Assembly (NCBI GenBank): GCA_016840465.1 | Contig: JAEOSH010000017.1 | Span: 1-37,505 of the forward strand | Reading direction: 5' to 3' | DNA from: Candidatus Baldrarchaeum yapensis | Lineage (GTDB): Archaea > Asgardarchaeota > Baldrarchaeia > Baldrarchaeales > Baldrarchaeaceae | Length of the DNA stretch: 37,505 nucleotides | Shown: in pieces, positions 1-37,505 of the stretch | Layout: each line of letters starts with the position of its first letter | Position numbering within the stretch: the stretch's first letter is position 1 | Made by a program: the position numbers and the translations under genes | The notes under the pieces: generated by a model | Seen by the model: only the letters and a program-made list of their open reading frames with translations | Databases searched by the model: none | What the model was told of the DNA's origin: nothing

Positions 1-546
1 ATAGTTTATGGTTTCGTCGGGCTCATGTTCATAGCTCCCGCCATTGCGGAGTTTTTTGGGCTGAGTAGCGGACAGGTGGTGCTGACGAGTGCAATTGTTC
101 TGACGATGATGGTGCTACCAACGATAGTCGACATTTCGACCGAGGTCATGTTTCTCGTTCCCAAAGAGTGGAAAGAAGCGGCATTTGCACTGGGAGCAGG
201 AAAATGGCAAGTCATAAAGGATGTGGTTTTGCCGACCTCGAAGAGCGGAATAGTTGCGGCGGTGATACTGGCGTTTGGAAGGGCCATAGGGGAGACAATT
301 GCGGTGTTACTAACGTGTGGTTGTGTTGGGGCAATGCCTGAGGGGAACGTTTTCCTCCAACCCGTATATGCGATAACGGCTGCCATTGTCGTCTACATGG
401 GAGAGGCCGAGTACGGCGGTACCCTATATCATGTTTTGTACGCGCTTGCTGCAATCCTCTTCATGATAACGTTCGTGATGAATCTGCTCGCCGATCTCAT
501 TCTGAGGAAGATGCTAGGAGGTGTGAGGAGTGAGGCCCGAATTTAA
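1..546 (+). CDS. pstC: Phosphate ABC transporter permease PstC, C-terminal part
   Basis: The reading frame is open from the first base of the window, so the gene starts upstream and only about the last 181 residues are visible. PstC and PstA form the membrane channel of the high-affinity phosphate importer. Visible are several hydrophobic helices and the permease 'EAA' loop (EAAFALGAGKWQVIKDVVLP, then GRAIGETIAVLL), which docks onto the PstB ATPase. The 3' end overlaps pstA by 17 bp, and the pstA ribosome binding site (AGGAGGTG) lies inside pstC, which implies translational coupling. PstC and PstA resemble each other; the pstC call rests on gene order (C before A before B). The phosphate-binding protein PstS would be expected upstream. 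Confidence 0.93.
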   Translation: MVYGFVGLMFIAPAIAEFFGLSSGQVVLTSAIVLTMMVLPTIVDISTEVMFLVPKEWKEAAFALGAGKWQVIKDVVLPTSKSGIVAAVILAFGRAIGETIAVLLTCGCVGAMPEGNVFLQPVYAITAAIVVYMGEAEYGGTLYHVLYALAAILFMITFVMNLLADLILRKMLGGVRSEARI

Positions 547-1363
547 GGATAAGATAATGCATGTGTTATTCCTCGTACCGACGCTCATAGCGGCGGGCAT
601 GCTTGTAATGATGTTAGCTTTTATGAGCGAGGGCATTGGACAGATCTCATGGAGGTTTTTGTCCTCAAGTATCTTCGAAGGTGGAATTTTCGAGCCCATC
701 ATGGGGACCTTCTTCCTCTTTCTGGGAACCGTGCTGATAACGATGCCCATCGGCATATTTGCCGCAATATACCTCGTCGAGTACGCGCCTAGAGATAGCA
801 AATTCGTCAGGATAGTTGATCAGGCGATAAACAACCTTGCGGGTGTGCCGTCGATAGTGATCGGACTTTTCGGGTACACATTCTTCTGTAAGATTCTGGG
901 GCTCGGAATATCGCTCGTTGCGGGTTGGCTCACCCTCACACTGATGATGCTCCCCATAATGATAAGGGGTACGGAGGAGGCTCTCAGGATGATACCTCAG
1001 TCCTTCAGGGAGGCGGCCATGGCGCTAGGTGCAACCAAATGGGAAACCGTGAGGGATGCCGTGCTTCCGGCCGCCATGCCCGGGATTCTAACGAGCATAC
1101 TTTTGGGTGTTGCGAGAGTTGCAGGTGAGACCGCCGCCATAATATTCACCGCCTCCGTGCTGACAATGAGGGGACTTCCGCGGACACCCCTTGAACCAGT
1201 GACATCACTGACCTTCTACCTGTTTGTGTTGCTGGTGGCGATCCCCAAGACGTCATACAAGGTGGCATTTGGTGTCGCATTGGTATTATTCGGAATAGTC
1301 TTCCTCTTTTCGGCGATAGCGACCGTCATAAGAATGTACTACCGCAGAAAGTGGAAGTGGTAA
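530..1363 (+). CDS. pstA: Phosphate ABC transporter permease PstA
   Basis: 277 residues, normal length for PstA, with about six hydrophobic segments beginning at the N-terminal helix. The EAA loop reads REAAMALGATKWETVRDAVL, followed by GVARVAGETAAIIFTA. The GTG start at 530 is chosen because AGGAGGTG lies just upstream and because it overlaps the pstC stop, a usual arrangement in this operon. It pairs with PstC to form the phosphate channel. The gene ends in a basic, cytoplasmic-looking tail. About 195 bp separate it from pstB, wider than the pstC/pstA overlap, and that gap holds possible control sites. Confidence 0.95.
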   Translation: MRPEFKDKIMHVLFLVPTLIAAGMLVMMLAFMSEGIGQISWRFLSSSIFEGGIFEPIMGTFFLFLGTVLITMPIGIFAAIYLVEYAPRDSKFVRIVDQAINNLAGVPSIVIGLFGYTFFCKILGLGISLVAGWLTLTLMMLPIMIRGTEEALRMIPQSFREAAMALGATKWETVRDAVLPAAMPGILTSILLGVARVAGETAAIIFTASVLTMRGLPRTPLEPVTSLTFYLFVLLVAIPKTSYKVAFGVALVLFGIVFLFSAIATVIRMYYRRKWKW

Positions 1364-1559
1364 CGGGGTAAAAATTTTTGTCCCCATCTACATACCGCTC
1401 TTCAAATCTATATAGATTATTTATTCATCTATATGTTACTTCGAAAAGGATTATAACTGACCCCCTCGTGAGTAAGCATGGTGAACAAAAACGATATGCG
1501 AGTATTACCCTTCCAGCAAACGGAGAGTTTCCGGCTCTCCAAATCGCGGTGACGGAAAG
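1364..1559 (+). promoter_or_regulatory. pstA-pstB spacer with hairpin and twin ATCTATAT boxes
   Basis: No convincing gene. An inverted-repeat-like stretch GGGGTAAAAA / TTTTTGTCCCC at 1365-1385 directly follows pstA and could end or attenuate transcripts. ATCTATATAGAT (1406-1417) is a perfect palindrome, and a second ATCTATAT lies at 1427-1434, exactly 21 bp further on, about two helical turns. These AT-rich boxes could be a TATA element, a repressor operator, or both, giving pstB its own promoter. GGTGA at 1548-1552 sits 7 nt before the pstB ATG and supports that start. A short open frame here (from TTG 1378) shows no protein-like pattern. Confidence 0.4.
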
Positions 1560-2372
1560 ATGTTAACGGTCGCAACCTGCTGCATCCCAGAAGAATACTC
1601 CCATTCGTTCTCCCACAATCACGTCAAGTTGGAAACTCGAGATCTGAACGTGTGGTATGGGAGAAAGCACGTTCTGAAGAACATCAATATAAAGATTCCG
1701 GAGAAACGCGTCACCGCAATAATAGGACCCTCCGGTTGCGGAAAGACAACGTTTCTCAAGTCCCTTAACCGCCTGATAGAATTAGTGGACGGCGTGCGCG
1801 TGGAGGGAGAAGTGCTTCTCGACGGTGTTAACATCTATGACTCCCAACTAACGCCAACTGAGGTAAGAAAACGCGTGGGCATGGTGTTCCAGAAGCCAAA
1901 CCCCCTACCCAAGTCAATATACGAGAACGTCGCTTATGGGCCAAAACTCCATGGAATTAGGGACAAGGAGGAACTCGACAAAATCGTGAAGGAGGCACTG
2001 ATGGCCGCAGGGCTGTGGGATGAGGTAAAGGACAGGCTCCATGATTCCGCATTCGAACTTTCAGTGGGGCAGCAGCAGAGACTGTGCATAGCGCGCGCAA
2101 TTGCGGTGAAGCCGGAAGTCATCTTGATGGACGAACCCTGTGCATCGCTTGATCCCATCTCCACCGCCAAGGTTGAGGCGCTGATTCGAGAGCTGAGGGA
2201 AGAGTACACGATTGTGATAGTGACGCACAGCCTGCAACAGGCCATGAGGATCTCCGATTACACGGCGTTCTTCTACTACGGCGAGTTGATAGAATTCGGT
2301 CCCACCAAGAAGATCTTCGAGGAGCCCGAGCACGAACTCACGTACAGGTACATAACGGGTCAGTTTGGATAA
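1560..2372 (+). CDS. pstB: Phosphate ABC transporter ATPase PstB
   Basis: 270 residues. Walker [10 protein letters not shown] (about 56-64), Q-loop [15 protein letters not shown] (about 110), Walker [13 protein letters not shown] (about 188) and H-loop THS (His223) are all present, and the whole follows the PstB pattern. It powers phosphate import through PstC/PstA. The ABC signature reads LSVGQQQR, with Val169 where PstB normally has Gly (LSGGQ). The ATG at 1560 follows GGTGA by 7 nt and gives an N-terminal extension of about 12-15 residues over typical PstB; a TTG within KLETRDLN is a shorter alternative. The gene ends 3 bp from the convergent fumarase-type gene. Confidence 0.95.
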
Positions 2373-2375
2373 AAA

Positions 2376-2966
2376 TTAAAGGTTGATTTTTCGGAGAACC
2401 TTTTCCATAATTTCCTGATGCAGATTTCTGCCAGTACTGTCTATTGTGACAAAGAGCGGTCCGAATTTTTCCACCCTCAGAACCCAGAGGGCTTCCGGCA
2501 CCCCTAAATCAAGCCACTCCACGCGCTCGATGGAGGTTATCGCCCTTGCCGCCAAAACTCCCGCGCCCCCCGTGAATATACAGTAAACGGCTCCATACTC
2601 TCTGCACGCCATTGCAGTCTTCTCAAACATGCCTCCCTTTCCAATGATCATCCTGACTCCTAATTCCTTTATTATTTCGTGCTCGTAGTCCTCCATGCGC
2701 GCACTGGTGGTAGGACCCGCCGATAACACCTCCCACCCCCTCTCAAGCTTCCTGACTAGCGGGCCGCAGTGATAAAGCGCAAGTCCGTTCATATCTATCG
2801 GTAGCCTCCTCCCGGATCTCAGGTACTCAAGGATCCTCTTATGAGCGGCATCCCTCGCGGTTACAACGGTTCCACTAAGATAAACGATATCTCCCACTCT
2901 TAACTTCCTAATGACACCCTCCGTGAGCGGAGTTCTCAGGTGGTATTCACGTACCGCGCTCGTCAT
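2376..2966 (-). CDS. fumB: Class I fumarase / tartrate dehydratase beta-type subunit
   Basis: 196 residues, the usual length of the separate C-terminal (beta) subunit of iron-sulfur class I fumarases in archaea. Family motifs visible are LRVGDIVYLSGTVVTARDAAHKR near residues 23-46, GLALYHCGPLV, GPTTSARMEDYE, GKGGM and FTGGAGVLAA. In the complete enzyme this subunit helps bind substrate while the alpha subunit holds the 4Fe-4S cluster. No alpha subunit gene is in the window, so it must be elsewhere or this subunit acts in another hydro-lyase. It is third in a minus-strand cluster, 25 bp after the DUF35 gene. The symbol follows the family; fumarate versus tartrate specificity cannot be read. 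Confidence 0.82.
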   Translation of the reverse strand: MTSAVREYHLRTPLTEGVIRKLRVGDIVYLSGTVVTARDAAHKRILEYLRSGRRLPIDMNGLALYHCGPLVRKLERGWEVLSAGPTTSARMEDYEHEIIKELGVRMIIGKGGMFEKTAMACREYGAVYCIFTGGAGVLAARAITSIERVEWLDLGVPEALWVLRVEKFGPLFVTIDSTGRNLHQEIMEKVLRKINL

Positions 2967-2991
2967 GCCGGCAATACTCCCTGGTTTTCTT

Positions 2992-3381
2992 TTAACCGCC
3001 CTCTTCCTTTACCGGAACAAACTTGTGAACCACCATTTTCTCCCTTCCCACGGTCACTTCCATGAAGTCCAGCCTGACAGGCATCCCTATCTTGAGATCT
3101 TCGTACTTCCCATCTATCCTCGAGAGCACTTTAACCCCTTCGTCCAGCTCCACAATCCCTAAAACCCCGGGAGGGAAGAGTATCGGATCTGGGTTTGTTG
3201 TGAAGGCGTACAGCTTCCCGCGTCCTGAAATTTCTCTCCACTCGAGATTCCTGGATCCGCAGAACGGGCAGAAGTTCCTAGGCGGATATATGTACTTGTC
3301 GCATTTCCCGCAGTACGGGAGCATAAACTTCCTACTACTTATATAGCCGAGAAACTTCTTTATAGGATCTTCAAACTCCAT
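2992..3381 (-). CDS. DUF35 OB-fold / zinc-ribbon acyl-CoA-associated protein
   Basis: 129 residues. An N-terminal helix is followed by a rubredoxin-like zinc ribbon (CGKCDKYIYPPRNFCPFCGS) and an OB-fold beta region (GRGKLYAFTTNPDPILFPPG, then VELDEGVKVLSRIDG). DUF35 proteins bind acyl-CoA and bridge thiolase-fold enzymes in archaea and actinobacteria. It lies 4 bp after the thiolase-like gene, with a GGGGTGATG ribosome binding site before its ATG, so the two products very probably form a complex. A second DUF35 domain is fused to the HMG-CoA synthase at 8516-10012, so this copy is unlikely to be the only partner of that enzyme. Confidence 0.88.
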   Translation of the reverse strand: MEFEDPIKKFLGYISSRKFMLPYCGKCDKYIYPPRNFCPFCGSRNLEWREISGRGKLYAFTTNPDPILFPPGVLGIVELDEGVKVLSRIDGKYEDLKIGMPVRLDFMEVTVGREKMVVHKFVPVKEEGG

Positions 3382-3385
3382 AGCA

Positions 3386-4570
3386 TCACCCCTTCTCCAA
3401 AATCATCACCATGGATCCATTAACTGCTCCATGTTCTGCATGCACGGCGCCAACCTCTGCATCCTTCACCTGACGTTGCCCCGCTCTTCCGGTCAGTTGT
3501 AGAAATATTTCATAAACCTCGGCGAGCGGCGTGACATGTGGAGGATGGCCAAGCGACAGACGTCCACCGGAAGTGTTTATCGGGATCTCCCCATCGATTG
3601 TCGTCCTATCCTCCTTAATCGCCTGGATAGCCTCCCCCTTCCTGAAAAATCCCAACTCCTCGTATAACATTACCTCCGTTCCGCTGAATGGACCATAGAC
3701 CTCCGCAACGTCTATATCTTTTATCTTTCTCCCCGACTTCTGTAGAGCCTCCTCCATAGCCTTTCGGGCGCATGGGAATTCCGTCGCCGAGCCATATACG
3801 GGGAAGAAGCTTGTGGGATCATGGTGCTCCCCAATTCCGGTTATGTAAACCCTGTCCACGCCGAGATCCTTAGCCACCTTCTCGCTAGCAAGTATCAGAG
3901 CTGCCGCCCCCTCAGATGTTGGGCAACAGTCCAGAATGTGCAATGGTGGGCACACGACCTTCGACTTGAGAACGTCCTCTACTGTTATGGGATCCCGAAA
4001 CTGAGCCTTCTCGTTCATTGATGCATGTTTCCTCAGCACCACCGGAACGTATGCGAGATCCTCTCTCGAGACTCCGTACTCGTACATGTACCGCTGTGTT
4101 ATCATTGCGTAGTAAACGATTGGTTTCATTATTCCGTACCTCTTGTCGAGTGGACCATAGAATCCATTGACAAGGTACAAGAGATACATGTGGCGCTGGG
4201 GGTTCCACTCCTCCCTGACTACTTGCTTCTCGGCGGCATACACCAGCGCAATGTTGCATCTGCCCATTAGTATCTCGAAGGCGGCATACTTCAGCGCAAC
4301 AAGACTACTCACCCCACCTATCTCAACCATAGCTTGGGCCTTCGTATCGGTAAAGAAGTACTCCCCTAGGTGCTGAGTTGCAAGCCAGTCGACGTCCTCG
4401 GGGTCGATTATATAGCCCTGAGGAACCGTGAAGATCCCGTTAATGTCCCGAGGGCCTATGCCTGCCATGTCAAGGGCCTCGAATATCGCCATGAGAGCAA
4501 GTTCCCTAGAGCCGCGATCCCACTTTCTACGGATCGGTGTCATCCCAGCGCCTATTATTGCCACCCTCAA
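3386..4570 (-). CDS. Thiolase-fold (SCP-x-like) protein lacking the nucleophilic Cys
   Basis: 394 residues from the TTG at 4570, which follows GGTGGTGGGGATC and starts in the family pattern LRVAIIGAGMTPIRRKW. The in-frame ATG at 4627 lies at or before the expected transcript start from the TATA-like element at 4638-4650, so it is less likely. The fold is clear: GIGPRDINGIF, CCPTSEGAAALILASE, EVYGPFSGTE, GGRLSLGHPPHVTPLAEV and a C-terminal HAEHGAVNGSMVMILEKG. The position of the usual nucleophile (VE-x-ACASGG) reads MVEIGGVSSLVAL, with no Cys, and the C-terminal CGGG-type Cys is also missing. It is therefore probably not an acetoacetyl-CoA thiolase; a retro-aldolase or carrier-type member like actinobacterial Ltp proteins with DUF35 partners is an inference. 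Confidence 0.85.
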   Translation of the reverse strand: MRVAIIGAGMTPIRRKWDRGSRELALMAIFEALDMAGIGPRDINGIFTVPQGYIIDPEDVDWLATQHLGEYFFTDTKAQAMVEIGGVSSLVALKYAAFEILMGRCNIALVYAAEKQVVREEWNPQRHMYLLYLVNGFYGPLDKRYGIMKPIVYYAMITQRYMYEYGVSREDLAYVPVVLRKHASMNEKAQFRDPITVEDVLKSKVVCPPLHILDCCPTSEGAAALILASEKVAKDLGVDRVYITGIGEHHDPTSFFPVYGSATEFPCARKAMEEALQKSGRKIKDIDVAEVYGPFSGTEVMLYEELGFFRKGEAIQAIKEDRTTIDGEIPINTSGGRLSLGHPPHVTPLAEVYEIFLQLTGRAGQRQVKDAEVGAVHAEHGAVNGSMVMILEKG

Positions 4571-5032
4571 GATCCCCACCACCCAATACCGATTTTCGTG
4601 CATTATCCATCTCTTTGTAAAATTCATTCATTTACGTCTTATGTAAATTTAACAAACACAACCTCACGATACTGCACTTGTGCGATACTATCGGAAAATA
4701 TCCGCAGATGTTCTGTAAGACCCCATTAATGGCTCCTCCATGTATCTGCACTATTCTAAAAAACCCCACTATCAGCAATGTGATTCCCGCCTTGAGTTGC
4801 AAATACGTCATTCGAGCGACGATATCTTCCCATTCGAGACATATGCTCCTTTTTGGCGGATGTTCGTAGACATTAATGTAATTTAGGAACAACCCGATTG
4901 TGCAAATATCTGGAAGTCAAAGTGGAAGTATATTGTCCATAGTCGCGCAGTGTCCGGCCTAACAGATACGTGCTTTACCTCAGGTGCGTTCATATAAAGA
5001 TGCAATTTCTGTACGGTCGTAACCGCAACCAA
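4571..5032. other. Gene-free spacer upstream of the thiolase-like gene
   Basis: No supported gene. On the minus strand a TATA-like AAATTTACATAAG (4638-4650) would start transcripts near 4617, fitting the TTG start at 4570. An 86-codon minus-strand open frame (4632-4892) has no recognisable domain, no ribosome binding site and overlaps this promoter, so it is not called. The remainder, to the flavoprotein stop, shows no repeats or RNA signatures that I can see. Confidence 0.4.
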
Positions 5033-5896
5033 TCACTCCCTTGATTTCGTCGGTGATATGAACGGGTCGAACGACGCGTATTTTGCGCGCAACTGCTCTA
5101 TCTGCGATCTCTTTCTAAAGTACTCCTGAACTGTCCATTTAAGCCACTCAAAGTGCTCCCTCCACTCCTCCTCAGTCCACTTGCTGTGTTCGTACGGATC
5201 CTCCGGGAACTTTATTCTGATCCTTCCGTTGGAAATTTCTATCTTCCCGGTGAGGTCGCAAATTGGACACCGTGCAACGTCTCCCCGTATTTCCAGAGCC
5301 CTCGAGCCGCATATCGGACACTCATTTTCCTCCGTCTTTGGTAGAATTTTCTCTCCCTTAAGTGCCCTGATTATCTTAGCGCCCATCTCCCTCGCCCTAC
5401 CTATCACTTCTTCGTCCATCAGGATCTCGCCAGGCCCAGTCGCATATGCAACGAGGCGGTCGATTATCCTAAAGCCTTGTATCAGCAGGAAGAGAGAGGC
5501 CATTGGCACAGCAAAACCCTCCCAGCCGCGCAACCCGGCAGTTACTATGAGCGCCGCGGGCTTCCTCCTAAACCTTTCTGCCTTGGGGAATAGACTTAGG
5601 ACGCGATCCATGACCATCTTGAGAATCCCGGGCACGCTGAGAATGTACGTGGGGGTTCCGAGAACCACCGCATCGCTCTTCGCAATTTCTTCAAAGACCC
5701 AGTCCACGTCATCACCCAGTTTGCACTCTTCATAGAAGCAGTGGTAGCACGCCTTGCAAACCTTTACCGTTAATTTTGGAAGTCTTATCGCGTGAACCTC
5801 GGCTCCCAGTTTCTGCGCCTCCAGAAGCGCCTCCTTGACCAGAATCTCCGTGTTCCCTAGTCTTCTGTAACTGGTGATGATTCCGAGAACTCTCAA
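5033..5896 (-). CDS. Iron-sulfur flavoprotein (flavodoxin-like) with C-terminal zinc ribbon
   Basis: 287 residues. The N-terminal half is an NAD(P)H-dependent FMN-reductase/flavodoxin fold (MRVLGIITSYRRLGNTEILV binds FMN phosphate; GTPTYILSVPGILKMVMDR; VTAGLRGWEG). A compact motif CKACYHCFYEEC (Cx2Cx2Cx4C, about 47-58) matches the 4Fe-4S site of archaeal Isf proteins. A C-terminal zinc ribbon (CPICGS...CPICD, about 193-213) and a charged helical tail with several Trp residues are additions to the basic Isf fold. The TTG start is 6 nt after GGTGAT. It lies 58 bp after the IPP isomerase gene and may be read with the mevalonate genes; type 2 isomerase needs reduced FMN, so an electron-supply role is a possible but unproven link. 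Confidence 0.85.
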   Translation of the reverse strand: MRVLGIITSYRRLGNTEILVKEALLEAQKLGAEVHAIRLPKLTVKVCKACYHCFYEECKLGDDVDWVFEEIAKSDAVVLGTPTYILSVPGILKMVMDRVLSLFPKAERFRRKPAALIVTAGLRGWEGFAVPMASLFLLIQGFRIIDRLVAYATGPGEILMDEEVIGRAREMGAKIIRALKGEKILPKTEENECPICGSRALEIRGDVARCPICDLTGKIEISNGRIRIKFPEDPYEHSKWTEEEWREHFEWLKWTVQEYFRKRSQIEQLRAKYASFDPFISPTKSRE

Positions 5897-5954
5897 GAAA
5901 AATCACCCTAGATATATTGCGAAATATCCACGAAAAATCTTTCGTATTGCGTTT

Positions 5955-7064
5955 TCAGCTTTCCCTTCTCGCAAAGATGCCGGGATCATAGCCCCTAAGC
6001 CGCAACCACTCCGCCGTTTTTCCGGTGATTATCAGGTTCTTCCTGCGAAGATCTTCTATTTTCTTAGACCCCGTGACGAACATCACGATCCTAATTTCCG
6101 TCATTATTCTCCTAAGGTAACGCACAACCTCGTCGTGGTTGCCCTCATAGGCGTGCTTGAGGAGGGGATAGGCTATTCCCACGGCGTCTGCTCCGAGTGA
6201 TAGAAGCTTTGCGGCATCAAGTCCCGTCCTCACGCCTCCCGTTGCAATTATTGTCAGGTCGCTCGCCTCCATGGCAACCTCTATTGTCGAGATAGCTGTG
6301 GGTATCCCCCACTTCCAGAAGACCTTTCCAATGTTCGCCCTCTCGAGATCCCCCAGCAGTCTTACTCTTATAGTTTCAAGTCTCGCCCAGTTTGTTCCGC
6401 CAGCCCCGCCTACGTCTATACCCTTAACTCCGGCGTCTTTGAGAAGTTTTGCTTGCTCTCTGGCGATTCCAAAGCCGACCTCCTTCGCTATTACGGGCAC
6501 ATCTAAGTTCTCACAGATTCTTGTAATCGCCCTCAGAACCCCGCGAAACCTCGCCTTTCCCTCGTATTGAAGGGCCTCCTGGAGGGGATTTAGATGTATT
6601 GCTAGAGCATCCGCCTCTATCATCTCAACGACCCGTTCTGCCACCTCGACAGGCCTCTCTATTATCTCCGCCGCTCCAATGTTTGCTATAAGGAAAGCGT
6701 TGGGAGCGTTGTCCCTCGCAACCCTGTACGTGTACACTAGAGATGGATCCTCGAGAGCCGCGCGCTGACTTCCGACGCCCATAGCTATGTTCAACTCCTC
6801 CGCAACTCTCGCAAGCAGGGCATTTATCCTGGCGGCCTCCGGGTGTCCTCCCGTCATGCTGGCGATAACTATCGGGGCGCTCAACCTCTTCCCGAAGAAC
6901 CTTATCGAAACGTCCGTTTCCTCAAAGTCCACCTCCGGAAGGGCGTTATGTACAAACTCTATATCCTCTAGTCCGGTTGTCATATCGGACTTCTCGACGT
7001 TTTCAGTCAACGTGAGAATTATATGATCGAACTTCCTCCGAGAAGTCATATTCTCTCTAGCCAT
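5955..7064 (-). CDS. fni: Type 2 isopentenyl-diphosphate isomerase (FMN-dependent)
   Basis: About 369 residues from ATG 7064, which sits 6 nt after GGTG; GTG 7073 and ATG 7049 are alternatives. It interconverts IPP and DMAPP in isoprenoid (archaeal lipid) synthesis. TIM-barrel and FMN motifs of the family are all visible: RRKFDHI at the N-terminus, IVIASMTGGHPEAARINA, GVGSQRAALEDP, LIANIGAAE, HLNPLQEALQYEG, VIAKEVGFGI, GIDVGGAGGTNWARLE and ATGGVRTGLDAAK. The start overlaps the mevalonate kinase stop by 8 bp, so the two genes are translationally coupled, a common archaeal pairing. Confidence 0.96.
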   Translation of the reverse strand: MARENMTSRRKFDHIILTLTENVEKSDMTTGLEDIEFVHNALPEVDFEETDVSIRFFGKRLSAPIVIASMTGGHPEAARINALLARVAEELNIAMGVGSQRAALEDPSLVYTYRVARDNAPNAFLIANIGAAEIIERPVEVAERVVEMIEADALAIHLNPLQEALQYEGKARFRGVLRAITRICENLDVPVIAKEVGFGIAREQAKLLKDAGVKGIDVGGAGGTNWARLETIRVRLLGDLERANIGKVFWKWGIPTAISTIEVAMEASDLTIIATGGVRTGLDAAKLLSLGADAVGIAYPLLKHAYEGNHDEVVRYLRRIMTEIRIVMFVTGSKKIEDLRRKNLIITGKTAEWLRLRGYDPGIFARRES

Positions 7065-8052
7065 GAGCCCCACCGCTCTCTATTCTTGCGCCCTCAAACT
7101 CTATTTCTGCCAAGAACGCATCACGGCCGACCCGTTTGATGGATTCTACCACATTGTTGATCGCGTTCTTGGCGGGTAACGCAATTATACAACCCCCACC
7201 GCCGGCACCGGTAAGTTTCGCTCCAAGCGCTCCAGCTTTCCGCGCCGCATTTACCAACATTGATATTTCGGGGCTCGAAACTCCGAGCGCCTCCAGAAGA
7301 CCCTGATTTATGTTCATGAGGTCACCCAGCTTCTCAAGGTCGCCGTCCACGAGAGCCTGCACCGAGAGTAGGGATAACCTCCCTATTGCCCTTATGACTT
7401 CCTCTATCACGTCCGGATACTTCTCCCTAAGCATCCTCACGCGCGCAACCATCTTGCCTGTGCTGCGGCTCACGCCCGTATCTCCCACAACGAGGGGTAT
7501 CGTTTGGCCAAGACGTATTCTTTTCATGGATCCCTTTCGGTACAGTATCACACCGCCGTGGAGCGAAAGGGTGTTATCTATTCCGCTAGGTCTTCCATGT
7601 ACAATTTTTTCCGATTCAAAGGCAATATTCCAAATGTCGTTCGGAGACATATCGACGGAAAATATTTCCTTGAGGGCGAGTGCCAATGCGGTTGCAAGCG
7701 CGGCCGAAGATCCAAGACCCGCTGATTCCGGGATCTCCGATCGTATTTCTACTCTAAGCCCGTGCTTTAGGGGATGTCCATGAAGTTCGAGCATTTTGTG
7801 ACATAGATGCCAAAGGGGTTTTAACTCGGCTGAAACTCCCTCGAGTTCCCCTCTTGTGCACTTTTCCAAGCGCATCGATTCCCTGATTTTTAGGTTTCTC
7901 GATTCTATTTCTATCCTGTCGGTTGCGATTTCCTCAACGGACACGTACACGCGCCTTCTTATTGCTGCTGCGATTGCGGGTTCCCCATAGACGACGGCAT
8001 GTTCTCCAAAGAGTATGACCTTGCCGGGTGCGGACGCCACTACTCTGTTCAA
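7057..8052 (-). CDS. mvk: Mevalonate kinase (GHMP kinase)
   Basis: It phosphorylates mevalonate using ATP. The GHMP signature is clear: SAPGKVILFGEHAVVYGEPA at the N-terminus, the ATP loop ESAGLGSSAALATALA in the middle, GRPSGIDNTLSLHGG (catalytic Asp) and the C-terminal GALGAKLTGAGGGGCIIAL. The TTG at 8052 gives an N-terminus (LNRVVASAPGK) of normal family length and has GGTG 7 nt upstream; the in-frame TTG at 8091 would add 13 residues of unlike composition. A TATA-like AATAAAAG on the minus strand (8152-8159) probably drives mvk-fni and perhaps the flavoprotein gene. No phosphomevalonate-processing enzyme is in the window. Confidence 0.95.
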   Translation of the reverse strand: MNRVVASAPGKVILFGEHAVVYGEPAIAAAIRRRVYVSVEEIATDRIEIESRNLKIRESMRLEKCTRGELEGVSAELKPLWHLCHKMLELHGHPLKHGLRVEIRSEIPESAGLGSSAALATALALALKEIFSVDMSPNDIWNIAFESEKIVHGRPSGIDNTLSLHGGVILYRKGSMKRIRLGQTIPLVVGDTGVSRSTGKMVARVRMLREKYPDVIEEVIRAIGRLSLLSVQALVDGDLEKLGDLMNINQGLLEALGVSSPEISMLVNAARKAGALGAKLTGAGGGGCIIALPAKNAINNVVESIKRVGRDAFLAEIEFEGARIESGGAHG

Positions 8053-8242
8053 GCCGACACACCGCTTTCGACACTCTGGAGGGGTTGTCAAGTTGTTGCT
8101 TTTGACACCTAGGTGGGGTTCTGCTAGTTGTAAGATGGGAGAGGGGCACCCCTTTTATTCTTATGGGTTCACATTGGACGATGTCTTTCGATAGTCGCAG
8201 ATGTCAGATATATCGATGTGAAATATTTCATGAGTTTAAAAA

Positions 8243-8473
8243 TTGGAGTTTGAAGTGCCAGAAAGGGTTAAAGAATTTGACCACTTTAAAAGGCATGTAT
8301 ACGTGCTTTACGTACATTCGTCAAATATGCAAGAATTGCGAATGATATATGACGGAAAAAATCATGCAGATTTGCCACATTGTCATAATCATTTTGTGGG
8401 TGTCGAATTTTATGATCAGAAAATTGGCAATCGCTCAAATAAACCTTATATACCGATAATGCCGATACCTTAA
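8243..8473 (+). CDS. Possible small protein, His-rich, unrecognised
   Basis: A 76-codon frame starting LEFEVPERVKEFDHF and containing DGKNHADLPHCHNHFVGVEF. It reads like protein rather than noise, and GATATATCG at 8207-8215 lies about 27 bp upstream of the TTG start, suiting a leaderless transcript. The D-x3-H-x-x-L...H-x-H spacing faintly recalls TumE/DUF6516-type small proteins, but I cannot establish homology. Against it: there is no ribosome binding site, base composition is AT-rich, and its 3' end covers the TATA box proposed for the downstream HMG-CoA synthase gene. Confidence 0.3.
   Translation: MEFEVPERVKEFDHFKRHVYVLYVHSSNMQELRMIYDGKNHADLPHCHNHFVGVEFYDQKIGNRSNKPYIPIMPIP
8445..8452 (+). 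promoter_or_regulatory. TATA box of the HMG-CoA synthase gene
   Basis: CTTATATA, which would start transcription near 8475 and leave a leader of about 40 nt before the ATG at 8516. GAGGGTG at 8503-8509 then serves as ribosome binding site with 6 nt spacing. The promoter faces away from the mevalonate kinase promoter at 8152-8159, so the two halves of mevalonate synthesis are divergently read. Confidence 0.55.
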
Positions 8474-8515
8474 GACTACAAACATTCCGTTTTGGAAACC
8501 ATGAGGGTGCAGCGA

Positions 8516-10012
8516 ATGGTAATGCGTCCATCGAAAAAGGTCGGTATCGTCGGGTGGGGCGCCTATGTACCGATGTACAGAATAAAGACCAGAGAAATTG
8601 CACGAGTCTGGGGGAAGGACCCCAGGCGCTACGAGGAGATGCTACTTATAGAGGAAAAGGCGGTGGCGGGGCCCGACGAAGACACCGCAACCATAGCCAT
8701 AGAGGCCGCGCAGAACGCAATAATGAGGGCGCAAATAGAGCCATCGGAAATAGGAGCGGTGTTTGTCGGCACCGAATCTAAACCCTACGCTGTCAAGCCC
8801 ACTGCAACCATAGTGGCCGAGGCAGTAGGAGCCACGCCCAACACCCTGGCCGCTGACTTTGAGTTCGCATGCAAGGCGGGTACCGAAAACCTCCAATGCG
8901 TAATAGGACTCGTGGGTTCAGGGATGATAAAATACGGCATGTCGATAGGGGCAGATGTTGCCCAAAGTGCTCCGGGAGACGAGTTGGAATTTGCGGCCGC
9001 GGCGGGAGGGGCCGCGTTTATAATAGGGGAGACTAATCATAACGTTGCCGCGCGCATAGAGGCATCTTACTCTTTTGTCACTGACACTCCCGACTTCTGG
9101 AGAAGGGAGGGGCAACCGTATCCCAAGCATGGAGAGGGGTTCACTGGGGAGCCCGCGTATTTCAGGCATGTGTTGTCGGCAGCGCGGGCCCTCATGGAGG
9201 AGTTAAGTATAACCCCGAGGGATATAGACTATGTTGTTTTCCACATGCCGAATGGAAAGTTCCCCCTGAAGGCCGCGCGCATTCTCGGATTTTCGAGAGA
9301 GCAGATCCTTCCCGGGCTTGTGGTGAGGAAAATAGGGAACACCTACTCTGCATCTTCCCTGCTCGGGCTTGTTTCCGTGCTCGAGGTGTCCAAACCCGGT
9401 GATAATATACTCCTCGTGTCATACGGTTCCGGGGCCGGGAGTGATGCCTTCCTGATAACGGTTGAGGACGCCATAGAGGAGAAGAAGGACCTTGCCCCAC
9501 GTATTGTCGATTACATTGAGAGGAAGAGATATGTCGACTATGCGATCTACGCGAAGTGGAGAGGTAAGATTCTGATACCGCGCAGGTCGGGAAACTCACA
9601 CGCTCCAAAGCACTGGAGGGAAATTCCTCAGCGCTACAAGTTGATGGGATCTCAGTGCGAGGGTTGTGGAAAGATATACTTCCCACCGAGGCCCGTCTGC
9701 CCGAACTGTAGATCGACGGAGATGGTGTACGTTCCCTTGCCGCGAAGAGGAAGGGTTGTAAACTACACCGTGATAAGGCAACCCCCACTCGAGTTCAAGT
9801 ACCACGCTCCATACGTTGTCGCAATTGTGGAGTTGGAAAATGGGGTTAGGATAACCTCCCAGCTGACCGATGTGAGTCCCGAGGACGTCAGAATTGGAAT
9901 GGAAGTCGAGGCCGTGATAAGAAAGTTGGGCGAGGACGGCGTCGACGGTATAATATTCTACGGCTTTAAATTCAGACCCGCGCTTCATAACGGAAACTCC
10001 CATATCTCCTAA
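8516..10012 (+). CDS. mvaS: HMG-CoA synthase fused to a C-terminal DUF35 domain
   Basis: 498 residues from ATG 8516 (GAGGGTG 6 nt upstream; ATG 8501 and TTG 8492 are alternatives). Residues 1 to about 345 are archaeal HMG-CoA synthase: [31 protein letters not shown] (catalytic Glu), [12 protein letters not shown] (nucleophile Cys119), [11 protein letters not shown] (His243) and [10 protein letters not shown]. It condenses acetyl-CoA with acetoacetyl-CoA. From about 375 a DUF35 domain follows: helix [16 protein letters not shown], zinc ribbon with Cys 381, 384, 395 and 398, then an OB-fold. In archaea these are normally two proteins in a complex with thiolase, so the fusion ties the acyl-CoA shuttle to the synthase. 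No thiolase with a catalytic Cys is nearby. It ends 2 bp from the hydrogenase protease gene, convergent. Confidence 0.95.
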
Positions 10013-10014
10013 CT

Positions 10015-10512
10015 CTATATTTCTGCTTTATTGTGGATCTCCTCCAAGATCTCTTTGACCGCTACCGCGACCGCTCTCTCAACTTCGGGACTCAATTTGT
10101 CACAGAATTTCTCGATCCGCTTAACCTCTATCCCTATCAGGATAATATCCTTTCCTAAGACCTCGGGGCAAAGATTTGAGATCACAAATAGCGACTCTAA
10201 AGATCCGAGGTCGTGCAGGCTGATGATCTGCCTATCACACTCAGATCTATCCATTTTGGACATGATGTCAGCGAGTGAAAGCTTGTATACCGTTCCCGGC
10301 TTTCCCCCGAACTTCACTCCATCCACAACAATTACTTTTTCGTAGTCGCTCACTATGTCGAAAAACTCCGGGCCTAGGGCGCCCATTTCAAAAACCGAGA
10401 CTGAGGGCGGGAGGTTCCTATTTATGAGTTCCCTCACAACGTGAATGCCCACTCCGTCATCTCCCATCAATATGTTTCCGAGCCCGACGACCGCTATCCT
10501 TTTTCCTCCCAT
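10015..10512 (-). CDS. [NiFe] hydrogenase maturation endopeptidase (M52 family)
   Basis: 165 residues. VVGLGNILMGDDGVGIHVV carries the first metal-binding Asp, MGALGPEFFDIVSDYEKVIVVDGV the central Asp, and SLHDLGS the His, matching the HycI/HyaD/FrxA fold. The protease removes the short C-terminal tail of the hydrogenase large subunit once nickel has been inserted. It is the last gene of the hydrogenase operon, 51 bp after the large-subunit gene, which makes that subunit its obvious substrate. The tail to be removed is only four residues (see the alpha subunit). Confidence 0.93.
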   Translation of the reverse strand: MGGKRIAVVGLGNILMGDDGVGIHVVRELINRNLPPSVSVFEMGALGPEFFDIVSDYEKVIVVDGVKFGGKPGTVYKLSLADIMSKMDRSECDRQIISLHDLGSLESLFVISNLCPEVLGKDIILIGIEVKRIEKFCDKLSPEVERAVAVAVKEILEEIHNKAEI

Positions 10513-10563
10513 AAGATCCCTTCATAACTCCGGTGACAAAAATAAAAATTTATTGAGTAAGGC

Positions 10564-11853
10564 TTACAGTCTTAAAACATGGACGGAGCATGAGAGACAG
10601 AAGTCGTAGGCCCTTATGAGCATGCCGCACTTTAGTGTTGCCTCGTCGACCGACAGGTTGGCAATATGCGGCCCAAATGACCATAGATCTGCCTCAGCGC
10701 TTGATACGTTGTGCACTGTCGGGGTGACGACGTTTGCGCTCATGACCAATCCGTTTCTTCCTATCCTGTACCCGTGATATAGGATACCTCTGGGGGCTTC
10801 GGTTACCGCCGCGCCTATTCCCGGCTTTACCTCGAATTCCACCTTTGGCTTTATGGCGGTGATGTCCAGCTCGTCTAGGATCTTGAGACACTCGTCGAAG
10901 GAGTGCACCAGTTCCATTGCTCTTGCGAGGTTCTGCAGGAACGGGTTCTGGGATGGGAATTTCACGCCGGCCTCGTCCGCTAGCGCCTTTGCATCATCAC
11001 TCAGTTTATCGTAATTTAGGTTCACGCGAGCCAATGGCCCGACGAGGAGTACATCTCTGCCCTTGACCTTAGAGCGCTTAACATTCGTCTTGGGGTCCGT
11101 GGACTCGAGTATGAACTTCGTGAACTCGTCCTCGGAGATATCAAGGCCCTTGTTGGAGCGCAGTCTTCCCTCGTTTATGGGGTACTCCTTCGGGTCCCAG
11201 AGCGCCACATGCTCACGATCAACAGTGAAATCTGGAACCTCCAGTTTCGCCACAACTTTTCCTAGTTTCTCCGCGTCCGGCTTTCCTTCCTTCAGCATTT
11301 CCTTTGCCTTTTCGACCCACTTCTGATCGGGAAGTTTGCTGAACCCTCCAACTACGCAGGTCACCGGGTGGGCCCAGCGTCCCCCGAGTTGCTCCACCAG
11401 TTTGTTTCCTAAGGTCCTTAGCTTTATTCCTAGGGTCACCAAGTCCTTATGTTCCGGTGACTTCAGCATGCTGAACACGCTTTCATGCCCAAAGTAGTCG
11501 GGAAGCGCCAAGAATGCGAGGTGAAGGCTGTGACTTTGTATCCATCCCGCAAATGCGAGGAACCTTCTAAGCTTCTTTATTTCCTCCGTGACGGATACGC
11601 CGATTGCCTTCTCCACAGCCCTAAGCGCGGTTATCTGGTGGGCAACATAACAGATACCACAGATCCTAGATGCGATCTCGTGAACCTCATCGTACTTGCG
11701 CCCCACGAGGAAGGCCTCGAACAGGCGTGGTGTTTCATCGATTATCAGGGAAACCTCCTTTATCTTACCGTTCTCCATCACCAATCTGAGGTGCCCTTCT
11801 CCCTCAACGCGCGTCAGGGGCTCTATGGAGATTACCTTCTCCCCACCACTCAT
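10564..11853 (-). CDS. hydA: Group 3b [NiFe] hydrogenase large (alpha) subunit
   Basis: 429 residues holding the Ni-Fe active site. The N-terminal ligand motif is RICGICYVAH (Cys65, Cys68) and the C-terminal one is DFCLSCSVH (Cys419, Cys422, His425) followed by the four-residue tail VLRL. Sulfhydrogenases of Thermococcales end in almost the same way and lose four residues on maturation. The position usually occupied by Pro in DPCxxC is Phe418 here. With the neighbouring subunits the order beta-gamma-delta-alpha is that of Pyrococcus soluble hydrogenase I, which couples H2 to NADP(H) and can reduce sulfur. The ATG overlaps the delta stop by 4 bp (ATGA). Confidence 0.96.
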   Translation of the reverse strand: MSGGEKVISIEPLTRVEGEGHLRLVMENGKIKEVSLIIDETPRLFEAFLVGRKYDEVHEIASRICGICYVAHQITALRAVEKAIGVSVTEEIKKLRRFLAFAGWIQSHSLHLAFLALPDYFGHESVFSMLKSPEHKDLVTLGIKLRTLGNKLVEQLGGRWAHPVTCVVGGFSKLPDQKWVEKAKEMLKEGKPDAEKLGKVVAKLEVPDFTVDREHVALWDPKEYPINEGRLRSNKGLDISEDEFTKFILESTDPKTNVKRSKVKGRDVLLVGPLARVNLNYDKLSDDAKALADEAGVKFPSQNPFLQNLARAMELVHSFDECLKILDELDITAIKPKVEFEVKPGIGAAVTEAPRGILYHGYRIGRNGLVMSANVVTPTVHNVSSAEADLWSFGPHIANLSVDEATLKCGMLIRAYDFCLSCSVHVLRL

Positions 11854-12620
11854 ACCCCGACCCCCGCAAAAGCCATACTCGCGGCAGCATATTTTCTAAA
11901 CTTACGCCTAACATCCTCATTTGTCGCGCCCAACTCAAATAACAGCTTTGCCAGAGCCTTGGAGTTCGGATCCTTGGTCGGTCCTCTGCACCCCTCACAT
12001 GGCCTGTTGGAACTGGGGCAGAGCGCGTTGCATCCGCCCGCGGTTATGGGTCCCATGCATGGAATTCCCTTGAGAAGGAAGCACTCGTTCTCCCTCAGTT
12101 TGCACTCCACGCAGACGCTATATGGGGGAAATCTCGGCTTCACTCCCATGAGGAGGGACTTTATCACTTCCACGACCTCGGAGGGCTCTACGGGGCAACC
12201 GACTACGTAGGCGTCCACCTTGACGTATTCATCTATCCCGAAGGACTTTGTCGGGTGGCTCTTCGGCGGCTTCTCATACACCATGTCGACGAGTTTCGCG
12301 GTTGGCTCGAAGTTTCTGATCGATTGAAGGCCCCCAAAGCATGCACAGGTTCCCAGCGCAACCAGATACTTCGTGGATGCGCGTATTTTTCTGAGGTGCT
12401 CTATTTCCTCCGCCGAACATGCACTTCCTTCGACAAGTACGATATCATATGGTCCATCGAGGTTCTCGCTTTTGGCGATCGGGAAGTATACGATGTCTAT
12501 GTGGTCCAAGAGTTTCAAAAAGTCCTCACCCGCATCCACAAGCTGCAGTTGGCAGCCCCCACAGGAACTTAGCTTGAATATCGCGACCTTTGCTTTTTCC
12601 TTCATTTTAACTTGTGCCAT
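11850..12620 (-). CDS. hydD: Group 3b [NiFe] hydrogenase small (delta) subunit
   Basis: 256 residues from ATG 12620. It carries the iron-sulfur relay to the Ni-Fe site. KLSSCGGCQLQLVD near the N-terminus and VEGSACS / GTCACFGG supply the proximal cluster, and VGCPVEPSEV plus the Cys-rich stretch SVCVECKLRENECFLLKGIPCMGPITAGGCNALCPSS... (given here only by its key Cys at about 190-225) supply the medial and distal clusters. There is no Tat signal, as expected for a cytoplasmic enzyme. It lies 12 bp after gamma and overlaps alpha by 4 bp. Confidence 0.95.
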   Translation of the reverse strand: MAQVKMKEKAKVAIFKLSSCGGCQLQLVDAGEDFLKLLDHIDIVYFPIAKSENLDGPYDIVLVEGSACSAEEIEHLRKIRASTKYLVALGTCACFGGLQSIRNFEPTAKLVDMVYEKPPKSHPTKSFGIDEYVKVDAYVVGCPVEPSEVVEVIKSLLMGVKPRFPPYSVCVECKLRENECFLLKGIPCMGPITAGGCNALCPSSNRPCEGCRGPTKDPNSKALAKLLFELGATNEDVRRKFRKYAAASMAFAGVGV

Positions 12621-12632
12621 CACATTCCCCCC

Positions 12633-13469
12633 TTACACTATCTTATCAGGGAGGGGCTCAACCTCTTCGAACGTGAATACGGGTCCGTCCCTGCACACGA
12701 ACTTTGATCCTATCTGGCAGTGCCCACACTTTCCTATCCCGCAGTGCATCCTTCGCTCCATCGAGAGATATATCTGATTCTTCGCGAATCCCCTCTCTAC
12801 GAGCCCCTTGACCACGAAGTGCATCATTATTTCGGGTCCGCACACCATTACTACAGTGTTTTCAGGCCTCGAATCCATCTCCTCAAATAGCACGGTGACC
12901 ACTCCGACCCTGTGCTCCCATTCCACTCCCTCCGGCACCATGTCGACCGTGAGTCTCAATGTGAAGTCCTTTATCTTGCGCCATTCGTCCATCTCCGATC
13001 TATAAAGCATATCAAGCGGCGTACGTGCGCCGTAGAGCACCTCCACGTGCCCGAACTCGTCCCTGTGATTCGCAATGTAGTAAATGACAGGTCTAAGCGG
13101 AGCAAGCCCCAGTCCTCCCGCCACTATCAGTATGTTCTTTCCCTTTGCTTCCTCTATTGGCCATGGCCTTCCATAAGGTCCTCTTACCCACAGGATGTCG
13201 CCCTCCTTGAGTTTATGTATCGTGTTTGTGACGTTGCCGACTGCCCTTATCGTGTGCTCGAAGTATTCCTTCTCATCGGGGTTTGACGTTATGGAGAAGG
13301 GGGCCTCCCCGACGCCGAACACTCCGACCATGTTGAACTGCCCAGGCTTGAACTGGTACGCCTTCTTAACGTTTTCGTCCAGGAACTCGAGCCTGAAGGT
13401 CTTCGTGTCCCTCGTTTCCGTCTTTATTTCTTTAATGACCGCGGGGTGCGGAACATACGGGTTCGCCAT
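12633..13469 (-). CDS. hydG: Hydrogenase gamma subunit, FAD/NAD(P)-binding reductase
   Basis: 278 residues from ATG 13469, placed after GGTGAT inside the end of the beta gene; an in-frame GTG at 13481 is less likely. It has a ferredoxin-NADP reductase fold: the FAD-binding barrel (FKPGQFNMVGVFGVGEAPFS; WVRGPYGRPWP), the nucleotide-binding domain (ILIVAGGLGLAPLRPVIYY; MVCGPEIMM) and a C-terminal 2Fe-2S site MHCGIGKCGHCQIG...VCRDGP. It exchanges electrons between NAD(P)H and the iron-sulfur chain of the hydrogenase. Confidence 0.95.
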   Translation of the reverse strand: MANPYVPHPAVIKEIKTETRDTKTFRLEFLDENVKKAYQFKPGQFNMVGVFGVGEAPFSITSNPDEKEYFEHTIRAVGNVTNTIHKLKEGDILWVRGPYGRPWPIEEAKGKNILIVAGGLGLAPLRPVIYYIANHRDEFGHVEVLYGARTPLDMLYRSEMDEWRKIKDFTLRLTVDMVPEGVEWEHRVGVVTVLFEEMDSRPENTVVMVCGPEIMMHFVVKGLVERGFAKNQIYLSMERRMHCGIGKCGHCQIGSKFVCRDGPVFTFEEVEPLPDKIV

Positions 13470-13470
13470 C

Positions 13471-14496
13471 TCAATCACCACTTAATCTTGTAACCGCATC
13501 CACCGGGTCTATGTGCTTCACGCAGAACTCCACACAACGCCCACAACCCACGCATCCGAAAACTCCATGCTGTTGCTTTATGTAAACGAGTTTGTGATAC
13601 ATCCTGTGTTTCAATCTTGCATCCCTTCCGGGCCTGAAGTTCCCTCCGAGGGCAACCGCGGCGAACTCCAGGAACATGCACGAGTCCCAGTACCTTATCC
13701 TTTCTCCCTCCTTGAAGTCCGCTGACACCCTGTCGATCACGCCGTAGCAGAAGCATGTGGGACATACCGTTGTACAGACACCACATGCCAGGCACTCATC
13801 CGCGAGTTCCTGCCAGATCTTGTCATTTATCTTTTCGAGGAGTAAGGTTTCGAGGTTTTCTGTTTTGATCCTCCGCTTAATGGACTCGGCTACCTTCTTC
13901 AGAATTTCGTCCCTTTTGGCAATGTCGGCATCCTCTGCCTTTGACAGTTCCTTGAAGCCCTCCACTATCTTCTTCCCGGCGTCGGTTCCCACTTCCACGA
14001 GGAACCTGTCGCCCAGATCGGTGAGCAGTATGTCGAAGCCGTCCTTGGCCCCCGGTCCGGTGCCGAACGACGTGCAGAAGCAGTACTCTCCCGCTTTTGT
14101 GCAATTTAACCCTATGATTACCGTATTTTCTCTACGTTGCGCATAGTACGGATCCTTGAACTCTCCCTCTATTAGCACTTTGTCCAGCACCTTTATCGCA
14201 TTGATGTCGCAAGGGTGCACTCCGAAAAGTACGATCTTTCCGTCGACCGCGGGCTGTTCGACCTTCGGCGTTTCATTCTCAAACTTGAACTTCAGGATCG
14301 TCTCCCTCTGCGGAAGCAATACCTTCTTCGGGGGGATCATCGTCGTTACGTAGTCGAGTTGTAAATCTTCCGCCTTTGAGATCTCTGCAAATACTACGAG
14401 GTTGCCCTTCTTCACTGGCCCTACGACGCGGTACTCGCGGCGCAGGTGTTCTATGAATTGTGGCAGTTGCTCTTTACGTAATATGAGGGTCTCCAA
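13471..14496 (-). CDS. hydB: Hydrogenase beta subunit, two-[4Fe-4S] electron-transfer protein
   Basis: 341 residues. The N-terminal region (MPPKK / FGVHPCDINAIKVLD) and EYCFCTSFGTGPGAKDGFD match the beta subunit of archaeal sulfhydrogenases. Two ferredoxin-type clusters are seen, CLACGVCTTVCPTCFC (about 235-250) and CVGCGRCVEFC (about 317-327). It passes electrons between the flavin subunit and the delta subunit. The start is TTG 14496; no better in-frame start exists upstream, and a minus-strand TATA element at 14546-14554 would put the transcript start about 28 nt before it. First gene of the hydrogenase operon. Confidence 0.93.
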   Translation of the reverse strand: METLILRKEQLPQFIEHLRREYRVVGPVKKGNLVVFAEISKAEDLQLDYVTTMIPPKKVLLPQRETILKFKFENETPKVEQPAVDGKIVLFGVHPCDINAIKVLDKVLIEGEFKDPYYAQRRENTVIIGLNCTKAGEYCFCTSFGTGPGAKDGFDILLTDLGDRFLVEVGTDAGKKIVEGFKELSKAEDADIAKRDEILKKVAESIKRRIKTENLETLLLEKINDKIWQELADECLACGVCTTVCPTCFCYGVIDRVSADFKEGERIRYWDSCMFLEFAAVALGGNFRPGRDARLKHRMYHKLVYIKQQHGVFGCVGCGRCVEFCVKHIDPVDAVTRLSGD

Positions 14497-15061
14497 ATCG
14501 CGTCGACCCCTGCTGAGGGGTTCTCTAGGAGTTTCATTACGTGAAGTAAATAAATTATTCGATAAAAAATCGGGAGGCGGCGATGGGCTCTAGTGGAAAT
14601 TTGAGGCGATGACGGGGGACCTAAAGCCTCTATTCGCACACATGTTCCCCCGCTAGTTGCAAATTTTTAACGGAGGATGGTAGGCGCGAAAGCGTTCTAT
14701 CGAGTACGCATATTGCACCTTTTCGGATCATTCTTTCAGAATCTTTTGCAACTCTTGAATATCCTACTCGGGCAATTGGTATAGAATTTAAATCTCCGCT
14801 AATACGTGTCACCTGATGTATTTGATCCGCAAAATTTCAATTCGGCTGCACGTCCCCGTTGAGAAAAAAATATTAAGGTATCCGGGGATGGACACGTTTC
14901 CTATCAAAAACTCCATTTCGACGTTTCACGTGTGGAAAAGGAGGATCCTGACGCCCGATTGATAACACTTTTCGCGAAAATGTTAGCAACAATTGGTTGC
15001 TGATTGTCAATAATCACCTCTGCAGTGCCATCGATCGATAAGTACATTTAGATGGTACATC
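14497..15061. promoter_or_regulatory. Hydrogenase operon promoter and spacer
   Basis: Minus-strand TTTATTTAC (14546-14554) is a good TATA element for the hydrogenase operon. An imperfect inverted repeat, GGGGGAC near 14614 with GTTCCCCC near 14644, lies upstream and could be an RNA hairpin or regulator site. Two open frames of about 60 codons (14451-14639 and 14630-14812, minus strand) have no recognisable features and are not called. Nothing else in these 565 bp is interpretable by eye. Confidence 0.45.
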
Positions 15062-15082
15062 TTGTACACTTTTGGTGTACAA
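15062..15082 (+). promoter_or_regulatory. Perfect inverted-repeat operator at the regulator start
   Basis: TTGTACAC (15062-15069), spacer TTTTG, GTGTACAA (15075-15082): an 8-bp perfect inverted repeat ending 1 bp before the ATG at 15084. Further GTACA half-sites lie just upstream (GTACATTTAG and GGTACATCTTGTAC). Its position would block initiation or early elongation, so the adjacent winged-helix protein is a natural candidate for binding it as an autorepressor. Confidence 0.6.
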
Positions 15083-15083
15083 T

Positions 15084-15506
15084 ATGGTCACGATATACGA
15101 GGTACTGGGAACACCGTCTGCCCATCGAGTGCTAGAGATGCTAGCGATATGGGGAGAACTGTCAGTGGAGGATATCGTTGAGAAGACGGGGCTCAGCAGG
15201 AACAACGTCTACAATGTTCTGAGGGGGCTGATGGAGGTAGGAATAGTGGAGAGGGTTCAGAGGGGAAGGTACAGAATTTCCGAGAATCCTAGGACTGTAC
15301 ATCTAATAAACTTCTACAGGGAGAACGCGGTTGTGCAGGTGGGATCCCATATACAGCTGATGCTCGAGGGAAAGGAACCGGCAACTCCGGAGATGGTGGC
15401 GCGATTGATCGAGATGTATGAGCCCATTTTGAGGAAACACTTCAGTTGGGTAATGCACTCTTTGGTAGAGATGGGCGCCATTGAGCGAGCGGTGGCGCAC
15501 GGATAG
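15084..15506 (+). CDS. Winged helix-turn-helix transcriptional regulator
   Basis: 140 residues. The N-terminal wHTH (IYEVLGTPSAHRVLEMLAIW, then LSVEDIVEKTGLSRNNVYNVLRGLMEVGIVERVQRGRYRIS in two halves) resembles TrmB/ArsR-type archaeal regulators. The C-terminal 70 residues are helical and unrecognised, probably for dimerisation or ligand sensing. ATG 15084 is chosen because upstream GTG/TTG codons lie inside the inverted-repeat operator. The gene overlaps or abuts the next one, a small HExxH peptidase-like protein, suggesting that the pair acts together. Confidence 0.85.
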   Translation: MVTIYEVLGTPSAHRVLEMLAIWGELSVEDIVEKTGLSRNNVYNVLRGLMEVGIVERVQRGRYRISENPRTVHLINFYRENAVVQVGSHIQLMLEGKEPATPEMVARLIEMYEPILRKHFSWVMHSLVEMGAIERAVAHG

Positions 15507-15510
15507 AGTG

Positions 15511-15984
15511 ATGGAACTCGTCCGCGAGGCGAAAACCCTCGTCGAGCAATTTCTTGACGTGGGGATTCCAGAGATCCCCGTGTACGTAACGACGGAGGAG
15601 GGGCTCAAAAGGGAACTCGCTAAACTGTACATGAAGAGAGGATACTCCAAAGAAGATGCCGAGGAAATAGCGGCTCGGAACGTCCGATTTCTCAGAGCCC
15701 TTTACCTCAGGGAGGAGGGTATGATTCTTCTGAAGGAAGGGAGTGGCGAGAACCTGCAAACCCTCGTGCACGAGTTTCTTCACATTGTGCAGAAATGCGA
15801 CGGTTCACCGCTCAGGAGGGAGAAGATCGTGATTTTCTTAACGTATAGGATGTTGCAGGACAAGTTTGAGCATGACCTCCTAACGCGAGCGGTCGTGGAG
15901 GAGTGGGAAGCTAAGGAGAGGTCCGTTGGATTAGAGAGAATAAAGCAAAGATTATTGGAAGAGGGTGATTGCAACGACCTCTAG
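15511..15984 (+). CDS. Small HExxH metallopeptidase-like protein
   Basis: 157 residues from ATG 15511, 4 bp after the regulator stop; TTG 15481 and GTG 15508 are alternatives. The only firm motif is LVHEFLHIVQ, an HExxH zinc-binding helix (His87, Glu88, His91), with VVEEWEAKERSVG about 40 residues on offering a third acidic ligand, the layout of short gluzincin domains. There is no signal peptide or membrane segment, so it would be cytoplasmic. The tight coupling to a regulator recalls pairs where a peptidase-like protein controls a repressor, but that is inference. Confidence 0.6.
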   Translation: MELVREAKTLVEQFLDVGIPEIPVYVTTEEGLKRELAKLYMKRGYSKEDAEEIAARNVRFLRALYLREEGMILLKEGSGENLQTLVHEFLHIVQKCDGSPLRREKIVIFLTYRMLQDKFEHDLLTRAVVEEWEAKERSVGLERIKQRLLEEGDCNDL

Positions 15985-16144
15985 CGGTGTTTTCGACCCG
16001 TTTAAGTTTGAGATCGAAGATCTGCAAAACTCGGAGTTTCCTCCACTTCTGGTCACGACCGGGAAACTAAAATTTGGAGATGCATCATTCATTACTGGTG
16101 ATTACCCCCGCGCGGCATTCCATAGACTACAATTTTCGGGATAA
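15965..16144 (+). CDS. Possible 59-residue protein between peptidase-like gene and hisC
   Basis: An open frame from GTG 15965 (overlapping the previous gene by 20 bp) to a TAA at 16142-16144, four bases before the preferred hisC start. It reads VIATTSSGVFDPFKFEIEDL and later PPLLVTTGKLKFGDASFITG, which looks protein-like. No family is recognised. Its fit between the two genes suggests either a real small coupled gene or a fragment; with no clear ribosome binding site it remains tentative. Confidence 0.25.
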   Translation: MIATTSSGVFDPFKFEIEDLQNSEFPPLLVTTGKLKFGDASFITGDYPRAAFHRLQFSG

Positions 16145-16148
16145 GGCG

Positions 16149-17165
16149 ATGTACATGAAGATAAGGCTTCACATGAATGAGAATTTCTTCTTGGAGCGGG
16201 AGTGGCTGGTGAAGATCATTGCGAGAGTTTTGGACGATATCGACCCGAGAGTTTACCCGGAACCCTTTTCTGAGGATGTAAGGGCGTCCTTGGCCGAGTT
16301 CTACGGGGTGTCGCCGGACAATGTAGTGGTAGGAGCGGGTGGCGAACACATCATAGAGTTGGTCACGAAGACCTTCGGACGTGGTCATCGCGTGCTCACG
16401 GTCACCCCCTCTTTTCCCCTATTTGACAAGTACGCGAACATGTATGGAAGGGGTGTCGAGAGAGTTCCACTAAGCGAGGGGTTCGACCTTCCCGTGGATG
16501 AGATTGTGAGAGCGGCGAAACGAGGAGATGTCTCGCTTGTTATGATAGATTCCCCTAATAACCCAACGGGCAGGCAGTTCGATGAAGATAAAGTTAGAGA
16601 TCTAGTGGAGAAATTAAACGAGCGAAATGTTATCGTTCTGCTGGATGAGGCGTATGCCGACTTTGGGAGGTACTCCGCCCTCCCACTGGTGCTAGAGTTT
16701 TCCAATTTAGTGATCCTTAAAACCTTTAGCAAGTCGTTTGGGCTTGCAGGACTGAGGATAGGCGCGGCCATTGCAAGTAAGAATCTAGCGGATAAGCTTT
16801 TGGAGAATCTCCCGCCCTATGCTGTCGATGTGGTATCTCAACGTGCGCTTAAGGCGGTTATTGAAAACCATGATTATGTTGCCAAAAAGATAAACGAGCT
16901 CAGGAGGGAGAGGTCGAGAGTTTTCTCGAAGCTTAAGGAGATAGACCAAATAGACGTTTTCCCGAGCGATGCGAACTTCCACATGATAAGACTCAAGAGC
17001 ATGCGATCATCCGAGGTGTGTAGCGCTCTTGCGGTCCGTGGGATCCTAGTTAAGGATCTAACCGAAGTTTTCGGAACGGAGGAGTACATCAGGGTGACTG
17101 TAGGCACTCCCTCGATGAATGACGAGTTTCTGGCGACCCTGAAGAATATACTAACATCCACGTAG
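16149..17165 (+). CDS. hisC: Histidinol-phosphate aminotransferase (class II-type)
   Basis: 338 residues from ATG 16149 (ATG 16155 equally possible); a TTG at 16074 would add 25 residues unlike the family. A PLP fold I aminotransferase: IRLHMNENF at the start, YPEPFSEDVRASLAEFYGV, GAGGEHIIELV, DSPNNPTG, LLDEAYADFG and TFSKSFGLAGLRIG with the PLP Lys195. It transfers an amino group from glutamate to imidazole-acetol phosphate in histidine synthesis. No other his gene is present, and the relation to the upstream regulator/peptidase pair is unclear; closely related CobD-like or aromatic aminotransferase roles cannot be excluded. Confidence 0.85.
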   Translation: MYMKIRLHMNENFFLEREWLVKIIARVLDDIDPRVYPEPFSEDVRASLAEFYGVSPDNVVVGAGGEHIIELVTKTFGRGHRVLTVTPSFPLFDKYANMYGRGVERVPLSEGFDLPVDEIVRAAKRGDVSLVMIDSPNNPTGRQFDEDKVRDLVEKLNERNVIVLLDEAYADFGRYSALPLVLEFSNLVILKTFSKSFGLAGLRIGAAIASKNLADKLLENLPPYAVDVVSQRALKAVIENHDYVAKKINELRRERSRVFSKLKEIDQIDVFPSDANFHMIRLKSMRSSEVCSALAVRGILVKDLTEVFGTEEYIRVTVGTPSMNDEFLATLKNILTST

Positions 17166-17412
17166 GTGGAAGGTACAGTGCCGGGAGTGCACCCATACGT
17201 GAAGAGAATGTCATTTTCGTCGAGCAACATTTTGGAAGAATCTCTGAAAAGCTTATGTATTACCTAGCGGTATTACTTCCTTCGAAAGATATATCTTTTA
17301 AGCCGAGGTCTTTCACCCAAAGGAGGTCGGCGCACGCTTTCTTTCAAATTTTTATAATGAGGTGAAAAAAATTTACATTTTGTAATCAACTCAAAGACGA
17401 ATGGTGATGACC
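17166..17412 (+). promoter_or_regulatory. Promoter region of the CoA disulfide reductase gene
   Basis: AAAGATATATCTTT at 17285-17298 is a perfect 14-bp palindrome, and TTTTTATAA near 17348-17357 is a good TATA element about 25 bp before an expected start near 17380. GGTGAT (17403-17408) precedes the ATG at 17413. The palindrome lies about 50 bp upstream of the TATA, where an activator or redox regulator could bind. Confidence 0.5.
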
Positions 17413-18744
17413 ATGCCTAAGGTGGTTGTTATAGGCGGAGGACCTTCCGGAATATGCGCCGCGTTCTATGCAAAGCAACAGAACCCCGATGCGGACGTCG
17501 TAGTAATAAGGAGAGAGCCGGGCTTTATAGTTCCGTGCGCAATACCGTATGCGTTCGGGCTCTTATCACCGGAGAAGATAATTTCGAAGAGCCCCGACAA
17601 CCTAGTTACCAGCGTCGGTGTGAAGTTGGTGATAGACGAGGTTGTGGAGATAGATGCTTCGTCAAAGGTTGTCAAGACCGCAAAGGGCGAGAAGTTTCCC
17701 TACGATAAACTGATACTGGCGACGGGTTCCGTGCCCGTGATGCCCCCAATACCCGGATCGGATCTAGAAAACGTTTTCCCGACGCCCAAGAGTCTCGACG
17801 CACTGTCTAATGTGGTAAAGGCCGTAGAAAAAGCAAAAAATGTCGTGATAATAGGAGGTGGATTTGCGGGCGTGGAAATAGCTGCGGAAGTTAGTCGACG
17901 CGGCAAAAAGGTATCAATAGTCGAGATGCTGCCGCATTGTCTACAATTGGCATTCGATGAGGAGTTCTGCGAGAAGGGTGAGGAGCACCTGAAGAATCAC
18001 GGAATAAATGTATACACTGGAGTAAAGGCGGAAAGATTCGTCGGGGATGGCGCGGTCAAGGAGGTCGAGTTGTCAAACGGTGAGAAAATACCGGCGGATG
18101 TCGTAATCGTAGCTGTGGGTGTTAGACCCAACACCAAGCTTGCAACGGACATGGGCCTCGAATTGGGACCATTCAAGGCGATAAAGGTAGACGAGCACAT
18201 GAGAACAAGCAACCCGGACGTGTTTGCTGCGGGTGACTGCTGCGAAAAAATCTCGTTCATAACGAAGAAGCCTAGCAACTTAAGATTGGCGTCAATCGGC
18301 GCACGGGAAGGAAAAGTCGCGGGTATAAATGCAGCTGGTGGAGATGTCACCTTCCCGGGAGTTATCGGAGTATTTTCAACGGAATTCCTAGGGTTCGGAA
18401 TGGGCGCCGCCGGATTCACAGAAAAGGCGGCGAAAGAGGAAGGAATCGATGTGGTTGTGGGCAATGCGGTCGGCTTCGACAAGCATCCGTCCACAATGCC
18501 CGGCACGATGCAGATGCACGTGAAACTTATCTTCAGAAGAGAAGATATGAAGTTAATAGGCGGTCAGGTGTGTGGCGGCTTAACTGCGGGAGAAATTGCC
18601 AACATGCTGGGATTCATGATCTACAAGGGCGCAACCGCCGAGGACCTGGCGAACATGCAGTACGGAACGCAACCAATGTTAACACCACCGCCGATATCAT
18701 ACTTGGTGTGTAGAGCCGCCGAAAATGCTCTCAGCGAAGCATAA
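17413..18744 (+). CDS. CoA-disulfide reductase / NADH oxidase-type flavoprotein
   Basis: 443 residues. Two-dinucleotide-binding-domain flavoprotein: FAD site VVVIGGGPSGICAAF at the N-terminus, a single redox Cys42 in FIVPCAIPYAFG (CoADR/NOX type), LILATGSVP, NAD(P) site VVIIGGGFAGVEIAAE (about 147-162) and FAD-contact DVFAAGDCCE. The family reduces CoA disulfide, elemental sulfur/polysulfide with CoA, or O2, using NAD(P)H. The start ATG 17413 is preceded by GGTGAT. In a cell with sulfhydrogenase-type hydrogenase a sulfur-reduction or thiol-redox role is reasonable, though the genes are 3 kb apart and not co-transcribed. Confidence 0.88.
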   Translation: MPKVVVIGGGPSGICAAFYAKQQNPDADVVVIRREPGFIVPCAIPYAFGLLSPEKIISKSPDNLVTSVGVKLVIDEVVEIDASSKVVKTAKGEKFPYDKLILATGSVPVMPPIPGSDLENVFPTPKSLDALSNVVKAVEKAKNVVIIGGGFAGVEIAAEVSRRGKKVSIVEMLPHCLQLAFDEEFCEKGEEHLKNHGINVYTGVKAERFVGDGAVKEVELSNGEKIPADVVIVAVGVRPNTKLATDMGLELGPFKAIKVDEHMRTSNPDVFAAGDCCEKISFITKKPSNLRLASIGAREGKVAGINAAGGDVTFPGVIGVFSTEFLGFGMGAAGFTEKAAKEEGIDVVVGNAVGFDKHPSTMPGTMQMHVKLIFRREDMKLIGGQVCGGLTAGEIANMLGFMIYKGATAEDLANMQYGTQPMLTPPPISYLVCRAAENALSEA

Positions 18745-18749
18745 TCTCC

Positions 18750-19763
18750 CTAGTATCCTCTTTCTATGTCGACCATGTTTATCGGCTCCTCTCCCCTATA
18801 GATTCTTTTGATATTTTCTGCCACCTGCTTCAGCATACCCCAATATCCTTCCGGCGTTATGGCGGCCCTGTGCGGCGTCATCACTATATTCGGCAGTTCA
18901 TGAAACGGAAATTTCGATGGGTGGCATCTTTCCCCCTCGGAGCGCGGGTACCTGTACCACACGTCTATTCCGGCTCCGGCAATCCACCCCTCCTTGAGCG
19001 CCCTGTAAAGCGCCTCTTCATCGACCACCCTTCCACGTGCAACGTTTATCAGAAAGGCCGTGGGCTTCATCATTCTCAATTCGCGCTCCCCAATCATTCC
19101 ACGGGTCTCCTTGGTCTCGGGCACGCAGATGACCACGAAGTCCGCGTTCTTCAAAACATATTCTAGATCCTGAGGCCCGCCGAGAAACTCCAGTCCCAAC
19201 TCTTCCTTGATCTTGGGATCCGGAGTCCTCTTTATCGCAATTACTCGCATGCCCAACGCCTTTGCGCGCTTCGCCAGCTCCCTCCCCACGTGCCCCAACC
19301 CTATTATACCGACCACCTTTCCCTCCAATTGCACCCCCATGTGCTCCCACGTGCCCAGCCATATACCCTCCCGCAACATTCTATCGCTTTCAACGACCCT
19401 TTTCGCCAGTGCAAACATCAATGCAAGTGCGTGCTCCGCCACTGATGGCGCATTGCCGTGAGTGTTTGCAACTTTCACGTTAAGACCTCTAACTGCCTCC
19501 AAAAGTTCCGCCCTGACCCCCGCTCCGAGCACTTGTATCAACTTCAGGTTCTTTCCTCGCTCCAACACCCTTCTCGAAAAACGTGCACCAAAGACAATAT
19601 CCACATCTCCTATTGTGCGTAAGGCCTCCTCATCATCCCGTGCAAGAAGAAACTCACAGGGCACATCAAGTAACTTCTTTAAATCGTCAACGTAACGCCA
19701 GTAGTTTTCCGCGACAAGGATCTTTAATGTTTTCCCTTCACGTTTCTCTTCATAACTGTTCAT
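18750..19763 (-). CDS. D-isomer-specific 2-hydroxyacid dehydrogenase
   Basis: 337 residues. Rossmann motif VVGIIGLGHVGRELAKRAK (about 155-175), substrate Arg in INVARGRVVDEEAL, the acidic partner in GAGIDVWYRYPRSEG, and catalytic His in MTPHRAA. It reduces a 2-keto acid with NAD(P)H or the reverse. Glyoxylate/hydroxypyruvate reductase and phosphoglycerate dehydrogenase share this fold; there is no C-terminal ACT domain, so a serine-pathway role is less likely. GGTGAT lies 3 nt before the ATG. It is convergent with the flavoprotein gene, 5 bp apart. Confidence 0.9.
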   Translation of the reverse strand: MNSYEEKREGKTLKILVAENYWRYVDDLKKLLDVPCEFLLARDDEEALRTIGDVDIVFGARFSRRVLERGKNLKLIQVLGAGVRAELLEAVRGLNVKVANTHGNAPSVAEHALALMFALAKRVVESDRMLREGIWLGTWEHMGVQLEGKVVGIIGLGHVGRELAKRAKALGMRVIAIKRTPDPKIKEELGLEFLGGPQDLEYVLKNADFVVICVPETKETRGMIGERELRMMKPTAFLINVARGRVVDEEALYRALKEGWIAGAGIDVWYRYPRSEGERCHPSKFPFHELPNIVMTPHRAAITPEGYWGMLKQVAENIKRIYRGEEPINMVDIERGY

Positions 19764-19775
19764 TAAATCACCGCG

Positions 19776-20204
19776 TCACATCGAAATTACGTCTTTCGGC
19801 GTCAGCACCTCGAGATCCCAATACTCGCTGACCCTCTTAAAGTGTTTCACGTTTTTTGTGAGTAAGGAGTAACCATTTACTATACAAATTGCAGCTATGA
19901 AAGTGTCTCTTAACCCTATCTCCTTGCCTTCTCTCTTTAACCTCGTATCCATCTCGGCAGCAAGTTCAGCTGCGCTCTGATCTAGTGGAAGTTCGATAAG
20001 CCACGTCTTTAGTTCTTTTAATCTCTGAAGCTCTTCCGTCCTCTTTAACCATAATGGCCCTACGAAGAGTTCATATACCGTTATCGAGGAAACCGCCAAT
20101 TTAGTGTTCGATTTCTTCAACATAAGAATTGCTTTAGCGGATTCCGATTTCTCCTCTCTGAGATACTCTATCAGCACATCGGTGTCTATACAGACTTTCT
20201 CCAT
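19776..20204 (-). CDS. vapC: VapC-type PIN-domain toxin (RNase)
   Basis: 142 residues from ATG 20204 (IEKVCIDTDVLIEYL-type start, MEKVCIDTDVL). PIN acidic residues are seen: Asp7/Asp9 in CIDTDVL, Glu in TVYELFVGP, and Asp in GLRDTFIAA. PIN toxins cleave RNA, often tRNA or rRNA. It overlaps the antitoxin gene by 19 bp, the normal vapB-vapC layout. A longer frame reaching 20261 would lie almost wholly inside the antitoxin gene and is not preferred. Confidence 0.9.
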   Translation of the reverse strand: MEKVCIDTDVLIEYLREEKSESAKAILMLKKSNTKLAVSSITVYELFVGPLWLKRTEELQRLKELKTWLIELPLDQSAAELAAEMDTRLKREGKEIGLRDTFIAAICIVNGYSLLTKNVKHFKRVSEYWDLEVLTPKDVISM

Positions 20205-20419
20205 GATCTCCAGCGCTCCTCTATCAACTTCTTTATTTCGTTGATGTCGATGTTCTTCCATGAGCCCGCCAACTCCTCTAAACTTCTTATCTTCCTGATG
20301 ACTATTTTGTCCCCCTCCAGCGATACGTCCACATATGTTCCCTCCCTTATGCCCAGTTTCTTACTAATAACAGATGGAATAGTTATCTGCCGATTTCTAG
20401 TAACTTTCACAATTACCAT
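20186..20419 (-). CDS. vapB: VapB-type AbrB/SpoVT-family antitoxin
   Basis: 77 residues from ATG 20419, preceded by GGTGAG at 7 nt. The N-terminal swapped-hairpin domain VIVKVTRNRQITIPSVISKKLGI then EGTYVDVSLEGDKIVIRKI is a standard AbrB fold for DNA binding. The C-terminal helix, rich in Trp, Lys and Glu, would wrap the PIN toxin made from the overlapping downstream gene. Such pairs usually repress their own promoter. Confidence 0.9.
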   Translation of the reverse strand: MVIVKVTRNRQITIPSVISKKLGIREGTYVDVSLEGDKIVIRKIRSLEELAGSWKNIDINEIKKLIEERWRSWRKSV

Positions 20420-20691
20420 AATACTCACCATTCCTACTAAATTCTAAAGTAGCATAATAGAGTTGTGGTGTGCTCACCTGTATGCGGAATCGTTGAGGCT
20501 AACTGCAATAACCTTCCGCTAAAAATAAGTTTAGAGGAGAAAATACCACCGGGGCCCTGATATCTCCCGTAATGTCTGTAATCTTTCTACTAGTTACTTA
20601 GGATAGGAACGAAATTAAGAGTTTTATAAAGGTACGAGATAAAAAGTTTAATGTGAAAAACGAGTAGCATGGCGGGAACGGGGCGAACCCG
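20420..20691 (+). promoter_or_regulatory. Promoter region of mutS-mutL
   Basis: GTTTTATAAA at 20621-20630 is a strong TATA element, giving a start near 20651 and a leader of about 40 nt before the mutS ATG. The rest of this 270-bp divergent spacer has no gene or repeat I can support; the minus-strand vapBC promoter must lie in its left part. Confidence 0.5.
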
Positions 20692-23412
20692 ATGGATGAA
20701 AGTATCGCGCGCATGAGTCCCCTGATGCGCCAGTACCTCAGCCTCAAGAGAAAATATCCGGATGCAATACTTTTCTTCAGGGTCGGCGACTTTTACGAAA
20801 CCTACGGAAAGGACGCAATCCTGGTATCGAAGGAGTTAGGAATTGCCCTCACGGTCAGGGATCGGGAAAGAGATCGCACCCCCATGGCGGGGGTTCCACA
20901 TCACGCGGCGGAACCTTATATTGCAAAGCTTGTCAGACGCGGGTATAAGGTTGCGATAGCGGAGCAGCTCGAGGAGCCGAGCCCTAAGAAAAAACTGGTG
21001 CGGAGGGACGTAGTACGCATAATTACCCCCGGAACAGTGATAGAGGAGACCATCTTGGAGGATAAGTTTAACAACTATCTTGCAGGCGTTGTGAAGGCGA
21101 AGAAGGGTTACGGTGTCGCGTTTCTGGATATTTCCACCAGTGAGTTCTTCACAACGCAACTAGTCGGCGATAGAGCGCTTGACGACCTCCTCACCGAGTT
21201 ATCGAGGTTCTCTCCCGCCGAAATTGTCCTTCCCGAGAGTTTGTACGCGGATAAGGAATTTGTGGCGAAAATTAGGGAGTATCTCGAGAGGGTGGCCTTC
21301 ACCCCCTATCCGGATTACCACTTCGATTACGAGTTCGCCCGTGAGACCCTCCTCCAGCACTTCAAAGTGACATCACTCGAAGGTTTCGGATGCGAGGGAA
21401 TGCCGCTGGCAGTTTCAGCGGCTGGCGCTGTTCTTTCTTATGTCCTCGATACCCAGAAGATGCAGGTCGAGAACATAAAGACCCTTAAAACCTACCACGT
21501 CGCCCAGTACATGATCCTTGATGGAACCACCATCAGAAATCTCGAACTGTTGCAGAACTTCAGGGATCTCAGCACACGTGGGACACTTCTGGAGGTTCTC
21601 GACAAGACCGTCACCTCCATGGGAAGCAGGCTCCTGAAGAGGTGGATTCTCCAGCCACTGATAAACGTGAAAGAGATAAACAGGAGACTGGACGCTGTCG
21701 AGGAACTCGTGAATAATAGCTTCCTCAGAGAGGAGATAAGGGAACTGCTGGACGAGGTCTACGACATTGAGAGGATAATAAGCAGGCTGAACCTTGGCAG
21801 GCTGAACCCCAAGGACATGATCGCATTGAAGGAGTCCCTAAAGAGGATACCGCAGATCGCCGACCTCCTTAAGGATACTAAGTCCGATCTTCTCAGGGAA
21901 ATAAGGGAAGACCTAAATGGCCTCCCGGAGATCGTGGACCTCATCGAGAGGGCAATCGTTGATGACCCTCCACCGACCGTGCAGGAGGGCGGGATAATAA
22001 AGGACGGCTTCAATGAGGAATTAGACAAGCTGAGGGAGGTCGTGAGGAAGGGGAAGCAGTGGATATTAGAACTTGAGCAGAGGGAGAGGGCGCGAACCGG
22101 GATAAAGTCACTGAAGGTCGGGTACAATAAAGTGTTCGGCTACTACATCGAGGTCCCGAAATCCCAAGCGAATAGGGTTCCGAAGGACTACATCAGAAAG
22201 CAGACTCTGACCAATGCCGAGAGATTCATCACTCCCGAGCTCAAGGAGTACGAGGCCCAGGTACTGAACGCGGAAGACAGGATAAAGGAACTCGAGTACC
22301 AGATCTTCCAGGAGATCAGGAATAAGGTGTGCGAGAAAACGGAGGAAATCCAAAAAACTGCAAAGGCACTCGCAACACTTGATGTCCTTACAACATTCGC
22401 GAAGATAGCCGTGGAGTACAATTACGTCCGACCGATAGTCGATGATAGCGATGTTATTGAGATAAAGGCCGGAAGGCACCCGGTAGTGGAGCAAATGATA
22501 GAGGAGGACTTTGTGCCGAACGACGCTTACCTCAACAACACGACCGACCAGATACTGATAGTCACGGGACCCAACATGGCGGGTAAATCAACCTACCTCA
22601 GGCAGGTGGCGCTAATAGTTCTGCTGGCGCAAATGGGATGTTTCGTCCCGGCAAAGTATGCTAGGATCGGTGTTGTCGATAGGATCTTCACGAGAGTCGG
22701 CGCAGTTGACGACATAACTAAGAGGCAGAGCACGTTTATGGTGGAGATGCTGGAGACCGCAAACATCCTCAATAACGCGACCTCGCGCAGTCTCATAATT
22801 CTGGACGAGATAGGCAGAGGAACCTCGACGTTCGACGGGATGAGCATAGCTTGGGCGGTAATAGAGTACATACACAACCGCATCGGGGCAAAGACTCTGT
22901 TTGCAACCCACTATCACCACCTCACGCAGATAGAACAGGTGCTCCCCCGGGTCAAGAACTACCACGTCGCGGTCGCTGAAGTTGACGGCAAGATGATATT
23001 CCTGAGGAAGGTGAAGCCGGGGCCATCTGACAGAAGCTACGGAATCCAAGTGGCAAAACTCGCAGGACTCCCACCTGAGGTCATCAGCAGAGCAGAGGAG
23101 ATCCTCCACCTGATAGAGGAGCAGAGCAACATAAGGATCCCGGTGGAGAAGATCTCCAGTGTTTCTGCTCCCGAGTATGATGCGAGAGCCGAAGAAACCG
23201 TCGCATCAATTGAGGATTTGATGCCCGAGATAGAAGTTAAGGAGGACGTAAAGAGGAAGATCGAGAGGATGAGGGAGGAGAGAGTCGAGGAGGCCGCGGT
23301 CGTGGAAGAGGGAGAGGAGGTTGTATCGGAAGCGGTAACCATGGAGGAAACCGAAGAGGAGAAGAAAAAGAAAGTTGCCCAATTCACTCTGGATCAATTC
23401 ATCAAGAAGTAG
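20692..23412 (+). CDS. mutS: DNA mismatch repair ATPase MutS
   Basis: 906 residues, full-length bacterial-type MutS1. The mismatch-reading F-x-E motif is in GDFYETYG (Phe34, Glu36). The connector, lever and clamp regions are complete, Walker A is GPNMAGKSTYLRQ (about 625), Walker B LIILDEIGRGTSTFDG (about 700), and the dimer motif THYHHL follows. The last 100 residues are very acidic then lysine-rich, ending QFTLDQFIKK, a clamp-peptide-like end (QxxLxxF) that could bind PCNA. It is read with mutL, 9 bp downstream. Most thermophilic archaea lack this system, so acquisition by transfer is likely. Confidence 0.97.
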   Translation: MDESIARMSPLMRQYLSLKRKYPDAILFFRVGDFYETYGKDAILVSKELGIALTVRDRERDRTPMAGVPHHAAEPYIAKLVRRGYKVAIAEQLEEPSPKKKLVRRDVVRIITPGTVIEETILEDKFNNYLAGVVKAKKGYGVAFLDISTSEFFTTQLVGDRALDDLLTELSRFSPAEIVLPESLYADKEFVAKIREYLERVAFTPYPDYHFDYEFARETLLQHFKVTSLEGFGCEGMPLAVSAAGAVLSYVLDTQKMQVENIKTLKTYHVAQYMILDGTTIRNLELLQNFRDLSTRGTLLEVLDKTVTSMGSRLLKRWILQPLINVKEINRRLDAVEELVNNSFLREEIRELLDEVYDIERIISRLNLGRLNPKDMIALKESLKRIPQIADLLKDTKSDLLREIREDLNGLPEIVDLIERAIVDDPPPTVQEGGIIKDGFNEELDKLREVVRKGKQWILELEQRERARTGIKSLKVGYNKVFGYYIEVPKSQANRVPKDYIRKQTLTNAERFITPELKEYEAQVLNAEDRIKELEYQIFQEIRNKVCEKTEEIQKTAKALATLDVLTTFAKIAVEYNYVRPIVDDSDVIEIKAGRHPVVEQMIEEDFVPNDAYLNNTTDQILIVTGPNMAGKSTYLRQVALIVLLAQMGCFVPAKYARIGVVDRIFTRVGAVDDITKRQSTFMVEMLETANILNNATSRSLIILDEIGRGTSTFDGMSIAWAVIEYIHNRIGAKTLFATHYHHLTQIEQVLPRVKNYHVAVAEVDGKMIFLRKVKPGPSDRSYGIQVAKLAGLPPEVISRAEEILHLIEEQSNIRIPVEKISSVSAPEYDARAEETVASIEDLMPEIEVKEDVKRKIERMREERVEEAAVVEEGEEVVSEAVTMEETEEEKKKKVAQFTLDQFIKK

Positions 23413-23421
23413 GTGTGATGA

Positions 23422-25158
23422 TTGCCGCGCATAATAAAACTCGATAAGAACGTGATTGAGAGGATAGCAGCGGGTGAGGTTGTAGAAAGACCCGCATCCG
23501 TCGTTAAGGAACTAATAGAAAACTCCATAGATGCGGGCGCGTCCAGGATCCTCATCGAGGTGCAGGGCGCGGGGCTGAAGAAGATAAGGGTCTCCGACGA
23601 TGGAATTGGCATGGACAAGGAGGATGCCGTGCTGGCGGTGCAGAGGTACACCACTAGCAAGATAAGATCCCCCGAGGATCTCGAGAGGATCGTGACCCTC
23701 GGCTTCCGGGGAGAGGCACTTGCAAGCATAGGTGCAGTCTCCTTCCTCAAAATCATAACTAGGACCCACGACTCCGAGATAGGCACAGAGGTCTCTGTCG
23801 AGGGCGGAACAATAAAGAGGGTGGAACCCGTAGGATGTTCACCTGGAACCACGGTCATCGTCGAGAACCTGTTCTTCAACGCGCCCGCACGAAAGAAGTT
23901 CTTGAAAAGCACAGACGTGGAACTCTCAGAGATAGTCAACACAGTCACTAGATACGTGCTGGCGTACCCCCACATATCCTTCCGCCTGATAAGTGATGGG
24001 AAGGTCCTAATATCATCACCAGCCGCAAGAGACCTTCTCGAGAAAATCCTGCACATTTACGGAAGAAGAGTAGCTGAGGCCATGATAAAGGTAGAATACG
24101 AAGCCGATGGGGTGAAGATAACTGGATATACCTCTAAACCCGATGTGACAAGAGGTACTCGCTCCCATATGAACATCTACGTCAACGGAAGGCCCGTGAT
24201 AGATGAAACTCTATATAAGGCGATACTTGACGCGTATGGCCCCACCCTTCCGAAACGCAGATACCCTATCTGCGTCCTCAACCTAGAAATAGACCCCTCC
24301 CGCGTCGACGTAAACGTCCACCCCACGAAGAGAGAAGTCCGGTTTGACAACCCGGATCTTGTGTACAACGCCCTGCGCGATGCAATCCGCAACTCCTTAT
24401 TCTCCCAGAAGGCGGTACCAGCCCCCGAGGAGAAGACCTTTATAATGCCGCCGGAGATGAGAGAATCGGAGAGGAGACTACCGGAGGTTAAACAGATCCC
24501 CTTAACCAGTATAAGAGTCGAAGGCCTGCAGACGAAGTTGGAGGAGTTTGAAGAAAGGGAAAAGGAGGTTGTGTCCCGCGGGGTGACGTGGAAGATAGCA
24601 GGGCAGGTTGCGGACTCCTTCATAATAGCCTATGACGATGAGAACATGTATGTCATAGATCAGCACGCGGCCCACGAAAGAGTAATATTCGAAAGGCTGA
24701 GAAGGCGGAGAATGGAGAAGGGAATAAAGAAGCAGTCCCTACTGGCGCCAATAGTCGTGGAACTGCCGCCAGCGGAGGCGGAGTTCCTGAGAAGAAACAT
24801 CGAGTACTTTAAGAGCTTCGGAATAGATGTGGCGGAGTTTGGCGGGAACTCCTTTATCATAAGGGCACTTCCCGCAACAATCACGTCTGTAGATGAAAAA
24901 TCCGTAAGGGAATTCCTGATGGAACTCCTGACGTCGAATGGTAGGGTTAGGAGGAAAGTTCCGTCGAGTGACGAGGTTCTCGCGACGATCGCATGTAGAT
25001 CGGCCATTAAAGCCGGCGAAAAACTGGATCCCGAAACCATGAGGAAAATTCTACAAGATTTACTGCGTGAGGTCAAAAACCCCTTCATATGCCCACACGG
25101 AAGACCGACCATCGCAGTTTTTCCTATTTCAAGACTAAAAAAGCTATTTAAGAGATGA
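23422..25158 (+). CDS. mutL: DNA mismatch repair endonuclease MutL
   Basis: 578 residues from TTG 23422, with AGGTG upstream and no other good start (PRIIKLDKNVIERIAAGEVV is the canonical beginning). GHKL ATPase motifs: ELIENSIDAGAS, VSDDGIGMD, TLGFRGEALASIG. The C-terminal nuclease motif is intact: DQHAAHERVIFE (about 413-424), ACRSAIKAGEKL and CPHGRP (about 555-560). It should therefore nick DNA itself, as in organisms lacking MutH. It acts after MutS has found a mismatch; the two genes form an operon. Confidence 0.97.
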   Translation: MPRIIKLDKNVIERIAAGEVVERPASVVKELIENSIDAGASRILIEVQGAGLKKIRVSDDGIGMDKEDAVLAVQRYTTSKIRSPEDLERIVTLGFRGEALASIGAVSFLKIITRTHDSEIGTEVSVEGGTIKRVEPVGCSPGTTVIVENLFFNAPARKKFLKSTDVELSEIVNTVTRYVLAYPHISFRLISDGKVLISSPAARDLLEKILHIYGRRVAEAMIKVEYEADGVKITGYTSKPDVTRGTRSHMNIYVNGRPVIDETLYKAILDAYGPTLPKRRYPICVLNLEIDPSRVDVNVHPTKREVRFDNPDLVYNALRDAIRNSLFSQKAVPAPEEKTFIMPPEMRESERRLPEVKQIPLTSIRVEGLQTKLEEFEEREKEVVSRGVTWKIAGQVADSFIIAYDDENMYVIDQHAAHERVIFERLRRRRMEKGIKKQSLLAPIVVELPPAEAEFLRRNIEYFKSFGIDVAEFGGNSFIIRALPATITSVDEKSVREFLMELLTSNGRVRRKVPSSDEVLATIACRSAIKAGEKLDPETMRKILQDLLREVKNPFICPHGRPTIAVFPISRLKKLFKR

Positions 25159-25245
25159 AGATATGAACAAAAGATCGACACCCTGACCCAAAAACTTGAT
25201 TGCTTCGAAGTAAAGGACGAATGTCGTGATTGATCGGGGATCTAA

Positions 25246-26177
25246 ATGATGCTAAAGAACGTAATATTAATAACAATTGATTGCTTGAGACCCGATCATT
25301 TGAACTGCTACGGATATAAGCGTATAACGTCTCCGTTTATAAGTTCATTAGCGCGAACCGGCTGGATTTTCACAAATTTCTTTGCAAACTCTTCTTACAC
25401 GTGTGCATCAATAGCCTCAATGATCACCAGCACATATCCCTTTGACTACGGCGAGTACCTCGAGTTCTCCACACCCGCAAGATTGTCTAAAAAGAGACTA
25501 TTATTATCAGAAGTTTTGAAAAAGTACGGCTACTCAACGGCATTCTTTCACGATAACCCGTACTTATCACCAATATTCGGCTACAACAGGGGATTTGATG
25601 TTTGTATAGACTTTGGAAGAAAGGTGCTCAGTAGCATTAGATCCAAAAGAAGATTCCTCAATTTAATGTTCAAAAATAAGAAGATACAAGATCTGCTCTG
25701 GAAGATAAAGGATTTCGTCCTTCTGATAGATTGGTTCATACGAGGAAAACCTATACGGACCGATGCCGAAACAATATTGCGAGAAGCTTATAAGTGGTCA
25801 CGGAAGGCTAGCCGACCCTTCTTCCTCTGGATGCACCTCATGGATACTCACATACCGTATTCACCCAAGCATGAGGTGCTCAAACAATTCGGTATAAGCA
25901 AGCTCAGAGCCGCCATGATACTGTACAAACAGATATTCAGGAAGAATATTTCAAAAGAAGAAGTACGTCTGGTAAAACTATTATACGACTCTCAGATATA
26001 TCAAATCGACCAGGCATTGGCAAAATATCTGCCTAAGATGGTCAATCACGACTTCGAAGATACTTACATAATAATTACAGCAGATCACGGAGAAGAGTTC
26101 TTCGAAAACGGAAGAATAGGGCACTCAGGCGTCTTAACTGATACGCTACTACGCGTGCCACTGATAATATGTGGTGG
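25246..26177 (+). pseudogene. Sulfatase-family gene, 5' part, cut by an IS607-type element
   Basis: About 310 codons of an alkaline-phosphatase-fold sulfatase: VILITIDCLRPDHLNCYGY with the metal Asp pair and the nucleophile region at NSSYTCASIASMITSTYPF, WMHLMDTHIPYSP, and ITADHGEEFFENGRIGHSGV. The frame runs into the transposon after IICGG and stops 28 bp later in element sequence. The missing C-terminal codons lie at 28026-28211 and continue the family pattern. This ancestor was about 372 residues; it may have acted on sulfate or phosphate esters, perhaps of glycans or membrane phosphoglycerol. The truncated protein lacks the end of the fold and is probably inactive. Confidence 0.85.
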
Positions 26178-28027
26178 GCTGAAACGTATAGTGTTGCATT
26201 CGTAGCATTTAAGTACTTTTGTTGCATCAGATGATGTGATGACAAAATTATATAGAACTGGGAAGGTTGCGGAGATTCTTGGAGTAAATAGAGTTACGGT
26301 AATTAGGTGGATTAAGCAAGGTAAGATTAAAGCGGTGAGAGTTGGTAAAGAGTATAGGATTCCAGAAGATGAAGTGAAAAGATTACTTAAAGGTAAGGTT
26401 ATTAATACAGCGGTTATTTATGCTCGTGTGAGTTCTTCAGACCAAAGGAGCGATTTGGAGAGGCAAGTTGAATATCTTAAGGAGTATTGCACAGCTAGAG
26501 GATACAATGTAGTTGGTATTCTAGCAGATATTGCTTCTGGATTAAATGAAAAGCGAAGAGGTTTGAAAAAGCTGTTTGAATACGTTGTAAACGGAAAGGT
26601 TGACGTTGTAGTAATCAGCTACAAGGATAGACTTACGAGATTTGGGTTCAGGTATTTAGAAGAGTTCTTCAACTCACATGGAGTTAGAATTGAAGTCGTT
26701 TTCGGAGAAGAACCTAAGGATTTACAGCAAGAGCTAATTGAAGACTTAATTGCCATTGTAACATCATTTGCTGGTCGATTATACGGAATGAGAAGTCATA
26801 AAAAGAAGAAGGTGGTAGAGAGTGTCAAGCAAGCGATCAGAGACTGTTAAACTCACGGCAAGGTTCAAACTCGATGGTGAAGTAGATGAGAGACTGTTCG
26901 AAACGTACAAACGGATTGTCAATGAATTGTTGGATTACGCTCATTCCAAAGGAATTACCTCGTTCAAGAGACTGAAGTCCGAAAAATATCACGAGTTGAG
27001 GCAAGAGTACCCCGAATTGCCGTCTCATTACATTTACACGGCGTGCCAGATGGCTTGCTCCATCTATAAGTCGTTTAGAAAGCTTAAAAGAAAGGGAAAG
27101 ACAAAATCCGAAAAACCATTACTAAGGAAAGATGTAATTATGCTTGATGACCACCTGTTTAAGCTAGACTTGGAAAAATGGAAAGTCAGAATTTCTGTTC
27201 CCGATGGAAAATTGGAGTTTAAGCTTTTGCATGGAGAGTATCACGAGAGATTTAAGGACTGGAAGGTCGGTCAGGCATGGCTGGTCAGAAAGCCTGACGG
27301 AGTTTATCTGAACGTAGTATTCTCAAAGAATGTCGAGATGCTACATTGTGTGGATGTCATAGGTGTTGACGTGAACGAAAACAACATTACTGTTGCGACC
27401 AATCGGGGCTTTGTGAACTTTGGGACGAGAGAAAGGGTAATTAGAACCGCTTACTTCCTGAAGAGAAGGAGAATCCAAACCAAGATTAAGAGCAAGAGGG
27501 TTAAAGCTAGGATTTTGGCAAAATATCGTGATAGGGAAAGAAACAGGGTTCTGGACATTTACCATAAAGTTGCTAATGAAATTGTCAGATTGGCATTAAA
27601 AATGAGGTCTGCAATAGCCCTAGAAAGTCTCAAAGAAATAAGGAGTAGGATAAACTACTCAAAGGAGCTGAACGGAAGGTTGCATAGATGGAGTTTCAGG
27701 AGATTTCAACAAATATTGGAGTACAAGGCTAAACTCAATGGTATTGCGGTTATTTATGTCGATCCTCACAAAACCTCCCGCCTCTGCCCGATATGTGGGA
27801 GGAAGCTAAGCCCGAATGGGCGGAGGCGGTTGAAGTGCGAATGCGGGCTGGTTGCTGATAGAGATGTCATCGGTAGTTGGAATATCAGATTGAGAGGTTT
27901 GAGATCTTTAAAGATAGATGTGGGGAGCACCGTTCCCCCCGAAAGCCCGTCGATGAACCCCGAGACGGGAAGACTCTCCGCTACACATGCATCAAAAGTT
28001 GTGAAAGTAGCGGAGAGTCAGAACGGG
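26178..28027 (+). mobile_element. IS607-type insertion element (tnpA-tnpB)
   Basis: About 1850 bp inserted in the sulfatase gene. The ends were placed by rejoining the host frame: left codons ...TGT GGT GG and right GG T TTA AAG CAC AAA GTG ATC GAC give CGGLKHKVID, so the crossover sits in a GG pair present at 26176-26177 and 28026-28027. Insertion at GG without a longer duplication fits IS607-family serine transposases. It carries a MerR-HTH/serine recombinase and an overlapping tnpB, plus a structured right end. Both genes look intact, so the element may be recent and mobile. Confidence 0.85.
26239..26850 (+). CDS. tnpA: IS607-type serine transposase TnpA
   Basis: 203 residues from ATG 26239. 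N-terminal MerR-like helix-turn-helix (YRTGKVAEILGVNRVTVIRWIKQGKIKAVRVG) followed by a resolvase catalytic domain: VIYARVSSSDQRSDLERQ with the nucleophile Ser, [32 protein letters not shown]607 enzymes use this small resolvase to excise and join through a circular intermediate at a 2-bp core. It overlaps tnpB by 29 bp, the same overlap as in the second element. A closely related fragment lies at 35003-35195. Confidence 0.93.
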   Translation: MTKLYRTGKVAEILGVNRVTVIRWIKQGKIKAVRVGKEYRIPEDEVKRLLKGKVINTAVIYARVSSSDQRSDLERQVEYLKEYCTARGYNVVGILADIASGLNEKRRGLKKLFEYVVNGKVDVVVISYKDRLTRFGFRYLEEFFNSHGVRIEVVFGEEPKDLQQELIEDLIAIVTSFAGRLYGMRSHKKKKVVESVKQAIRDC

Positions 28028-28132
28028 TTTAAAGCACAAAGTGATCGACATAAAGGCATCCCTAATAGACCTTGCACCCACAATATTGGATCTTCTCGGA
28101 TTGAAAATTCCACGCCGCTTCAAAGGAACTAG
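26822..28132 (+). CDS. tnpB: TnpB RNA-guided nuclease of the IS607-type element
   Basis: 436 codons. RuvC motifs are complete: IGVDVNENNITVA (Asp183), AIALESLKEIRS (Glu268) and GLVADRDVIGSWNIRL (Asp348), with a zinc ribbon at CPICG and CECG (Cys322, 325, 339, 341). TnpB uses an RNA made from its own 3' end to cut DNA where the element has been lost. The GTG start overlaps tnpA by 29 bp. Codon 402 reaches the element's right end, so the last 34 residues (from about FKAQSDRHKG) are host sulfatase sequence read in another frame; the native protein probably ended with similar read-out elsewhere. Confidence 0.92.
   Translation: MSSKRSETVKLTARFKLDGEVDERLFETYKRIVNELLDYAHSKGITSFKRLKSEKYHELRQEYPELPSHYIYTACQMACSIYKSFRKLKRKGKTKSEKPLLRKDVIMLDDHLFKLDLEKWKVRISVPDGKLEFKLLHGEYHERFKDWKVGQAWLVRKPDGVYLNVVFSKNVEMLHCVDVIGVDVNENNITVATNRGFVNFGTRERVIRTAYFLKRRRIQTKIKSKRVKARILAKYRDRERNRVLDIYHKVANEIVRLALKMRSAIALESLKEIRSRINYSKELNGRLHRWSFRRFQQILEYKAKLNGIAVIYVDPHKTSRLCPICGRKLSPNGRRRLKCECGLVADRDVIGSWNIRLRGLRSLKIDVGSTVPPESPSMNPETGRLSATHASKVVKVAESQNGFKAQSDRHKGIPNRPCTHNIGSSRIENSTPLQRN
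27900..28047 (+). ncRNA. Predicted omega (guide) RNA at the right end of the IS607-type element
   Basis: The 3' part of tnpB holds successive inverted repeats: GGGGA/TCCCC around 27921-27936, CCCGTC with GACGGG around 27944-27969, and a perfect 13-bp stem GACTCTCCGCTAC (27972-27984) with GTAGCGGAGAGTC (28007-28019). The last stem ends 8 nt before the element boundary. TnpB guide RNAs are made from exactly this place and carry the adjoining host DNA as guide, here beginning TTTAAAGCACAAAGTGATCG. Limits of the RNA are estimates; structure beyond simple base pairing was not computed. Confidence 0.6.
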
Positions 28133-28211
28133 CCTCTTAAGAAAGAAAAAATCGGATAAAGTAATAGCTCAGGGAATATTCCGTGGAGTGAGATACCAAA
28201 GAATAATCTAA
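28026..28211 (+). pseudogene. Sulfatase-family gene, 3' part beyond the insertion
   Basis: Frame GGT TTA AAG CAC AAA GTG ATC GAC continues LKHKVIDIKASLIDLAPTIL, then DLLGLKIPRRFKGTSLL, the classic end of sulfatases (DLxPTILDLxG...FxGxSL), and stops at 28209-28211. It joins in frame to the 5' part ending at 26177 once the transposon is removed. It is overlapped by the extended tnpB frame and has no start of its own. Confidence 0.85.
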
Positions 28212-28264
28212 TCTGATTCTTCGATAACTATATCTGACCATAACGGTGTACCTTCCTTTTGCTC

Positions 28265-28546
28265 TTATAAAAATCTATCAAGACGTCCGATCGATGAGAA
28301 TCTTCTCCATTCCGCTTCCCTCACCCGCCCTGCATAATCCTCGGCAGCCTCTATACTGACACTGGCCAGAATTTCCTTCACCTCATCCCCCAGATCCTCC
28401 AGCAACTCCTCGCTACTGATGATGCCCTCAAGCCTCCTAACGTAGTCTATGATCGCCTTTCGGGCAACCTCGCTCCACTTAACCTCCGGATGCTTCTTCA
28501 TAAGCTCGTAGATCTCCTCGGGTATCGATAATGTTATGTTTGGCAT
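28265..28546 (-). CDS. Ribbon-helix-helix antitoxin-like protein
   Basis: 93 residues from ATG 28546: MPNITLSIPEEIYELMKKHP then VKWSEVARKAIIDYVRRLEG is a ribbon-helix-helix DNA-binding fold typical of archaeal VapB antitoxins; the acidic helical C-terminus (SSEELLEDLGDEVKEILASV) would hold a toxin. TTAAACA-type sequence on the minus strand near 28570-28577 fits a leaderless start. A longer frame to 28873 runs through GC-rich, unrelated sequence and is not used. No toxin gene follows, so it is either a solo regulator or an orphan after loss of a PIN partner. Confidence 0.8.
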   Translation of the reverse strand: MPNITLSIPEEIYELMKKHPEVKWSEVARKAIIDYVRRLEGIISSEELLEDLGDEVKEILASVSIEAAEDYAGRVREAEWRRFSSIGRLDRFL

Positions 28547-28612
28547 ATGTGTAGTACGTGATTCCACATGTTTAAGTATGCCTCTGCAGTGAAAATGGGA
28601 TGAGCACCTAAG

Positions 28613-28805
28613 ATGTGGTTGCCCGTGCGTTATCTTTTGGAAACTAAGGGTATTTTGGGAACCCGCACGGGCTTCCCCCTCGGCCGCCTCATCCCTCTTC
28701 GGCGGCCCATCGGGGGCCACATCGACGGGCACCACGGGGCCCGCCTCACGTGCGATCCGCCCACGCCTGATCGGGGCCGCCCGATCATCGGCACGGGCAC
28801 CACGA
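28613..28805 (-). ncRNA. Candidate GC-rich structured RNA with its own TATA box
   Basis: Far richer in G+C than its surroundings. On the minus strand CTTTTATAAAC (28832-28822) is a near-ideal TATA box, predicting a start near 28801. Strong hairpins follow: TGATCGGG-GCCG-CCCGATCA (28768-28787), GGCCC/GGGCC near 28700-28715, and GCCCGTGCG (28621-28629) with CGCACGGGC (28664-28672). CGTGGTGCCCGT occurs twice. It does not show RNase P, SRP or tRNA consensus motifs. One minus-strand frame (DGPPKRDEAAEGEARAG) resembles GC-rich TnpB tails, so it may be a decayed transposon end or stranded guide RNA. Confidence 0.4.
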
Positions 28806-28888
28806 TCAATGCCCCAGCCGGGTTTATAAAAGTTGGAGTTTCCACGATGGTTGAAAGTACCGGCAATATTCATCCTAGTGAATAGTCC

Positions 28889-29083
28889 TTAACTTCCCCT
28901 TCTTAGATCCTTAACTGTTATTGCCACGTCTATTGACGCAATCACTAATGCCACGGGTATAAGATACATTTCCAGCATCATGTAAGCCAATGGTCCACTC
29001 CTCAACCATCTGGTTGGTCTCTCAACCGGATTGTTCCTCCAAAGGTAGTTACTTAACCTCTGATAGGTTCTGTGCGCAGCCTC
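28889..29083 (-). pseudogene. C-terminal fragment of an unknown membrane protein
   Basis: A minus-strand frame with no good start reads NYLWRNNPVERPTRWLRSG followed by a hydrophobic segment MLEMYLIPVALVIASIDVAI and a basic end KDLRRGS before the stop. This looks like the last membrane helix and tail of a larger protein whose front has been lost. A 30-residue product from the internal ATG at about 28983 is also possible. No family is recognised. The rest of 28806-29195 holds only the hydrolase promoter (GTATATATC at 29137-29145). Confidence 0.3.
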
Positions 29084-29195
29084 TAGTTACGTTGACAAAA
29101 ACAATCTTTTGGCGGCTCAATTCACCAGAAAAATCCGTATATATCAGCACACTCAAAATAGGAATCTGGAGATTCTGTGTAAGGGAGTGAGCGGC

Positions 29196-30000
29196 ATGCC
29201 ATACGCGAAAGTACGTGACATAAATATCTATTACGAAATTCATGGATGATGGCTTTCCCCTAGTGATGATAATGGGGCTAAGCGCAAATAAGGATTGGTG
29301 GCCACCGCAATTGGTAAGGAAATTATCGGAAAAGTACAAGGTGGTGCTGTTTGATAATCGTGGCGCCGGCCGTAGTGATAAGCCGGATGCTCCATACACT
29401 ATAAGGATGCTCGCAGACGATGCTGTGGGATTGATGGATGCTCTTGGAATAGAGCGCGCCCACATCTTTGGGGTCTCGATGGGCGGGATGATTGCTCAAG
29501 AAATCGCAATAAACTACCCCGAGAGGGTCGAGAAATTGATACTCGGTTGTACGACATGTGGTGCTGGCCGAATGGTCCCTCCATCACAAGAGGTTCTTCG
29601 AATGCTAACGAGAACACGTGCTGAAATGAACCCAGAGGAGTACGCAAGGAAGTATGTTGCCCCTCTACTGTTTACGAAGGAGACATTAGAAAAGCGCCCA
29701 GATATTGTGGAGACATTTGTGAAGTCGTACTCGATAGCCCCCATTCCTGACTTCTCGTACAGGAGACAGCTTGAGGCGGTCCTTGCGCATAATGCATGTG
29801 ACAGGTTGCACATGATAAAGGCACCGACATTAATTCTTCACGGGAAAAAGGATATTTTAGTTCCCCCCGAGAATGCAAACATTCTCGCTGAGTTAATTCC
29901 CAACTCAAAGGTTGTGATATTCGAAAATGCCGCACATGCATTCATAGCCGAGGCGCTGGAAGAGACGTGCAGTGCAATTCTCGAGTTCCTAGAGAAATGA
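29196..30000 (+). CDS. Alpha/beta hydrolase with a frameshift near its start
   Basis: Main frame 29242-30000 (252 residues) has the serine hydrolase triad: nucleophile in GVSMGGMIAQE, Asp in HGKKDILVPPEN and His in ENAAHAFIAEA, plus the oxyanion region MIMGLSANKDWW. It resembles 3-oxoadipate enol-lactonase and carboxylesterase-type members. The natural N-terminus is in another frame: ATG 29196, after GGGAGTGA and the TATA at 29137, reads MPYAKVRDINIYYEIHG then TGA at 29247-29249. One extra T at 29247 separates the frames; without it the protein runs EIHGDGFPLVMIMG. Either a decaying gene, a sequencing error, or the internal ATG 29242 is used and the first strand is lost. Confidence 0.85.
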
Positions 30001-30070
30001 TAAAAAAGCCGCAAAAGATTTTCCGAAAACTACAATCACGAAGATCCGATCCCTGATGCACATTAAGGCG

Positions 30071-30940
30071 TTACAGCATTGTTTCTTTTTCTTTAAAGCT
30101 TCCCCCATATAGAGATGAAATTCCCATTGATGTCACTATCATCGCCGCCCCTATGATTTGAGTAACTGTCAGTTTTTCAAACAGAAAAATGTACGCAAAG
30201 ATGGCTGCCGCTACAGGTTCAAATAGGAATATTATTGCTGTTGCGGCCGGGCTAACGAACCTCTGACCATATACTTGGAGTATAAAGGCACCATCGCTGC
30301 ACATGATGCTCAAATAAAATATGAGCATCAGTATCGTCATGTCTATACCCTCCATTCCACCGCCTACAAGCATTGAGGGCACGAAGAACGCCAAGGCAGG
30401 AATCATTTCAAAGAACGTGAAAACAATAGGATCCGTTTCACTAAACCTATCAACTATTATCACTTGGGCCGCCCATGCAATAGCACCCAGCAGAACAAGA
30501 GCATCACCAATGCCGAACCCCCCCGCTGGCGCAGTTAGCAAATATAATCCTGTTATGGCAAGGAGCAGAGACACTGATAACTCAATGCTATATTTTCTCA
30601 AAACCACAGCCGTGTATATGTGAACAAAGACTGCATTTAATCCCGTTATGAAAGCAGAGTTCGAAGCCGTAGTGTACCTAGTCCCCCATCCCTGAAGCCA
30701 CAGGCCAATAGCATATGCAATACCGGCCAATAGACCTCCTCTGATCGATTGACGGGATATTCCTTGGTTCTTACGGGTGTAAATCACGTAAGGTAGTAGA
30801 AGAATTAGAGCTATTAAACTTCTAGTCCACACATAGGTGTATTCGCTAATGCTCGAAACAACAACTTTTATTGCCGGAAATGAAGTCCCCCACAATACAG
30901 TCGTTGCGATCAGGGCAGCGACCCCTTTTGTTTTAGACAT
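30071..30940 (-). CDS. EamA/DMT-family membrane transporter
   Basis: 289 residues from ATG 30940, preceded by GGTGGT; GTG 30949 is an alternative. Ten hydrophobic helices form two EamA repeats; the first begins GVAALIATTVLWGTSFPAIK and the second GDALVLLGAIAWAAQVIIVD, with the family feature FLFEPVAAAIFAYIFLFEKL near the end. Members export amino acids, nucleotide sugars or other metabolites; substrate cannot be told. It is convergent with the hydrolase gene. Confidence 0.9.
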   Translation of the reverse strand: MSKTKGVAALIATTVLWGTSFPAIKVVVSSISEYTYVWTRSLIALILLLPYVIYTRKNQGISRQSIRGGLLAGIAYAIGLWLQGWGTRYTTASNSAFITGLNAVFVHIYTAVVLRKYSIELSVSLLLAITGLYLLTAPAGGFGIGDALVLLGAIAWAAQVIIVDRFSETDPIVFTFFEMIPALAFFVPSMLVGGGMEGIDMTILMLIFYLSIMCSDGAFILQVYGQRFVSPAATAIIFLFEPVAAAIFAYIFLFEKLTVTQIIGAAMIVTSMGISSLYGGSFKEKETML

Positions 30941-31058
30941 GCTTACCACCGCATAAAGCGATAACTCTCATGTTAGCATCAACCTTTCTGCGTGTTATTT
31001 CATAGAACACTCTCTGAAACTCTTTGAAGTTTACCGTCAGAGGGGGCCCACCAAAAGG
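30933..31058 (-). pseudogene. Orphan C-terminal coding fragment at the edge of element 2
   Basis: Directly after the predicted right edge of the second element a minus-strand frame reads PFGGPPLTVNFKEFQRVFYE, then ITRRKVDANMRVIALCGGKHV and stops, overlapping the start of the EamA gene by 8 bp. It looks like the tail of a host gene whose front is gone, presumably cut by the insertion. The protein family is not recognised. The sequence beyond the other end of the element does not obviously supply the missing front. Confidence 0.35.
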
Positions 31059-31122
31059 TTGTCATTCGTCAAGCCTTACACTTCAATCGTCCCCGCTTTA
31101 TGCGCTCAAGGATCCGCTAGCG

Positions 31123-31173
31123 CCCAAGGGGTTCAGCGGATGTCCGCATTGATGAGCAGACATCCGCCTTGGG
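31123..31173 (-). ncRNA. Long hairpin at the right end of element 2 (guide-RNA-like)
   Basis: An outer stem CCCAAGG (31123-31129) with CCTTGGG (31167-31173) encloses a 12-bp inner stem GCGGATGTCCGC / GCAGACATCCGC with one wobble pair and an 8-nt loop. It sits in the remnant of a tnpB 3' end, the place from which TnpB guide RNAs come, about 70 nt before the proposed element edge. Retention of a near-perfect helix while the surrounding tnpB tail is no longer joined to tnpB suggests the RNA end still matters for transposition or guiding. Confidence 0.45.
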
Positions 31174-31291
31174 ACGCATCAACCTCAACTCCCTCGGGGT
31201 TCATCGGGAGTAAATCATCGGTCTCGCCCCCTTTCGGGGTAACCCCTCTCCTTCTCAGGATTGGCTCGATTAATTCGAGCCAAACCTTCAT
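31133..31291 (-). pseudogene. Detached tnpB C-terminal tail
   Basis: A frame starting MKVWLELIEPILRRRGVTPK and continuing GGETDDLLPMNPEGVEVDAS to a stop at 31133-31135. The MNPEGVEVDA-type ending is typical of archaeal TnpB tails; the intact tnpB at 26822-28132 has SPSMNPETGRL at the same place. The present tnpB of this element stops after [13 protein letters not shown], 770 bp upstream, so the homing endonuclease gene now separates body from tail. The RGVT stretch occurs at both sides, so this is not a clean insertion but a rearranged or mixed end. Confidence 0.6.
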
Positions 31292-32081
31292 TGAAGGAGG
31301 AAAACCCCACATCGTTTGTCCCTCTTATACTCCACTTTTTAAGCCAATACTTAATAGTAGTTCTATGGACTCCAAGCTTTTTGGCAAGTTCATTCAAAGT
31401 TAACCCTTGTCTTAAATATTCAACAAGCCTATCCTTGTCTACAGCCCCTCTTCTATAAGGCTTTCTGATTACTTGCATATTACCAAGTAATTCTTGAAGC
31501 TTTTGTTTACGGGTCTTATTCTTCATGTAATTGATAACCTTTCTACCCAACCTTATTATGTCCCTTTTTCTATAGATGGAAAGAGCGAATTCTGCTCCAT
31601 TTTTGTGAACACATGGATGATAGTTATACTTAAGTAACTTGCATCTCATCTTCTCTAGCCATGTCTTATCGGTGTTTAATATTCGTATCTCGCCCTCCCC
31701 AGTTTTAATACGTTTGCGGAACCTTATATTTCCATCACCATCTATTGCTCCTGCTATGTATGCGTATAATTCCTCCTCATTTTCGGGTACACTTTTCTTT
31801 GAAGAAAGTAAGAACTCAAATGATGGGTCTAATATAGCGTATCTATAGCTCATCGGAAGTCCAGTCTTTTTGTCTATAGTGTCTGTAGAATTTACCTTAG
31901 TGTACTTACCAAAAACTTCTTCAAAAATCTCTAAAATCTCCTGTCAGGTACTTCCTACAATCACTTCAATTTGTTCTCCTAATCGTCTCACGAAAATGTC
32001 TGTAGCACAGAGCCCCATCATGTAAGCTCTTTCAACCATATCTGGTGGCGCTATCTTTTTTGTTATGTTACTTCTAGCCAT
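31215..32081 (-). pseudogene. LAGLIDADG homing endonuclease with an in-frame TGA
   Basis: From ATG 32081, preceded by GGAGGTG, the frame reads [40 protein letters not shown] (first LAGLIDADG helix) to IVGST, then a TGA at 31946-31944, and continues without frame change QEILEIFEEVFGKYTKVNST ... DPSFEFLL ... LYAYIAGAIDGDGNIRF (second LAGLIDADG helix) and a C-terminal helix-turn-helix LTLNELAKKLGVHRTTIKYW. Such enzymes cut long DNA sites to spread themselves. The stop may be a CGA-to-TGA change. The last 35 codons run through the tnpB-tail DNA in another frame. A 212-residue product from ATG 31853 would lack the first motif. Confidence 0.85.
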
Positions 32082-33220
32082 GTTACACCTCCTCTATCAA
32101 GTAACCTTTTCACGTATTTCCATGAATTTAGGCATGGTTTCATATCTTTCATCCTTAGGTATAAGTTTATAGAAGCATTCAACTGTCTGTTAATAATCAA
32201 CCTACACTTAATACATTCCAAAACCTGCCCCTTTCGGTGCTTCATTCTTCCACCACATCTGGAGCAGATTTTAGTTGAATTACGAGGATCTAACAACTTT
32301 ACATTAGCTTTATAACTCATTAGAGCTATTATCTGCTTCCAATTTTGTTTAGAAACAACTCTATTGTGTATTTTACATTTACCAAACATTCCCTGCTTTT
32401 CTAAGTTCTCAAATCCATGCTCGTAATCTTTGAACTCTTTAGCGAGCTTAGTTGTTAGCTTATGTAGAAAATCTTTAACTCTATTTCTGTATCTTTGAGA
32501 ATACTTCTGCATAAGCCTTTTAGCAGTTTTTGGCTTAGTTTTACTCAAGCTCTGGATTTTTCTTCTCTTGTTCTCATAAGTTATGTGTAAAGTGTATAGT
32601 GGTTTTAAGTTCACTCTAATCCATCCTCTATCGCAAAATCCGTCCATGCTAAGCAGATTTAGATCCCAAGCAATTTTCTTCTTTGGAGTATAATTAACGG
32701 GTTTTCTGAACGTTATAATTAACTCATTCTCCTTGAGTATTAACTCTCCTAAATCGCAACCTTCAACTCTTTTCCTGAACCAAGCTTTTGACAGGTCAAA
32801 TTCAAGATAAAGCTGACGAGGTCTTATCGTAATTACGATTTTCTCATCTCTGAATCTGTAAAGTGTTTCTTTTACTCTGACGAACTTCCTTTTTACTACA
32901 GGTTTATTTCTTCCCCTCTTTCCTTTGATGTAATTCCTCCTCCACGAGCTTAAAATTGAATAAGCAGTTTTTATTGCTGAATCTACGTAATGTGATGCGT
33001 AATTCCAATCTTTAAGCAATTGATTTCTTAAAGTTCTTTTAAATTCTTTAGATTTTGGAATTATTGGAATTAACCTATTTCTCTTCTTTTTCCATTCTAT
33101 GCTGTCCCAAATTATATCTATCGCTCTTTGTAGAAGATACCTGTAGCTACTTAAAAATTCGCTTATATCGTAGTCGTGTCTTACTTTGTAGCTAACAATC
33201 CTGTATGAGTTTCTTTGCAC
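32063..33220 (-). CDS. tnpB: TnpB-family protein with altered RuvC-III motif
   Basis: 385 residues, a different TnpB subgroup from that at 26822. Ruv[15 protein letters not shown] (Asp186), Ruv[11 protein letters not shown] (Glu271) and a zinc ribbon (Cys319, 322, 336, 339) are present. RuvC-III reads [17 protein letters not shown]: related archaeal proteins have DRQLNAS or DRDxNAA, so the acidic residue is Asn344 (with Gln346), which should weaken or abolish cutting. The C-terminus ends WLEVT where the homing endonuclease gene begins; the stop overlaps that gene by 19 bp, and the codons for RGGV supply its ribosome binding site. GTG start, overlapping tnpA by 29 bp. Confidence 0.88.
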
Positions 33221-33800
33221 CTTCTACCACCTTCTTATACTTGTGTGATCTCATTCCATACAACTTACCAGCAAAATGAGATATTATCGTGATTAAATCT
33301 TCGATTAGCTCTTCTTGTGGCGATTTTTCTTCTTTATTTATAACTACTATCTCTGTTCCGTAACTCTTGAAGAATTCCTCTAAAATCTTAAATCCAAATC
33401 TCGTTAACCTGTCTGGATACGCTATAACGACCTTAGAAACCTCCTTGTTCATAACCATTTTTAGCAGTTTTTGAAAATTCCTCCTATCTTCTTTCAACCC
33501 AGAACCTACATCTTTGAGAATTTCTATTTCCCATCCTCTTTCCTTCGCATAACGTCTTATTAGCTCTATTTGTCTCTCTAAATCATCCTTTTGAGTATGA
33601 GATGAAACCCTCGCATAACCCACTATCTTCCTTTCTTCGTGAATCCCTAAAATTCGCTTTATTTCTGATTCGGGAACTCTCCTCTTTCCACCTACAGTTC
33701 TGACACACCTAATCTTCCCTTCCTTATCCCACCTCTGAATAGTCTTAACGTGAACTCCAAGCAACTTAGATGCCTCTTTTAGTGTGTATAACTTTTCCAT
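33192..33800 (-). CDS. tnpA: IS607-type serine transposase TnpA of element 2
   Basis: 202 residues. MerR-like HTH ([20 protein letters not shown] then [18 protein letters not shown]) and resolvase domain with [20 protein letters not shown] (nucleophile Ser), [12 protein letters not shown] and [17 protein letters not shown]. It differs throughout from the TnpA at 26239, so the two elements are separate arrivals and not copies. The gene looks intact. It would catalyse excision and insertion of the whole element, including the homing endonuclease gene. Confidence 0.92.
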
Positions 33801-33888
33801 GTTTACTCACTAATACTCTCAAATGCTCACCAAATACTTAACTGTCTCGCACGGCAAGAGTTTGCGTTCTCAAACTCAAATGTATGAC

Positions 33889-33897
33889 CTTAAATAG
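33889..33897 (+). promoter_or_regulatory. TATA box of a leaderless gene
   Basis: CTTAAATAG centred 24 bp before the ATG at 33917, which would place transcription start on or next to the start codon. It lies at the presumed left edge of the second transposon, so that element did not disrupt this gene. Confidence 0.5.
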
Positions 33898-33916
33898 TGT
33901 TCCCACACACCACTAA

Positions 33917-34234
33917 ATGGTGGACGCAATGCCGTCAGCAGCCCACGAGGAGCGGGACCTTATAGAGGAACTCCTAGAGGAAGAGTGGAGAAAACGGCGG
34001 GCGAGGGTCGTGGAAACCCGAAAGATGGAAGTCGACGATATCATCATCTTCTCAATCGTGAAACTTAACCACCGGGTGAGCACCCTCTCCGGAAAATTAG
34101 ATAACCTATCGGCGGAGGTCGCATCCCTAAAGAACGATGTAAAGCTGCTGAAGACCGTCGTCCTCGGAATAATCCTCCCCATCCTCATCGCAATCGTCTC
34201 AATCCTCGTCACGATCCTCCTAAAAATCTCGTGA
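33917..34234 (+). CDS. Small coiled-coil protein with C-terminal membrane anchor
   Basis: 105 residues. An acidic/basic helical N-terminus (EERDLIEELLEEEWRKRRAR) leads to a heptad-like coiled coil (VKLNHRVSTLSGKLDNLSAE, then VASLKNDVKLLKTV) and a single hydrophobic segment (LGIILPILIAIVSILVTILL) at the very end, a tail-anchor layout. No enzymatic motif. Such proteins are common next to toxin/antitoxin genes in archaeal accessory regions; the function is unknown. Confidence 0.7.
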   Translation: MVDAMPSAAHEERDLIEELLEEEWRKRRARVVETRKMEVDDIIIFSIVKLNHRVSTLSGKLDNLSAEVASLKNDVKLLKTVVLGIILPILIAIVSILVTILLKIS

Positions 34235-34268
34235 CACGTAACTTATAACCTAAAAACCCGATCATCCC

Positions 34269-34694
34269 TCACGGAAGCACAATACCATACCTCTCCAACT
34301 CCGAAAGCACCTCACCCCTCCTCGACACCACCCCTAATATCTCCTTATCGGTGGTCAGGGGCTCCGCTCCCCTCACAACGCACTGCGCCGCCACCAGCGC
34401 GTCAAAATAATCCAACCCATAACTCGCAATTATGACCGCCGCAACCGCCATGTCCAGCGGCGTCACCGGCTCCACAGTCTCCCTGCTTATGAACCTATGA
34501 AGCACAAGCCACACCTTCCGCCTCTCATCATCGCTAAAGCCCCGCGCCTTCATGAGCAGGTCAAACTCCAAAAGCGCCGCCTGCGAAACAACAGTGTCCC
34601 CGCCCAGCCCCTCTATCACCCGGATCGCATCCCCATGCAACCGATCCGAGGATCTAAAGTATGCCACAAGGTAAACAGTATCAACTATCCTCAT
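34269..34694 (-). CDS. vapC: PIN-domain toxin VapC
   Basis: 141 residues. Acidic PIN positions: Asp5 in RIVDTVYLVAYF, Glu in AALLEFDLLMKARG, Asp in YGLDYFDALVAAQ and Asp in LTTDKEI. It should be a metal-dependent RNase. The ATG follows GGTGGGCG and overlaps the AbrB antitoxin gene by 14 bp, giving a complete pair. The position of the usual D-T/S-N motif reads DTVY, a mild variant. Confidence 0.88.
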   Translation of the reverse strand: MRIVDTVYLVAYFRSSDRLHGDAIRVIEGLGGDTVVSQAALLEFDLLMKARGFSDDERRKVWLVLHRFISRETVEPVTPLDMAVAAVIIASYGLDYFDALVAAQCVVRGAEPLTTDKEILGVVSRRGEVLSELERYGIVLP

Positions 34695-34935
34695 CGCCCA
34701 CCATCCTCAGTGCAAGCCTAGATGCCTCGTGGTCCTCCTCCCTCCAACCCTTAAACTTCTCCTCAAAAGCCCGCGCAACCTCCTCGTAAATCCTGTCCGA
34801 TAAAACAATCTCCAAACTGCCACTACCCTTTACCCTCAGCAAAACCCTCCGCTTCCCCCTGATACCCAGCCTCCGCCTGACCTCCGCTGGTATGACTATC
34901 CTCCCACGCTCATCTATTGTGACCACATACTCCAT
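34681..34935 (-). CDS. vapB: AbrB-family antitoxin VapB
   Basis: 84 residues. MEYVVTIDERGRIVIPAEVR and RRLGIRGKRRVLLRVKGSGS form the swapped-hairpin AbrB fold; the C-terminal half is a charged helix (EEVARAFEEKFKGWREEDHE) that would bind the VapC toxin. A minus-strand TTTATATTG near 34966-34974 is the likely TATA box, and GGTGGG lies just before the ATG. First gene of the pair. Confidence 0.88.
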   Translation of the reverse strand: MEYVVTIDERGRIVIPAEVRRRLGIRGKRRVLLRVKGSGSLEIVLSDRIYEEVARAFEEKFKGWREEDHEASRLALRMVGDEDS

Positions 34936-35002
34936 TCAACCCACCATTGTGAAAATTCTCCCACCCTCAATATAAAACTTGTAAATAGATCCATGCAACC
35001 CC

Positions 35003-35195
35003 CATGTTAATCTATCTTTGTAACTGACCACCACAACATCAACCTTTCCGCTTACAACATATTTAAATGGCTTTTTCAACCCTCTTCGCTTTTCATTCAA
35101 TCCAGAGGCTACATCTGTTAGATCATCAATAACATCGTGTCCTCTAGCTGAGCAGTACTCTTTAAAATATTCGGCTTGCCTACTAAATATTCAGG
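35003..35195 (-). pseudogene. Fragment of an IS607-type TnpA resolvase
   Basis: The minus-strand frame reads RQAEYFKEYCSARGHDVIDD, LTDVASGLNEKRRGLKKPFK, YVVSGKVDVVVVSYKDRLT without a stop, matching the middle of the TnpA at 26239-26850 (RQVEYLKEYCTARGYNVVGI ... VASGLNEKRRGLKKLFEYVV) at most positions. The HTH, catalytic Ser segment and the C-terminal third are missing. It marks a third IS607 insertion, long since deleted, between the vapBC pair and the ybaK-type gene. Confidence 0.85.
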
Positions 35196-35253
35196 AATAC
35201 CATAATAGTGGCACCCATATGTTGCATGCTACCGGTAGCTAGGGGCGAGGTTT

Positions 35254-35712
35254 ATGCCTGTAGAACCTGTTCTGAGGTGGATTAAGAGGTACGGTGTCGG
35301 GTGGAGGCTTATTAGAGCTTCGGGGAAAACCACTAGAGTGGATGACGCAGCAAGGCTCCTAGGTGTGAGCAGGTCTAAAATAGTCAAAACAATCGTAGTA
35401 GTTGCTGGAGGTGAAGTATACGCTGTGGTTATCCCTGGAGATAGAAGGCTAGACATGGATAAACTCGCAGATATTACTGGGGCTAAGCCGAGACTGGCTA
35501 GACCAGGTGAAGTGGTTGAGAAAACCGGGTACCCCGTAGGTGGAGTACCTCCCGTCGCACTCCCAAGCCACGTCAAGTTGGTAGTTGACGAATCCCTACT
35601 CAGACACGATAGAGTCTATGGGGGAGGAGGAGAGGATGGAATACTACTAGAGTTCAACCCTAAGGAACTCATAGAACTAGCAAAACCCCTAGTTGCGAAG
35701 CTAGCGAAATGA
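35254..35712 (+). CDS. YbaK/ProX-type aminoacyl-tRNA deacylase
   Basis: 152 residues. The fold is recognised from ASGKTTRVDDAARLLGVSRS (substrate loop), KIVKTIVVVAGGEVYAVVIP with the conserved Lys, DMDKLADITGAKPRLARPGEV, TGYPVGGVPPVALP (glycine-rich pocket) and GGGGEDGILLEFNPKELIEL. Family members remove wrongly attached amino acids such as Cys or Ala from tRNA(Pro). GGCGAGG precedes the ATG. A free-standing single-domain form is normal. Sits alone between transposon debris and a decayed stretch. Confidence 0.88.
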   Translation: MPVEPVLRWIKRYGVGWRLIRASGKTTRVDDAARLLGVSRSKIVKTIVVVAGGEVYAVVIPGDRRLDMDKLADITGAKPRLARPGEVVEKTGYPVGGVPPVALPSHVKLVVDESLLRHDRVYGGGGEDGILLEFNPKELIELAKPLVAKLAK

Positions 35713-36388
35713 CTTAGTCAAATTTTGAGAAAGAATTTATGATAATTATAAGTCGATTTCTAATCTCTTTAGCCACCTCAGCCGGTACCCTGACATGATA
35801 TCCCCTAAGAAGCATTACCATCGAGAAGGGGATCTAGGGACGGACCACCCTCCATAGACCCAGGGCCACAAGTACGAGGAGGTTTTGAGGCCCTTCAAGC
35901 ACATCTACCGCTACAAGGGGCGAGGAGGCCCGCTTCTGCTCGAAGGATAAAGACGAGGCTCAGGAGGTCGCTGAGGTACCAGCTCGTGGAGAGCACAGAT
36001 GCATCCGTGAAGCGGCTGTCTCTCTCGCACTAATGTGGAGCAAATCGCCGCCGGGATGACGGGCGCGTGACACGGAAATAGATGATGCCCGAAAGGGTAG
36101 AGACGGACAGCGACGTGCGTACAGCGACCGATACCTTAGGCCGATGCCTAGTCATGAGTGTTTATGTTGAACTTATTTATGAAACAGCCTCCCCACCTCC
36201 ATAAAAACTTATAAGTCACGCCCACCCAAGATACCCCGCTCTCACTATAAGCCTCCCCTGTGTGCTAGGCAACATCTCTTCCTGTTACCCGATCTCCCAT
36301 GAAATTCAAGATCTCATATCTTCTACGCACATCCAAACCCGGCAACTCCAAACCTGCCTCATCGTGTCCGCAAAAAAGAAGTTTCAAT
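35713..36388. other. 676 bp without an intact gene; decayed coding sequence likely
   Basis: On the plus strand several protein-like runs occur in shifting frames: from about 35797 ISPKKHYHREGDLGTDHPP, an in-frame stop, then HKYEEVLRPFKHIYRYKGRG; next RIKTRLRRSLRYQLVESTDA; then NVEQIAAGMTGA and DDARKGRDGQRRAYSDRYLR up to about 36170. The breaks are consistent with frameshifts in one dead gene of unknown family, perhaps of a mobile element. A TATA-like TTATAA near 36210 has no gene behind it. Confidence 0.35.
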
Positions 36389-36874
36389 TCACCTCCTCTC
36401 CGCATAAATTCTATCCGCTACCGCCTTGACAAGCCTACGGGCATGTTCAAGCGCCTCCTCCACGTCCTTCCTATCAGCACCCCCCTCATAAAAGTTCATG
36501 TGCATGGCATTAGCGGCATACCATGCCCCCCTCACCCAATCCCCTAACTCCTCAGCCATCTTGCTCTTATACTGCCATAGTTGCACATGGGACTCCAGCC
36601 GGATGCCCTCCCGATACATCGCGTGCGCCTTGACCGCAAGCGCCACAGCTCCCCACACCTTCTCACCAGCCTGCCTCAAATCCCCTTTCCTCAGCTCATC
36701 TTCCGCCTGTCCCAACATCTCAGCCGCCACATCTATGTACTTCCTAGCAACGTCCGACGGGTCTAGACCCCTCGTCACAAACTCCAACAACAGCTCCTCA
36801 ATTGGAACCCCCAACTTGCCCGCTTTCTCCCGAAGCAAATCAGCAATTACCCGCGGAATCGTAATCGATACCAC
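36389..36874 (-). CDS. PaREP1-family protein
   Basis: 161 residues from GTG 36874, after GGGTGG; GTG 36883 is an alternative. ARKYIDVAAEMLGQAEDELR, KGDLRQAGEKVWGAVALAVK, HAMYREGIRLESHVQLWQYK and a C-terminal helix EEALEHARRLVKAVADRIYA match the archaeal PaREP1 family, an all-helical, HEPN-like fold frequent beside PIN and toxin-antitoxin genes in thermophiles. An N-terminal RHH-like segment (VSITIPRVIADLLREKAGKL) is added. Minus-strand TTTATATTA near 36910 is the probable TATA box. Function is unknown; a role in RNA-targeting defence is inferred from the fold. Confidence 0.8.
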   Translation of the reverse strand: MVSITIPRVIADLLREKAGKLGVPIEELLLEFVTRGLDPSDVARKYIDVAAEMLGQAEDELRKGDLRQAGEKVWGAVALAVKAHAMYREGIRLESHVQLWQYKSKMAEELGDWVRGAWYAANAMHMNFYEGGADRKDVEEALEHARRLVKAVADRIYAERR

Positions 36875-37009
36875 AATAACCACCCATATCTCTGTTCCTC
36901 ACTCCATAATATAAACCCGTAAAAAGACACCGCAGAGTGCTTACACTCTTCCATCCAACCGCGCACCCTCACCATCCGCCCCGATGGACTCACTTGAAAA
37001 AACGAGAAC

Positions 37010-37492
37010 TCAGGTGCCCTCACCGGAATATCCGGCAAACTTCTTTAAAACCTCTAACGGCACGGGGTTCTCATACCTTATCCCGACCGCCTCACATAAC
37101 CTCTCAAAATCGGTGTCCGTCGTCACTATCGCGACCGCGCCCTCCTGCAACGCCAGCGCCAAGTAAACGCAATCATAAACATCGTGATTCAACTCCTCCG
37201 CCAGCTCGAACGCCCTCAGTATCGTCTCCCTCCTCAACGGAACCAGCTGAGGAACATCATACTTCCTCAGAAAATCAATAACCGACCGCGCCGCCTCCCT
37301 CCTGTCTATACCCCACTTCCTCTCCATGATCCAAAAAGCCCGCACCGGAAGAATGTCTAAAAGCACCGGAATGTACTCCCCGCGCAACCCCCTATCCACA
37401 ACCTCCGAAACGTACTCATTCCCGGGATGGTCCTCCACCAAGTAAATCGCCAGCACGTTCACATCCCAAACCTTCTTCTCAACCCTCCCCAA
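37010..37492 (-). CDS. PIN-domain protein (VapC-like), start near window edge
   Basis: 160 residues from TTG 37492; the frame remains open to the window end, so the true start may lie outside. Acidic positions are Asp10 in VWDVNVLAIYLVEDHPGNE, Asp in LLDILPVRAFWIME, Asp in NHDVYDCVYLALALQ and Asp in IVTTDTDFERL, an intact PIN active site. It should be a metal-dependent RNase. No antitoxin gene is visible downstream; a partner would be expected upstream, past the edge. Confidence 0.82.
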   Translation of the reverse strand: MGRVEKKVWDVNVLAIYLVEDHPGNEYVSEVVDRGLRGEYIPVLLDILPVRAFWIMERKWGIDRREAARSVIDFLRKYDVPQLVPLRRETILRAFELAEELNHDVYDCVYLALALQEGAVAIVTTDTDFERLCEAVGIRYENPVPLEVLKKFAGYSGEGT

Positions 37493-37505
37493 ACGTCGCC
37501 TCCCC

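Follow-up and report, generated by a model that had tools for sequence, protein, structure and literature searches.

The IS607 family comprises transposons that move by exchanging a GG dinucleotide between element and target, with a preference for (G)GG targets and no target duplication (PMC6188088). In ISXfa1, the IS607 element of Xylella, the target-adjacent motif (TAM) is GGG, and the scaffold of the guide RNA extends to a fixed flanking nucleotide, after which the guide starts (PMC10711439). Archaeal genomes additionally carry short MITEs and PATEs whose movement relies on insertion sequences with a tnpB gene, Sulfolobus SMN1 with ISC1733 being one example (PMC3718332). Here we analyse a previously undescribed member of the IS607 family that lies in a window of 37,505 nt, the whole stretch of DNA under study, which corresponds to contig C96 of a 2.27-Mb, fragmented metagenome assembly of 100 contigs. 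The host appears to be a Baldrarchaeia-like Asgard archaeon, and the nearest relatives compared belong to the same order as the window genome.

An IS607 element interrupts a sulfatase gene

The element encodes a serine transposase of the IS607 type, TnpA (26236..26850, +), in which an N-terminal helix-turn-helix (HTH) domain precedes the resolvase catalytic domain (Pfam HTH_17 and Resolvase). It scores 237 bits against the NCBIfam IS607 model NF033518 (cut-off 110), and its closest solved relative is the transposase of ISC1926 (PDB 6dgc, E 9e-61). The tnpA gene overlaps tnpB (26822..28132, +; Pfam TNB; NF040570), a member of the RNA-guided nuclease family whose frame stays open to the end of the element at 28026 and continues for 35 codons into host sequence. 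TnpB scores 162 bits against NF040570 guided_TnpB (cut-off 100), and alignment with two same-order relatives places all three RuvC residues (D/E/D) and the zinc-finger cysteines; on the family match and the complete RuvC residues it is a predicted guided nuclease. Together with the N-terminal HTH of tnpA, the element has the GG at both ends and the lack of a target duplication that mark the family. Three full-length tnpA genes occur in the source genome; these ends were found only around the one in the window.

The flanks belong to a single sulfatase gene. Its 5′ part (25246..26178, +) is an open reading frame that matches positions 1-271 of the Pfam Sulfatase profile (E 5.7e-36), shares 33–36% identity with homologues by tblastn and stays open to 26205, within the element. 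The 3′ part (28027..28211, +), recognized by homologue matches and by the Pfam coverage of the joined gene, has codons from 28029 and a TAA stop at 28209-28211, and its frame is offset by 2 modulo 3 from that of the 5′ part. With homologues as queries, tblastn followed sulfatase sequence to ~26170 in one frame and again across 28044-28139 in another, where the best match was 53% identical (E 4e-7). The interruption of the gene is real, and the earlier note's reading of an IS607 insertion in a sulfatase gene is borne out by the NF033518 match and by the sulfatase homology on both flanks. Sulfatase matches were present in 17 of 59 relatives at no more than 40% identity; the three same-order genomes gave no sulfatase match, and the wider contig collection yielded no relative. 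The intact orthologue that the earlier note had named as a check had no close representative in the collections searched, and these likewise gave no empty site for the window element.

Copies and relatives define the crossover

The earlier note had taken the shared GG at each junction to fix the crossover. Both assembled junctions, GGTGGGCTG and AACGGGTTT, do contain GG, and the absence of a target duplication that it described holds, but each junction in fact reads GGG, which permits four GG-GG pairings. Alignment of the family selects one of them. At the right end, all 13 archaeal TnpB relatives, drawn from Archaeoglobales, Thermococcus, Thermoproteota, Bathyarchaeota and Asgard archaea, end in GAACGG, the next bases being A,T,T,T,G,T,C,A,T,C,T,A,A, and nearly all of ~14 copies in the source genome end in AACGG, again followed by a varying base (C, G, T, A, T, T, G, A, T, T...); over both sets the ending is AGAACGG with few exceptions. 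Because this base varies among copies and relatives, the G at 28027 is host DNA, and the right crossover core is the GG at 28025..28026 (+), the final two bases of the element. At the left end, source-genome copies with a readable junction have R-G-G before C[A/T]GAAACG, with G as the first base in most, reading GGG|CAGAAACG or AGG|CAGAAACG. As copies read AGG|CAG, the GG that immediately precedes C[A/T]GAAACG, at 26177-26178, is the left core. A core shifted by one base to either side was ruled out by the AGG on the left and the GN on the right of these copies.

The GGG at the left junction (26176..26178, +), whose last two G form the crossover core, is the probable target-adjacent motif of TnpB, judging from the source-genome copies and the GGG TAM of ISXfa1. 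The left end of the element (GGCTGAAACGTATAGTGTTGCA..., 26177..26235, +) is common to the source-genome copies, and a similar end lies upstream of tnpA in locus L128. In the window copy, GTTGCA occurs twice in the left end and the inverted repeat of the two ends is degenerate.

Removing the element GG by GG (26177-8 with 28025-6) takes out 1848 bp and leaves TGTGGTGGGGTTTAAAG, with TGTGGTG-GG-GTTTAAAG across the join, which translates as CGGV-stop. Exact removal fails to restore the sulfatase because 1848 is divisible by 3, whereas the frames of its two halves differ by 2 modulo 3. The earlier note had instead excised 26178-28027, pairing 26176-7 with 28026-7 over 1850 bp as the precise ends of the element. 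This excision does give CGG|LKHKVID as claimed, but it does not correspond to the ends chosen by the family alignment, and the CGGLKHK join requires two G fewer than the product of exact exchange. Recovering the frame requires a further insertion or deletion in the run of G, an error of assembly, or a crossover displaced by one base at each end.

Use of the outer GG on both sides, such that loss of 1850 bp would restore an intact sulfatase, would imply TGTGGTGGTTTAAAG as the empty site and AACGGG-CTGAAACG, with three G, as the circle junction, where the GG rule would give AACGG-CTGAAACG, with two. Such a pairing is available, given GGG at both junctions, and the 1850-bp join yields a sulfatase-like frame that covers the Pfam Sulfatase profile in full (1-300 of 301). 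We nevertheless regard this course of events as unlikely, since the base after AACGG varies in other copies, so that the dinucleotide there is usually not GG. Serine recombinases, moreover, cut at a fixed position relative to their bound ends. The joined protein also still falls short: it has 371 aa, homologues extend ~90 aa further at the C-terminus, and tblastn with these homologues found no remnant of the missing residues downstream. The normal sulfatase ending described in the earlier note is thus not supported.

The sulfatase gene may already have been shortened before insertion. Four events could account for the two-base frame discrepancy: an older frameshift, a later G-run insertion or deletion, an error of assembly, or displacement of the crossover. 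The first two, taken together, seem most likely to us, and the data do not tell them apart. A point against the overall account that we favour is that the frame of the 3′ part continues open over 60 codons, somewhat unexpected if the gene had died long ago.

At the window locus and in the copy on contig C89, we infer the target GG at the exchange site from the reading frame. The C89 copy interrupts an ATPase_2-type gene, and its removal by the same GG rule gives a 537-aa frame across the domain; among the other copies, C27, C28, C92, C69 and others were uninformative, C89 alone being clearly inside a long gene. Since one of three offsets works by chance, C89 supports the GG rule without proving it. 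The same copy bears on whether a sequencing or assembly error in a G run conceals an exact, frame-restoring insertion of 1848 bp, to which we give even less credence than to use of the outer GG: the assembly is fragmented into 100 contigs and both junctions contain short G runs, but C89, where the run has four G, fits the GG rule, and runs of three G are seldom miscalled with short reads.

A conserved RNA structure at the right end

A predicted omegaRNA (reRNA) scaffold of ~110 nt (27912..28026, +), identified by its fold (z -6.1) and by covariation, overlaps the 3′-terminal portion of the tnpB frame. The alignment comprises ten sequences, from the window element, two copies in the source genome and seven relatives. 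Its three helices contain 21 pairs, which were paired in 94.8% of cases; 8 of them had changed on both sides. The covariation score was 0.353 against 0.125 for shuffled alignments, with none of 500 shuffles reaching the observed value, and sliding the partners gave 0.04-0.11. The closing helix CCGUUC:GAACGG, formed by CCGTTC (27930..27935, +) and GAACGG (28021-28026), is invariant in the ten sequences and includes the crossover GG. Within it, fold and covariation place a terminal hairpin (27972..28019, +) with perfect 13-bp arms at 27972-27984 and 28007-28019, which vary widely between species and yet pair: GGTTAGCCGTAAT with GTTACGGCTAACC in L132, and GGCCTAGCGTGAC with GTGACGCTAGGCC in L137.

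Because the closing helix contains the crossover GG, the guide should start at 28027, which would make the host flank GTTTAAAGCACAAAGTGATC (28027..28046, +) the expected omegaRNA guide; its position follows the scaffold end and its length is taken from known TnpB guides. This placement accords with ISXfa1, whose motif is GGG and whose scaffold takes in the fixed flanking nucleotide (PMC10711439), and with the preference of IS607 for (G)GG targets (PMC6188088). The compensatory changes across several archaeal phyla give this archaeal IS607 TnpB group a defined scaffold and a defined guide start.

An RNA of a different kind would be at work if the element were an IStron, an IS607 transposon combined with a group I intron and spliced from the mRNA so that the gene still works. 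IStrons, which are of the IS607 type, have been found within genes (PMC4227781), but at the gathering threshold the whole window gave no Rfam match, group I introns included, and tnpA, tnpB and the RNA scaffold occupy the element, making this extremely improbable.

Mini-elements share both ends and the scaffold

The right 115 bp of the element recurs ~14 times in the source genome, and in most of these places the left 30-50 bp sits ~270 bp upstream. These are gene-free mini-elements of ~160-280 bp whose two ends and omegaRNA scaffold match those of the window element (G000 contigs C27, C28, C55, C89, C92, C11, C71, C82, C69, C39, C80, C57, C75, C1 and C76; loci L009-L024). Like MITEs, they have no coding genes, occur in several copies and share their ends with an autonomous partner in the genome. 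Averaging 91% identity, the copies consist of the left end, a TATA-like TTATAAAGG box that is invariant in ten aligned mini-copies, a stretch resembling the tnpB zinc finger, and the scaffold, and each faces different host sequence. In each of the C55 and C89 copies an 11-bp inverted repeat, TGTTGCATTCG, links one end to the other, whereas the longest match in 500 shuffles was 9.

Conservation is uniform along the mini-copies (mean ~0.94-0.95), and for this reason selection on the scaffold within the family cannot be shown. About half of the mini-copies, C71 among them, have a C-A mismatch at one position of the closing helix, given which not all of them need be functional guide RNAs. For empty sites, joined flanks searched in the source genome and the three same-order genomes matched occupied flanks only, the one exception being a distant match for the C28 right flank.

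Some copies have unusual surroundings. C76b, a candidate second full-length copy, was rejected, as a V4R-like gene lies between the left end and the mini-copy; in this locus (L021, G000 C76:21500-25700, at 992-2914) the V4R-domain-like gene, recognized by eye, has a solitary IS607 left end on one side and the mini-copy on the other, and it may be there by chance or as a passenger. At L019 and L020 (G000 C69 and C39), 26 bp of left flank are common and the right flanks differ, as would follow from an assembly join at the repeat or from recombination between copies. At L010 (G000 C28:3300-6000), the sequence to the right of the mini-copy comes from inside a short-chain dehydrogenase gene, with 81% DNA identity to G003 C299, and the left flank is unrelated, as after a rearrangement at the element.

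Other elements in the window

A second IS607 element lies at 32063-33800 (-). Its TnpB reaches 86 bits against the guided_TnpB cut-off of 100 and reads INRQLNA at RuvC-III, where its relatives in other Asgard genomes mostly have DRQLNA; these sequences suggest that a Q in place of the D found in most TnpBs is characteristic of the subfamily. Adjoining this element is an orphan ORF (31215-31853, -) with LAGLIDADG-like and helix-turn-helix matches. A further IS607 tnpA fragment (34942-35184, -) shares 60% protein identity, and in part 82% DNA identity, with the tnpA described above.

Discussion

We consider it very probable that an autonomous IS607-family transposon inserted at a (G)GG in the sulfatase gene, by a GG exchange whose exact reversal does not restore the frame, with guide-RNA-directed return and the spread of mini-copies. 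From GG core to GG core, the element would comprise 1848 bp plus the shared GG. For the transposition chemistry we infer that TnpA, acting as a serine recombinase, swapped the target GG with the GG of a circular element, which would account for the absence of a target duplication. The sulfatase would have been out of frame or shortened before insertion, or a G would later have been lost or gained in the junction run. The right-end RNA, a ~110-nt scaffold ending in GAACGG followed by host sequence from 28027, would then guide TnpB; if active, TnpB would cut the vacated site at GGG followed by GTTTAAAGC..., and repair from a copy would restore the element. The same TnpA probably spread the ~270-bp non-autonomous copies, mobilizing them in trans.

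This analysis corrects the ends of this IS607 element family and indicates that, where a junction sits in a G run, a restored reading frame does not by itself locate the crossover reliably. Tentatively, and with less confidence than we place in the insertion itself, we suggest that the mini-elements could be self-contained omegaRNA genes, each with its own TATA-like box, scaffold and insertion-site guide, so that one TnpB programmed in trans would protect each of them from loss. If true, this Asgard archaeon would harbour non-autonomous IS607 copies that home under RNA guidance. The mini-element family offers a way to test whether a single TnpB works in trans with many guide RNAs and thereby retains non-autonomous elements. 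Similar ideas exist for IS605-type elements. In a literature search conducted mostly outside subscription journals, we found no description of IS607 mini-elements that retain an omegaRNA.

With IS607, IS1535 and ISC1926, the window element shares a serine transposase with an N-terminal DNA-binding domain, the tnpA/tnpB overlap, GG at both ends, the lack of a target duplication and, probably, a GG target of the preferred (G)GG kind, but it differs in its end sequences, its Baldrarchaeia-like Asgard host and its family of mini-copies. The left GGG motif is the same as in ISXfa1, where a fixed G beyond the crossover lies inside the guide-RNA scaffold; the scaffold sequences differ, and in the window element, as read from sequence alone, the crossover GG itself is predicted to pair within the conserved CCGUUC:GAACGG helix. 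The mini-copies resemble archaeal MITEs and PATEs as short non-autonomous derivatives, for which mobilization in trans is known, but those of the window genome derive from an IS607 element and keep a covarying omegaRNA scaffold at their right end.
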